Source of the DNA: a virus
Length of the DNA: 41,949 nt
Strand: one strand, 5' to 3'
IMG/VR virus record: IMGVR_UViG_3300044675_003261
Coordinates: 1 to 41,949 of that record
Under the pieces are notes generated by a model. The model was not told the origin of the DNA. It saw only the letters and a program-made list of their open reading frames with translations, and made no database searches. Made by a program: the position numbers and the translations under genes. This document shows, piece after piece, positions 1 through 41,949 of this stretch. Positions within the stretch are counted from its first letter, which is position 1; each line of letters begins with the position of its first letter.

Positions 1-5
1 TTAAC

Positions 6-224
6 ATGGCCAAACAATACATCCGCCGCACATTCAACGAAGTGGCCGACGAGGCCTACGAACAGGGCTTTTCCAAAGGCGTAATCGTCGGCACGCACCG
101 CCAAAAGGCAGACCTAGACCGCATGCTCGGTGAGCTTGAGGCCCTGAAATCCACCGTGGCCAACATGTCCCTGAGCAAGCTGGCCTGGTCACGGCTCACG
201 GGCCTGTTCAGGGGGCAGTCATGA
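6..224 (+). CDS. small hypothetical phage protein
   Basis: A 72-residue protein I do not recognise. Its central part (residues 34-56, DRMLGELEALKSTVANMSLS) looks like a short amphipathic or coiled-coil helix; the rest is basic and polar, with no signal peptide, membrane segment or metal-binding cysteines. The ATG at base 6 lies at the window edge, so the ribosome site is not visible and a longer upstream start cannot be excluded. Its stop overlaps the next start by four bases (ATGA), so it heads a translationally coupled string of very small genes. Such strings are typical of phage early or accessory regions. Function unknown. Confidence 0.7.
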   Translation: MAKQYIRRTFNEVADEAYEQGFSKGVIVGTHRQKADLDRMLGELEALKSTVANMSLSKLAWSRLTGLFRGQS

Positions 225-541
225 CCTTTAATCACTGGTGGCAACAATTGACCAAAGCAGAACAGAAAATAATCGGCGAAGGAGCCGCTAGGTTTGTCTG
301 GGAAGAATGCCAAAAGCACACCCTCATGACTATTGAGGATGCGTGCAAGGCCCAAGTGGCCTACGACGAAGGGTTCAGGCAGGGCCAAGCACGGTACACG
401 GTTCAGATCAGTGGCTGGCGTCTTTCCCCGGGCATTCAGCCGGGCATGATCTGGATTGCTGACGGCGGTGGCGAAGGCGGTGACTTTCACATCCACGAGC
501 TGGCCGAGGTCATCGGCAAGTTCTATCAAGAAAAATTCTAA
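221..541 (+). CDS. small hypothetical phage protein
   Basis: A 106-residue soluble protein, not recognised. The N-terminal half is helical and charged (WWQQLTKAEQKIIGEGAARF); the C-terminal half is richer in glycine and aromatic residues, with a short histidine-containing stretch (FHIHELAEVIG). It starts inside the stop of the preceding gene (ATGA overlap), which supports both the start and co-expression. An overlapping minus-strand reading frame exists here, but it has no ribosome site and opposes the local gene direction. No catalytic motif is visible. Confidence 0.72.
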   Translation: MTFNHWWQQLTKAEQKIIGEGAARFVWEECQKHTLMTIEDACKAQVAYDEGFRQGQARYTVQISGWRLSPGIQPGMIWIADGGGEGGDFHIHELAEVIGKFYQEKF

Positions 542-556
542 CGAGGGCTGTTTAAT

Positions 557-763
557 ATGAATATTTACACCGAACTTAAAGCCATGTTCAAGATGCCTTC
601 CCCCATTGAGGTGGCAGCAGCGCAGCTTGCGACAGCGGAGTTGGAGCTACTCAAAGCCGAGACTGGAGTGGAGTACGCATCGGCGCTGGTGACGTTCAAC
701 AAGGCGCAGATCAAACGCCTGAAGGCATACATTGCAGCGAAGGCTGAAGAGGTGACGGAATGA
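557..763 (+). CDS. small alpha-helical hypothetical protein
   Basis: A 68-residue protein made almost wholly of helix-forming residues. Alanine, leucine and glutamate recur with a heptad-like spacing (AAAQLATAELELLKAE, then FNKAQIKRLKAYIAAKAEE), suggesting a short coiled coil or helical hairpin. It starts 15 bases after the preceding stop, behind a weak GAGGG purine stretch. It overlaps the next gene by ATGA. It probably oligomerises or binds a partner protein, but that is inference from composition alone. Confidence 0.65.
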   Translation: MNIYTELKAMFKMPSPIEVAAAQLATAELELLKAETGVEYASALVTFNKAQIKRLKAYIAAKAEEVTE

Positions 764-972
764 CTAGGATGTGTGACGGAGCTTCAGGTATCAAGCCATG
801 TCCTCATCCCAACAACTGCACTGTGAACTGCGAGTTCAACGACGCAGAACTACCAGAAGTTCATTGGAGCGGCATCCAGAGGCAGCTTGTCTGGGCTACA
901 TGGGCGTTCGTGGGGGTTGTGCTGTTTGGCCTGATGTTGGGCTTGGCATACGTGATCGGGAGGTTGCTATGA
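760..972 (+). CDS. cysteine-rich N-terminus plus one membrane segment, hypothetical
   Basis: A 70-residue protein. Residues 1-26 contain five cysteines (MTRMCDGASGIKPCPHPNNC, then VNCEF), a spacing that could bind zinc or form disulfides. Residues 44-69 form a hydrophobic stretch (LVWATWAFVGVVLFGLMLGL) that should span the membrane once. The first 13 residues closely match the start of the gene at 1465, suggesting a shared ancestral start segment. It is coupled to both neighbours through four-base ATGA overlaps. Function unknown; a small membrane protein acting on the host envelope is possible but not shown. Confidence 0.65.
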   Translation: MTRMCDGASGIKPCPHPNNCTVNCEFNDAELPEVHWSGIQRQLVWATWAFVGVVLFGLMLGLAYVIGRLL

Positions 973-1115
973 CTAAAGAACAAATGCTTCAAATCATCAA
1001 ACTGCTGGCCGCGCTGGAGTCGTGGGGTTTTGCGGAAAAGAACAGTCTGCCTGAGTACTTGCACGACCAGATTGATGAGTCGATCAAGGCGCTGACTAAG
1101 GAGTTGTTGAAATGA
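969..1115 (+). CDS. very small hypothetical protein (48 aa)
   Basis: A 48-residue acidic helical protein beginning MTKEQMLQIIKLLAALESWG. The reading frame stays open upstream to 798, but the ATG at 969 forms an ATGA overlap with the preceding stop, as at every junction in this string, so I chose it. The longer version would run entirely across the preceding membrane-protein gene. The first bases (ATGACTAAAGA) are identical to the start of the next gene. No motif is recognised. Confidence 0.55.
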   Translation: MTKEQMLQIIKLLAALESWGFAEKNSLPEYLHDQIDESIKALTKELLK

Positions 1116-1468
1116 CTAAAGACAACAGCACAGGAAAGAACAAAGATTTCTACGACCTGGGCAAGAAGATGTTTGACCGGATACAACCCATTACCCGAGC
1201 CGTTCCTCAGATTCCTCAAAAGCATTCCTCAAAACACATGACGGTATTTGAACTGATTGAGGCCAATGGCCTGACGCTGCATGGTGACATCGAGCACTTT
1301 GCCGAGCTTGTACGTGTTGATGAGCGTGAGGCGTGTGCGCAAATGCTAGAAGCGGCTGCAAAAGTTCTTCAGCAATGCCAAGACGAACTGACCCACCCAC
1401 TATCAGAAGCCTTTGCGTTTAAGTTTGCCCGTGCCATCGAAGCCAAGTTAAAGGATAAGAACACATGA
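1112..1468 (+). CDS. small hypothetical phage protein
   Basis: A 118-residue soluble protein. Residues 1-30 are basic and polar. The centre has a helical acidic stretch (FAELVRVDEREACAQMLEAA), followed by another long helix to the C-terminus ending in KLKDKNT. The piece around VRVDEREACAQMLEAAA resembles a recurring short segment of small phage proteins of unknown function (an arginine/glutamate helix followed by a conserved CA), but I cannot assign a family. It is coupled on both sides by ATGA overlaps. Confidence 0.65.
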   Translation: MTKDNSTGKNKDFYDLGKKMFDRIQPITRAVPQIPQKHSSKHMTVFELIEANGLTLHGDIEHFAELVRVDEREACAQMLEAAAKVLQQCQDELTHPLSEAFAFKFARAIEAKLKDKNT

Positions 1469-1710
1469 GCAGAATGTGCGACGGCGCTGCCGGTAGCAAG
1501 CCAGCGCTGTTTGATACGCTAATGGTTCAAGTGATTTGCCTGACCATCGACGATAAACAGGTGATTTGCATCGCGCCCGTGGTACACGCGCCAGACCTCG
1601 GCATCCGCGCAGGCAAAGTTCAAGCCATTGAATTCGGAGAGCTCATGCCCGCGTCCCTCGCCGCCAAGCTCTTCCAAGGCCCCACATCGGACGAGGAAGA
1701 CAGGCACTGA
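1465..1710 (+). CDS. small hypothetical protein sharing its start segment with the gene at 760
   Basis: An 81-residue protein, last of the ATGA-coupled string. It opens MSRMCDGAAGSKP, nearly the same as the protein at 760, then diverges into a mostly beta-type sequence (VQVICLTIDDKQVICIAPVV) with no second cysteine pair and no membrane segment. The acidic C-terminus ends PTSDEEDRH. The shared opening suggests recombination or duplication of a 5-prime segment. It converges with the minus-strand gene that follows, eight bases apart, with no obvious terminator hairpin between them. Function unknown. Confidence 0.6.
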   Translation: MSRMCDGAAGSKPALFDTLMVQVICLTIDDKQVICIAPVVHAPDLGIRAGKVQAIEFGELMPASLAAKLFQGPTSDEEDRH

Positions 1711-1718
1711 AAGAGGGA

Positions 1719-2030
1719 TCAGCGGCCCGGACCGTCCACACGGTCCGTCTCTTCCAGGTTTTCCAAACGAATGTCCGTACGATCCCCGTTGACAAAGCGC
1801 AACCGGTTCTCGGGCCAATACCCCATGCACAAGTACCAAGAGACCTTGGCAGCAAGGTAGGAGACGCCCTCAAAGCGCACGCGCAACTCCGGATTGGCGG
1901 CAGTGGTCTCAGTGCCCGCAAACTCACCCCGCAGCCGGCCATGGCGCCAAATCAACGCGCCGTTGCCCCCGCCATGGTAGTTCAGCATCTCACGCATGTA
2001 AGTCAACGTGCTAGGATCAGGGGTGCTCAT
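1719..2030 (-). CDS. HNH_3-like endonuclease relative, probably degenerate
   Basis: A 103-residue protein and the only convincing minus-strand gene. It follows the layout of phage and homing HNH_3 proteins: an N-terminal strand pair (ALIWRHGRLRGEFAGT), the segment YLAAKVSWYLCMGYWPE that corresponds to the usual 'HRLAW...G.WP', and RFVNGDRTDIRLENLEE corresponding to 'I.H.NGD..DNR..NL'. In family members both positions before LAW and before NGD carry histidines of the HNH active site. Here they are alanine and phenylalanine, so cleavage activity is doubtful; it may be a DNA-binding remnant or regulator. An AAGGAA ribosome site lies seven bases before the start. Its lone orientation fits a mobile insertion. 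Confidence 0.6.
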   Translation of the reverse strand: MSTPDPSTLTYMREMLNYHGGGNGALIWRHGRLRGEFAGTETTAANPELRVRFEGVSYLAAKVSWYLCMGYWPENRLRFVNGDRTDIRLENLEETDRVDGPGR

Positions 2031-2438
2031 GGCGTCGTTCCTTGTTCAACGATGTGGTGGGAAGTGAAGCCTCAGTGTGTCGAGCACTGGGGCTTTGCGC
2101 ATTTTAAAGGCAAAAAGGAGGAAGAGGCAAGGATCACGGATCACGGGGCTTACGTTTTAGCTGTTTTATATACCTTTTTCTCAAGATTTGTTTCGTTTAA
2201 CAGCTAGTTAAGAATGAGATATTGGTGTAATGGTGTAATAACTTAATGAAATCAATAGGTTACGAGTGATTACAGTGTTTTTAAGAAGTGTAATGGTGTA
2301 ATTTACCTAAAATGCGCGCGCGACTTATTTACTGCTGCTGAACGAAATAGATGTTGGAAATAATCCTACTGAAACGATGAATTTGAACCGGGAGGGTCTG
2401 CGGTTGCGTTGCTTGTGGGTTTGTTGCACAATGTGTCC
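2031..2438. other. AT-rich intergenic region
   Basis: About 400 bases without a supportable gene between the minus-strand HNH-like gene and the next plus-strand gene. It changes from mixed composition to strongly AT-rich near 2155-2310. It holds a duplicated GGATCAC, a short dyad TTAAC-AGCTA-GTTAA at 2197-2211 and two copies of a 15-base GTGTAATGGTGTAAT repeat. The TTTTATATACC stretch near 2165 could be part of a promoter, but no good -35 match sits at normal spacing. A control region or replication-related site is plausible but unproven. Confidence 0.5.
2225..2302. repeat. 15-base iteron-like direct repeat pair
   Basis: GTGTAATGGTGTAAT occurs exactly at 2225-2239 and 2288-2302, 63 bases apart. 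Each copy itself contains the 7-mer GTGTAAT twice. The intervening AT-rich sequence also has a related GTGATTACAGTG. Spaced short direct repeats in AT-rich non-coding DNA are typical of replication initiator or regulator binding sites. No binding protein is identifiable in the window. Confidence 0.55.
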
Positions 2439-2657
2439 ATGAACATCGAAAAAAATATCCCCCTGCCCGGCGGCGTTGACCCCAGAGAGCGCTATCCATT
2501 TCCCGAAATGGCTGTTGGCGACAGTTTTATGGTCTTGGACGCTACATGGATCAAGAACTTGCGCAGCGCCGCCTACATGTACTCTAGGCGCCACCTCGGC
2601 GTGCGGTTCACCTGCCGTAGGCATGGGGAGGGCTGGCGCCTTTGGAGGGTCTCCTGA
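2439..2657 (+). CDS. small conserved phage protein (PFxxMxVGDSF type)
   Basis: A 72-residue basic protein. It carries the pattern YPFPEMAVGDSFMV followed by a helix with paired arginines (YMYSRRHLGVRFTCRRHGEG) and ends WRLWRVS. This order (proline-phenylalanine, MxVGDSF, a tyrosine/arginine helix, phenylalanine-threonine-x-arginine, WRV) is one I recognise from small proteins in many phages; no function is established. I chose the ATG at 2439 because the protein matches that pattern from here; a TTG at 2409 is an alternative. The stop overlaps the small-terminase start by one base (TGATG), so the two are probably co-translated. Confidence 0.65.
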   Translation: MNIEKNIPLPGGVDPRERYPFPEMAVGDSFMVLDATWIKNLRSAAYMYSRRHLGVRFTCRRHGEGWRLWRVS

Positions 2658-3331
2658 TGGGCTCGTTCAAAGATGACAGATTTTTGGCCGGCAAGAAGCT
2701 GGGCGGAATAGACTCACGGGTAGAGGCCCGCCTGGCCGTCCAAGTCAAGCCCTACAAACCCAAAGTCCTGACGCCCCAAGAGTGGAAGTTTGTAGAGGAG
2801 TTTTGCGCGGGCGATGGCCATGTCACCCTGAAAGAGGCTGCTCTGCGCGCGGCGTATAGCGAGGCATGGGCAAAGAATCGGGCACGGGAGCTGACGGACC
2901 CAGAAAAAAACCCGCACATTGTGGTCGCAATTCAAGAGCGCCGGCGCGAACTGGGGGAGAAGTACGGCACCACGTTTGAGCGGCATATGCGCGATCTCCA
3001 AGTCATCCGTGACCAAGCGCTGCAGTCCGGCGCATACGGCGCGGCCGTTCAGGCTGAATATCGGCGCGGGCAAGCCTTGGGCACGATTTATATTGAGCGC
3101 AAGGAAATTCGCCACGGCACGATTGACAGCATGAGCAAAGAAGAAGTGCAGCGCAAGCTCGAAGAGATCAAACGCCTGTATGGAGGCAGTGCTGGGCCAG
3201 TAATTGACGTCACCCCCAGACAGCTTAAAGAAGAACCGGAAGAGGACGAAGACCATGGCGTTGAAACCCGAAGCGAACCTGTACAAACGCCTGAAAGAAA
3301 ATCTCCCAAATTGCCATTTCACCCGAATTGA
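2657..3331 (+). CDS. terS: terminase small subunit
   Basis: A 224-residue protein proposed to recognise phage DNA for packaging and to regulate the large terminase. Residues 38-66 (LTPQEWKFVEEFCAGDG, then TLKEAALRAAYSEAWAKNRA) form the helix-turn-helix region of Terminase_2-type small subunits. The segment KNPHIVVAIQERRRELG is the usual following helix. A central helical part for oligomerisation runs to about residue 175, and the C-terminus is acidic and proline-rich. GGAGGG at 2644-2649 sits at good distance from the ATG. Its last 77 bases overlap the nuclease gene. Unusually, the large subunit is more than 4 kb downstream, beyond the accessory cassettes. Confidence 0.8.
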   Translation: MGSFKDDRFLAGKKLGGIDSRVEARLAVQVKPYKPKVLTPQEWKFVEEFCAGDGHVTLKEAALRAAYSEAWAKNRARELTDPEKNPHIVVAIQERRRELGEKYGTTFERHMRDLQVIRDQALQSGAYGAAVQAEYRRGQALGTIYIERKEIRHGTIDSMSKEEVQRKLEEIKRLYGGSAGPVIDVTPRQLKEEPEEDEDHGVETRSEPVQTPERKSPKLPFHPN

Positions 3332-3674
3332 GTCTCGGGTTAACCTAGGCATTCCCGACTGCCTGCTGGCATTCCCCCATGGCGAGTTTGTCATGGTCGA
3401 ATTGAAGGTCGTCAAACGCGGGCGCAAAATCAATCTGTCACCGCACCAAGTGGCCTTTCACATCAAGCATTCCGATTTGCGCTGCCCGACCTACGTCTTG
3501 GTTCAGTACCAACCCGCCGGGACCGCTCATGCCAGCAAGTCCGAGCTGCTGCTTTATTGTGGCGAGCAAGCCGTCGACTTGGTGAACCTGGGCGTCGACA
3601 CCCCTGCCTTGGCCCGTTGGCCGTGGACGGCCATATCATGGGCCGAGCTGAGAAATAAAATGCTACGTGGTTGA
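3255..3674 (+). CDS. PD-(D/E)XK (VRR-NUC-like) nuclease
   Basis: A 139-residue protein with a compact PD-(D/E)XK nuclease core. An N-terminal helix (NLYKRLKENLP) is followed by RIESRVNLGIPDCLL with the PD pair at 34-35, then FVMVELKVVKRG with E49-x-K51, then LSPHQ with Q65, the usual order in VRR-NUC and Holliday-junction resolvase-like phage nucleases. It is expected to cut branched or damaged DNA, for example to resolve replication intermediates before packaging; the exact substrate is not evident. The ATG at 3255 follows GAGG at 3242-3245. The frame is open to 3204, but that would lengthen the overlap with the terminase gene. Confidence 0.78.
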   Translation: MALKPEANLYKRLKENLPNCHFTRIESRVNLGIPDCLLAFPHGEFVMVELKVVKRGRKINLSPHQVAFHIKHSDLRCPTYVLVQYQPAGTAHASKSELLLYCGEQAVDLVNLGVDTPALARWPWTAISWAELRNKMLRG

Positions 3675-3699
3675 GTTGTAGATAACGGTGTGCTAGGAT
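3671..3699 (+). promoter_or_regulatory. sigma70-like promoter, cassette 1
   Basis: TTGAGT at 3671-3676, a 17-base spacer and TAGGAT at 3694-3699, overlapping the stop of the nuclease gene. It lies 46 bases before the ATG at 3746 and is followed by the purine leader TAGAAAGAGAGAA at 3729-3741. It is the weakest of the cassette promoters and is supported mainly by its matching position relative to the leader. Confidence 0.5.
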
Positions 3700-3745
3700 T
3701 ACAAACACCTGGATGTCCCGGGCAACCTTAGAAAGAGAGAAAGCT

Positions 3746-3892
3746 ATGCGAACGAGCGACCGAGAACGGCTGGCCGAAGCCCGGCAGCGACTGCATAAAC
3801 ACGCCCCACCCAAGACCCCTACCGACCACAAGCCCATGGCGATCAAATTATTTTTTTGGTGGTTGTTGCATAAAATCACCGGGGGTAGTTGA
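3746..3892 (+). CDS. very small basic protein with hydrophobic C-terminal patch
   Basis: A 48-residue protein. The first 30 residues are highly charged and basic (MRTSDRERLAEARQRLHKHA, then PPKTPTDHKP). Residues 34-45 (KLFFWWLLHKI) form a short aromatic and hydrophobic patch, too short for a normal membrane span but suited to membrane or protein contact. Support is the same leader (TAGAAAGAGAGAA) and the same ATG spacing as the following cassettes. Its stop codon overlaps the -35 element of the next promoter. Not recognised; small size and its own promoter suggest an accessory or host-modifying peptide, by inference. Confidence 0.55.
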   Translation: MRTSDRERLAEARQRLHKHAPPKTPTDHKPMAIKLFFWWLLHKITGGS

Positions 3893-3918
3893 CAAGTTGA
3901 TAAAAGTAGGTTTACAAT
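3889..3918 (+). promoter_or_regulatory. sigma70-like promoter, cassette 2
   Basis: TTGACA at 3889-3894, an 18-base spacer and TACAAT at 3913-3918. The -35 element runs into ACAAGT, a half-site shared with the promoters at 4593 and 5375. The purine leader TAGAAAGAGAGAAAG lies at 3954-3968, just before the ATG at 3971. Confidence 0.75.
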
Positions 3919-3970
3919 TTAATTAGGCCAAGCGATCCGCGAAGCCCCAACCCTAGAAAGAGAGAAAGAC

Positions 3971-4306
3971 ATGGAACTGAACACACTCATGCAGGCCTTG
4001 GCCAAAGATTTGGCCGAACAAATGCGCCCCATGGTGCGCGACATGATCCGGGCCGAACTGGTCACCGGTCAAGTGGACCCGGCCGCAATTGCCGAAAATA
4101 TCGACCTGAAAAAACTGGCCGAGCATATTGACATCTCGACGCTGGCGGCCGAGCTGACCGAGGGCCAATTAAATGATATCTCGGGCTACATCGACCTGGC
4201 CATCTTGGCGGGCGAGCTTGACGCGGAGGGCATCGCGAAAAAATTAGATGTGGCGGACGCTGTTCGGGAATTTTTTCAGGACAATACTTTTTCAATCCGG
4301 GCATAA
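3971..4306 (+). CDS. helical repeat protein (ID-L-x-x-LA repeats), hypothetical
   Basis: A 111-residue acidic protein. An N-terminal helix (residues 1-30, LMQALAKDLAEQMRPMVRDM) is followed by repeats of I-D-(L/I)-x-x-LA: residues 44-50, 53-59 and 74-80, with a weaker LDV at 92-94. The nine-residue spacing of the first two units suggests a small stacked helical or solenoid-like structure used for protein binding. It has its own promoter and leader and shares a downstream terminator with the next gene, whose ATG lies 10 bases after its stop. No family assignment. An acidic surface might mimic DNA, as in some anti-restriction proteins, but nothing here proves that. Confidence 0.7.
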   Translation: MELNTLMQALAKDLAEQMRPMVRDMIRAELVTGQVDPAAIAENIDLKKLAEHIDISTLAAELTEGQLNDISGYIDLAILAGELDAEGIAKKLDVADAVREFFQDNTFSIRA

Positions 4307-4316
4307 GGGGCACGGT

Positions 4317-4538
4317 ATGAAACGAGAAACGAATATTGCACTTGTCGGCCGCTTGATCCATCAAGCCAGCGCCGGCCCGCTGATGCAGGCGTTCGTGCTT
4401 GAAGCCTTGCGCGATTATTCCGCCCGCATGCTGGCCACTGAAACCCCGGCCGACGCTGAATCGGGTTTTATCAGCTGGGCCGCATGGCAGGCCTGCGCTG
4501 TTGAAACCAATCAGGCCATGGCCGACCGCCTGCGGTAA
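4317..4538 (+). CDS. small hypothetical protein
   Basis: A 73-residue mostly helical protein (MKRETNIALVGRLIHQASAG to the C-terminal NQAMADRLR) with a tryptophan pair (FISWAAWQACAVETNQ). I chose the ATG at 4317 because AAGGGG at 4305-4310 precedes it; the frame is open to 4248, inside the previous gene. It has no promoter of its own and is probably co-transcribed with the gene at 3971. A double terminator begins at its stop codon. Function not recognised. Confidence 0.6.
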   Translation: MKRETNIALVGRLIHQASAGPLMQAFVLEALRDYSARMLATETPADAESGFISWAAWQACAVETNQAMADRLR

Positions 4539-4581
4539 CCGCACCGGTTTTTTTAAGCCCGGCCGCGTGCCGGGTTTTTTT
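4532..4581 (+). terminator. double rho-independent terminator
   Basis: The hairpin TGCGG-TAA-CCGCA, whose loop is the stop codon, is followed by CCGG and seven T. Then CCCGGC (4558-4563), a five-base loop and GCCGGG (4569-4574) are followed by a run of seven T. The second hairpin is nearly identical to the terminators at 6696 and 7128. Confidence 0.85.
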
Positions 4582-4592
4582 CGCCTAGGGGG

Positions 4593-4620
4593 TTGACAAG
4601 TTGACTTGTTGCACTAAAAT
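4593..4620 (+). promoter_or_regulatory. sigma70-like promoter with ACAAGT-TG-ACTTGT dyad, cassette 3
   Basis: TTGACA at 4593-4598, a 16-base spacer and TAAAAT at 4615-4620. A perfect 6-2-6 inverted repeat, ACAAGTTGACTTGT (4597-4610), overlaps the -35 and the spacer, exactly where a repressor would block RNA polymerase. The leader TAGAAAGAAAGAAAGCGAGA follows at 4651-4670. Confidence 0.75.
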
Positions 4621-4675
4621 TATTTGCAGGCCAGCAATCCGCCCGGCCACTAGAAAGAAAGAAAGCGAGAAAATT

Positions 4676-5365
4676 ATGCTTAAGACTGTAAAACACTCAG
4701 GCAACAAAAAAACCGGCCCGATCGCGGTAACCTACCGCGCCGGGGGCCATAATGTTTTTGGCACGTGCCCGAAAACATGCGCATTGAACCCCCATGGTGA
4801 ACATGCAGCCGACTTGATCGACGCCGACTATCTGCAGGCCTTGCGGCATGCCGTGCCGCGTAAAGGCCAGGCCTGGACGTATTCGCATTTTCCGGCCGAG
4901 CTGCTGCCGGCGCCGGCGCCTGGTGAGACCGTGATTAATGCGAGCTGCGACACGATCCCCCAGGCCTTGGCCGCAGTGGCCGCCGGCCGCCCGGCCGTGG
5001 TGGCCGCTCCGTCCGGGACCGTATGGCCGTACACCCTCGACGGCGTGCGCTTTGTACAGTGCCCGGCCGAGCTGGCCGAAAATTTCAGCTGCGCCCAATG
5101 CGGCAACGGCCGCCCGCTGTGTGCCCGGGGTGACCGGAATTATGTAATTGTGTTTGTCGCGCATGGTAGCGGCGCGCGCCTGGTCGGTGACGATGCCCCG
5201 GGCGGATGCTACGGTAACGGCGGCCCGGTCCGCCTGGCTTGGGAATCTACCAAAAAGACCGGCGCCCAAGATGACGGCGCCGCCCTGGCGGCTTTCGCCC
5301 GCTCGCTCCCGCCGGGTTCCCTGTTGCGGCATCATATTGTCGGTGACCTGGGCCAGGCAGCATAA
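4676..5365 (+). CDS. DUF7227-like cysteine-rich protein with rearranged segment order
   Basis: A 229-residue protein related, by recalled motif pattern, to a phage family of unknown function (DUF7227 type). It opens with HSGNKKTGPIAV and TCPKTCALNP (C31, C35). It continues with AWTYSHF (66-72), VINASCDT (86-93), FVQCPAEL and CAQCGNGRPLC (C139, C142, C149), then VIVFVAHG (157-164). It ends with GGCYGNGGPVRLAWE (176-190) and LPPGSLLRHHIVGDLG (211-226). The clustered cysteines suggest a zinc or iron-sulfur site. In the actinophage members I remember, the GCY and GDL segments follow directly after the first CPxxC block; here they are at the C-terminus. It has its own promoter and leader. No function is known. 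Confidence 0.65.
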   Translation: MLKTVKHSGNKKTGPIAVTYRAGGHNVFGTCPKTCALNPHGEHAADLIDADYLQALRHAVPRKGQAWTYSHFPAELLPAPAPGETVINASCDTIPQALAAVAAGRPAVVAAPSGTVWPYTLDGVRFVQCPAELAENFSCAQCGNGRPLCARGDRNYVIVFVAHGSGARLVGDDAPGGCYGNGGPVRLAWESTKKTGAQDDGAALAAFARSLPPGSLLRHHIVGDLGQAA

Positions 5366-5374
5366 AATAATTTG

Positions 5375-5404
5375 TTGACAAGTAGATTTTTATTAGACTA
5401 AAAT
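5375..5404 (+). promoter_or_regulatory. sigma70-like promoter, cassette 4
   Basis: TTGACA at 5375-5380, an 18-base spacer and TAAAAT at 5399-5404. The stretch around the -10 (TTAGACTAAAATTAAA) is identical to the cassette 5 promoter, indicating common descent. The leader TAGAAAGAGAGAA lies at 5439-5451, six bases before the ATG at 5457. Confidence 0.82.
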
Positions 5405-5456
5405 TAAATCGTCGGGGGCTTTTCCTCGGCGCTAACCCTAGAAAGAGAGAATTATC

Positions 5457-6479
5457 ATGGCTCATATGATTGACGAAACCACCGGCCGCGCTGCTATTGC
5501 TTACGCTGGACAAACCCCCTGGCATGGTTTGGGTCAGGCCCTAACGCCTGGCGCAAGTATTGAGACATGGGCCCGCGAAGCAGGCCTTGCATATGATGTG
5601 CTTGAGAGCCCCGTTAAGTATTCCACGCCGGCCGCGACGGAGCTGCAAACCTGGCCAGCGCGTAAAGTGCTGCACCGGTCCGACACCGGCGCGCCCTTGG
5701 CGGTTGTGTCAAGTGCCTATAACGTGGTGCAGCCCGGCCAGGTAATGGACTTCTTTCGCCAGCTGGTAGACCTGGGCGGGTTTGAGCTTGAGACCGCCGG
5801 CGCCCTCAGTGACGGCCGCCGGGTTTGGGCCCTGGCCCGCGTCGGCGATGCTGCGCCTGTGGTCGACGGCGACCTGGTCAAGCCTTACTTGTTGCTGGGC
5901 ACGTCATATGATGGAACCATGGCGACCGTCGCAAAATTCACGGCAATTCGCGTGGTGTGCAATAACACCATAACGGCCGCCGTCGGCGGCTACAGTGGCG
6001 GCCGCGTGGTCCGTGGCGAGGGCGAGATAAATACCGGTTACCTAAAATCGGCCGTCCGGGTTTTGCATTCTGAACGCTTCGACGCCGACGCTGTGCGGCT
6101 GCAGCTGGGGATTGTGGCGAATGCCTTTGAGGGTTTTCTAGTGCAGTCCCGGCAGTTGGCCGGCCAGACCATGGACATGGTCCAGGCGGATGCATTCGTT
6201 GCCGAGCTGTTGCGCCCTTATCATTCCAGCGCGCGCCCGGTGACCGAGTCAAAAGCTTATGTGCGGATCATGCAATTATTTAACGGCCGGGCGATCGGCT
6301 CTGACTTGCCTGGCGTGGCCGGCACCCGCTGGGCTATGTTTAACGCGGTAACCGAGCTGGTCGACCACGAGCGTGGCCGCTCGAATAACACCAGGATCGA
6401 ATCGGCATGGTTTGGGACCGGTGCAGCACTTAAGGCCCGGGCCGCCGAGCTGCTCGCCGCCGAGCTGGTAGGGGTTTAA
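5457..6479 (+). CDS. DUF932 phage/plasmid-like protein
   Basis: A 340-residue cytoplasmic protein of the DUF932 family (TIGR03299, 'phage/plasmid-like protein'). The typical start is visible: MAHMIDETTGRAAIAYAG, then TPWHGLGQ. Also visible are the middle block (VLHRSDTGAPLAVVSSAYNV) and the core ending in VAKFTAIRVVCNNTITAA. The length matches the family. Members occur in phages, plasmids and genomic islands, often near anti-restriction genes, but their biochemical role is not established. It has its own promoter and leader and is followed, two bases after its stop, by a 69-codon gene ending at a shared terminator. It is the best-recognised gene of the cassette island. Confidence 0.85.
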   Translation: MAHMIDETTGRAAIAYAGQTPWHGLGQALTPGASIETWAREAGLAYDVLESPVKYSTPAATELQTWPARKVLHRSDTGAPLAVVSSAYNVVQPGQVMDFFRQLVDLGGFELETAGALSDGRRVWALARVGDAAPVVDGDLVKPYLLLGTSYDGTMATVAKFTAIRVVCNNTITAAVGGYSGGRVVRGEGEINTGYLKSAVRVLHSERFDADAVRLQLGIVANAFEGFLVQSRQLAGQTMDMVQADAFVAELLRPYHSSARPVTESKAYVRIMQLFNGRAIGSDLPGVAGTRWAMFNAVTELVDHERGRSNNTRIESAWFGTGAALKARAAELLAAELVGV

Positions 6480-6481
6480 TC

Positions 6482-6691
6482 ATGGTCCAAATTGAATACA
6501 CCAAAAAACCCAGCGGCCCGACGCTACGCGCCGCGATCCGCAAAGCATTGAGCGCTGGTGAAACCTGGCTGCAGCTAACATGGGGAGAAAATCAAATCAC
6601 AATCGAGCGCGGCCCTTATGGTTTTACCGGCCATGGCTGGATCGGCCGCCACGGTGGCGACGACCTGGCGAGAGAGTTCAAAATTCGATAA
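6482..6691 (+). CDS. small hypothetical protein coupled to DUF932 gene
   Basis: A 69-residue basic protein with an N-terminal strand (MVQIEYTKKPSGP), a helix (LRAAIRKALSAGETW) and a beta-rich C-terminal half (LQLTWGENQITIERGPYGFT, then GHGWIGRHGGDDLAREF). It starts two bases after the DUF932 stop, so it is probably translated by coupling; AGGGG in the end of that gene can serve as ribosome site. A strong terminator follows five bases after its stop. Not recognised. Confidence 0.62.
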   Translation: MVQIEYTKKPSGPTLRAAIRKALSAGETWLQLTWGENQITIERGPYGFTGHGWIGRHGGDDLAREFKIR

Positions 6692-6695
6692 CCCA

Positions 6696-6720
6696 AACCC
6701 GGCCAAGCGCCGGGTTTTTT
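6696..6720 (+). terminator. rho-independent terminator
   Basis: AAACCCGGC, the five-base loop CAAGC, then GCCGGG and six T. It is nearly the same sequence as the terminator at 7128-7155, differing by one loop base and by T-run length, which suggests the cassettes share an origin. Confidence 0.9.
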
Positions 6721-6725
6721 GCCTA

Positions 6726-6755
6726 TTGCGTTCAGTTGATTTTTTAGACTAAAAT
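6726..6755 (+). promoter_or_regulatory. sigma70-like promoter, cassette 5
   Basis: TTGCGT at 6726-6731, an 18-base spacer and TAAAAT at 6750-6755. It has the same TTAGACTAAAATTAAA core as the promoter at 5375 but a weaker -35 and no ACAAGT half-site. The leader TAGAAAGTGAGAA at 6787-6799 precedes the ATG at 6805. Confidence 0.72.
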
Positions 6756-6804
6756 TAAACCCCGGCCACGTTGGCCGGGAATAAACTAGAAAGTGAGAAT
6801 TTTT

Positions 6805-7104
6805 ATGTCCTGTTTTGTTGTCCCTGATTATCACGTGACCACCGGCCGCGCCCCGGTTCCACTGTTGCTGAATGCTGCCGGCCGCGTCGGTGGCCGTCTG
6901 CGCCTGGTGCAGCTGTTTCGCCTGGCCGGCGCTGGCTTGGTCCGGGTTACATGGTCCGCCACATGGTCCGAGTATCAAGTACGCGCCACCGGCCCCGGCG
7001 GCCGCCTGGTGGCCGAGTACTTCACCGACGACAGGGCCGACGCCCTAGGCACGGCCGACGCCATGCTGGCCGAGCTGGCCGCAGCTGCCGGGGTTCCGGC
7101 ATGA
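6805..7104 (+). CDS. small hypothetical protein, last cassette of the island
   Basis: A 99-residue protein with a beta-rich middle (RLRLVQLFRLAGAGLVRVTW, then EYQVRATGPGGRLVAEYF) and an alanine-rich C-terminal helix (ADALGTADAMLAELAAAAG). A GTG at 6793 would add four residues, but it lies within the conserved leader motif, so the ATG at 6805, spaced like those of the sister cassettes, is preferred. Its own promoter and terminator make it a complete single-gene transcription unit. Codons are very GC-rich with many GGCC tetramers, as in the neighbouring cassettes. No family recognised. Confidence 0.62.
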   Translation: MSCFVVPDYHVTTGRAPVPLLLNAAGRVGGRLRLVQLFRLAGAGLVRVTWSATWSEYQVRATGPGGRLVAEYFTDDRADALGTADAMLAELAAAAGVPA

Positions 7105-7127
7105 GCTGGCCGCGTTAGTTCGATTCA

Positions 7128-7155
7128 AACCCGGCCAGGCGCCGGGTTTTTTTTT
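7128..7155 (+). terminator. rho-independent terminator
   Basis: AACCCGGC, the loop CAGGC, then GCCGGG and nine T (7147-7155). It closes the cassette island and isolates it transcriptionally from the terminase and structural genes downstream. Confidence 0.9.
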
Positions 7156-7290
7156 CGCCCGGTATCGGCCTGCCGGCCTGGGAATAGCTTAAACCTATCG
7201 CAAACCCCGGGGCCATAGTCCGCGCCATGCCAGGCCGCGATCCAGGCCCGGCCAGCGCGTGATCCGTGGCGCGCGTATCGTGGCTTGGTG

Positions 7291-7490
7291 GCCGTGGCCA
7301 TGGGGGCCGCCGGCCGTGGCCATGGGGGCCGCCGGCGCTTGGTCCGGTGTTTGTGTTTGTATGTCCGCCGGCCAGGTGTTTGTATGTGCGACATACAAAC
7401 AAGGCCCGGCCAGCTGCGGCCGCCGGCCGTGGCCATGGGGGCCGCCGGCCGTGTCCATGGGGGCCGTGGCCATGGTGGCCGCCGGCCGTG
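7291..7490. repeat. degenerate 21-base GC-rich tandem repeats
   Basis: Units of the form CCGTGGCCATGGGGGCCG recur at 7293, 7314, 7428, 7449 and 7464, mostly at 21-base spacing (7293 to 7314, 7428 to 7449). The units are split into two blocks by the TGTTTGTATGT cluster. Each contains the palindrome GGCCATGG or CCATGG. Two helical turns per repeat would place bound proteins on the same DNA face. Confidence 0.7.
7354..7401. repeat. TGTTTGTATGT direct pair with inverted third copy
   Basis: TGTTTGTATGT is found at 7354-7364 and 7377-7387 (23 bases apart). Its exact reverse complement ACATACAAACA is at 7391-7401. The last two copies form an 11-base-pair perfect stem with the three-base loop GCG. 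No T-run follows, so it is not a simple terminator. It lies between the two blocks of 21-base repeats. Confidence 0.8.
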
Positions 7491-7576
7491 GTCGGCGTTC
7501 CTGGTAACTTTCGCCCCGGTGCCCGGCGCCCCGGTTCGCGGGCCCTAGCACGTAAGTGAGCACCCACCCGCCCCGG

Positions 7577-7594
7577 GGCCCGAAAAAACGGGCC
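7577..7594. other. GC hairpin with six-A loop
   Basis: GGCCCG, AAAAAA, CGGGCC: a perfect six-pair stem closing a six-adenine loop. There is no T tract after it on either strand, so a terminator role is unlikely; a structural or protein-binding role is possible. Confidence 0.55.
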
Positions 7595-7636
7595 GGGGGG
7601 GAAGCGGCGCAGGCTTTAGCCTTGTTTTACACGGTA

Positions 7637-7652
7637 AGTTTCACGTGAAACA
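7637..7652. promoter_or_regulatory. parS: parS-like ParB binding site
   Basis: AGTTTCACGTGAAACA contains the perfect 14-base palindrome GTTTCACGTGAAAC and matches the widely conserved chromosomal parS consensus TGTTTCACGTGAAACA at 15 of 16 positions. ParB-family CTPases load on this sequence and spread along DNA. No parA or parB gene is in the window, so the ParB would come from the host or another part of the phage. It sits about 90 bases before the large terminase start, in the non-coding block. Another regulator using the same palindrome cannot be excluded. Confidence 0.7.
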
Positions 7653-7684
7653 CTTTTAGACCCCCAACAATAAAAGGGCCCCCT

Positions 7685-7713
7685 TTGTGTAACAAGTCAA
7701 CCTGTGCCAAAAT
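7685..7713 (+). promoter_or_regulatory. candidate promoter for the large terminase gene
   Basis: TTGTGT at 7685-7690, a 17-base spacer and CAAAAT at 7708-7713. The spacer contains ACAAGTCAACCTGT (7692-7705), which matches the ACAAGT-N2-ACTTGT dyad of the promoter at 4593 with one change in the right arm. The match to sigma70 is modest; support comes from the shared dyad and the position 30 bases before the ATG. Confidence 0.5.
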
Positions 7714-7743
7714 TTGTGCAAATTTAAAACGAAACGGACTTTT

Positions 7744-9201
7744 ATGATCCCTGAAGAAATTGACGCCGAACGGCTAAAGCTTGAATACCGACTGGCGCAG
7801 ATTGACACGCAAGACAAGGCCAAGACCGGCTTCCTTGATTTTGCACGCTATGTCTGGCCAAGCGCGATCCTCGGTGAACATCACTCGGTTATGGGCAAGG
7901 CTTTTGACCGGATTGCTGCGGGGTCCTTGAAGCGTTTGATCATTAACATGCCGCCTCGGCACACAAAGTCTGAGTTTGCGAGCTTTCTTTTGCCGGCCTA
8001 TCTCATGGGCCGTGATCCGCGAACCAAGGCTATTGAGGCGACGCACAACAGTGAGTTGGCGGTGCGATTCGGCCGGAAAGTCCGTGATTTGATGGACACG
8101 GATGTGTATAAGGATTTGTTTCCTGATGTTAGTTTGAAGCAGGACAGCAAAGCTGCCGGCCGGTGGGACACGAGCAAGGGCGGGGAGTATTTTGCGGTTG
8201 GTGTTGGAGGTGCGATGACGGGCCGTGGTGCGGATGTTTTGATCATTGACGACCCGCATTCGGAGCAGGATGCGATGAGTGAGTTGGCTTTGGACAATGC
8301 GTGGGAGTGGTACAGCTCGGGTCCTCGTACGCGATTGCAGCCGGGCGGGGCGGTGGTGATTGTGATGACGAGGTGGGGGACAAAGGATTTGACGGCGCGG
8401 TTGCTCAAGGCGCAGAAATCACGGAACGCGGATCAGTGGGAGGTGATTGAGTTTCCTGCCATCTTGCCATCGGGTAAACCCTTGTGGCCGGAGTTTTGGA
8501 AGCTGGAGGAGTTGGAAGGCGTGAAGGCTAGTTTGTCGGTACAGAAGTGGAATGCAATGTACCAGCAGCAGCCTACGAATGACGAGGGTGCGATCTTGAA
8601 GAGGGAGTGGTGGAGGGTCTGGCCGCATGATGAGCCGCCGGTGGTGAACTACATTATTCAGTCGATGGACACGGCGTATTCCAAGAAGGAGACGGCTGAC
8701 TTTTCTGTTATCACGACGTGGGGTGTGTTTTACGAGAATGAGGATTCTGGGGCGTCGATTATTTTGTTGGATGTTAAGAGGGGGCGTTGGGATTTTCCGG
8801 AGTTAAAGCGCATTGCAAAGGAGCAGTATGACCATTGGCAGCCAGACAACGTGTTGATTGAGGCGAAGGCCACGGGCACGCCTTTGCAGCAGGAGTTGCG
8901 GCGGATGAGTATTCCTGTGACGATGTACTCGCCGGGGGGCAGGAGAACGGGCACGGACAAGGTGGCGCGGGCCAATGCGGTGGCGCCTGTGTTTGAGGCG
9001 GGGATGGTTTGGGCACCTGACACGGAGTGGGCGGAGCTGCTTGTTGAGGAGTGCGCGGCTTTCCCGCACGGGGACAACGACGACATGGTGGACAGCACGA
9101 CGATGGCAATGGACAGGTTTCGGCGGGGTAACTTTATTAGCTTGGCCACGGACGACAACGAGGAAAGGGAAACGGGAGACCTTGTGCCGGAGTACTATTG
9201 A
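7744..9201 (+). CDS. terL: terminase large subunit
   Basis: A 485-residue packaging motor and nuclease that drives DNA into the procapsid through the portal. The ATPase domain shows an adenine-motif region near MGKAFDRIAAGSLKRL, a Walker A variant MPPRHTKS (69-76), Walker B VLIIDD (165-170) and a coupling motif around VIVMTRWG. The nuclease domain carries the acidic residues D309 (QSMDTAY), E373 (LIEAKATG) and D447/D450 (HGDNDDMVD). The C-terminal half matches the TIGR01630 type (psiM2-like terminase). I start it at ATG 7744; an in-frame TTG/ATG region upstream at 7714 overlaps the putative promoter. Length is normal. It begins the late operon. Confidence 0.93.
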   Translation: MIPEEIDAERLKLEYRLAQIDTQDKAKTGFLDFARYVWPSAILGEHHSVMGKAFDRIAAGSLKRLIINMPPRHTKSEFASFLLPAYLMGRDPRTKAIEATHNSELAVRFGRKVRDLMDTDVYKDLFPDVSLKQDSKAAGRWDTSKGGEYFAVGVGGAMTGRGADVLIIDDPHSEQDAMSELALDNAWEWYSSGPRTRLQPGGAVVIVMTRWGTKDLTARLLKAQKSRNADQWEVIEFPAILPSGKPLWPEFWKLEELEGVKASLSVQKWNAMYQQQPTNDEGAILKREWWRVWPHDEPPVVNYIIQSMDTAYSKKETADFSVITTWGVFYENEDSGASIILLDVKRGRWDFPELKRIAKEQYDHWQPDNVLIEAKATGTPLQQELRRMSIPVTMYSPGGRRTGTDKVARANAVAPVFEAGMVWAPDTEWAELLVEECAAFPHGDNDDMVDSTTMAMDRFRRGNFISLATDDNEERETGDLVPEYY

Positions 9202-9240
9202 CGTTTAAAATGGGCTAACCAATACCTTGGCCAAGGCGCT

Positions 9241-12200
9241 ATGAAATACACTACTTTGTCAGATGACGACATGGACAATGTCCAAAAGTTTGCCTTTGGT
9301 GGCATTGCCAATCCTGCTCAAAGGGCGTTTCTGCGCGCATCGGATCGTGAGTATTTGGCCGAGCGCCAAGCGGAGCTGGACGCGTTTGAGGAGCAGCGCC
9401 AATCGTACAACACGGGTTTGGCCAAGTACCAAGAAGAGGTGTACAACCCTTACCAGCAGCAGTCCCAAGCGTACAACGCAGCGGCCCAGCAGTACAACAC
9501 CGATGTGTACAACCCTTACCAGCAGCAGTACGGCGCGTATGAAAAAGCTGTGGCGGATTTTAACGCGGGGGATCGCACCTCTGACTATGCGGGCCCGGCA
9601 GAGCCGACACTGGCAAGGCAGTTTGACATGCAAGCGCCCACGGCCCCGGGGTCCTTTGACATGGCAGCGCCTGTCCTGCCGTTCAAGGAAGAGGAGATTG
9701 TGGCCCGTCAGCAGCAAGCCGCAGAAACAGCGCGCAGGGATGCGGGCAACCGCGCCACTGCCCTTAACGTGGTCAGCAACCCGGATCAGTTTAACTTTGG
9801 ATCAATGTCCATTGCCAATCGGTTTATGGCCGAAGGGGGCGAAGTGAAAAGAAAATCAGCCAAGGAAATGCTGATGGAGATGGCCGAGGGCGGGGAGGTT
9901 GGCATTGACAAGAACGAGCAAGCAAGGCGCGAGCAAACAGCGCGCGAGCAGGCAAGGTTTTTGGAGAGCGGACTATCCGCTGAGAAGTACGCCAAGCAAG
10001 AGGAGGAGCGGGAGGAGAGCGTAAGGCTTGGCATTGCCGCGCGCGAGCAGGCAGCGGCTTGGGCGAGCGGAAAATCAGCCAAGGAAATGTTGGCCCAGCT
10101 GCGAGAGGCCCAGCTTGCCAGTTTTCTTTCGCGAACAAAAGGAGGTGTAACAGTCCCTCTAAGCGAAAGCGAAGCGCACAAGGACAGTGCAAAGCGGGCT
10201 CAGTACGGCAGACAGGCCCGAAAGGAAGAGCTGGCAAGGCGCGAGCAAGGAAAAACAAATCCTGTAGCCCCGCCGGTAGCTCCACCGCCGGTAGCTCCAC
10301 CGCCGGTAGCTCCACCGCCCGTAGCTCCGCCTGTAGCTCCACCGCTCGTAGCTCCGCCGGTAGCTCCACCGCCGGTAGCTCCACCGCCCGTAGCTCCGCC
10401 CGTAGCCCCGCCGGTAGCTCCACCGCCGGTAGCTCCGCCTCCTGAGGCCCCGATCTTTGCGCAGCCCGGCATCAGCCCTGGAACCACGGCCATCGGATCA
10501 CCTGACATGCCGCTTGCCGGCGCGTTGAATACTTTGAACGCAATTGGCGCCAACCCTAACTTGTCGCCTACTATGCTGGGTGGTCAGCAAAACGCGGGGG
10601 TAATGACAGACCGTTTGGGCAACCTTATTTATTCTCCCGGAGCACCCCAAGCGGTACCGGCGGCATCGCCTATGCCCGACCCAATCTTTGCACGGCCCGT
10701 AATTAGCGCTCCCGGTGTAATAGGCTCTCAAGCGGAAATGTTGCCCGTGTCTGGCGGCACCGCTTCTGAAGACTTTTCCCAGTTAAATGCGGTACCGGCG
10801 GCATCGCCTATGCCAGTGCTAAACCTAGCCAGCAACGTTAGCTCTCCTATTGCAGGGGCTCCCACTCCCTTGGGCAGCGCCCCAAGCACCGCGCCTCGTG
10901 AACAAGGGGGCATGGCCAACGGCCCTGCGGCCCTTGGCATTAATGCCCAAGGCCCGGTTATTAATACCCAAGGCTTGGCCATGCCGATGTTTAACAACTC
11001 GGGCTTGGGCGGTGCAGCGACAAATCCTCAGAGCTACTTTTCAATGTTCAACCCCGGCCCGCCCGGCATTAGCTTGGGAGCCACGGCCATTGGATCGCCT
11101 GACATGCCTATGTACGGCGCGATGAACACGATGAACGCAATGGGCTCTAGCCCCAACTTGTCGCCCACTATGCTGGGCGGCCAGCAAAACGCGGGCTTTA
11201 TGACCGACCGTTTGGGCAACCGCATTTACTCTCCCGGTGCGCCTCTTTTGTACGGCTTTGCCAAGGGCGGCCTTGCTGACGCCACGGCCACGGCCAACGC
11301 CTACACCATGGAAGACGAGGAAGACGTGCCGGTTGACACAGACCCCGTAGGTTCGGCCAAAAAGATGCTGGCTGCAATAAAACCTTCAAAAAAGTCTGCT
11401 CCCTCGCCCATTGCCAAGAGCATTAAGAAGTCGGGCGGCGCAAGTGCCAGCAAGGAAATGGACATGGCCTACCAGCCCTTGTCCTCGGCCAAAGAACAAG
11501 TGCCCGAGCTTAGGGACTCGCGCTCTGCTAGGGCGCAGATGGAAGCCATGGCCGAGGCCTACAAGCTGCGTGCCCAAGCGGCGACGCAGCAGTCTAAGGG
11601 GTTTATACGCGACACGATGAACGCGCCTACTTTGGACAGACCCAACTTGGGCAAAAACACTTTGACAGCCAAGCGGTTTAACGAAGGGGGTGAAGTGGAG
11701 CTGACGCAAGAAGAGATTGACGCGGCGAGCAAGCCTGCGTTTGTGACGCCGAAGTCTGGCATAGGCCGCAAGGAAGGCCCGATCAGCCAAGCGTTGAAGT
11801 CGGGCGAGGCGTATGTGAACGTGGCCAAGGGCTTGACGGAAATGCCGTACAACTTGGCAGGCGCGCCTATGGATTTGGCGATGTTGGCAAGGCAGGGCTT
11901 AACGGGCCAGGCCCCGGCCGGCCAAGTAGGCACCAGCGACTACATCAAAAACAAGATGACTGAACTTGGCATTCGCCAAGCGCCACCTACCGATCCGACG
12001 GCCAAGGGCTTTTACACTGCCGGCGATCTGTTGTCTAACTTGGTCAACCCCGCATCTGTGCCGCGCAAGGTGGGCCCGGCAATTGAAAAGGGTGTCAAGG
12101 CTGGCGCCACTGAGGTGGGCCGTCAGTTAGACCGTGCCATTATGGACAGCGCCGGTCCGTTGGCCGGTGTAGTGCCCGACGCCGCGCGCCCCATGTACGC

Positions 12201-13731
12201 GGTCCGCCCAACGGGCAGCACCATGCTTACGGGCCCCGTGGGTTTAAACAAAAACGTGAGTGAAGTTGACCAGCTGTTGCAAAGCGGTGTGAGCAATGCC
12301 AAAAGCGCTGCGGGTCAAAACGAGGGCCAGCAAAAACTCCTTGAAGATTTTTGGGGCAAGAAAGCCCGCAATTACTTTGAACGCCAATTTGGCACGCCGG
12401 ACGACCCAATTATGGAAGGCATCAAAGCAGGGACGCTCAAGGGCACAGCATTGTCTTCCGACTTAAAGGCAGGGTTCCCCGAGCACCTTATTGAGTCCAT
12501 GTCACTTGGGAAAACGCGGTCAAAGGAGGGCGCTCGTTCAACCCCTGAGTTTGTGGGACCTGGCAAAGCTGAAACTCGGTTTTTTCCAAAACACCCCAGA
12601 GCAATCGAGGACTTTACACAGCGGTATGACACGGCCACGGGGCTTAGAGGCAACCTAATCACCACCAACCCTGCCGCAGCTGACCCAGACTACAATTTAA
12701 TTACCTCCGAAGGCCGGGCCATGGGCCGTGCAGCTTCGGAAGCTGCGGCAGACAAGATGCTCAACCAAGGCATGCGCCCTGAACTGATCAACCCTGAGGT
12801 CGGTGTCACAACCCGTTCTGTTAAGGACCCTGAGCGCATCGTGAGTGACAACAGCACCCGTTCGGCCAAGGACCTGTACGAAGCCTTTGAGGAGTCCTCC
12901 GCTTACAACAAGCTGACGCCAGAGCAACAACTTGAGTGGGCTAACACTCAATATGGCAGTGGCCGTAGCGCGTTGAGGGGCATGCAACCGCCGGAAATTG
13001 GGCCAAACTTGCTGGGCGAGAACGTGCGCACCGCCATTGAAAAGGGCGAGCCTGTGTACGACATCAATTACATGGGCAAAACCTTGCAGTCTTTGTTTAA
13101 GCCTGACAACATTAACGAGTACTTGGCCGGCCTGCCTCCCCGCGAGCTTGCCAACATTCGCTTTGAAGATGCAGTACGCGGCGGATTAAAGATTGGTGAA
13201 AAGCAGTTCAAAATGCAGGGATACGTTGACCGTATCAAATCGGGCAAACCTGTGGCAGACAACGTGTTTTCTGAGGGCGTAGGCAAGCCTCTAATACAAT
13301 TTGGCGAGGGCTCAGGACTTGATGGGTTCGCTTGGAAGCGTATTGAAAAACGCGAGGCCACCATACCAGAAGGGGCGTATGTAGGCCACTCCGTAGGCGG
13401 ATATGAGACGGGTGGAGTAGGGTATACAACCGACAAGCGCAATGGCTTTAACACAGGCAAGTGGCAGGTATATACTCTACGTGACAACAGAAATAGACCT
13501 GTCAACACAATTGAGGCAAAAATGCTTGATGAGGATACGCTTGTTGTAACGCAGATTAAGGGCAATGGCCGGGCTACGGGCAACACCGCTCCGGAAAAGT
13601 ATGACGGAGCCGTTTTGAAGTTTCTTCAAGACTACTTAAAACCAGTAGCCATTGAAGAGTCGGACAGCCTCCTGACTCCTTTGTTGCAAAACTACAAAAT
13701 AGAGCTTGGCGCATCGCCACGTGCTCGATAA
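9241..13731 (+). CDS. large multi-domain virion-associated protein (polyvalent-protein-like)
   Basis: A 1496-residue protein between terminase and portal. Residues 1-180 are rich in glutamine and tyrosine (repeats of YNPYQQQ). Residues 180-340 are charged helices with AEGGEV motifs. Residues 341-402 are PVAPP repeats. Residues 409-469 and 608-668 are a duplicated 61-residue block (AIGSPDMP, SPTMLGGQQNAG, YSPGAP). Residues 860-1000 form a helical region. Residues 1340-1470 carry VGHSVGGY (1381-1388), VYTLRDNRNRP and VTQIKGNGRATG. This matches a C-terminal module seen in large phage proteins, in which the motif is usually GHCVGGY. It is probably packaged and injected with the DNA, a role inferred from position and architecture. 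Confidence 0.6.
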   Translation: MKYTTLSDDDMDNVQKFAFGGIANPAQRAFLRASDREYLAERQAELDAFEEQRQSYNTGLAKYQEEVYNPYQQQSQAYNAAAQQYNTDVYNPYQQQYGAYEKAVADFNAGDRTSDYAGPAEPTLARQFDMQAPTAPGSFDMAAPVLPFKEEEIVARQQQAAETARRDAGNRATALNVVSNPDQFNFGSMSIANRFMAEGGEVKRKSAKEMLMEMAEGGEVGIDKNEQARREQTAREQARFLESGLSAEKYAKQEEEREESVRLGIAAREQAAAWASGKSAKEMLAQLREAQLASFLSRTKGGVTVPLSESEAHKDSAKRAQYGRQARKEELARREQGKTNPVAPPVAPPPVAPPPVAPPPVAPPVAPPLVAPPVAPPPVAPPPVAPPVAPPVAPPPVAPPPEAPIFAQPGISPGTTAIGSPDMPLAGALNTLNAIGANPNLSPTMLGGQQNAGVMTDRLGNLIYSPGAPQAVPAASPMPDPIFARPVISAPGVIGSQAEMLPVSGGTASEDFSQLNAVPAASPMPVLNLASNVSSPIAGAPTPLGSAPSTAPREQGGMANGPAALGINAQGPVINTQGLAMPMFNNSGLGGAATNPQSYFSMFNPGPPGISLGATAIGSPDMPMYGAMNTMNAMGSSPNLSPTMLGGQQNAGFMTDRLGNRIYSPGAPLLYGFAKGGLADATATANAYTMEDEEDVPVDTDPVGSAKKMLAAIKPSKKSAPSPIAKSIKKSGGASASKEMDMAYQPLSSAKEQVPELRDSRSARAQMEAMAEAYKLRAQAATQQSKGFIRDTMNAPTLDRPNLGKNTLTAKRFNEGGEVELTQEEIDAASKPAFVTPKSGIGRKEGPISQALKSGEAYVNVAKGLTEMPYNLAGAPMDLAMLARQGLTGQAPAGQVGTSDYIKNKMTELGIRQAPPTDPTAKGFYTAGDLLSNLVNPASVPRKVGPAIEKGVKAGATEVGRQLDRAIMDSAGPLAGVVPDAARPMYAVRPTGSTMLTGPVGLNKNVSEVDQLLQSGVSNAKSAAGQNEGQQKLLEDFWGKKARNYFERQFGTPDDPIMEGIKAGTLKGTALSSDLKAGFPEHLIESMSLGKTRSKEGARSTPEFVGPGKAETRFFPKHPRAIEDFTQRYDTATGLRGNLITTNPAAADPDYNLITSEGRAMGRAASEAAADKMLNQGMRPELINPEVGVTTRSVKDPERIVSDNSTRSAKDLYEAFEESSAYNKLTPEQQLEWANTQYGSGRSALRGMQPPEIGPNLLGENVRTAIEKGEPVYDINYMGKTLQSLFKPDNINEYLAGLPPRELANIRFEDAVRGGLKIGEKQFKMQGYVDRIKSGKPVADNVFSEGVGKPLIQFGEGSGLDGFAWKRIEKREATIPEGAYVGHSVGGYETGGVGYTTDKRNGFNTGKWQVYTLRDNRNRPVNTIEAKMLDEDTLVVTQIKGNGRATGNTAPEKYDGAVLKFLQDYLKPVAIEESDSLLTPLLQNYKIELGASPRAR
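10261..10446 (+). repeat. in-gene proline-rich (PVAPP) repeat tract
   Basis: About 12 imperfect units of GTAGCTCC(A/G)CC(G/T) encode PVAPP/PPVAPP within the 1496-residue protein. It should form an extended polyproline linker. The near-identical DNA copies make length change by slippage likely between relatives. Confidence 0.85.
10465..11244 (+). repeat. in-gene duplication of a 61-codon block
   Basis: Two blocks, about 10465-10647 and 11062-11244, encode nearly the same 61 residues. Both start PGIS and contain TAIGSPDMP, NLSPTMLGGQQNAG, MTDRLGN and IYSPGAP, and they are separated by about 415 bases. Differences are scattered substitutions, so the duplication is not very recent. Confidence 0.85.
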
Positions 13732-13740
13732 GGAACACAC

Positions 13741-16071
13741 ATGGCAATCGAAAAAGCAATGAACCGGATGCCCACCCTTGAGGTGGTAATAGGCGGCGGC
13801 ATCCCAGGACCCCAGTCAGACATTGAAATTATTATTGAAGAGGACGGTGGGGCCGTCGTGGAGATGGGTGAACAAGACGCCGAGGAGGTGGACTTTTACG
13901 CCAACTTAGCAGAGGTCATTGACCCAGATGACACGGCCATAATGGGCTTGGACGTTGCCGCTTTGTTTGAGGCCGATAAGGGCTCACGCTCCGATTGGGA
14001 GCAGATGTACGCTAAAGGCCTTGATCTGCTCGGCTTGCGCATTGAAGAGCGCACCAAGCCCTTTCGTGGAGCCTCTGGCGCTACGCATCCAATGCTCACT
14101 GAGGCCATCATTCAGTTCCAAGCACAGGCTTTCAAAGAACTAATGCCGGCTGGGGGCCCTGTCCGCACGCAGATTATGGGCAAAGAGACGGTGGAAAAGT
14201 TCCAGCAGGCCGGCCGTGTGCAGGATTTTATGAACTACCAGATCACCACGGTGATGGAAGAGTACACGCCTGAGTTTGACCAGCAGCTTTTTTACACGGG
14301 CTACGGCGGTTCGACCTTTAAAAAGGTCTACTACGACTTTCAACTAGGCCGCATGGTGTCCAAATTGTGCCTAGCCGACGATGTTTACATCCCCTACAAC
14401 GGCTCAAGCGTCGTGTCCCAGTGCCCACGGCTCACGCACCGTATTGCGATGGACTCAAACGAGTACCGCAAGCGTGCTTTGGCGGGCGAATACCTTGACC
14501 TTCCGGTTGAAACGTATGCCGCGCCGTCAGACCCGGGCCACATCCAGTCTGCAATTGACAAAATTACCGGGATTCAACCCACAACCAACGAAGGCGAAGT
14601 GTTTTTGTTGGAGCAAATGGTTGATTTAGACCTTCCAGGCTTTGAAGACAAAGACGAAAAGGGTGCCCCAACCGGGATCAAGCTGCCATACGTAGTGACT
14701 TTGGTCGAAGACAGCCTAAAAGTGGTTGGAATTCGCCGAAATTGGAAAGAAGACGACAAAAAGAAGAACCGTCGCAACTACTACATTCACTATGTGTTGG
14801 TTGAGGGCCCGGGGGCATATGGTTTGGGTTTTGTGCACTTAATTGGGGGCCTTAGCAGGGCTGCAACCAGCGCTTTGCGTCAGTTAATCGACGCTGGTAC
14901 GCTTGCAAACCTGCCCGCAGGCTTTAAAGCCAAAGGAGCACGGATCGCGGACGACTCTACGCCGATCCAACCGGGTGAATGGCGCGACATTGACGCCGGT
15001 GGAGCCGAGCTGGCCGGGTCCTTGATGCCTTTGCCGTACAAAGAGCCAAGCCAGACCTTGTTCGGCCTGCTAGGCTTTCTTGTAGACGCCGGAAAACGGT
15101 TGTCGAGCACTGCCGACATGCAGATTGGCGACGGCAACCAGTACGCGCAGGTCGGAACGACTTTGGCGCTGTTGGAGCGGGGCTCCATGGTCATGTCTTC
15201 CATCCACAAGCGCTTGCACTACGCCCAGACTTTGGAGTTCCGCCTCCTGTTTGAAGGCTTTGGCGAATACTTGGACGACGAGTACCCCTATGAGGTCCCT
15301 GGCGCGAGCCGCAAGATCAAGAAGGCTGACTTCAACACCATGGTGTCGGTGCAGCCTGTGGCTGACCCCAACATCTTTAGCTCCGCGCAACGCATTCAGT
15401 TGGCCCAAATGCAATTGCAGCTGGCCCAAAGCGCTCCGCAGATGCACAACATGTATGAGGCCTACTACCGCATGTATGCGGCCTTAAATGTGCGGGACAT
15501 TGACGGCGTGCTGCTGCCTCAAAACACCAACATGCCTCGCGACCCTGCGTCCGAGAACAGTGACGTGCTTAACAGCATGAAGCTCAAGGCCTTTGCTGGC
15601 CAGCAGCACGACGCCCACATTGCAACCCACCTGATGATGGGCATGTCGCCCCTCGTCCAATCCCTTCCTGCTGCTGCGGGAGAGCTGCAAAAACACATCT
15701 TAGACCACGTTCGTCTTAAGGCGGAAGAAGACGTCGAAGCCGACCTGTTCAAGTCCTACGGTACCGATCCGGATAGGCTGATTTCGCTGATCCAAAAGGA
15801 GGGCATGATTGCCTTGCGCATTGCAAACAACCTGCAGGAAGTTCGCGACCTGCAGGACAGTTTGGCGGGAGGGGAAGAAGGCCCTGACCCCTTGATTAAA
15901 CTTAAGGAAGCTGAAATCCAACAACGAGCCAAGAACGACGAGGCTAAGATTGCCTTAGACCAGCAGAAGCTGGCCTTGGATCAGCAAAAGCAACAGTCGA
16001 CCCTTCAATTCAACCAGCAAAAGTTGCAACTGCAACAGGCCAAACAAACAGGAGGCCGCGATGCCGCGTAA
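13741..16071 (+). CDS. portal protein
   Basis: A 776-residue protein that should form the dodecameric portal ring at the packaging vertex, the docking site for the terminase and later the tail. Recognisable features are the N-terminal region leading into WEQMYAKGLDLLGLRIEERT and the conserved FRGASGATHPMLTEA, typical of portals of marine and freshwater short-tailed phages. The core includes GNQYAQVGTTLALLERGSMV, and the C-terminal part has long helices and a glutamine-rich coiled coil (LDQQKLALDQQKQQ). Length is close to P22-type portals. It follows the 1496-residue gene by nine bases. Its end overlaps the next small gene by 11 bases. Confidence 0.88.
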   Translation: MAIEKAMNRMPTLEVVIGGGIPGPQSDIEIIIEEDGGAVVEMGEQDAEEVDFYANLAEVIDPDDTAIMGLDVAALFEADKGSRSDWEQMYAKGLDLLGLRIEERTKPFRGASGATHPMLTEAIIQFQAQAFKELMPAGGPVRTQIMGKETVEKFQQAGRVQDFMNYQITTVMEEYTPEFDQQLFYTGYGGSTFKKVYYDFQLGRMVSKLCLADDVYIPYNGSSVVSQCPRLTHRIAMDSNEYRKRALAGEYLDLPVETYAAPSDPGHIQSAIDKITGIQPTTNEGEVFLLEQMVDLDLPGFEDKDEKGAPTGIKLPYVVTLVEDSLKVVGIRRNWKEDDKKKNRRNYYIHYVLVEGPGAYGLGFVHLIGGLSRAATSALRQLIDAGTLANLPAGFKAKGARIADDSTPIQPGEWRDIDAGGAELAGSLMPLPYKEPSQTLFGLLGFLVDAGKRLSSTADMQIGDGNQYAQVGTTLALLERGSMVMSSIHKRLHYAQTLEFRLLFEGFGEYLDDEYPYEVPGASRKIKKADFNTMVSVQPVADPNIFSSAQRIQLAQMQLQLAQSAPQMHNMYEAYYRMYAALNVRDIDGVLLPQNTNMPRDPASENSDVLNSMKLKAFAGQQHDAHIATHLMMGMSPLVQSLPAAAGELQKHILDHVRLKAEEDVEADLFKSYGTDPDRLISLIQKEGMIALRIANNLQEVRDLQDSLAGGEEGPDPLIKLKEAEIQQRAKNDEAKIALDQQKLALDQQKQQSTLQFNQQKLQLQQAKQTGGRDAA

Positions 16072-16234
16072 GAAAGGTTCTAGTAAGCCAAAAACCGTGT
16101 CCTTTGCTTCTTCCAAAAAGAGCAAGACTAAAGAAACAACCGGCAAAGGGGTTTTAAAACCTTCGAAAGGGGTTCAGGGCCCTTTTATGGAAATAAAAAA
16201 ACGCGATGCCAACCAGTTAACTAAGATATACTAA
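16061..16234 (+). CDS. very small basic protein
   Basis: A 57-residue, strongly basic protein (MPRKKGSSKPKTVSFASSKK, then SKTKETTGKGVLKPSKG, ending DANQLTKIY). It starts within the last codons of the portal gene behind a perfect GGAGG at 16051-16055, the main evidence that it is real. The lysine/serine-rich composition suggests a nucleic-acid-binding or DNA-condensing virion peptide, but I recognise no family. Easily missed because of its length. Confidence 0.6.
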   Translation: MPRKKGSSKPKTVSFASSKKSKTKETTGKGVLKPSKGVQGPFMEIKKRDANQLTKIY

Positions 16235-16252
16235 ACTGTCAGTGAGTGCTAT

Positions 16253-16281
16253 CAGACGGAGCCTTGTACCGTCTGCTTTTC
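16253..16281 (+). terminator. weak hairpin, possible attenuator or leader structure
   Basis: CAGACGG, a nine-base loop, then CCGTCTG followed by CTTTTC, directly before the ATG at 16282. The T-run is only four bases, so it may be a partial terminator or a structure at the ribosome site rather than a full stop. Confidence 0.4.
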
Positions 16282-16497
16282 ATGGAAACCACCATGCTTG
16301 AATTTGCAGAAGCAGTTCTGAGGGAAATCAGGAAACTTCAGGATCAATCCAGACAGATTGTCCTGAACGGAACCATTACAGATATGGAGCGTTATCGCTA
16401 CATGATGGGTCGCCTTGAGGGTTTGAGGATGGTTGAAGACTCCGTGAAAGATTTGCTTAAAAAAGTCACGGACGATGCCGACGATTTTCTCAAATGA
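16282..16497 (+). CDS. small helical hypothetical protein
   Basis: A 71-residue helical protein (METTMLEFAEAVLREIRKLQ, later MERYRYMMGRLEGLRMVEDS and VKDLLKKVTDDADDFLK) with coiled-coil character. Small proteins of this type, with a tyrosine/methionine/arginine helix RYRYMMGRLEGL, are common beside portal genes; no function is assigned. The start is uncertain: ATG at 16282 or 16294, neither with a strong ribosome site, or an upstream start at 16246. The hairpin just before 16282 may affect translation. Confidence 0.65.
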   Translation: METTMLEFAEAVLREIRKLQDQSRQIVLNGTITDMERYRYMMGRLEGLRMVEDSVKDLLKKVTDDADDFLK

Positions 16498-16507
16498 AAG
16501 GTAACTA

Positions 16508-16981
16508 ATGGAAACCGTAGCTATCCCTGAAATTAACATGACCGCCTTAGAGCGTAAATGGGCCGAGGAGGCAGCCAACAAACCGCCGGCCTTGGACGAC
16601 GCTTATACAGAGCTGGGTTTTGACCCAGAAAAACTTGACCAAGCGGTCATTGACACCATTCCCCAGCCCAGTGGGTGGCGCATTGCCATCCTTCCCTACC
16701 GTGGCGCCGAGAAAAGCAAGGGCGGCATCGTCTTGGCTGAAGAAACTCAGCGCAGAAGTCAGCTTGGCACAGTGTGCGGCTACGTCTTAAAGGTAGGGTC
16801 CTTGGCCTACGCCGATCAATCCAAATTTCCCGCCGGCGCTTGGTGCAAGCAGGGTGATTGGGTTATCTTTGGCCGTTACGCTGGAGCACGCATCCCAATC
16901 GACGGAGGTGAGATTCGTCTCATTAACGACGACGAGGTACTTGGAGTGGTGAATAGCCCAGAAGACATTCTGCACATGTAA
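16508..16981 (+). CDS. GroES-like co-chaperonin with N-terminal extension
   Basis: A 157-residue protein with a Cpn10/GroES domain at residues 53-157. The core starts PSGWRIAILPYRG and contains a mobile loop AEKSKGGIVLAEET (67-80), whose IVL triplet is the GroEL-contacting motif in bacterial GroES. It continues through AWCKQGDWVIFGRYAGARI and ends INDDEVLGVV. Bacterial GroES is about 97 residues; here about 50 extra N-terminal residues (helical, acidic) precede it. It most likely replaces or modifies host GroES so that GroEL can fold capsid proteins, as T4 gp31 does. Its position just before scaffold and capsid genes supports this. Confidence 0.88.
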   Translation: METVAIPEINMTALERKWAEEAANKPPALDDAYTELGFDPEKLDQAVIDTIPQPSGWRIAILPYRGAEKSKGGIVLAEETQRRSQLGTVCGYVLKVGSLAYADQSKFPAGAWCKQGDWVIFGRYAGARIPIDGGEIRLINDDEVLGVVNSPEDILHM

Positions 16982-16993
16982 AGGAGCAATGAC

Positions 16994-17920
16994 ATGAATG
17001 AGCAACTTGAATTTAAGGTAGGGGAGGACGAGAGTCCGGCCACCGTATCAATTGGGGAGGACGGCGCTGCTGAAGTGCTGGACAAGCCCCAAGACCCGCA
17101 GGTAGAGACGTCTTCACAGTCGCCTTCTACCAGTGAGTTGGATCAGTACAGCGATGGCGTCAAAAAACGCATTGACAAGCTGACCGCTCGCCTGCGCGAG
17201 ACCCAGCGCCGCGAGCAAGCCGCCTTAGAGTACGCCAAGAGCGTGCAGGCCCGGTCAAACCAGCTTGAGCAGCAGTTTATGAGCGCAGACTCTGCCCGCT
17301 TAGGCGAGGCCAACGGCCGCGTGCAGACGCAAGTTGTAGCGCTAAAACAGATTATTCGCAAGGCACGTGAAGAAGGCGACATTGACACAGAGACAGAAGC
17401 GCAGCAGCGCCTGACTTCGTTGGCCATGGAGCAGAACCAAATTAGTCAAGCTTCGCAGCAACGCGAACAACAAGCGCAGCAGTGGGCATACCAGCAGCAA
17501 GTCAACGCGCAGCAAGCTGCAGCCCAGCCACAGGCACAAGTACAGCAGGAAATTGACCCACGGGCTGAGGATTGGGCCGAACAAAATTCTTGGTATGGAC
17601 GAGACACTGCAATGACGCACGCTGCGTGGGGAATTCATCGCCAGTTAATTCAAGTCGAGGGATTTGACCCAAACAGCGAAGCGTACTATGATGAGCTTAA
17701 TAATCGTCTGAAACAGACTTTCCCTCAGAAACTGGGTGGCAGTTCGTATCAGGCGCAAACTAACAGGTCCACCAGGCCCGTGCAGACGGTGGCACCTGCA
17801 TCCCGATCTTCGGGTATTAACAATGCACGCCGCACTGTCAGGTTGACCCCAAGTCAAGTTGCAATTGCCAAAAAGCTAGGCGTTCCTATTGAGGAATACG
17901 CTAAATACGTGAAGGATTAA
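16994..17920 (+). CDS. capsid assembly scaffold protein
   Basis: A 308-residue, highly charged helical protein. The acidic N-terminus (residues 1-50) is followed by a coiled coil (VKKRIDKLTARLRETQRREQ onward) and a glutamine/alanine-rich helix (QQREQQAQQWAYQQQ). A C-terminal basic part ends in a small helical unit (LTPSQVAIAKKLGVPIEEYA), typical of phage scaffolds, where it binds the capsid protein. The position between co-chaperonin and capsid genes fits a scaffolding protein that guides procapsid assembly and then leaves. AAGGAG precedes the start; an alternative ATG at 16989 stops after two codons. Confidence 0.8.
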   Translation: MNEQLEFKVGEDESPATVSIGEDGAAEVLDKPQDPQVETSSQSPSTSELDQYSDGVKKRIDKLTARLRETQRREQAALEYAKSVQARSNQLEQQFMSADSARLGEANGRVQTQVVALKQIIRKAREEGDIDTETEAQQRLTSLAMEQNQISQASQQREQQAQQWAYQQQVNAQQAAAQPQAQVQQEIDPRAEDWAEQNSWYGRDTAMTHAAWGIHRQLIQVEGFDPNSEAYYDELNNRLKQTFPQKLGGSSYQAQTNRSTRPVQTVAPASRSSGINNARRTVRLTPSQVAIAKKLGVPIEEYAKYVKD

Positions 17921-17923
17921 GCC

Positions 17924-18403
17924 ATGACTGACGTTAAGATTCCAACTCTCAATCGCTCCACCCGTGGGTCCGAATCCCGCGACACGGATGCGCGACGTAA
18001 GCCTTGGGCTCCACCTTCGCGTCTGGACGCGCCACCCGCGCCTCCGGGATACAAACACCGTTGGATTCGGGCTGAAGCTGGGGGTATTGATGACCGCACG
18101 AACATTGCAGGCAAGCTCCGTGAGGGGTATGAGCTGGTTCGTGGGGACGAGTACCCCGACTATCACGTCCCAACAATAGACGATGGCCGACATGCTGGCG
18201 TTATCAGCGTGGGAGGTCTTCTTCTAGCACGTATTCCGGAAGAAACGGTTGAAGAGCGCAAGGCGTATTACCAACGTAGAGCAAGCGACCAATTGCAGGC
18301 TGCGGATAACGAACTAATGAAGGCCAATGCTCACAACAGCATGACCATTCAGCGTCCGACTCGTCAGTCCCGCGTATCCTTCGGCGGCTCTAACAAGGGC
18401 TAA
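17924..18403 (+). CDS. conserved head-module protein (PPGYxxRWxR)
   Basis: A 159-residue soluble protein starting three bases after the scaffold stop. A disordered basic N-terminus is followed by APPGYKHRWIRAEAGGIDDR, a motif I know from small structural-region proteins of marine short-tailed phages. Then comes a beta-rich middle (VISVGGLLLARIPEETVEER) and a helical C-terminal part. No enzymatic motif. It is probably a minor head or scaffold-associated protein, judged from its place between scaffold and head genes. Confidence 0.65.
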   Translation: MTDVKIPTLNRSTRGSESRDTDARRKPWAPPSRLDAPPAPPGYKHRWIRAEAGGIDDRTNIAGKLREGYELVRGDEYPDYHVPTIDDGRHAGVISVGGLLLARIPEETVEERKAYYQRRASDQLQAADNELMKANAHNSMTIQRPTRQSRVSFGGSNKG

Positions 18404-18431
18404 CGAATCCCTCTTTTTTAAGGAATAACAA

Positions 18432-19010
18432 ATGGCGAACATCGATAAAGCCTTTGGTCTGCGCCCTATCGGTAACCTTTCTGCTACTGGTGCCCAGAAG
18501 CAGTACGGCTACGAGATTGAGGACAACCAAAATGGCGCAATTTTTCAAGGTGACCTAGTTACCATCGTAGGAGGCTATGTTGTTAAATTTGCTCCGGGCA
18601 CGCATGCTGCAGCCTTGGGCGTTTTTAACGGCTGCCAGTACATCGACCCTACCAGTGGCAAGCCCACGTTCAAGAACTTCTACCCAGGTTCTGTCAACAT
18701 CACTTCGGGCAAAATTCAAGCCGATGTGCTCGACGACCCTAGTCAGTTGTTTCTTATCCAAGCAGACGAGGACATTGTGCAAGCTGACATTGGCAAAAAC
18801 GCCGATGTCGTTGGCTCAGGCGGTAGCACCGTAACAGGTGTTTCCTCGATGGAACTCGACTCCTCCACCATCGCAGATACAGCAGCGCTGAACCTGAAGA
18901 TTGTGGGCTTGTATAACGTCCCGGGCAACGCGTTAGGCAACTTTGCAGTTGTCGTTGTGAAAATCAACGAGCATCTGTACGGCAGCACTGGCGTCAAGGC
19001 CGTGACCTAA
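18432..19010 (+). CDS. putative head decoration or minor capsid protein
   Basis: A 192-residue beta-rich, glycine- and valine-rich protein (FQGDLVTIVGGYVVKFAPGT; NALGNFAVVVVKINEH near the C-terminus). The opening MANIDKAFGLRPIGNLSATG is typical of proteins encoded just before the major capsid protein in pelagiphage-like genomes. The content suggests a jelly-roll or beta-barrel decoration protein. AAGGAA lies before the start. It is co-oriented with and 17 bases before the major capsid gene. Its role is inferred from position and fold type. Confidence 0.65.
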   Translation: MANIDKAFGLRPIGNLSATGAQKQYGYEIEDNQNGAIFQGDLVTIVGGYVVKFAPGTHAAALGVFNGCQYIDPTSGKPTFKNFYPGSVNITSGKIQADVLDDPSQLFLIQADEDIVQADIGKNADVVGSGGSTVTGVSSMELDSSTIADTAALNLKIVGLYNVPGNALGNFAVVVVKINEHLYGSTGVKAVT

Positions 19011-19027
19011 TTTAAAGGAACTAAAAA

Positions 19028-19936
19028 ATGGCAATCTCACGTGCACAACTGGTGAAAGAGCTTGAGCCGGGTCTCAACGCTTTGTTCGGTATGGAGTATA
19101 GAAACTACGAGAACCAACACACCCAGATTTACACCATCGAAACTTCAGACCGCGCGTTTGAAGAAGAGGTGATGGAATCTGGCTTTGGTGAAGCCCCTGT
19201 GAAGACCGAAGGCGCTGGCGTTTCGTACGACCAAGCGCAAGAAGTTTACACAGCGCGCTACACCCACGAGACCATCGCTTTGGCGTTCTCGCTGACCGAA
19301 GAAGCCGTTGAGGACAACCTCTACGACCGTCTGTCGGCCCGCTACACCAAGGCATTGGCCCGCTCAATGGCTCAAACCAAGCAGATTAAGGCTGCGGCTG
19401 TGCTAAATGGCGCCTTTACCACCTCTATTGGTGGCGACGGTGTTGTTCTGTGCGCAACCAACCACCCGACTCTGTCTGGCCCTAACTTGGCCAACACCTT
19501 GGCAACCCCTGCCGACTTGTCCGAGACCGCCTTGGAACAAGCTCTGATCGACATTGCTGCGTTTACCGACGAACGCGGCTTGAAGATCGCGGTTCAGGGC
19601 CTGAAGCTCATCATCCCGAAAGAGTTGATGTTCACGGCTGACCGTATCCTAAAGTCCACTCTGCGTGTGGGCACTGCTGACAACGACATCAACGCTGTTC
19701 GCAACATGGGCATGGTGCCTCAGGGTTACGTGGTCAACAACTTCCTGACCGATCCAGAAGCGTTCTTTATTAAGACTGACGCTCCTAACGGCATGAAGAT
19801 GTTTGAGCGCGTGTCGTTGAAAACCGGTTTTGAAGGCGACTTTGATACTGGCAACGTTCGCTACAAGGCTCGTGAGCGCTACAGCTTTGGCTTCAGCGAT
19901 CCACGCGGCTTGTTCGGTTCGCCCGGCGCGGCCTAA
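19028..19936 (+). CDS. major capsid protein
   Basis: A 302-residue protein with the features of Mu/HK97-fold head proteins: an N-terminal helical arm, an extended loop region with VMESGFGEAPVKTEGAGVSY, a long spine helix (EAVEDNLYDRLSARYTKAL, then ARSMAQTKQIKAAAVLN) and the conserved CATNHPTLSG. The C-terminal part contains LIIPKELMFTADRILKS and ends in YSFGFSDPRG. It should assemble the icosahedral shell. AAGGAA precedes the ATG. A strong terminator begins 14 bases after the stop, consistent with a very highly expressed gene at an operon end. Confidence 0.9.
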   Translation: MAISRAQLVKELEPGLNALFGMEYRNYENQHTQIYTIETSDRAFEEEVMESGFGEAPVKTEGAGVSYDQAQEVYTARYTHETIALAFSLTEEAVEDNLYDRLSARYTKALARSMAQTKQIKAAAVLNGAFTTSIGGDGVVLCATNHPTLSGPNLANTLATPADLSETALEQALIDIAAFTDERGLKIAVQGLKLIIPKELMFTADRILKSTLRVGTADNDINAVRNMGMVPQGYVVNNFLTDPEAFFIKTDAPNGMKMFERVSLKTGFEGDFDTGNVRYKARERYSFGFSDPRGLFGSPGAA

Positions 19937-19950
19937 TGGTCGAGTAAATG

Positions 19951-19979
19951 GAAAAAGGGGCCTTGTGCCCCTTTTTCTT
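19951..19979 (+). terminator. strong rho-independent terminator after capsid gene
   Basis: GAAAAAGGGGC (19951-19961), the loop CTTGT and GCCCCTTTTTC (19967-19977) form an 11-pair stem whose 3-prime arm includes the T-run, followed by more T. The A/T arms make it symmetrical, so it could work on both strands. Confidence 0.9.
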
Positions 19980-20080
19980 TTGGTGTATATTGAGCGCATT
20001 CCGGGCCTTCCGGTGTATCAAACAGTCCCGGCTGACGACATGCAGATTGATACGCCTAACTTGCATGTAAGGAAACAATC

Positions 20081-20644
20081 ATGGCATTGACCACATTCTC
20101 CGGCCCAGTCTCTTCCCTCAACGGCTTCATCACCACAATTTCCAACTCTTCCACAGGTGCCTCCGCCTTTAACGCGAATACCACTGCCGTTACGATGACG
20201 GGTGTTGGCGGCACGGGTGGGCGCACCTTGTTTGAGATGGATACTAACGTCGCTCTGGGTTCGTTCTCTAATGCCCTGAAAGCCGAAGTCACTTACGGTG
20301 CTACTGGTCGCACGACCGGTCTGGGTTCAGCCTTTGTTGCTGAGTTGAGCCTGTCTGCCGGTACATCTTCTGGTAATTACGCTCCTCTTGAGATCGAGTT
20401 GAATGCTCCTACTGGGGCTTCGACAGGAACTTTAACGAGCTTTATCCACGCCTCAACTCAAGGAGCGGGCGTTGCAGCGGTTGACGACAATGCTGTGTTC
20501 TTTAACCTTCAAGGCGTAACGGCAGGCTCTGGGCACATTTTTCAAACTGGTACAACGCTTGGAAGTGCAGGAGCCACCATCAAGGTTCGGGTTGGAAATA
20601 CGAATTTCTTCCTGCCACTGTACGCCACTCAAATCACCACCTAA
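20081..20644 (+). CDS. virion structural protein, hypothetical
   Basis: A 187-residue serine-, threonine- and glycine-rich protein with alternating beta-type sequence throughout (TTISNSSTGASAFNANTTAV; GATIKVRVGNTNFFLPLYAT). There is no charged helix and no catalytic motif. Such composition is usual for phage surface proteins (head fibre or decoration). AAGGAAAC precedes the ATG. It is the first gene after the capsid terminator, so it needs a promoter in 19980-20080; GTGTATATTG near 19982 is a weak candidate. Its stop overlaps the next ATG by one base (TAATG). Confidence 0.65.
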   Translation: MALTTFSGPVSSLNGFITTISNSSTGASAFNANTTAVTMTGVGGTGGRTLFEMDTNVALGSFSNALKAEVTYGATGRTTGLGSAFVAELSLSAGTSSGNYAPLEIELNAPTGASTGTLTSFIHASTQGAGVAAVDDNAVFFNLQGVTAGSGHIFQTGTTLGSAGATIKVRVGNTNFFLPLYATQITT

Positions 20645-20811
20645 TGGCTGCGCTGGATGAGGGCTACCTGTTGGGTTTGAGAAATCAGGCACTTGAGCAA
20701 AGGCAAAAGTATCTGGACCTCATCCAGCAGGCTAACGGGGCAATTGCAATGGTTGATGTTTTAATAACAGAACTCAACCGAGAAGAACCGGAGCAAGAAA
20801 ATGGCGACTAA
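20644..20811 (+). CDS. very small coiled-coil protein
   Basis: A 55-residue helical protein (MAALDEGYLLGLRNQALEQR, then QKYLDLIQQANGAIAMVDVL, ending EQENGD). The heptad-like leucine spacing suggests a coiled coil. The start overlaps the preceding stop (TAATG) and the end overlaps the next gene by 11 bases, which supports a real coupled gene despite its length. Its position among structural genes suggests a small assembly or chaperone factor; no family recognised. Confidence 0.6.
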   Translation: MAALDEGYLLGLRNQALEQRQKYLDLIQQANGAIAMVDVLITELNREEPEQENGD

Positions 20812-21316
20812 TGTAAAACAAGCGCATATAAACACCAGTGGTTTTCTGGTGATGGGCCGTAACCGTATCAGGGGGCTCTCCTATGTGGGCACCGCCGACG
20901 CAGGCGAACTGGCAATGTTTGATACGACTTCTGCTCCTGTAACTTCTAGTGTCACTTATGGACGTACTGGAACAACTGTAACAGTCAGTAAAACATCCCA
21001 TGGCTTAGTAACTGGGGACGTTGTAGGAATTCACTTTTCGGATTCGTCAGGCGCATCTGCTACAGATGGCAACTATTCCATTACTCGAATAGATGCTAAT
21101 TCTTTTTCGCTTACAGACATTAACACAGGCGATATTAGTGGCAGCCCAGCAGCTGCTTATGTCAGTGGAAACAATCGTTGGTTGTTGACCTATGAGGTAT
21201 CTGCTACGGACATTTTTAACAATGCTCCTGATGTTCCTGATCAAGGCGTTTTGGCCGTTAACGCCATCTATGCCTACATGATCAACATAGCTGCGGTAAA
21301 TATTTACTATGGCTAA
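20801..21316 (+). CDS. structural protein with inserted beta domain
   Basis: A 171-residue protein. The N-terminus (HINTSGFLVMGRNRIRGLSY) and C-terminus (VLAVNAIYAYMINIAAVNIY) look like one small virion protein. Between them lies an immunoglobulin-like insert (TVTVSKTSHGLVTGDVVGIH to NSFSLTD), a module that occurs in many phage tail and fibre proteins. Removing the insert leaves a compact shell-type protein. It overlaps both neighbours by a few bases. Probably virion-exposed; exact place unknown. Confidence 0.6.
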   Translation: MATNVKQAHINTSGFLVMGRNRIRGLSYVGTADAGELAMFDTTSAPVTSSVTYGRTGTTVTVSKTSHGLVTGDVVGIHFSDSSGASATDGNYSITRIDANSFSLTDINTGDISGSPAAAYVSGNNRWLLTYEVSATDIFNNAPDVPDQGVLAVNAIYAYMINIAAVNIYYG

Positions 21317-21563
21317 GAAGACCCCTTCCCTTTCGGTTGGTCGTGGCGAGAAATTGCCCGTCTCCAAGGGGGCGGGCTTGACTGCCAAAGGCCGTGCCAA
21401 GTACAACGCGGCCACAGGAAGTAATTTGAAGGCCCCCCAGCCCAAAGGCGGTAAGCGCAAGGACTCGTTCTGCGCGCGCATGGGCGGTATGCCGGGGCCC
21501 ATGAAGGATGAAAAAGGCAAGCCTACCCGCAAGGCAGCGGCCTTAGCGCGATGGAAATGCTGA
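21309..21563 (+). CDS. small conserved phage protein (SFCARMGGMPGPMKD)
   Basis: An 84-residue, very basic protein. The C-terminal half has the strongly conserved phage motif KRKDSFCARMGGMPGPMKDE followed by GKPTRKAAALARWKC. This pair of blocks, with the arginine/lysine helix and terminal cysteine, is widespread in structural regions of tailed phages but has no proven function; DNA binding or head packing is plausible. It overlaps the previous gene by eight bases and the next by one (TGATG). Confidence 0.75.
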   Translation: MAKKTPSLSVGRGEKLPVSKGAGLTAKGRAKYNAATGSNLKAPQPKGGKRKDSFCARMGGMPGPMKDEKGKPTRKAAALARWKC

Positions 21564-21802
21564 TGGACATCAACTTAGTCTGGTCTGCCGTTTTATCTGC
21601 CGCAGTTGGCGGATTGTGGTTTTTTATCCGTGAAAAATTTGACGAGCTCAAGCGCATCGACATTTTGTTGAACAAAACACGCGAGGAGATTGCCCGTGAT
21701 TACGCAACTAACACAGAAGTGCAAAGAGTCACTGATCACATTGATCAGCGTTTTAACCGGCTTGAAGCAAAAATTGATCAACTTATTCAACAGGCAAACT
21801 AA
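21563..21802 (+). CDS. membrane-anchored coiled-coil protein
   Basis: A 79-residue protein. Residues 1-20 (MDINLVWSAVLSAAVGGLWF) form one membrane segment, followed by a charged coiled coil (REKFDELKRIDILLNKTREE, then VQRVTDHIDQRFNRLEAKID). The layout resembles small phage membrane proteins of the DUF2730 or spanin-like type; it lacks a lipobox, so a lysis role is uncertain. I chose the ATG at 21563 for its overlap with the preceding stop (TGATG); an in-frame ATG at 21551 is possible. Confidence 0.65.
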   Translation: MDINLVWSAVLSAAVGGLWFFIREKFDELKRIDILLNKTREEIARDYATNTEVQRVTDHIDQRFNRLEAKIDQLIQQAN

Positions 21803-21811
21803 GGAGCAATG

Positions 21812-22033
21812 ATGGCAACCTCGAAACTAAAGATGGTCAAAAAAGGCGGTAAATCCGTTCCTGCCTTTGCGGCCGATGGCGTTGGCAAGATGAAAAAAGG
21901 CGGAATTGCCGGCATGCACAAGATGCCTGACGGTAAGATGATGAAAAATTCTGACATGGGCGACAAAATGGGTCGCGCTGTTAAACGTAAAACGGCCGAC
22001 GTTAAGGGCCGTGCAATGAAAAAAGGAGTTTAA
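21812..22033 (+). CDS. small lysine/methionine/glycine-rich protein
   Basis: A 73-residue basic protein with low complexity (MATSKLKMVKKGGKSVPAFA; KMKKGGIAGMHKMPDGKMMK). It carries the KKGG motif twice. Such proteins recur beside head genes in marine and freshwater phages and are probably virion-associated or DNA-binding, but that is inference. AAGGAG stands six bases before the ATG at 21812, so I prefer it to the ATG at 21809. It is adjacent to a second low-complexity gene one base downstream. Confidence 0.65.
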   Translation: MATSKLKMVKKGGKSVPAFAADGVGKMKKGGIAGMHKMPDGKMMKNSDMGDKMGRAVKRKTADVKGRAMKKGV

Positions 22034-22034
22034 T

Positions 22035-22268
22035 ATGGCTGGACGTGGAATGGGAGCCGCTACGCGCGGTGGTGGTGCTGTTGAAAGTGGCCCCGCAAAC
22101 AAAATGATTTCTGAGCCAAGCAAGACCACTGGTCCTGTGAGAATGGCCAAAGGCGGCATGGCCAAGGGCATGATGGCCGGTGGCATGATGTCTAAGGGCT
22201 ACGCTGCAGGCGGCGCGGCCAAGAAGATGTCTAAGGGCATGATGGCGGGCGGTAAGCGCGCTAAGTAA
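22035..22268 (+). CDS. small glycine/methionine/lysine-rich protein
   Basis: A 77-residue basic protein, low in complexity, with repeated MAKGG, MMAGG and MSKG units (VRMAKGGMAKGMMAGGMMSK; KKMSKGMMAGGKRAK). No membrane segment or enzyme motif. It resembles its neighbour at 21812 in composition, and the (M/F)AxGG motif recurs in the large virion proteins at 9241 and 37320. AAGGAG before the start supports expression. The stop overlaps the next ATG by one base. Confidence 0.65.
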   Translation: MAGRGMGAATRGGGAVESGPANKMISEPSKTTGPVRMAKGGMAKGMMAGGMMSKGYAAGGAAKKMSKGMMAGGKRAK

Positions 22269-22936
22269 TGTCATACCTCATCAGCAACATTCCGTACTTT
22301 AAGTGCTGGGTTAGACGCGAGTTTACCCACATGCACCAAAAGTACCACGGCGAGTATTTGCACGCAAACGTAATTGCGGTCAATGTCATGCCCGATCGTT
22401 GCTTGAGTTTTCAGCTTGTGTTTACCGGGTGTGAAAGCCACGTAGACGGCTCTGAAAACGTGCATGGGGGAGCCATGTGGGCGCGCATGCCGATCACAGC
22501 GCTGGTGGGGGATATCCCACTGGAGGAGTGGCCGGAGCGCATGCCTACGCACTTGGTGCAGCCTTGGGATTGTCCGTCGCATCATCACACTGTGATCAAG
22601 TTTGCGAGGACCAGTCCCAGCCCTTGGATATGCAAGATTGATGGCGAGTTTTACACTGGCCGGTACTTGTTCACCGTGGATTACGCGGAGAGCGAAGTAG
22701 CCGACTGCCCTGCGCAGCACAAGCAAAGTCATGTTTTGATTTTGACCGACGCAGGCAAGTGGACGGGTAACATCGTGGCGTTGCCAAACAACCGCGTTCG
22801 GGTTACAAGCCCCGCGTTTTGGCAAACAGGCGAGGGTGCCCCTGACTTTAGGCCAAGCCAGTGGACGCATTGTGCGGAGCAGGACGACTCGTACATGGAC
22901 GCACAAGCAACATTTGACAACCTGTACAGCAAATGA
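22268..22936 (+). CDS. conserved structural-region protein, function unknown
   Basis: A 222-residue soluble protein with many tryptophan, histidine and cysteine residues (YFKCWVRREFTHMHQKYHG; HLVQPWDCPSHHHTVIKFAR; SPAFWQTGEGAPDFRP). The ordered, non-repetitive sequence suggests a globular virion protein; a metal site formed by CPSHHH near residue 102 is possible. I have the impression that homologues lie before the adaptor genes in pelagiphage-type genomes, but I cannot name the family. It overlaps the following adaptor gene by four bases. Confidence 0.68.
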   Translation: MSYLISNIPYFKCWVRREFTHMHQKYHGEYLHANVIAVNVMPDRCLSFQLVFTGCESHVDGSENVHGGAMWARMPITALVGDIPLEEWPERMPTHLVQPWDCPSHHHTVIKFARTSPSPWICKIDGEFYTGRYLFTVDYAESEVADCPAQHKQSHVLILTDAGKWTGNIVALPNNRVRVTSPAFWQTGEGAPDFRPSQWTHCAEQDDSYMDAQATFDNLYSK

Positions 22937-23598
22937 CCACTTCTGGCACCACCACATTCAACCTGTCGATTGACGACTTGGTTGAGGAGGCGTTTGAACG
23001 CTGCGGCATGCGCCCGACCAGCGGGTACCAACTTGCCTCGGCGCGTCGCTCGCTCAACCTGCTGTTCCTTGATTGGGCCAATCGTGGGCTGAACCTGTGG
23101 ACCATTGAAGAGGCCACGTTTGCGCTGACCGCAGGGGTCAACGAGATTTCGCTGCCAACAGATGTGGTGAACGTGCTTGAGGCGGTCATTCGTCAAAACA
23201 ACCAAGGCATCAACACGGACGTCTACATTGAGCGAATCAGTCGAGAGGACTGGCTCAACGTGCCGGACAAGACCACGCAGGCCCGTCCTGCGCAGTTTTA
23301 TGTTGAGCGGACCAATGTCCCCAAGGTATATTTCTATCCCGCAGCAGACCAGAACTACACCTTCGTGTATTACCGCATTCGCCGCATCCAAGACGCTGGG
23401 GACTACACCAACACCTCGGACGTGAATTTCCGCTTTCTACCGTGCTTGGCCTCGGGCTTGGCATATCACTTGTCGTTAAAGTTTGCCGCTGACCGTGCAA
23501 GCGCGTTGAAAGCGCTTTACGAAGAGGATTTCCAGCGCGCGGCGCTTGAAGACCGCGACACGGCTAGCGTGCAATTCGTACCGGACTTGGGGGTATGA
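22933..23598 (+). CDS. head-tail adaptor (tail tubular A / gp4-like)
   Basis: A 221-residue protein expected to sit under the portal and join head to tail. The N-terminal helical block (SIDDLVEEAFERCGMRP, ARRSLNLLFLDWANRGLNLW) and the following beta part (GVNEISLPTDVVNVLEAVIR; NVPKVYFYPAADQNYTFVYY) match adaptor or connector proteins of short-tailed phages. The C-terminal helix (LASGLAYHLSLKFAADRASA) is also typical. It begins in a four-base overlap with the previous gene and lies beside a second adaptor-type gene at 23947. Confidence 0.78.
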   Translation: MTTSGTTTFNLSIDDLVEEAFERCGMRPTSGYQLASARRSLNLLFLDWANRGLNLWTIEEATFALTAGVNEISLPTDVVNVLEAVIRQNNQGINTDVYIERISREDWLNVPDKTTQARPAQFYVERTNVPKVYFYPAADQNYTFVYYRIRRIQDAGDYTNTSDVNFRFLPCLASGLAYHLSLKFAADRASALKALYEEDFQRAALEDRDTASVQFVPDLGV

Positions 23599-23599
23599 C

Positions 23600-23950
23600 A
23601 TGGCCTTCGCATCCGGCAAGTTCTCCAACGCGTTGTGCGACTACTGTGGCCAGCGGTACAAGTACAACACCCTGCGCAAAAACTGGCGGGGGTTTATGGT
23701 GTGCCCGGATGACTACGAGCCTAAAGAGCCTCAGCTTGAGCCGCTTCGCTACCGGGGTGATGCGATCGCGCTGCGCGATCCGCGTCCCGACCGAATTGAG
23801 CCGGTGTCGGTCTTCGTGGGCGCCCCAGGCTTCACGGCGTTTCAAAGCTACGGCAGCGTCCAAGGCGGCACTAACATGCAGCCATATCTGCAGGGCCAAG
23901 CGCTCATCGCGCAGGGCGCTATCGGAACAGTGACAGTGAGCACCTCATGA
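23600..23950 (+). CDS. zinc-knuckle phage protein in adaptor operon
   Basis: A 116-residue protein with a C-x2-C...C-P-x-D site: ALCDYCGQRYKYNTLRKNWR followed by GFMVCPDDYEPKEPQLEP, then ALRDPRPDRIEP. This pattern is very common in phage genes placed between head-tail connector genes and probably binds one zinc or iron atom. The glycine/serine-rich C-terminus looks flexible. I chose the ATG at 23600, one base after the preceding stop; the frame is open to 23546. A four-base overlap couples it to the next gene. Likely a structural or assembly factor. Confidence 0.78.
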   Translation: MAFASGKFSNALCDYCGQRYKYNTLRKNWRGFMVCPDDYEPKEPQLEPLRYRGDAIALRDPRPDRIEPVSVFVGAPGFTAFQSYGSVQGGTNMQPYLQGQALIAQGAIGTVTVSTS

Positions 23951-24606
23951 CCTACGACGAACTTGTCACCAACATCCGCAACTACACCGAGGTGGGCAAC
24001 AACGTCTTCACCGAGCCGGTGATCAACACCTTCATTACGTTGGCAGAGAACCAGATTCTTCGCGAGATTGACTTGGACGTGTTCAAGCTTGAGGCCACGG
24101 GCACGATGACTCAAGGCAACAAGTTTTTGGCCGCACCGACCGATCTGCTCACGCACCGTTACATGATCCTAACCCCGGTCAGTGGTGACCAGTTGTTCTT
24201 GGACTTCCGGGACACCTCCTTCATGAAGGAGTATTGGGACAACGGGTCGGTGCAGGGCACCCCAAAATACTATTCGGTATGGAACCAGAACACGTTCTAC
24301 ATTGCGCCCACACCAAACCAAAACTACAGCGTAGAGCTGGGCTACATTTACCGCCCAGCGCAGCTGTCTTCGACCAATACGACGACTTGGATTAGCAACA
24401 ATGCACCTGAGGCGCTGTTGTATGCATGCCTGATCCAAGCTTACAGCTACACCAAGGGACCTACTGAGATGATGCAGTATTTCCGTTCAGCATACAAAGA
24501 AGCTATTCAAGGCTTGGGTACTGAGCAGCAGGGCCGCCGTCGCCGTGACGAGTACCGTGACGGTATGCTTCGTATTCCCCTTAAATCGGATTCACCAGGC
24601 CCATGA
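23947..24606 (+). CDS. phage adaptor protein (second head-tail connector)
   Basis: A 219-residue protein of the same broad type as that at 22933. It has an N-terminal helical pair (MTYDELVTNIRNYTEVGNN, VINTFITLAENQILREIDLD), then beta strands (RYMILTPVSGDQLFLDFRDT; NTFYIAPTPNQNYSVELGYI) and a helical C-terminal region (APEALLYACLIQAYSYTKGP) with a basic tail. This order matches the phage adaptor families placed at the portal-tail junction. It overlaps both neighbours by four bases, suggesting stoichiometric coupled translation. Confidence 0.8.
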   Translation: MTYDELVTNIRNYTEVGNNVFTEPVINTFITLAENQILREIDLDVFKLEATGTMTQGNKFLAAPTDLLTHRYMILTPVSGDQLFLDFRDTSFMKEYWDNGSVQGTPKYYSVWNQNTFYIAPTPNQNYSVELGYIYRPAQLSSTNTTTWISNNAPEALLYACLIQAYSYTKGPTEMMQYFRSAYKEAIQGLGTEQQGRRRRDEYRDGMLRIPLKSDSPGP

Positions 24607-24890
24607 TTACCGTATCCGCCCCTGTTTTGGTTGGCAGCGTCTTTGTCGAGACCACGCATGCGCGTGGTTGGAACGTCGAAGAGCTGGCCGCACGCGCCGC
24701 TGACAAGATTATTTTTGTCGGCGACCAGTCCCATCCCGCTGTGCAGGCGCAAGCCCGTGCATTTAAGGAAAGCGTCAAGCATGTGGTGGCGTTTTATTTG
24801 AAGGAGGCGGTCGAACAGGACCGTTCCACGATCGCCATGCGCTTGCGCGAGGCGGGACACCCTGATTTGGTTTATTTGTTAGGAGATTAA
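24603..24890 (+). CDS. small conserved hypothetical protein
   Basis: A 95-residue soluble protein with a beta-helix start (ITVSAPVLVGSVFVETTHAR), a helical middle (NVEELAARAADKIIFVGDQS) and a long C-terminal helix (YLKEAVEQDRSTIAMRLREA). It overlaps the adaptor gene by four bases and precedes a structural protein. Proteins of this length and place are common in pelagiphage-like genomes, but none has a known role that I can cite. Confidence 0.65.
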   Translation: MITVSAPVLVGSVFVETTHARGWNVEELAARAADKIIFVGDQSHPAVQAQARAFKESVKHVVAFYLKEAVEQDRSTIAMRLREAGHPDLVYLLGD

Positions 24891-24892
24891 AA

Positions 24893-25330
24893 ATGGCGTT
24901 TACAGGAAACTTCATGAGCACCAGCTTTAAGGTTGAGCTGATGCAAGCCGTGCACAACTTTACCACTGGCACGGGTAATACCTTTAAGCTGGCCTTGTAC
25001 GACAACAGCGCGTCCTTTACCGCCGCGACCACGGCGTACACGGTCACCAACGAGGTAGCGAACTCCGGTTCGTACGCGGCTGGCGGCGGCACGTTAACCA
25101 ACGTCACACCCACGTCTACGGGCACGACCGCGTTCACAGACTTTGCGGACTTGTCGTTTACCAGTGCGACCATCACCGCCTTTGGCGCCTTGATTTACAA
25201 CGACACGGCGGCCGGTAATCCAGCGGTTTGCGTTTTGGACTTTGGCGGTGCAAAGACCTCGACCAGCGGTACTTTTACCATCATCTTTCCAACTGCCGAC
25301 GCAAGCAATGCCATCATTCGCATTGCTTGA
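24893..25330 (+). CDS. virion structural protein, beta-rich
   Basis: A 145-residue protein starting three bases after the preceding stop. It is almost entirely beta-type sequence with many threonine and alanine residues (FMSTSFKVELMQAVHNFTTG; ITAFGALIYNDTAAGNPAVC). The opening, with F-x-x-E-L-M-x-x-x-H-x-F and then KLALYDNSAS, is a frequent tail-protein pattern in phages (a small tail or decoration protein). No enzyme motif. It lies directly before the fibre genes. Confidence 0.7.
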   Translation: MAFTGNFMSTSFKVELMQAVHNFTTGTGNTFKLALYDNSASFTAATTAYTVTNEVANSGSYAAGGGTLTNVTPTSTGTTAFTDFADLSFTSATITAFGALIYNDTAAGNPAVCVLDFGGAKTSTSGTFTIIFPTADASNAIIRIA

Positions 25331-25342
25331 TAAGGGGCGCGC

Positions 25343-26113
25343 GTGGCTGATGTCGTTGTTGCCTTTGAAGGCTGGAATGCCTCTGGCGTAGGCTGGGGCG
25401 AACAGCCTTGGGGAGAGGGCGTTCTCGACATCAAAGCCACGGGAAATGTAGGCTCTGTGCAGGTGACCGCTGATGCGGTCGTTTTACTTTCCGGGGTAGG
25501 CGCAACGGCCTTTTTGGGTGCGGTTACCGTCACGGCCAATGCTAATGCCAGCGTTACGGGAGTAAGCGCCACGGGCCAAGTTGGCCAAATCACCATGACA
25601 GGTGATGCCAGTGTCACGCTTACGGGCGTAGAGGGCACGATGGCCGTGGGCCTTGTGACGGTAGCCGCCAACGCGGATGTGTTTGTTACGGGCGTGCAGG
25701 CGACGGGCCAAGTAGGTCAGGTAACGCATACCGGCGACGCCAATGTAACGCCGATTGGGGTCCAAGGCACGATGGCCTTAGGCACGGTTACAGTCAGCGG
25801 CACTAGCACGGTAGTCGTTTCGGGCCTACAGGCCACGTCCAGCGTGGGTAGTGTAATTGCGGCGGCGAATGCTGACGTGTTTGTTACGGGCGTGCAGGCA
25901 GTGGGCCAGGTTGGAAACACACTGGTCTGGAGTGTAATAGATGACAACCAGACCCCTAACTGGCAGAATGTGGATGATTCACAGTCAGGTAATTGGGTCG
26001 TTGTCAATGACAACCAGACGCCGAACTGGCAAAATGTGGATGATTTACAGTCAGGTAGTTGGGTCGTTGTCAATGACGGAAATACAGTGACTTGGACTCA
26101 AGTCCTAACGTAA
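25343..26113 (+). CDS. repetitive beta fibre-like protein
   Basis: A 256-residue protein starting with GTG behind AAGGGG. Residues 30-195 are built from about eight imperfect units of 19-23 residues (variants of VTGVQATGQVGQVTHTGDAN), a pattern suited to a beta-solenoid or fibrous shaft. Residues 197-250 are tandem copies of a 22-residue unit (DDNQTPNWQNVDD, SGNWVVVN) encoded by an exact-period 66-base repeat. The N-terminal WNASGVGWGEQPWGEG is tryptophan-rich. It is probably a tail spike or fibre component; repeat number should vary between related phages. Confidence 0.72.
   Translation: MADVVVAFEGWNASGVGWGEQPWGEGVLDIKATGNVGSVQVTADAVVLLSGVGATAFLGAVTVTANANASVTGVSATGQVGQITMTGDASVTLTGVEGTMAVGLVTVAANADVFVTGVQATGQVGQVTHTGDANVTPIGVQGTMALGTVTVSGTSTVVVSGLQATSSVGSVIAAANADVFVTGVQAVGQVGNTLVWSVIDDNQTPNWQNVDDSQSGNWVVVNDNQTPNWQNVDDLQSGSWVVVNDGNTVTWTQVLT
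25941..26072 (+). repeat. 66-base tandem repeat in fibre gene
   Basis: Two copies, 25941-26006 and 26007-26072, with high identity and a third, partial copy starting at 26073. Each starts ATGACAACCAGAC (third copy ATGACGGAAATAC). The period of 66 keeps the reading frame. Confidence 0.85.
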
Positions 26114-26123
26114 AGGAAATAAC

Positions 26124-27911
26124 ATGGCAAGCACCTATTCAAGTAACCTCAAGATTGAGTTGATGGGCACGGGGGAGAACTCGGGAACTTGGGGCACCAT
26201 CACAAATACCAACTTAGGTACAGCCTTTGAGCAGGCCGTCATTGGTCTGGGCAATCCCGATTACCCGTCTGATGCCAACCTGACCATTACCCTCACCAAC
26301 AGCAACGGGGCCCAAGCTGCTCGTGCTTTGGTTCTAAATGTAACTTCCGCGTTTGGTAGCTTAACGGTCACTCGCGAGCTGATAGTTCCTACCATCCAGA
26401 AGCAGTACATCGTACAGAACAACACGACGGGGGGTCAGAGCATTACGGTGAAGACCTCGGGCGGCACGGGCATCACGGTGCCTAACGGCCGCAAAGCGCA
26501 CTTGTACGCCGACGGCACGAATGTCATTCAAATGTTCGACTTCGTGGACATCAACGGTGGCGCGATTGATGGCACTATTATTGGCGGAAGTACTGCGGCA
26601 GCAGGAACATTTACGACTGCAACGGCTACGACGGGCAACATCACAACCGTAAACGCAACAACGGTTGACGCCACAAACGTGGAAGTCACTAACATCAAAG
26701 CCAAGGACGGCACAGCGTCTATTGCTCTTGCCGATAGCACGGGCGTAGCAACTATTGCTGCTGCACCAATTCTGACTGCATTGACTGCCAGCCAAGCAGT
26801 TTTTACCAATGGCTCTAAAGCGCTGGTCAGCAACGCCATCACGGGTACGGGTAGCGTGGTGATGTCCGCAAGTGCAACACTGACCACCCCCATACTTGGT
26901 ACGCCACAATCAGGTACTTTGACCAACGCTACGGGGCTGCCAATTACTACCGGCGTGTCTGGTTTAGGCGCGGGAGTGGCATCCTTTTTGGCCACACCCA
27001 CATCTGCTACTTTAAAAACTGCGGTCACGGATGAAACGGGCGCTGGTGCTCTTGTGTTTGCCACAAGCCCTACGCTGGTTACCCCCATACTTGGCACCCC
27101 ACAATCAGGCACGCTAACCAACGTCTCTGGGCTTCCAATTACTACTGGCGTATCTGGTTTAGGCGCTAATGTTTCCACGTTCCTTGCTACACCCACTTCT
27201 GCTACTTTGGCTGCTGCGGTAACTGACGAAACAGGTACGGGTGCGCTAGTGTTTGCTGCAAGTCCTACACTGACTACACCCATACTCGGCACCCCACAAT
27301 CAGGTACTTTGACCAACGCTACGGGGCTGCCAATATTAAGTGGAACTACCGGAACACTAACGGTAGCCAGAGGCGGCACTGGGGTTACAACGTCCACCGG
27401 CTCGACTAATGTTGTCTTGTCAAACAGCCCGACTCTGGTAACCCCCGCTTTAGGCACTCCCTCCAGTGGTGTTGTAACCAATTTAACGGGTACGGCCTCA
27501 ATTAACATCAATGGCACAGTAGGAGCTACAACAGCTAACACAGGTGCTTTCACCACACTTACAGCCAGTACAAACCTGTCTTCAACGCGGATCAACCCGC
27601 GTGTCTCAAGTGCTGCATCGGCGTCAACACTTACACCAGATATTAGCTCGTTCGATCAGTTTGCTTTTACAGCACTTGCTGCGGGTCTAACAATCAATGC
27701 GCCTACAGGAACGCCGGTTGACGGAAACAAACTGATATTTCGCTTCTTAGACAATGGCACAACACGTACATTGACATGGAATGCTACGTTCACTGTCATT
27801 GGAACAACTCTCCCAACAGCCACCACCGCAAATAAAATGGTTTACGTCGGCTGTATCTACAACGCTGCCAACACCCGCTGGGATGTTGTGGCTGTCGCAA
27901 CTCAAGCATAA
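26124..27911 (+). CDS. tail fibre protein with 65-residue repeats
   Basis: A 595-residue protein. The N-terminal domain (residues 1-150: STYSSNLKIELMGTGENSG, GTWGTITNTNLGTAFEQAV) is a virion-attachment domain common to many phage tail proteins. The shaft contains three copies of a 65-residue repeat (ILGTPQSGTLTNATGLPITT, then TSATLKTAVTDETGAGALVF). It is followed by a VARGGTGVTT motif, typical of phage fibre shafts. The C-terminal beta-sandwich (PDISSFDQFAFTALAAGLTI, FRFLDNGTTRTLTWNATF) is usual for fibre tips. It probably contributes to host binding. Confidence 0.85.
   Translation: MASTYSSNLKIELMGTGENSGTWGTITNTNLGTAFEQAVIGLGNPDYPSDANLTITLTNSNGAQAARALVLNVTSAFGSLTVTRELIVPTIQKQYIVQNNTTGGQSITVKTSGGTGITVPNGRKAHLYADGTNVIQMFDFVDINGGAIDGTIIGGSTAAAGTFTTATATTGNITTVNATTVDATNVEVTNIKAKDGTASIALADSTGVATIAAAPILTALTASQAVFTNGSKALVSNAITGTGSVVMSASATLTTPILGTPQSGTLTNATGLPITTGVSGLGAGVASFLATPTSATLKTAVTDETGAGALVFATSPTLVTPILGTPQSGTLTNVSGLPITTGVSGLGANVSTFLATPTSATLAAAVTDETGTGALVFAASPTLTTPILGTPQSGTLTNATGLPILSGTTGTLTVARGGTGVTTSTGSTNVVLSNSPTLVTPALGTPSSGVVTNLTGTASININGTVGATTANTGAFTTLTASTNLSSTRINPRVSSAASASTLTPDISSFDQFAFTALAAGLTINAPTGTPVDGNKLIFRFLDNGTTRTLTWNATFTVIGTTLPTATTANKMVYVGCIYNAANTRWDVVAVATQA
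26886..27470 (+). repeat. 195-base repeats in tail fibre gene
   Basis: The sequence ACCCCCATACTTGG (variants) starts copies at 26886, 27081 and 27276, exactly 195 bases apart. The third is truncated into the VARGGTG region. Identity at DNA level is high, so unequal recombination could alter shaft length. Confidence 0.85.
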
Positions 27912-27920
27912 GGAACCACC

Positions 27921-28160
27921 ATGAAAATAGATTTTGACTTCACCACCGCCCACGGTATTTTCCGCGATGCTTTGCATCTACCTGATGACCACACACTAAC
28001 TGATGACGAAATCCAAGCCATGAAGCAACAGCGTGTGGACAACTGGATTGCTGTAGTAACTGCACCTCCTGTAGAGCCTGATACGGTAGTTATTGATGGC
28101 GTAACGTATGAAAAAATTCAGATTGATGGACAGACAGTTCTAAAGCCTGTGGAGGCGTAA
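27921..28160 (+). CDS. small fibre-associated hypothetical protein
   Basis: A 79-residue acidic protein between two fibre genes. Residues 1-45 (FDFTTAHGIFRDALHLPDD, TLTDDEIQAMKQQRVDNWI) are helical. Residues 48-79 are strand-like (VVIDGVTYEKIQIDGQTVL). It starts nine bases after the fibre stop behind AAGGAA and ends one base before the next start. It may be a fibre assembly chaperone or small tail part; only its place suggests this. Confidence 0.65.
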   Translation: MKIDFDFTTAHGIFRDALHLPDDHTLTDDEIQAMKQQRVDNWIAVVTAPPVEPDTVVIDGVTYEKIQIDGQTVLKPVEA

Positions 28161-28161
28161 T

Positions 28162-31100
28162 ATGGCTGATCGCTATTGGGTAGGCGGGGCCGGGAACTGG
28201 AGTTCTACAACGAAATGGAGTACCTCGTCAGGCGGTGCGTCTGGTGCTTCTGTTCCCACGGCGGCTGACAACGCAATCTTCGACGCTAGTTCAAACACCA
28301 CGGCTACGCACTACACGGTCACTGTCACTGCTGACTCGACCTGCGCTAACTTGACGTTTACACCAGTTGCTGCTAATGGGGTTACTGAGTTTGCTTTTGC
28401 CACAGGCTTTGTTATTGCTGGAACATTCTCGACTAGCGGTACTGCTGGCAACCGCCGTGCATGGTTTCGTTCTATTACCTACGGCATACTGCGTGATATG
28501 CAGATTGCCACTATTGGCACTGTAACTGACGTAGATTTTCGCGATGTTCGGGTTACTGGCGCTGGCGGAACTTTGACTGGCACACGCATCGGCGACTTGC
28601 GGGGCATCAGCGGGATAACTGCGTCTACACCTAAGACGGTGTTTTGGAACCTTGCAGGAGCGCAGAACTGGTCAGCAGATGCTTGGGCGACCACATCCAC
28701 AGGATCGCCATCAACAGACAACTTCCCGTTAGCGCAAGACACAGCAACATTTACCAATGCGGGTAGTGTTACTGGAAATATTACCTTTGATGCGGCTATT
28801 CCCTACACGGGAACGGTAGATATGTCTGCTCGAACGACTGCGGCTCAGTTACTTACAAATACAACACAAATTATTTACGGAAACTGGTCTAATGGTTCGG
28901 GTACTACCTTTGCTGCGGGAAGTGGCACTTTCACCTTTTCAGGGCGTAACACGCAAACAATTACTAGTGCGGGTAAAACTTTTCCCAGTGCAATTGCTTT
29001 TGACTCCTACGGTGGCTCAGTTGAACTTGCTGACGCGTTTAATATTAGTTCAAGTGACATAACGATTACCAACGGCACATTTGACACCAAGAATTACAAC
29101 ATCACTGCTTCGCAGTTTTCATCTAGCAACTCAAACGTGCGGGTGATTAAGTTGGGTTCTAGCACAGTAACACTATCTAATACCGTTACTTTTACCACAT
29201 CCACAAACTTGACGTTCAATGCGGGAACTTCGTCTATTGTTCTCACTGCAACTTCACCGACATTTAATGGTGGTAGCCAAACTTTCTACAATTTTTCATT
29301 TACGTCAACCTCCGCTTCCGCAGGTTCAGATATAAACGGAACAAATACGTTTCAAAATTTGTCGTTTCTTTCACCAAGCACAGGTAGGTCAAGATACACT
29401 TTTTCGGATAACCAAACAGTTACGGGGACGTTAACCTGTGCAGGCTCCTCAGTTATTGGCCGCATCATGTTAAGGAGCGACACGGTCGGCACTACCCGTA
29501 CCCTGACTGTCGGAACCCTATCCGCTGACGACTGCGATTTCCGTGACATCACCATTGCGGGTACAGCCGCTGGTGGCTCTCCAACCCGTGCCGGTGATTG
29601 TGGTGGCAACACGGGCATCACTTTCCCTGTTGCTAAAACTGTTTACTGGAACTTGGCTGGGGCGCAAAACTGGTCTGCTACGGCTTGGGCTCCGGGCTCC
29701 GGCGGCGTTCCAGCGGTCAACAACTTCCCGTTAGCTCAGGACACTGCGGTGTTTGATGAAGCAGCAAGCAGCGTGACAGGAACGATTACTATCAACGCCG
29801 GCTGGAATATCGGTACGTTTGATGCGTCACTACGAACCAGCGCAATGACGCTGACAACCAGTGTTAACACTACTATAGCAAGTTATGGTAATTGGACGTT
29901 TGGTACGGGCATTACGCAAACAAGCTCTACAGGCACAATTACTTTTGCTGGTCAAGTAACTCAAACTATTACCAGCAACGGCGTGACGTTTGGTTGCCCT
30001 GTAACTATTGATTGCGGCGCGGGAACTGTTCAACTTGCTGATGCTTTAGCGCTTAACTCTGCTCGGCAATTGAACCTTGCAAGCGGCACGTTTGATGCTG
30101 TGACGTACAACGTGACGGCTGGAACATTTCAAAGTACCGCTTCATCAGCTACTCTAAAAATGGGTTCTGGTACATGGACGTTATCGGGAACTGGAGCGGT
30201 TTGGTCAATAGCAACAACATTATTGACTTTGTACAAAGGCACAGCCGACATTGTTTTATCTGACACTAGCACAACAGCAAGAACATTTTCTGGTAATACT
30301 TATTCTTACAATAAACTTACCATTGGGGGTGCAACGGGAACGTCTACGCTCACAATCACAGGTAATAGTCAGTTTACCGAATTTGCCAGTACAAAAACCG
30401 TAGCGCATACCATTGCCCTCGCAACAAGTACACAGACGTTTGGCGCGTGGACAGTGACTGGTACTGTCGGCAACGTGGTCACGGTTACAGGCACAGGGGT
30501 AAGCCATGTCATCGCTGGTGCTCGTGTATCAAGTGTTGACTACCTTGCAATGGGAACGATTGGTTTTATAGCCACAAGCCCCGGCGAGTTCTACGCTGGA
30601 GCTAACAGTACCGGAACCGGAACAGGCGTTATCCTGACCGCTGCTCCTGCTGCTACAACCCGTTACTGGGTTGGCGGTACAGGCACATGGGATGCAGCAA
30701 CCACAACCAACTGGTCTACGTCTTCTGGCGGTGGTGGGGGTGCTTCTGTACCCACTTCTGCCGACGCGGTGATATTTGACACGCTGTCCAATGCAACAGC
30801 CTACACCGTCACCTGCACAGCTACTCAGCTTCGTTGTGCTGCATTGACCTTTGCTGGCCCGTTATCAGGCAATGTGACATGGGCAGGTACTGCGCCATTA
30901 GCAATCCACGGCAACTTTACCTTGCCTGCTACTGGGTTGACTCGTTCCTATTCGGGCGCAATTGTTTATTCCGGTTCGTCTACAGGAAGAACCATTACCA
31001 CAAACGGTATAGCTCTTTCTTCAACCACCACTATCAATGGTGTTGGATGTGGGTGGACTTTAGCAAGCGCTTTGAATACTGGAAGCGGCTCACTTACTGT

Positions 31101-32766
31101 AACAAACGGGTCGTTTGCTACTTCAACTTTTAACTTTACAACCACTTCGGGGATTGGTTCAACTACGTCTAACTCTCGCACAATAGATTTTGGGTCTTCA
31201 ACAATATCGGTTGCTGGAAATTTTGCACTTGGTACAACTGAAAATGCACGCGCAAACTTGACGTTTACTGCGGGAACATCTCAGATTAATCTGCCAGTTT
31301 CTGGCTCAACGCTTGATGGTAATAATCAAACTTTTTACAACGTCAGTGAAACCCTTGCAGACTTTACTTCCATTACGTTAACTGGCGTAAACACTTTTAA
31401 TAACCTGTCTTTTGCAGGCAGGACATCTGCTGGCATTTCTGCTGTAACCATCAGCGGCAACCAAACCATCAGCGGCACTTTGACGCTCTCGGCAGGCACA
31501 GACGCCACCATGCGTAACTTTGTGCGATCCAATACCATTGGCACGACACGGACACTGACCTGTGCTGCGTTTGCTGGAACTGACGCTGACTTTCGAGACA
31601 TCACAATTGCCGGTGCTGCGGCTCCCGTGTCTGGTACTCGGCTTGGTGACGGCAAAGGCAACAGTGGCATCACGTTCGGCGCAGGGGTTACAAAGTATTG
31701 GAACTTAGCGGGTGGCGGAAATTGGGGAGGGGCAATAGGCTGGGCTACGTCAAGCGGCGGATCACCAGCAATCAACAACTTCCCACTGGCACAAGACACC
31801 TGTCTTTTTGAGGCAACGGGATTGACCAGCGGCAGCACGGTCACAGTCAACGCTGCCTACAACATTGGCACGATAGATATGTCTGCCCGTACCAGCAACA
31901 CGATGACGCTGGCAACAGGAACAACTACACCAGCTATCTACGGTAACTGGGCCAACGGTACAGGCACTACAATATCTGGCACAGGTGATTTGACATTTTC
32001 TGGACGGGGAAGTCAGACACTTACCAGTGCTGGCCGTACGTTTACACAGCCGTTTGCAATAAGTACACCGGGCGGGTCTGTAACATTGCAAGATGCTTTT
32101 GAAACAACTACGACTTTAGAAATAGATATTGTAAACGGGACATTTGATGCCAATAACTATAACGTCACGTTATCAAACGGGGGTGGGGTAGATTCAAACA
32201 ACTCTAATACACGCACAATCGCTATTGGTTCTGGGACTTGGATAAGTTCAGCACCCGGCACTGGCGCTTGGAATGCTGCCACCGCAACTAACCTAACCGT
32301 CACAGGTACAGGCACAATTAGCCTAACCTCTGCATCTGCTAAAAGTTTCCGAGGCGGCAGTCTTTCCTACGCAGGCATTACCCTTAACCACGGGGGTGTA
32401 GGTACGCTAACATTCACAGGTAATCACACCTTTGCCAACATTAGCAGCAGTGTAGGTGTTGCTACGATCATCAACTTTGGCACAAGCACCCAAACAGTAG
32501 GAGAGTTCACCGCATCTGGTGGGGCAGGGCGGGTTTTAACAATTCAAGGTACAGCAGCAACCAACCCTTGCACGTTGATTTACACAGGCGTTGGTCTGGC
32601 TACACCGGATACAACTGACTACCTAACCCTCACAGGCGTTCGTGCCTACCCTCTGGTAGACACTTGGAATGCTGGGTCAAACACAACCAATAACGGCTCA
32701 CTCGGTTGGACATTTAACGAAGCTGTTGTTATTGCTGGCACTAGCACTTTCTTTCTTATGTTTTAA
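28162..32766 (+). CDS. giant repetitive tail adhesin
   Basis: A 1534-residue threonine-, serine- and glycine-rich surface protein of repeated parallel-beta type. The motif RYWVGGxGxW opens two halves (residues 4 and 834). A composite unit occurs three times, near residues 125-200, 460-535 and 1143-1220: DFRDxxxxG, then GDxxGNSGIT, then WNLAGAQNW and NFPLAQDT. Between these lie long strand-turn repeats (TFSGRNTQTITSAGKTF; NGTFDTKNYNITASQFSSSN) suited to a beta-helix. No membrane segment or catalytic site is seen. It most likely forms a long fibre or spike for receptor binding; its repeated design resembles bacterial adhesins. Confidence 0.78.
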   Translation: MADRYWVGGAGNWSSTTKWSTSSGGASGASVPTAADNAIFDASSNTTATHYTVTVTADSTCANLTFTPVAANGVTEFAFATGFVIAGTFSTSGTAGNRRAWFRSITYGILRDMQIATIGTVTDVDFRDVRVTGAGGTLTGTRIGDLRGISGITASTPKTVFWNLAGAQNWSADAWATTSTGSPSTDNFPLAQDTATFTNAGSVTGNITFDAAIPYTGTVDMSARTTAAQLLTNTTQIIYGNWSNGSGTTFAAGSGTFTFSGRNTQTITSAGKTFPSAIAFDSYGGSVELADAFNISSSDITITNGTFDTKNYNITASQFSSSNSNVRVIKLGSSTVTLSNTVTFTTSTNLTFNAGTSSIVLTATSPTFNGGSQTFYNFSFTSTSASAGSDINGTNTFQNLSFLSPSTGRSRYTFSDNQTVTGTLTCAGSSVIGRIMLRSDTVGTTRTLTVGTLSADDCDFRDITIAGTAAGGSPTRAGDCGGNTGITFPVAKTVYWNLAGAQNWSATAWAPGSGGVPAVNNFPLAQDTAVFDEAASSVTGTITINAGWNIGTFDASLRTSAMTLTTSVNTTIASYGNWTFGTGITQTSSTGTITFAGQVTQTITSNGVTFGCPVTIDCGAGTVQLADALALNSARQLNLASGTFDAVTYNVTAGTFQSTASSATLKMGSGTWTLSGTGAVWSIATTLLTLYKGTADIVLSDTSTTARTFSGNTYSYNKLTIGGATGTSTLTITGNSQFTEFASTKTVAHTIALATSTQTFGAWTVTGTVGNVVTVTGTGVSHVIAGARVSSVDYLAMGTIGFIATSPGEFYAGANSTGTGTGVILTAAPAATTRYWVGGTGTWDAATTTNWSTSSGGGGGASVPTSADAVIFDTLSNATAYTVTCTATQLRCAALTFAGPLSGNVTWAGTAPLAIHGNFTLPATGLTRSYSGAIVYSGSSTGRTITTNGIALSSTTTINGVGCGWTLASALNTGSGSLTVTNGSFATSTFNFTTTSGIGSTTSNSRTIDFGSSTISVAGNFALGTTENARANLTFTAGTSQINLPVSGSTLDGNNQTFYNVSETLADFTSITLTGVNTFNNLSFAGRTSAGISAVTISGNQTISGTLTLSAGTDATMRNFVRSNTIGTTRTLTCAAFAGTDADFRDITIAGAAAPVSGTRLGDGKGNSGITFGAGVTKYWNLAGGGNWGGAIGWATSSGGSPAINNFPLAQDTCLFEATGLTSGSTVTVNAAYNIGTIDMSARTSNTMTLATGTTTPAIYGNWANGTGTTISGTGDLTFSGRGSQTLTSAGRTFTQPFAISTPGGSVTLQDAFETTTTLEIDIVNGTFDANNYNVTLSNGGGVDSNNSNTRTIAIGSGTWISSAPGTGAWNAATATNLTVTGTGTISLTSASAKSFRGGSLSYAGITLNHGGVGTLTFTGNHTFANISSSVGVATIINFGTSTQTVGEFTASGGAGRVLTIQGTAATNPCTLIYTGVGLATPDTTDYLTLTGVRAYPLVDTWNAGSNTTNNGSLGWTFNEAVVIAGTSTFFLMF

Positions 32767-32784
32767 GATGTAGACGGACAAAAA

Positions 32785-32997
32785 ATGAAAAATCAAGTAC
32801 CCTCAAGAACATTGCCAGATGGCACTGTAGAAGCTGCCCATAACACGGAAACTGTGTGTCTCCACTGCGGGTACGACTTAGATGAGGCGGAGCTTGTTGC
32901 CGACGCATGCGCGGATTGTGGTAAACCGTTAAACCTCAAACGGTCAGTTGCCATCCAAGTAACAACCTTACCTTCTATTTTTGGTGGTGTAATGTGA
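32785..32997 (+). CDS. small zinc-ribbon protein
   Basis: A 70-residue protein with a four-cysteine zinc site: VCLHCGYDLDEAELV (CxxC) and ADACADCGKPLNLKRS (CxxC), 16 residues apart. Zinc ribbons of this size mediate protein or nucleic-acid contacts. The hydrophobic C-terminus (VAIQVTTLPSIFGGV) is short. It stands between the giant adhesin and the lysis-related genes and starts 18 bases after the adhesin stop, with no strong ribosome site. Function unknown. Confidence 0.68.
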   Translation: MKNQVPSRTLPDGTVEAAHNTETVCLHCGYDLDEAELVADACADCGKPLNLKRSVAIQVTTLPSIFGGVM

Positions 32998-33021
32998 TTC
33001 TTTACAGCAAGCGCGTTAACC

Positions 33022-33513
33022 ATGATAGACCCATTCACCGCCCTAGCTGCTGTAAACACAGCAATCAAGCTCGTCAAGGCTACGGTTAAGACCGTCCAGA
33101 ACCTTGAGAGTCTAGGGCCGTGTCTGGGTCAGTTCTTTGGCGCTAAAGCTGAAGCAATTAAGGTAGTCAAGGCCGGTGGATTCAAAGGCTCTGCAATGGG
33201 TCAGGCGCTTGAGTTAGAAATGGCGATTGAGTCTGCCAGAGCGTTTGAAGAAGAAGTGAAGATGCTGTTCTTTCAGTCCAACAAAATGGACGTATGGCAA
33301 AAGATCGTTGCCCGTGCTTCTACCATTACAAGCGCCCAGATTCAAGCGGAGCGCCGTGAACGAGAAGCCAAGAAACGCCGTGCTGCTGAGATTGATGAGT
33401 TGCTAACTATTATCTTGATACTGTTTGTCACTGCTGTAGTAATAGGAATTGTTGGTTGGTTTATATGGGAAGCTGTTCGGCAATGCGCTCCTAATTGTGG
33501 TTATAACCGTTGA
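33022..33513 (+). CDS. membrane protein of the lysis region, unknown function
   Basis: A 163-residue protein. Residues 1-110 are helical with conserved-looking blocks (DPFTALAAVNTAIKLVKATV; LGQFFGAKAEAIKVVKAGGF; FEEEVKMLFFQSNKMDVWQ). A basic coiled coil (AQIQAERREREAKKRRAAEI) and one membrane segment (residues 130-152, LTIILILFVTAVVIGIVGWF) follow near the C-terminus. I recall this domain order in phage proteins encoded just before holins. It could be a structural or lysis accessory factor. It ends four bases into the ribosome-site region of the holin gene. Confidence 0.68.
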   Translation: MIDPFTALAAVNTAIKLVKATVKTVQNLESLGPCLGQFFGAKAEAIKVVKAGGFKGSAMGQALELEMAIESARAFEEEVKMLFFQSNKMDVWQKIVARASTITSAQIQAERREREAKKRRAAEIDELLTIILILFVTAVVIGIVGWFIWEAVRQCAPNCGYNR

Positions 33514-33521
33514 GGACTGAC

Positions 33522-33977
33522 ATGGACACACTACTTAGCATCTTAAAGAACGTGGCTCCGGGTATCGCTACTCTAGTAGCTGGGCCTGCTGGAGGTGCAG
33601 TTGTTTCTGCACTAGCGGCTAAGTTCGGGGTATCTGATACCGTTGAGGAAGTTGCCAAAGCTATTGCAGGTGATCCCGCTGCGGCGCAGAAGCTGGCTGA
33701 GATGGACTTGGAAAAGTTTCGCATTGAAGAAGCCGCTGTAACCTCACGCTGGGAAGCTGACATGGGTTCAGACTCATGGCTGTCCAAGAACATCCGCCCA
33801 ATGGCGCTGATTGCTATCTTTGTAGCGTTCTTCTTGTTTACGATGATGTCAGCGTTTGGCTACAACGCACAAGAATCCTACGTGCAACTGCTAGGCCAGT
33901 GGGGTCAGATCATCTTCCTCGCCTATTTTGGTGGTCGCACAATTGAAAAGTTGGCTGACATGAAGGCTAAGAAATGA
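33522..33977 (+). CDS. holin, 3TM superfamily type
   Basis: A 151-residue protein. The N-terminus has a small hydrophobic segment (IATLVAGPAGGAVVSALAAK), then a helical soluble part (EVAKAIAGDPAAAQKLAEMD) and two clear membrane segments (ALIAIFVAFFLFTMMSAF; LLGQWGQIIFLAYFGGRTI). The combination with RWEADMGSDSWLSKNIRP just before the first membrane span is characteristic of the 3TM holin family (PF11351-like). It should open the inner membrane for the endolysin. GAGGA precedes the ATG at 33522 (an in-frame TTG is at 33510). It overlaps the endolysin gene by four bases. Confidence 0.85.
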   Translation: MDTLLSILKNVAPGIATLVAGPAGGAVVSALAAKFGVSDTVEEVAKAIAGDPAAAQKLAEMDLEKFRIEEAAVTSRWEADMGSDSWLSKNIRPMALIAIFVAFFLFTMMSAFGYNAQESYVQLLGQWGQIIFLAYFGGRTIEKLADMKAKK

Positions 33978-34438
33978 ACCTCACAACCAATTTTTCCTTG
34001 CACGAGTTAACCAAGAGCGAGGCCGCGCTACGCCATGACATGGACAACACGCCGTCGCCAAGGGCCTTGGCTAATCTACAGGCTTTGGCCACCGCCGTCC
34101 TGCAGCCCGTGCGCGATCACTTTGCGCGGGGCGTGAAGGTCAACTCGGGCTACCGCAGCCCTGATGTAAACGCCAAGGTCGGCGGCTCGCGGACCTCGGA
34201 CCACTGCCAAGGCATGGCCGCTGACATCGAAATACCGGGCGTTCCCAACCACCAACTGGCCGAGTGGATTCAAGGCAATCTCCCCTATACACAACTGATC
34301 TTAGAGTTTTATACTCGTGGGGTGCCCGATTCCGGTTGGGTGCATGTTTCGTACAACCCCGACAATTTAAAAAAACAAGACCTTACCGCCGTGAAAGAGA
34401 ACGGCAAAACCGTCTACTTAAACGGCCTGTCGGCCTAA
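33974..34438 (+). CDS. endolysin, M15 family peptidase
   Basis: A 154-residue zinc peptidase of the M15 (VanY/L-Ala-D-Glu endopeptidase-like) family that cuts peptidoglycan crosslinks at lysis. The motif SDHCQGMAADIE supplies H77 and D84, and WVHVSYN supplies H124, the three zinc ligands. VNSGYRSPDVNAKVGG (56-71) and LILEFY (109-113) are conserved around the active site. It lacks a signal peptide, so it depends on the holin just upstream, with which it overlaps by ATGA. Length is typical for single-domain phage endolysins. Confidence 0.9.
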   Translation: MNLTTNFSLHELTKSEAALRHDMDNTPSPRALANLQALATAVLQPVRDHFARGVKVNSGYRSPDVNAKVGGSRTSDHCQGMAADIEIPGVPNHQLAEWIQGNLPYTQLILEFYTRGVPDSGWVHVSYNPDNLKKQDLTAVKENGKTVYLNGLSA

Positions 34439-34449
34439 AGGAGCCCTTT

Positions 34450-34641
34450 GTGCCTGTAACTAAACCAAAGCCAAAATCCACGGTCAATGCCGCAGGCAAC
34501 TACACCAAGCCGAGCATGCGCAAGGCGTTGTTTGGCAAAATCAAAGCCGGCACGGCGGGCGGAGACCCTGGGGAATGGTCCGCGAGAAAAGCCCAGCTGT
34601 TGGCCAAGCAATACAAGGCCAAAGGCGGGGGCTACAAGTGA
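34450..34641 (+). CDS. small basic conserved phage protein (GTG start)
   Basis: A 63-residue protein, very basic, with NYTKPSMRKALFGKIKAG followed by EWSARKAQLLAKQYKAKGGG. This pair of blocks is familiar from many phages, usually in the late region, without known function; it may bind DNA. AAAGGAG at 34437-34442 stands before the GTG at 34450. The frame is open further upstream only through the endolysin gene. It overlaps the next GTG-started gene by four bases. Confidence 0.72.
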   Translation: MPVTKPKPKSTVNAAGNYTKPSMRKALFGKIKAGTAGGDPGEWSARKAQLLAKQYKAKGGGYK

Positions 34642-34868
34642 AAGACCCCCAAAAATCCCTGAAGGACTGGGGCGATCAGAAGTGGCGTACCTCCGACGGC
34701 AAGCCCAGCAAGGGCAAAAAGCGTTACCTGCCTGACGCGGCATGGGGCGCTTTGTCGCCTGGCGAGAAGGCGGCCACCAACCGAGCTAAATCCAAGGGCA
34801 ACGCCAAAGGCAAGCAGTTTGTAAAACAGCCAAAAACCGTTGCCAAAAAAACAGCAGGGTACAGATAA
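34638..34868 (+). CDS. small basic conserved phage protein (KSLKDWGDQKW type)
   Basis: A 76-residue protein, GTG start overlapping the previous stop. It has PQKSLKDWGDQKWRTSDGKP followed by KRYLPDAAWGALSPGEKAAT and a basic tail. The pattern, with the conserved tryptophans, serine-glycine-lysine and RYLP, resembles DUF5872-type small proteins of phages and large viruses. Together with the gene at 34450 it forms a pair I have often seen in this order. DNA or protein binding is likely; the role is unknown. Confidence 0.7.
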   Translation: MKDPQKSLKDWGDQKWRTSDGKPSKGKKRYLPDAAWGALSPGEKAATNRAKSKGNAKGKQFVKQPKTVAKKTAGYR

Positions 34869-34871
34869 GTT

Positions 34872-36722
34872 ATGGCACTTCTTCGACTTGCTCTCAAACC
34901 AGGTATTGACAAGCAGAACACCGAGTACGGCGCTGAGGGCGGCTGGGTGGACGCAGACTACGTGCGCTTTCGTTATGGCTTGCCTGAAAAGCTGGGCGGC
35001 TGGACAAGGTTTGGTGGCAGCCTTATAGACTTTGTGGGTTCCACAAGCGACATCTTTACTTGGAATGACTTGAAGGGTGCGCCTTATGCCGCCTTGGGCA
35101 CCAACCGCAAGGTCTATGCCTTTTACGGGGGTGCGTGGGCGGACATTACTCCCATCCGTGCTACTGGTGCGTGCACCTTTACCACCACCAATGGCAGCAC
35201 TACGGTGACTGTCAACGACGCGCTACACGGGGCGGTTGTGGGCGACTTTGTCACTTTTGACACGGTCACAGGCAACCCGGGCGGCATTCCCAATGCAAGC
35301 CTAGAAAACGAATTTGAAATCCAACTGGTACCGAGTGACGGCACCTACACCATTTTGTCCCCCACCGCCGCCACCGGCACCGCTTCTACGGTTGGAACGG
35401 CCACTGCCACTTACCAGATCAACGTCGGAAGCGACGTCAGCTTTGTCGATTTTGGTTGGGGCGTCGGCACTTGGGGCTTAAGCACTTGGGGCACGCCGCG
35501 CCCCGCTACTTCGTCCATTACCCTGTTAGCACGGACATGGCAGTTTGACAACTACGGCCAAGACTTGGTGATGCAGTTGGTGGACGGCGGTATATACGAG
35601 TGGGACCCAAGCACGGGCCTTAACACGCGGGCCACGGCTATCGCTGGTGCCCCCACAAAAAGCAAGTTTGCGATCATCTCCACGCCTGACCGGCACTTAG
35701 TCTGCTTTGGCACGGAGTCCACGCTTGGCGATCCGACAAGCCAAGACCCAATGTTTGTGCGCTTTTCTAGCCAAGAAAGCATTGGCGAGTTTGTGGCCAC
35801 AGCAACGAACACGGCCGGCGGACAACGGCTCACGGACGGCAATGAAATCGTTTCGGCGCTGCGTTCGCGCGGCCAGATTTTAATTTGGACAGACACTTCC
35901 CTGCACGGCCAGCAATTCCTTGGCCCGCCATTTACCTTCGGCTTTCAACAGCTGGGCGCCAATTGCGGCATTATTGGCCCGCACGCATCGGCCGACGTCA
36001 ACGGCGTGGCATATTGGATGAGCAAGGACGCGTTTTTTGTCTTTGACGGTACGGTCAAGAAAATTCCTTGCACCGTGCAGGACTACGTTTTTGAGGACCT
36101 AAATATTGCGCAGGCCCCCTCTGTGAACGTAGGCATTAACACCCAGTTCAATGAAGTCACCTGGTTCTATGCAACGCTTAACAGCGACTATGTCAACCGC
36201 TTTGTAACGTACAACTACATGGAAAATGTGTGGTCGATTGGCTCTATGGCGCGCACGGCATGGACGGATATCGGGACGTTTGATAATCCCTTGGCCACAA
36301 AGTACGAGCCGCTGAACAACGAGCCCACCCTCACCACAATTTATGGTCTCACGGCAGGCCGGAGCTATCTGTACAACCAAGAAGAGGGGGTAGACGACGA
36401 TGGCCAGCCCATAGACGCTTTCCTGTACTCGGGCTACTTTGACATCGGGGACGGAGACCAAGTGCTGTTTATGAAACGCTTCATTCCTGACTTCAAGCGC
36501 CAAACGGGGGACCTAACAGTCCGGCTGCTCTTGCGCCTTTATCCACAAACGAGCGCCACCCCAAGCTCGCTGGACCCGTACATCATCACGCCCACCACAG
36601 ACAAGGTGGATACGCGCGCGCGCGGCCGGCAGATTCAGCTTCGTATTGAGAGCGACGAGCTTAACGGCTGGTGGCGCTATGGCACGATGCGTGTCGACAT
36701 CGTTCCTGATGGGTTGAGATGA
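34872..36722 (+). CDS. tail nozzle-like / packaged-DNA stabilisation protein
   Basis: A 616-residue structural protein. The N-terminus (LKPGIDKQNTEYGAEGGWVD, ADYVRFRYGLPEKLGGWTRF) is the typical opening of short-tailed phage nozzle or gp10-like proteins that close the tail tube and hold DNA in the head. Repeated WG/TWG turns (VGTWGLSTWGTP), GHDR-like blade sequences and WSIGSMARTAWTDIGT suggest a beta-propeller core. An inserted beta domain (TFTTTNGSTTVTVNDALHGA) is seen at about residues 100-185. The C-terminal part has a beta-barrel character. It precedes the last tail/internal genes, and its stop overlaps the next start. Confidence 0.75.
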   Translation: MALLRLALKPGIDKQNTEYGAEGGWVDADYVRFRYGLPEKLGGWTRFGGSLIDFVGSTSDIFTWNDLKGAPYAALGTNRKVYAFYGGAWADITPIRATGACTFTTTNGSTTVTVNDALHGAVVGDFVTFDTVTGNPGGIPNASLENEFEIQLVPSDGTYTILSPTAATGTASTVGTATATYQINVGSDVSFVDFGWGVGTWGLSTWGTPRPATSSITLLARTWQFDNYGQDLVMQLVDGGIYEWDPSTGLNTRATAIAGAPTKSKFAIISTPDRHLVCFGTESTLGDPTSQDPMFVRFSSQESIGEFVATATNTAGGQRLTDGNEIVSALRSRGQILIWTDTSLHGQQFLGPPFTFGFQQLGANCGIIGPHASADVNGVAYWMSKDAFFVFDGTVKKIPCTVQDYVFEDLNIAQAPSVNVGINTQFNEVTWFYATLNSDYVNRFVTYNYMENVWSIGSMARTAWTDIGTFDNPLATKYEPLNNEPTLTTIYGLTAGRSYLYNQEEGVDDDGQPIDAFLYSGYFDIGDGDQVLFMKRFIPDFKRQTGDLTVRLLLRLYPQTSATPSSLDPYIITPTTDKVDTRARGRQIQLRIESDELNGWWRYGTMRVDIVPDGLR

Positions 36723-36895
36723 GCAAGATTACCAACGTCCGGCTGCCTAACGCCTCCCCGTCAGGCTACGACCCTTCCCAGTTCAACCAACTGGTACGCT
36801 CGCTTGAGCAGATTATTCTTCAGCTTAACAGCACTTACACCCCTGTTGTCACGGAGGACAAGGACCAAGCGCAAACTTGGTTTTTTGGAAAATAA
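36719..36895 (+). CDS. very small conserved tail-region protein
   Basis: A 58-residue protein (MSKITNVRLPNASPSGYDPS, then QFNQLVRSLEQIILQLNSTY, ending AQTWFFGK). The proline-rich start and the following helix (FNQLVRSLEQ) match a small protein often encoded after the nozzle gene in marine podovirus-like genomes. The start overlaps the preceding stop by four bases (ATGA) and the stop overlaps the next start (TAATG), strong evidence for a real gene. Function unknown; a tail assembly factor is possible. Confidence 0.7.
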   Translation: MSKITNVRLPNASPSGYDPSQFNQLVRSLEQIILQLNSTYTPVVTEDKDQAQTWFFGK

Positions 36896-37233
36896 TGGGA
36901 AACGCATACAAACGCTATAACGAGACACTGGTAACAGCAACGCCAAAGGTGGTGTTGACGGTTCCTGCGGCTACAACGGCTATCGTCAAATCTATTTGGA
37001 TAGCAAACGCAAACGCGGCAAGCACCAATATAACCGTCACCTTTTCCCCTGGCGGAAGCGGAACACACTATTTAGTGCCTTCGGAAGCAGTAGCCTCTAA
37101 CGTGTATGTAGACCTCTTGGCCGGTTGGAACGCGGGCCCTCTAGTACTTGAGCAACTTGACGCGTTGACGGTCACATCTTCGCAGAGCACTGTTTACGTT
37201 GTAGTAAGCGCTCTTTTAGTGGACAGAAGTTAA
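36895..37233 (+). CDS. small virion beta protein
   Basis: A 112-residue beta-sandwich-like protein (NETLVTATPKVVLTVPAATT, IVKSIWIANANAASTNITVT, LDALTVTSSQSTVYVVVSAL). Such short proteins, with a conserved AIVKSIWIAN-type strand and an ALxV terminal strand, occur in tail regions and probably decorate the tail or head. The ATG at 36895 overlaps the preceding stop. The 86 bases after it hold no gene and no clear terminator. Confidence 0.68.
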   Translation: MGNAYKRYNETLVTATPKVVLTVPAATTAIVKSIWIANANAASTNITVTFSPGGSGTHYLVPSEAVASNVYVDLLAGWNAGPLVLEQLDALTVTSSQSTVYVVVSALLVDRS

Positions 37234-37319
37234 AAATTTAATGGATAATCTTGTCAATCTCGCGTCCTTCCCCAGCGCGCGGCCCATGAGGCCTTTGGCA
37301 AAAACTAAAAAGGACCATC

Positions 37320-39329
37320 ATGGCAAATGAAGGAATCATGGCGCTACCCCAAGGGGAAGCCATGCCGAGCGAAGAAGCTCAAGATCAACGGCCCACTGTC
37401 ACGAGTGCGCAATCGTACGACGCCGCCCAAACAGCCTTGGGCATGACCCGCCCCGACGACCTTGCAATGCTCAAGGAGTCGTTGCGCCAAAACATGGCGG
37501 AAGTGGACTTAAAACCCGCTGAATTGGCCGCTTTTATTAACTTGTTGGAATACATCTCTCAGCGCCCTGCCGAGTACAGCCAAATCCGTCAAAAGCTTAT
37601 TGACGACGACCTTGTCGACCCTGAGGACATGCCGGAGGAGTACGACGTTGAATTTATCGGCACGATGCTGGCCGTACTGAACGAAGTACAGATGAGCCAA
37701 GCACAGGGCGCGCAAGCCCCCATGATGGACATGCCTCCCGTTGAAGGGGCGGATGCCATGCAAGGCATGGGCCCCATGCAGCCGATGGCCATGGCCGAGG
37801 GCGGGTTGGCCGACGTGGCCTCTTACTTGGCCGCACAGGGTCGCCATGGTGACACCATGCTGGCGCACATCACACCCGAGGAAGCACAGCTCCTCAAAGA
37901 CCGTGGCGGCTCTGGCACGATCAACCCGGTTACCGGCTTGCCTGAGTTCTTTAAATTTTTGAAGAAGATATGGAAGGGCGTGACCTCCGTTGCAAGGAAA
38001 GTGCTTAAAAGCCCAATTGGCCGCATCTTGGCGACCGTTGCGTTGGCCATGGTCCTCGGGCCAGGGGCAGCGGGCTTTTCAGGCTTTGGCTTGTCTGCCG
38101 GAACGGCAGCGGGCCTAGCCTCTGGCGCGGTGACCCTAGCAGGCGGCGGCTCCATTAAGGACGCGCTCGTCTCTGGCGCGATGGGCTACATTGGGGGCGG
38201 CGGAACGGTCATGGGTGCCAATCCCTTGGCATCGGTTGGCCAATACCTTCCCGGTGCGGCAGGTAGCGCGCTAAATACAGGTTTGACCACCGGCGCCATC
38301 GGCGCAGGTATTGGCAAGCTGAGTGGCATGAGCACCCAAGACGCCTTACGCATGGGCCTGACTTCTGGCGCATCGGCCGCAGCACTGACTGGCCTGCAGA
38401 ACACGAGCCAAGCGGCGCTTGGGGGAGGGACAGCTCAAGACCTCTTGAATGCGCAAGCTGCCAGCGGCGATGGAACAGGTTTGCAACTGCCACCGGGCGC
38501 TGCCCCGGAGCCGGGATATACCGTAGCAGGAAACACTGTTCCTCCTGCCGGCGCCCCCGTACAGGCGCCCGTTGACGCCTCTTCTGCCCTGCAGCTGCCG
38601 CCGGGCGCTGCCCCGGAGCCGGGGTATACCGTAGCGGGTGCCAAGCCCGGCTTTTTTGATGAAATGACCACCGGGGCCAAGAACTTGTACTCAGAATACT
38701 TGTCTCCTAGCCGCCCGGGAATGGCGGCAGATGCGGGCATGTTCACCAAGTACGCTCCATTGGCAGCAGCCGGAACAGCTGCCATCGGTCTGGCGGGGGG
38801 CATGAAGAGCGAGCCGGTAAACCAAAACCCGGCATTTAACCGCGCCTACACGGGCTCGGACTACATGCGGGATAACCCTGCCCAATTTGCAGGTGGCCTA
38901 AGTACTTACACGCGCCCGGACATCCCTGCAAATCCGATCGTCCCGACGCCGTCTTATGCCAGCATTCCAGTTGGCCCGCCGGGCATGATCACTCCTGGCG
39001 GCATCACCCAGCAGCCGAGCGGGATAGCCCAGCCGTACAACATGGCAGGTCTGTACGGCGTGCCGTTGATCTATGGCCCGGATGGCCAGCCCCAGCGTAT
39101 GGCTAAGGGCGGAGACGCAAAGCCCACAAACTTTCCCCGCAAAAACGGCCCTGTCAACGGCCCCGGCACGGGAACCTCGGATGAAATTCCCGCCATGCTG
39201 TCGGACGGTGAATTTGTGTTCACGGCCAAGGCAGTGCGCAATGCCGGCAGCGGAAGTCGTCGCAAGGGTGCGGCGCGCATGTACAAGCTCATGAAAATGC
39301 TTGAGGGCGGCCCGGTCAAGGGGAAATAA
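37320..39329 (+). CDS. large internal virion / ejection protein
   Basis: A 669-residue protein. Residues 1-150 are helical and acidic (YDAAQTALGMTRPDDLAML; AEVDLKPAELAAFINLLEYI). Then comes a methionine-rich stretch with MAEGGLADVASYLAAQGRHG. A basic amphipathic segment (KFLKKIWKGVTSVARKVLKS) is followed by a long glycine/alanine-rich hydrophobic region (about 235-375) able to insert into membranes. LQLPPGAAPEPGYTVAG is duplicated. The C-terminal block (GPGTGTSDEIPAMLSDGEFV, FTAKAVRNAG) is a well-known motif of phage tape-measure-like and ejected proteins. It probably leaves the head with the DNA and helps it across the envelope. Confidence 0.75.
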   Translation: MANEGIMALPQGEAMPSEEAQDQRPTVTSAQSYDAAQTALGMTRPDDLAMLKESLRQNMAEVDLKPAELAAFINLLEYISQRPAEYSQIRQKLIDDDLVDPEDMPEEYDVEFIGTMLAVLNEVQMSQAQGAQAPMMDMPPVEGADAMQGMGPMQPMAMAEGGLADVASYLAAQGRHGDTMLAHITPEEAQLLKDRGGSGTINPVTGLPEFFKFLKKIWKGVTSVARKVLKSPIGRILATVALAMVLGPGAAGFSGFGLSAGTAAGLASGAVTLAGGGSIKDALVSGAMGYIGGGGTVMGANPLASVGQYLPGAAGSALNTGLTTGAIGAGIGKLSGMSTQDALRMGLTSGASAAALTGLQNTSQAALGGGTAQDLLNAQAASGDGTGLQLPPGAAPEPGYTVAGNTVPPAGAPVQAPVDASSALQLPPGAAPEPGYTVAGAKPGFFDEMTTGAKNLYSEYLSPSRPGMAADAGMFTKYAPLAAAGTAAIGLAGGMKSEPVNQNPAFNRAYTGSDYMRDNPAQFAGGLSTYTRPDIPANPIVPTPSYASIPVGPPGMITPGGITQQPSGIAQPYNMAGLYGVPLIYGPDGQPQRMAKGGDAKPTNFPRKNGPVNGPGTGTSDEIPAMLSDGEFVFTAKAVRNAGSGSRRKGAARMYKLMKMLEGGPVKGK

Positions 39330-41949
39330 ATGGCAGAAGAAACAGTCACACAACAGATCGTCCGGGAAGCCCCGGAGATTGAGGCGTACAAGCTAAAGCT
39401 GCTGCAGGAAGCCCAGAAACTGGCCTTCAACCAAAGCGGCGGACAGACGCTTGCCCAGCAACTCCCCGGCTACCAAGTAGCAGGGTTTTCCCCTGCACAA
39501 CAGGCTGCCCTGCGATCTGCCGAAACGCAAGGCGTTGGAGCTTTTACACCGTACATGACCGCAGCCAATCAGGCACTTGGTGGGGCTTACCAGACCACGG
39601 GTGAAGCGGCAGACATCCTGCGCGGAGCAGACACGCGCCAGCAGTTCACCGACGCACAGCGGGCCATAGGCCAAGCTGGAGGCGCCACTGCCGGCATCAC
39701 CTCTGGCATCGGCCAAATCGGCCAAGGTCTGGGTTACTTGGACGTTGCCGCGCAGCGCGCAGCAGCATCCGACACCACCGGTCAGTTTGGTGCTGCTCGC
39801 CAAGATATTGGAGCGGGCCTCGGAGCGCTGGCCACGGGCCAGAATATGGCCGCTTTGTCCAGCCAAGCCAACCTCCAGCCTGCAACGTCAGCCATTGCCC
39901 AAGGCATTGGGGGCCTGACTCAAGCGCAGCAGTTGGCGCTTGGCGCAGGCGGCGCAGACTTTAGCGGCTCTCAGGCCTTGCTTGGCCAAGCGGCCGGTCA
40001 GCTTCAAAGTGCGCAGCCTCAGTTTGGCCAAGCGCAACAGACCATGCAACAAGGCCTTGGCCAAGGCCAGCAGGCTATTGGCATGGCCGCGCAAGCTGCC
40101 CGGCAGCCGGGCTTCTTGGCGCAAAACGTGGCCCTTGGCCAAGCCATGGGGGCAGCCCGACAGGCCGGTCCATCTGATTTCAGTGGCGCTTTCCAAGGCT
40201 TGCAGGGCGCAGGCGACGATGCCATGATGGCTTCCATCATGGCGCAGCAGGCAGCGCAGCAGCCCGGGTTTGGCCAAGCCGTTGGCCAAGGCCAGCAGGC
40301 CATTCAGATGGCGCAGCAGGCAGCGCAGCAGCCCGGGATGCAGCAAGGTGTCAGCGCAGCCTTTGATGCAGCGCAGCAGGCCCGCATGGCAGCAGCGCAG
40401 CCCGGTTTTGACCGCGCCCAGCAGACCGGAATGCAGGCCGCGCAAGCGGCCATGGCCGCAGCGGCCCAGCCCGGGTTTGGTCAAGCGGAGTCCGCGCTCC
40501 AGCAGGGACTCGGTCAGCTTGGCGGTGCCACGCAGCGCTTTGACCCTGCTTCTGCGCAGAACTTTATGGACCCGTATCGCCAACAGGTGATTGACGAGGC
40601 CATGCGTCAAATGGATCGTCAGGGGCAGATTGCGCAGCAGGGCCTGTCGGCTCAAGCGGTGCGCTCGGGTGCCTTTGGTGGTGAGCGTGAAGGGGTGCAA
40701 CGTGCAGAGATGCAACGCAACCTGATGGATCAAAAGTCCAGCACCATTGCCAACCTTTTGTCGCAAGGTTTTAGCCAGTCTCAGGCACAGGCCATGCAGG
40801 CGTTTGAACAGCAACAGGGCCGTCAGATGCAGGCGGGGCAGGGCATTGGTCAACTGGGCGCACAGCAGGCACAAGTAGCTGCTCAACAAGCAGGACTGCA
40901 GCAAGCAGGTGCCCAAGCCTTGGCCGGGCAAGCGGGACTGCAGTCGGGCATTGCCGCTCAACAAGCAGGCTTTGGCCAGCAAGCGGCCCAGCAATTGGCC
41001 CAAGCAGGACAGCTCCAAACCAGCACGGCCGCTCAACAGGCAGGCTTTGGCCAGCAAGCTGCTCAATTAGCCGCTCAACAAGCGGGCCTGCAGGGCCAGC
41101 TCGCCGGTCAACAAGGCCAGCTCGGCCTTCAAGCCGCGCAGCAGCGCTTTCAAGAGGCCGGGTTTGACGCTCAAACCGCCATGCAAATGGCTCAACTGCA
41201 ACAGACACAGGCAAGCCAAGCGGGCCAACAGTCTCAATTGATGCAAGGCATCGGGGGCCTGTATGGTCAAAGCGCTCAAGCACAGGGCGGGCTGCAACAG
41301 CAAGCTGCTCAGTTGGCGGCGCAGCAGGCAGGACTTGGCGTGCAAGCAGGTAGCCAGATGGGTAACTTGGAAGCACAGCGCGCTCAGTTTGGCCAAGCCG
41401 CCGCAGGGCAGTTGGCCAACATCGGCCAGACCGTAGGTTCGCAAGCTGCGCAGCAGGCTCAACTTGGCCAAGCAGCGGCGGGTCTTTACGGCAACCTAGC
41501 ACAAAACCAAATTGGCGCAGGGCAGGGCCTCGGACAGCTCGGCGTGCAGCAGGCTCAACTTGGCCAAGGCGCAGCAGGGCAGTTTCTGCAGGCAGGGCAG
41601 CAGTACGGCAACTTGGCCTCCCAAGGCGGCGCACTGGCGGGCCAAGAGGCTTCAATCAACCAGAACATCGCCAACTTGATGATGCAGCAGTCACAGGCGC
41701 GCAACCAAGCGGCTCAGGCAGCGGCAGGTCTTTACGGTCAGCAGGCGGGCCAGTTCCAGCAGCTTGGCCAAGGCATCGGCCAGTTGGCATCGCAACAGTT
41801 TGGCATTGGGCAGCAGCAAGCGCAGGGCTTGGGCGCTCTTGCCGGCCAGTTAGGCCAGCTTGGCGTGCAGCAAGGTGCACTGGGCCAGACCGCTCAAGCG
41901 CTGCAGCAAGGGGACGTTAACTTTTTGTACAACGTCGGCCAGTCCCAGC
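39330..41949 (+). CDS. glutamine/alanine/glycine-repeat virion protein, partial (no stop in window)
   Basis: An uninterrupted frame from the ATG at 39330, directly after the preceding stop, to the window end: 873 codons without a stop. It opens MAEETVTQQIVREAPEIEAY. Most of it is short imperfect repeats of GQ, QQAGFGQQAA and LGQLG type. A conserved core near residues 408-500 (FMDPYRQQVIDEAMRQMDRQ, then LSAQAVRSGAFGGEREG) is one I recognise from structural proteins of marine and freshwater phages. The helical glutamine-rich repeats suggest an elongated internal or tail-length protein. Large minus-strand frames over it are shadows. Confidence 0.8.
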   Translation, partial: MAEETVTQQIVREAPEIEAYKLKLLQEAQKLAFNQSGGQTLAQQLPGYQVAGFSPAQQAALRSAETQGVGAFTPYMTAANQALGGAYQTTGEAADILRGADTRQQFTDAQRAIGQAGGATAGITSGIGQIGQGLGYLDVAAQRAAASDTTGQFGAARQDIGAGLGALATGQNMAALSSQANLQPATSAIAQGIGGLTQAQQLALGAGGADFSGSQALLGQAAGQLQSAQPQFGQAQQTMQQGLGQGQQAIGMAAQAARQPGFLAQNVALGQAMGAARQAGPSDFSGAFQGLQGAGDDAMMASIMAQQAAQQPGFGQAVGQGQQAIQMAQQAAQQPGMQQGVSAAFDAAQQARMAAAQPGFDRAQQTGMQAAQAAMAAAAQPGFGQAESALQQGLGQLGGATQRFDPASAQNFMDPYRQQVIDEAMRQMDRQGQIAQQGLSAQAVRSGAFGGEREGVQRAEMQRNLMDQKSSTIANLLSQGFSQSQAQAMQAFEQQQGRQMQAGQGIGQLGAQQAQVAAQQAGLQQAGAQALAGQAGLQSGIAAQQAGFGQQAAQQLAQAGQLQTSTAAQQAGFGQQAAQLAAQQAGLQGQLAGQQGQLGLQAAQQRFQEAGFDAQTAMQMAQLQQTQASQAGQQSQLMQGIGGLYGQSAQAQGGLQQQAAQLAAQQAGLGVQAGSQMGNLEAQRAQFGQAAAGQLANIGQTVGSQAAQQAQLGQAAAGLYGNLAQNQIGAGQGLGQLGVQQAQLGQGAAGQFLQAGQQYGNLASQGGALAGQEASINQNIANLMMQQSQARNQAAQAAAGLYGQQAGQFQQLGQGIGQLASQQFGIGQQQAQGLGALAGQLGQLGVQQGALGQTAQALQQGDVNFLYNVGQSQ

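Follow-up and report, generated by a model that had tools for sequence, protein, structure and literature searches.

A single relocating, host-type parS site near the large terminase gene in a clade of aquatic phages and its putative recognition by host ParB

Identification of a chromosomal-type parS site

Why should a phage with no detectable partition genes of its own keep, immediately upstream of its large terminase gene, a site of the kind used in bacterial chromosome segregation? The question is raised by a 41,949-base virus record of a freshwater phage (the window, that is, the whole stretch of DNA that was analyzed), in which the sequence AGTTTCACGTGAAACA at positions 7637..7652 (no strand assigned; 14-bp core 7638-7651) agrees with the chromosomal parS consensus TGTTTCACGTGAAACA at 15 of 16 positions. 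The 14-bp palindrome 7638-7651 is intact, and the site thus has the sequence of a chromosomal-type parS. Its first base lies 107 bp upstream of the conserved ATG (7744) of terL (7744..9201, plus strand; phrog_38, E=1.4e-113), a start that is common to the relatives; a TTG codon occurs at 7714.

A preliminary description of this DNA had noted a near-perfect, single-copy parS beside the large terminase gene and had estimated that a fixed 14-mer would occur by chance about 0.0002 times in 42 kb. The observation itself is real and was confirmed on each of these points. Markov models of the window of orders 1-4 give 0.00007-0.0002 exact 14-mers per window, and the earlier figure was therefore right. 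At a tolerance of up to three mismatches the site is the sole match in the window (shuffled windows contain 0.17 matches on average, with one match in 17 of 100 shuffles), and the single copy extends to a longer record, G001 (60,786 bp), which has one parS-like site and a TerL 100% identical to that of the window. The terminal 60 bases on either side of the window both occur in G001, where they delimit a segment of exactly 41,949 bases, and G001 is probably a closed, complete circle because its ends overlap by 127 bp.

Organization of the terL leader

The left flank of the site (7605..7636, plus strand), a stem-loop-like CAGGCTTTAGCCTTG recognized by eye and followed by TTTTACACGGTA, defines what we call the ancestral register and serves to locate it in relatives. 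On the other side, between parS and terL, lies a nearly invariant element around AAAAGGGCCCCCTTTG (7673..7687, plus strand), which is the best-conserved 14-column stretch of the leader. In 30 leaders retained from 41 after dereplication, decayed ones included, its mean identity is 0.97, compared with 0.92 for the 14 core columns of parS and 0.78 for the flanks. The leader thus has more than one cis element, and the better conservation of this neighbor is a counterpoint to any reading centered on parS.

Farther upstream, a terminator-like hairpin with a T run follows a small ORF (7127..7155, plus strand); four terminator-like sites were found in the scanned stretch versus 1.5 in shuffled sequences, a statistically weak excess. 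A promoter scan of positions 7050-7800 yielded no sigma-70-like match. An RNA role for the leader was also considered, and is not supported because the folding stability is unremarkable (z = 1.42).

Conservation and turnover of the site

Related loci were collected as viral contigs by their TerL; the best 80 of 374 matches were fetched and combined with the window, and nine of these 81 loci with less than 180 bp upstream of terL were left out (among them L022, which has an exact site at -110), so that 72 loci, including the window, were counted. Among these 72, drawn from the best 80 of 374, the ancestral register is occupied in 32, window included, by a core with at most one mismatch located 104-110 bp before terL; this intact set includes L013 and L014, in which a central A is replaced by C, and L038, which differs at a single outer position. 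In another 36 loci the register has decayed (at least three mismatches where it could be placed; the contigs of L012 and L057 do not extend far enough to include it) and a single other parS-like site, defined as CACGTG with at most two core mismatches, is present elsewhere in the locus. No locus of the 72 has both a register site and another site, and four (L026, L032, L040, and L041) have neither. These numbers were counted row by row; an automatic tally gave 30, 36, and 6, as the intact L008 and L010 fall below its flank-score cut-off, and the register is weakly placed (flank score below 34) in L008, L010, L012, L055, L057, L062, and L069.

The intact sites show a restricted pattern of variation: 29 of the 32 register sites vary only at positions 1 (A/G/T) and 5 (T/C), and the T/C alternation at position 5 is the known parS wobble. 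The AAC at positions 13-15 is invariant across the 30 dereplicated leaders.

The replacement sites occur at various places around terL. In L060, L062, L064, L069, L076, and L081 the decayed register is followed by a second palindrome no more than 115 bp from terL; in L046-L051, L067, and L068 the site is at about -58; and exact 16-mers lie downstream of the terL start in L080 (+1934), L054 (+2906), and L053 (+3388). Elsewhere the site falls in the last codons of an HNH-like gene (recognized by eye) situated between the leader and terL, as seen in the sequences of L009, L018, L055, L059, L070, and L073 and, for other loci, by sequence similarity; its terminal LHVE or LHVK codons form the parS-like site, and this gene may home into parS. 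The distance between parS and terL is variable, from about -19 to -114, or the site is in a downstream gene. It is nonetheless within the few kilobases fetched around terL in 68 of the 72 loci (best 80 of 374), in a genome of about 61 kb.

The sites at the HNH ends are imperfect, with a complete heptamer GTTYCAC in one half and two mismatches in the other, which is a second counterpoint to a ParB-based reading. According to PMC10419367, the ParB protein of Pseudomonas aeruginosa binds this heptamer as a half-parS; the same paper describes half-site binding as relatively weak for Caulobacter ParB and as not observed for the B. subtilis protein.

Under the relaxed definition of a site given above (CACGTG with at most two core mismatches), 65 of 71 loci (window excluded) hold one site and none holds two, compared with 1.85 for Markov-simulated loci of the same composition; since the loci span about 4-12 kb, the single-copy count applies to that range. 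At the scale of whole records, G001, G004, and G007, the three with end overlaps, have one inner-10-mer site each, with G004 containing in addition a three-mismatch word without CACGTG. The 61.8-kb record G005, which lies behind the site-less L041, has no 16-mer with up to three mismatches and one weak inner 10-mer match, CATTCCACGTGAAGAT.

Close neighbors on the terL tree differ in the state of the site: L018 (HNH end) versus L024 (old register), L070 versus L071, and L009-L012 versus L004 and L006, while in the pairs involving L060, L062, L064, L069, L076, and L081 one member has the second palindrome where the other has the HNH-end site. Site state has thus switched repeatedly. One site per locus, with the old and the new mutually exclusive, is the pattern expected of a functional binding site undergoing turnover, and to judge from this comparison the parS site is under selection. 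Loss of the palindrome in close relatives, which the preliminary description had named as evidence against its proposal, is indeed found without replacement in 4 of the 72 loci (best 80 of 374), a point that counts against our reading; in the 36 decayed loci another site is present.

Specificity and distribution in viral collections

For an estimate of specificity we used 141 dereplicated leaders selected by TerL, leaving out the parS-selected loci as well as TerL matches with identity below 45%, fewer than about 380 residues, or less than 200 bp of upstream sequence. The exact 14-mer is present in 18 of these 141 leaders; of the 419 other palindromes obtained by permutation of the half-site, 418 are absent and one was found once. 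A site with the complete core (Y/R allowed) is present no more than 250 bp ahead of terL in 24 of 43 leaders at TerL identity of at least 80% to the window, in 1 of 6 at 66-80%, and in 2 of 92 at 50-66%. Thus parS near terL is common in the clade of the window and rare outside it, and its scarcity in the most distant class has to be set against a general role. The 10- and 12-base palindromes that recur ahead of terL in those 92 relatives are mostly A/T-rich, and no alternative parS-like consensus was seen among them.

In the viral collection as a whole, the exact 16-mer is present in at least 120 contigs, compared with 1 and 10 for two control palindromes. The lone 16-mer of the window would be insufficient by itself to dismiss a chance match. 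This explanation is nevertheless contradicted by the Markov expectation, the control palindromes, the half-site permutations, the turnover in 72 loci, and the simulated loci, and we regard its probability as negligible.

Among the matches listed, the large terminase is the commonest gene family within 2.5 kb of parS (27 of 120 loci, distant TerLs included). Where a TerL of the window type has its start on the contig, 14 of 23 of these parS-selected loci among the matches listed have parS within 250 bp upstream, versus 0.91 expected under uniform placement. A second terminase family occurs near parS in eight loci among the matches listed and is supported by annotated matches. By a crude ORF call, 87 of the 146 listed sites are outside and 59 inside long reading frames; the in-frame sites read VSRET or FHVK(H/Q), and 24 of them are near the N-terminus. 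A ParB_N match was obtained in 4 of 47 contigs chosen for length from the 120 listed, three of them above the cut-off.

Several contigs have TerLs only 27-30% identical to that of the window (L097, L124, L133, L155, and L178) and carry one to five exact parS copies, located either ahead of the terL match or within sequence that extends it at the N-terminus. Exact parS is also found in L086, L106, and L156 and in L089, L131, L174, and L176, which by eye we take to be small clusters of Microviridae-like and phi29-type phages. The cues to these classes in the parS contigs were a capsid gene with a replication initiator (Microviridae) and a protein-primed polymerase with a gp16-like ATPase (phi29-type). 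Nine isolates were scanned whole: phi29 was positive, and the exact site is absent from the other eight (CRP-901, ct7L0027, Pag-Yong1, MEP301, BcepC6B, EXVC031P, VA-RY-3, and Y3), which have more distant or other terminases.

Such a distribution bears on whether the palindrome is a packaging recognition site (pac or cos) with an incidental resemblance to parS. One copy per locus near the terminase gene would suit that role, as would the co-occurrence with HNH genes, which act with terminase in other phages. However, the agreement with parS extends over 14-16 bp with variation mainly at positions 1 and 5, the site is found as far as 3.4 kb past the start of terL, and the same exact parS recurs in the phi29-like and Microviridae contigs (assigned by eye), which package their DNA differently. 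We therefore consider a pac or cos site unlikely.

Gene content and lifestyle

The preliminary description had seen neither ParA nor ParB in the window, and domain searches agree. ParB_N was not found in the window or in 12 related records (0 of 13), and HTH_ParB, ParA-type AAA_31, and integrase (PF00589) were each not found in nine large related records; in 14 known genomes used as positive controls, the same searches detected ParB_N in 10, HTH_ParB in 9, and AAA_31 and integrase in all 14. A ParABS cassette, with parA and parB on the same replicon, was thus not detected in these records, nor were the integrase or partition genes that would mark a plasmid prophage or another temperate phage. 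G001 encodes its own primase, helicases, polymerase, and exonuclease, and the named relative DSL-LC04 is predicted to be virulent by BACPHLIP, as described in PMC10611076. On these grounds (no integrase, ParA, or ParB domain, own replication genes, a relative predicted to be virulent), segregation as a plasmid prophage, one of the roles suggested earlier, is disfavored; of the others suggested there, control of the late region, positioning in the host, and a connection with packaging are possible. The window phage looks virulent, virulence being the prediction made for DSL-LC04.

The same searches weigh on the idea that a phage-encoded regulator controls the late operon and has the palindrome as its operator. 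The position of the palindrome would be appropriate: a terminator-like hairpin precedes it, terL follows, and the leader contains a further conserved element. Yet ParB-type domains were not found (ParB_N in 13 records, HTH_ParB in 9), the distance to terL is free, and the same word recurs in unrelated contigs, all of which makes a dedicated phage operator rather improbable.

Possible hosts

Among the nearest named relatives, TerL identity to the window is 76% for DSL-LC04, 56% for HTVC027P, and 55% for HTVC023P. The exact site is absent from DSL-LC04, HTVC023P, and 023Pt_psg01; together with the eight negative isolates listed above, these stand against a general requirement for the site. HTVC027P, a cultured SAR11 phage of the same superclade, has one exact copy of the 14-mer. 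It is situated 4 kb before terL, compared with 107 bp in the window, inside an unannotated reading frame of 123 codons where it reads AFHVKHP; because of this location it could be partly coding, and it is a further counterpoint to our reading.

Among bacteria, 43 of the 60 genomes sampled from the SAR11 family to which G064 belongs (Pelagibacteraceae) carry a single copy of the 14-mer, whereas the reversed control occurs in none of the 60. In G064, the one genome examined, it is located within rsmG, adjoining parA and parB. A parS beside parAB in a host of a superclade phage was found for SAR11 only, and SAR11 may not be the host of the window phage. DSL-LC04 is predicted to infect Pseudomonas (PMC10611076, as described there), and its database record names Gammaproteobacteria. 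We also tried to assign a host from MAG bins; the bins with related TerL span many phyla, so that binning is uninformative on this point.

Possible role of host ParB and comparison with known systems

After binding to parS, ParB forms a closed CTP clamp that slides along neighboring DNA; it also contacts ParA and loads SMC. The earlier proposal that the phage may recruit the ParB of its host is strongly supported by the comparative evidence, namely selection on the site, relocation with maintenance of a single copy, identity with the SAR11 parS, and the finding of no phage ParB in the records searched. Considering this sequence evidence, we think it likely that host ParB would bind the site in vivo. 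The fuller statement, that a lone selected host-type parS, with no detectable parA or parB beside it and in a virulent-looking phage, loads host ParB at the head of the late genes, is probable.

By analogy with known ParB biology, the phage parS would be recognized by host ParB and would serve to load it as a CTP-dependent clamp, from where the protein would slide over the beginning of the late genes, a block running from terL to the portal gene (13741..16071, plus strand, downstream of terL; phrog_1216, E=9e-41). More speculatively, parS may exert a long-range effect on the late-gene region: the infecting genome could be anchored or partitioned by host ParA or SMC, and late transcription or packaging could be damped for as long as phage replication has not titrated ParB, which would be a kind of lytic deferral. 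A long-range effect appears the likeliest because the distance to terL varies, yet the site keeps to the beginning of the late genes, and since it is confined to the vicinity of terL at no fixed distance, a sliding clamp fits better than a classical operator. That the role of the site is exercised through the late region is, for all that, a tentative view.

A close precedent is phi29, which to our knowledge has no ParB of its own. Like the window phage, for which virulence is predicted from DSL-LC04, it is virulent and carries host-type parS, in the B. subtilis form GTTCCACGTGAAAC; there are four exact GTTTCACGTGGAAC sites and one near-match, spread over 19 kb. The host Spo0J traps the phi29 genome in the spore (Meijer et al. 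2005, as described in PMC9437464). The differences are that the sites of phi29 are several and scattered and its host forms spores, whereas the clade of the window consists of aquatic phages with one site near terL.

From this precedent it could be argued that host ParB serves positioning or partitioning only, for instance in carrying dormant genomes through the division of starved cells, and that the proximity to terL is incidental. The spread of the phi29 sites and the entrapment of its genome in the spore by Spo0J argue for it. But segregation requires no fixed place, yet 68 of 72 loci keep the site near terL in a genome of about 61 kb (best 80 of 374), and the freshwater hosts, unlike that of phi29, are assumed to be non-sporulating. 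A pure positioning or segregation role is accordingly possible, at somewhat lower confidence. From the sequence comparison we favor a combination in which the site acts on the late region and anchors the genome to the host segregation machinery, with simple positioning nearly as likely.

Sites for the ParB of another replicon are also known from the integrative element SGI1, whose two parS mimics bind the ParB of the helper IncC plasmid, as described in PMC10954446. The window phage, too, would be a mobile element with a parS-like site for a foreign ParB, here putative; SGI1 differs in having two copies, a plasmid ParB, and an incompatibility effect, whereas the window is from a phage and has a chromosomal-type site. 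These mimics are reported to act on the helper plasmid as decoys (PMC10954446), and multiplying phage genomes might similarly titrate ParB and disturb host segregation. Titration, however, does not require one site per locus or a preference for the terL region, and we hold a decoy function to be improbable.

Other phages with segregation or cell-cycle sites are organized differently. Phage P1 has its own ParABS. The mycobacteriophages RedRock and Miko carry complete parABS (PMC7157519, as described there). All three resemble the window phage in having parS on the phage genome, but they have genes for ParA and ParB and a parS type of their own, and as prophages they replicate extrachromosomally, whereas searches of the records of the window's clade gave no ParA, ParB, or integrase domain. 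Phages of Alphaproteobacteria contain sites for CtrA, a host cell-cycle protein, and these are associated with lytic deferment according to PMC9437464; they are clustered transcription factor sites, in contrast to the single putative ParB loading site of the window. The lambda-parS used in microscopy is a laboratory construct, as described in PMC13190303.

In the open-access literature, searched by titles and the beginnings of abstracts and with bioRxiv and most subscription papers outside it, we found no description of a lone host-type parS in this clade or of its link with terL and, phi29 aside, no virulent phage reported to make use of host ParB. What is new here, on our best reading of the sequences, is a putative use of host ParB of the phi29 type through a single relocating parS near terL in an aquatic clade. 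It is conceivable, although we propose it with reserve, that capture of orphan parS is recurrent in unrelated phages, mostly beside terminase, and that in the clade of the window the single relocatable parS is a ParB switch or anchor on the late and packaging region. If true, this would tie phage development to the host cell cycle. The single-copy relocating site near terL and the exact parS in viral contigs point to a widespread, testable link between chromosome segregation and phage development, and a phage parS offers a DNA tool for studying the action of ParB clamps on a genome that enters the cell.

Other features of the region

Between the terminator-like hairpin and parS lies a G+C-rich stretch without a recognized gene (7268..7503, plus strand), in which a repeat search revealed imperfect 22-nt iteron-like repeats. 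The repeat family, D1, has seven copies with spacings of 22, 22, 91, 22, 15, and 22, and the stretch also contains a perfect 12-bp inverted repeat, TGTTTGTATGTC / GACATACAAACA (I5; 7354..7401, no strand assigned). This is possibly an origin, a control region, or a packaging region; the relatives have different repeats at the same position. A DUF932 gene (5457..6479, plus strand; PF06067, E=3.6e-53) is located upstream of this control region.

Downstream, the GC skew is strong over 7850-9200 (about +0.3 to +0.4 from 8000), with its onset right after the leader, within terL. The 1496-aa product of positions 9241-13731 matched neither PHROG nor Pfam families; it occupies the position of the PcfJ-like protein of DSL-LC04. 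In the part of G001 outside the window there is a gene for a Mom-family DNA modification protein (L206:1109-1891; PF25680, E=1e-32).
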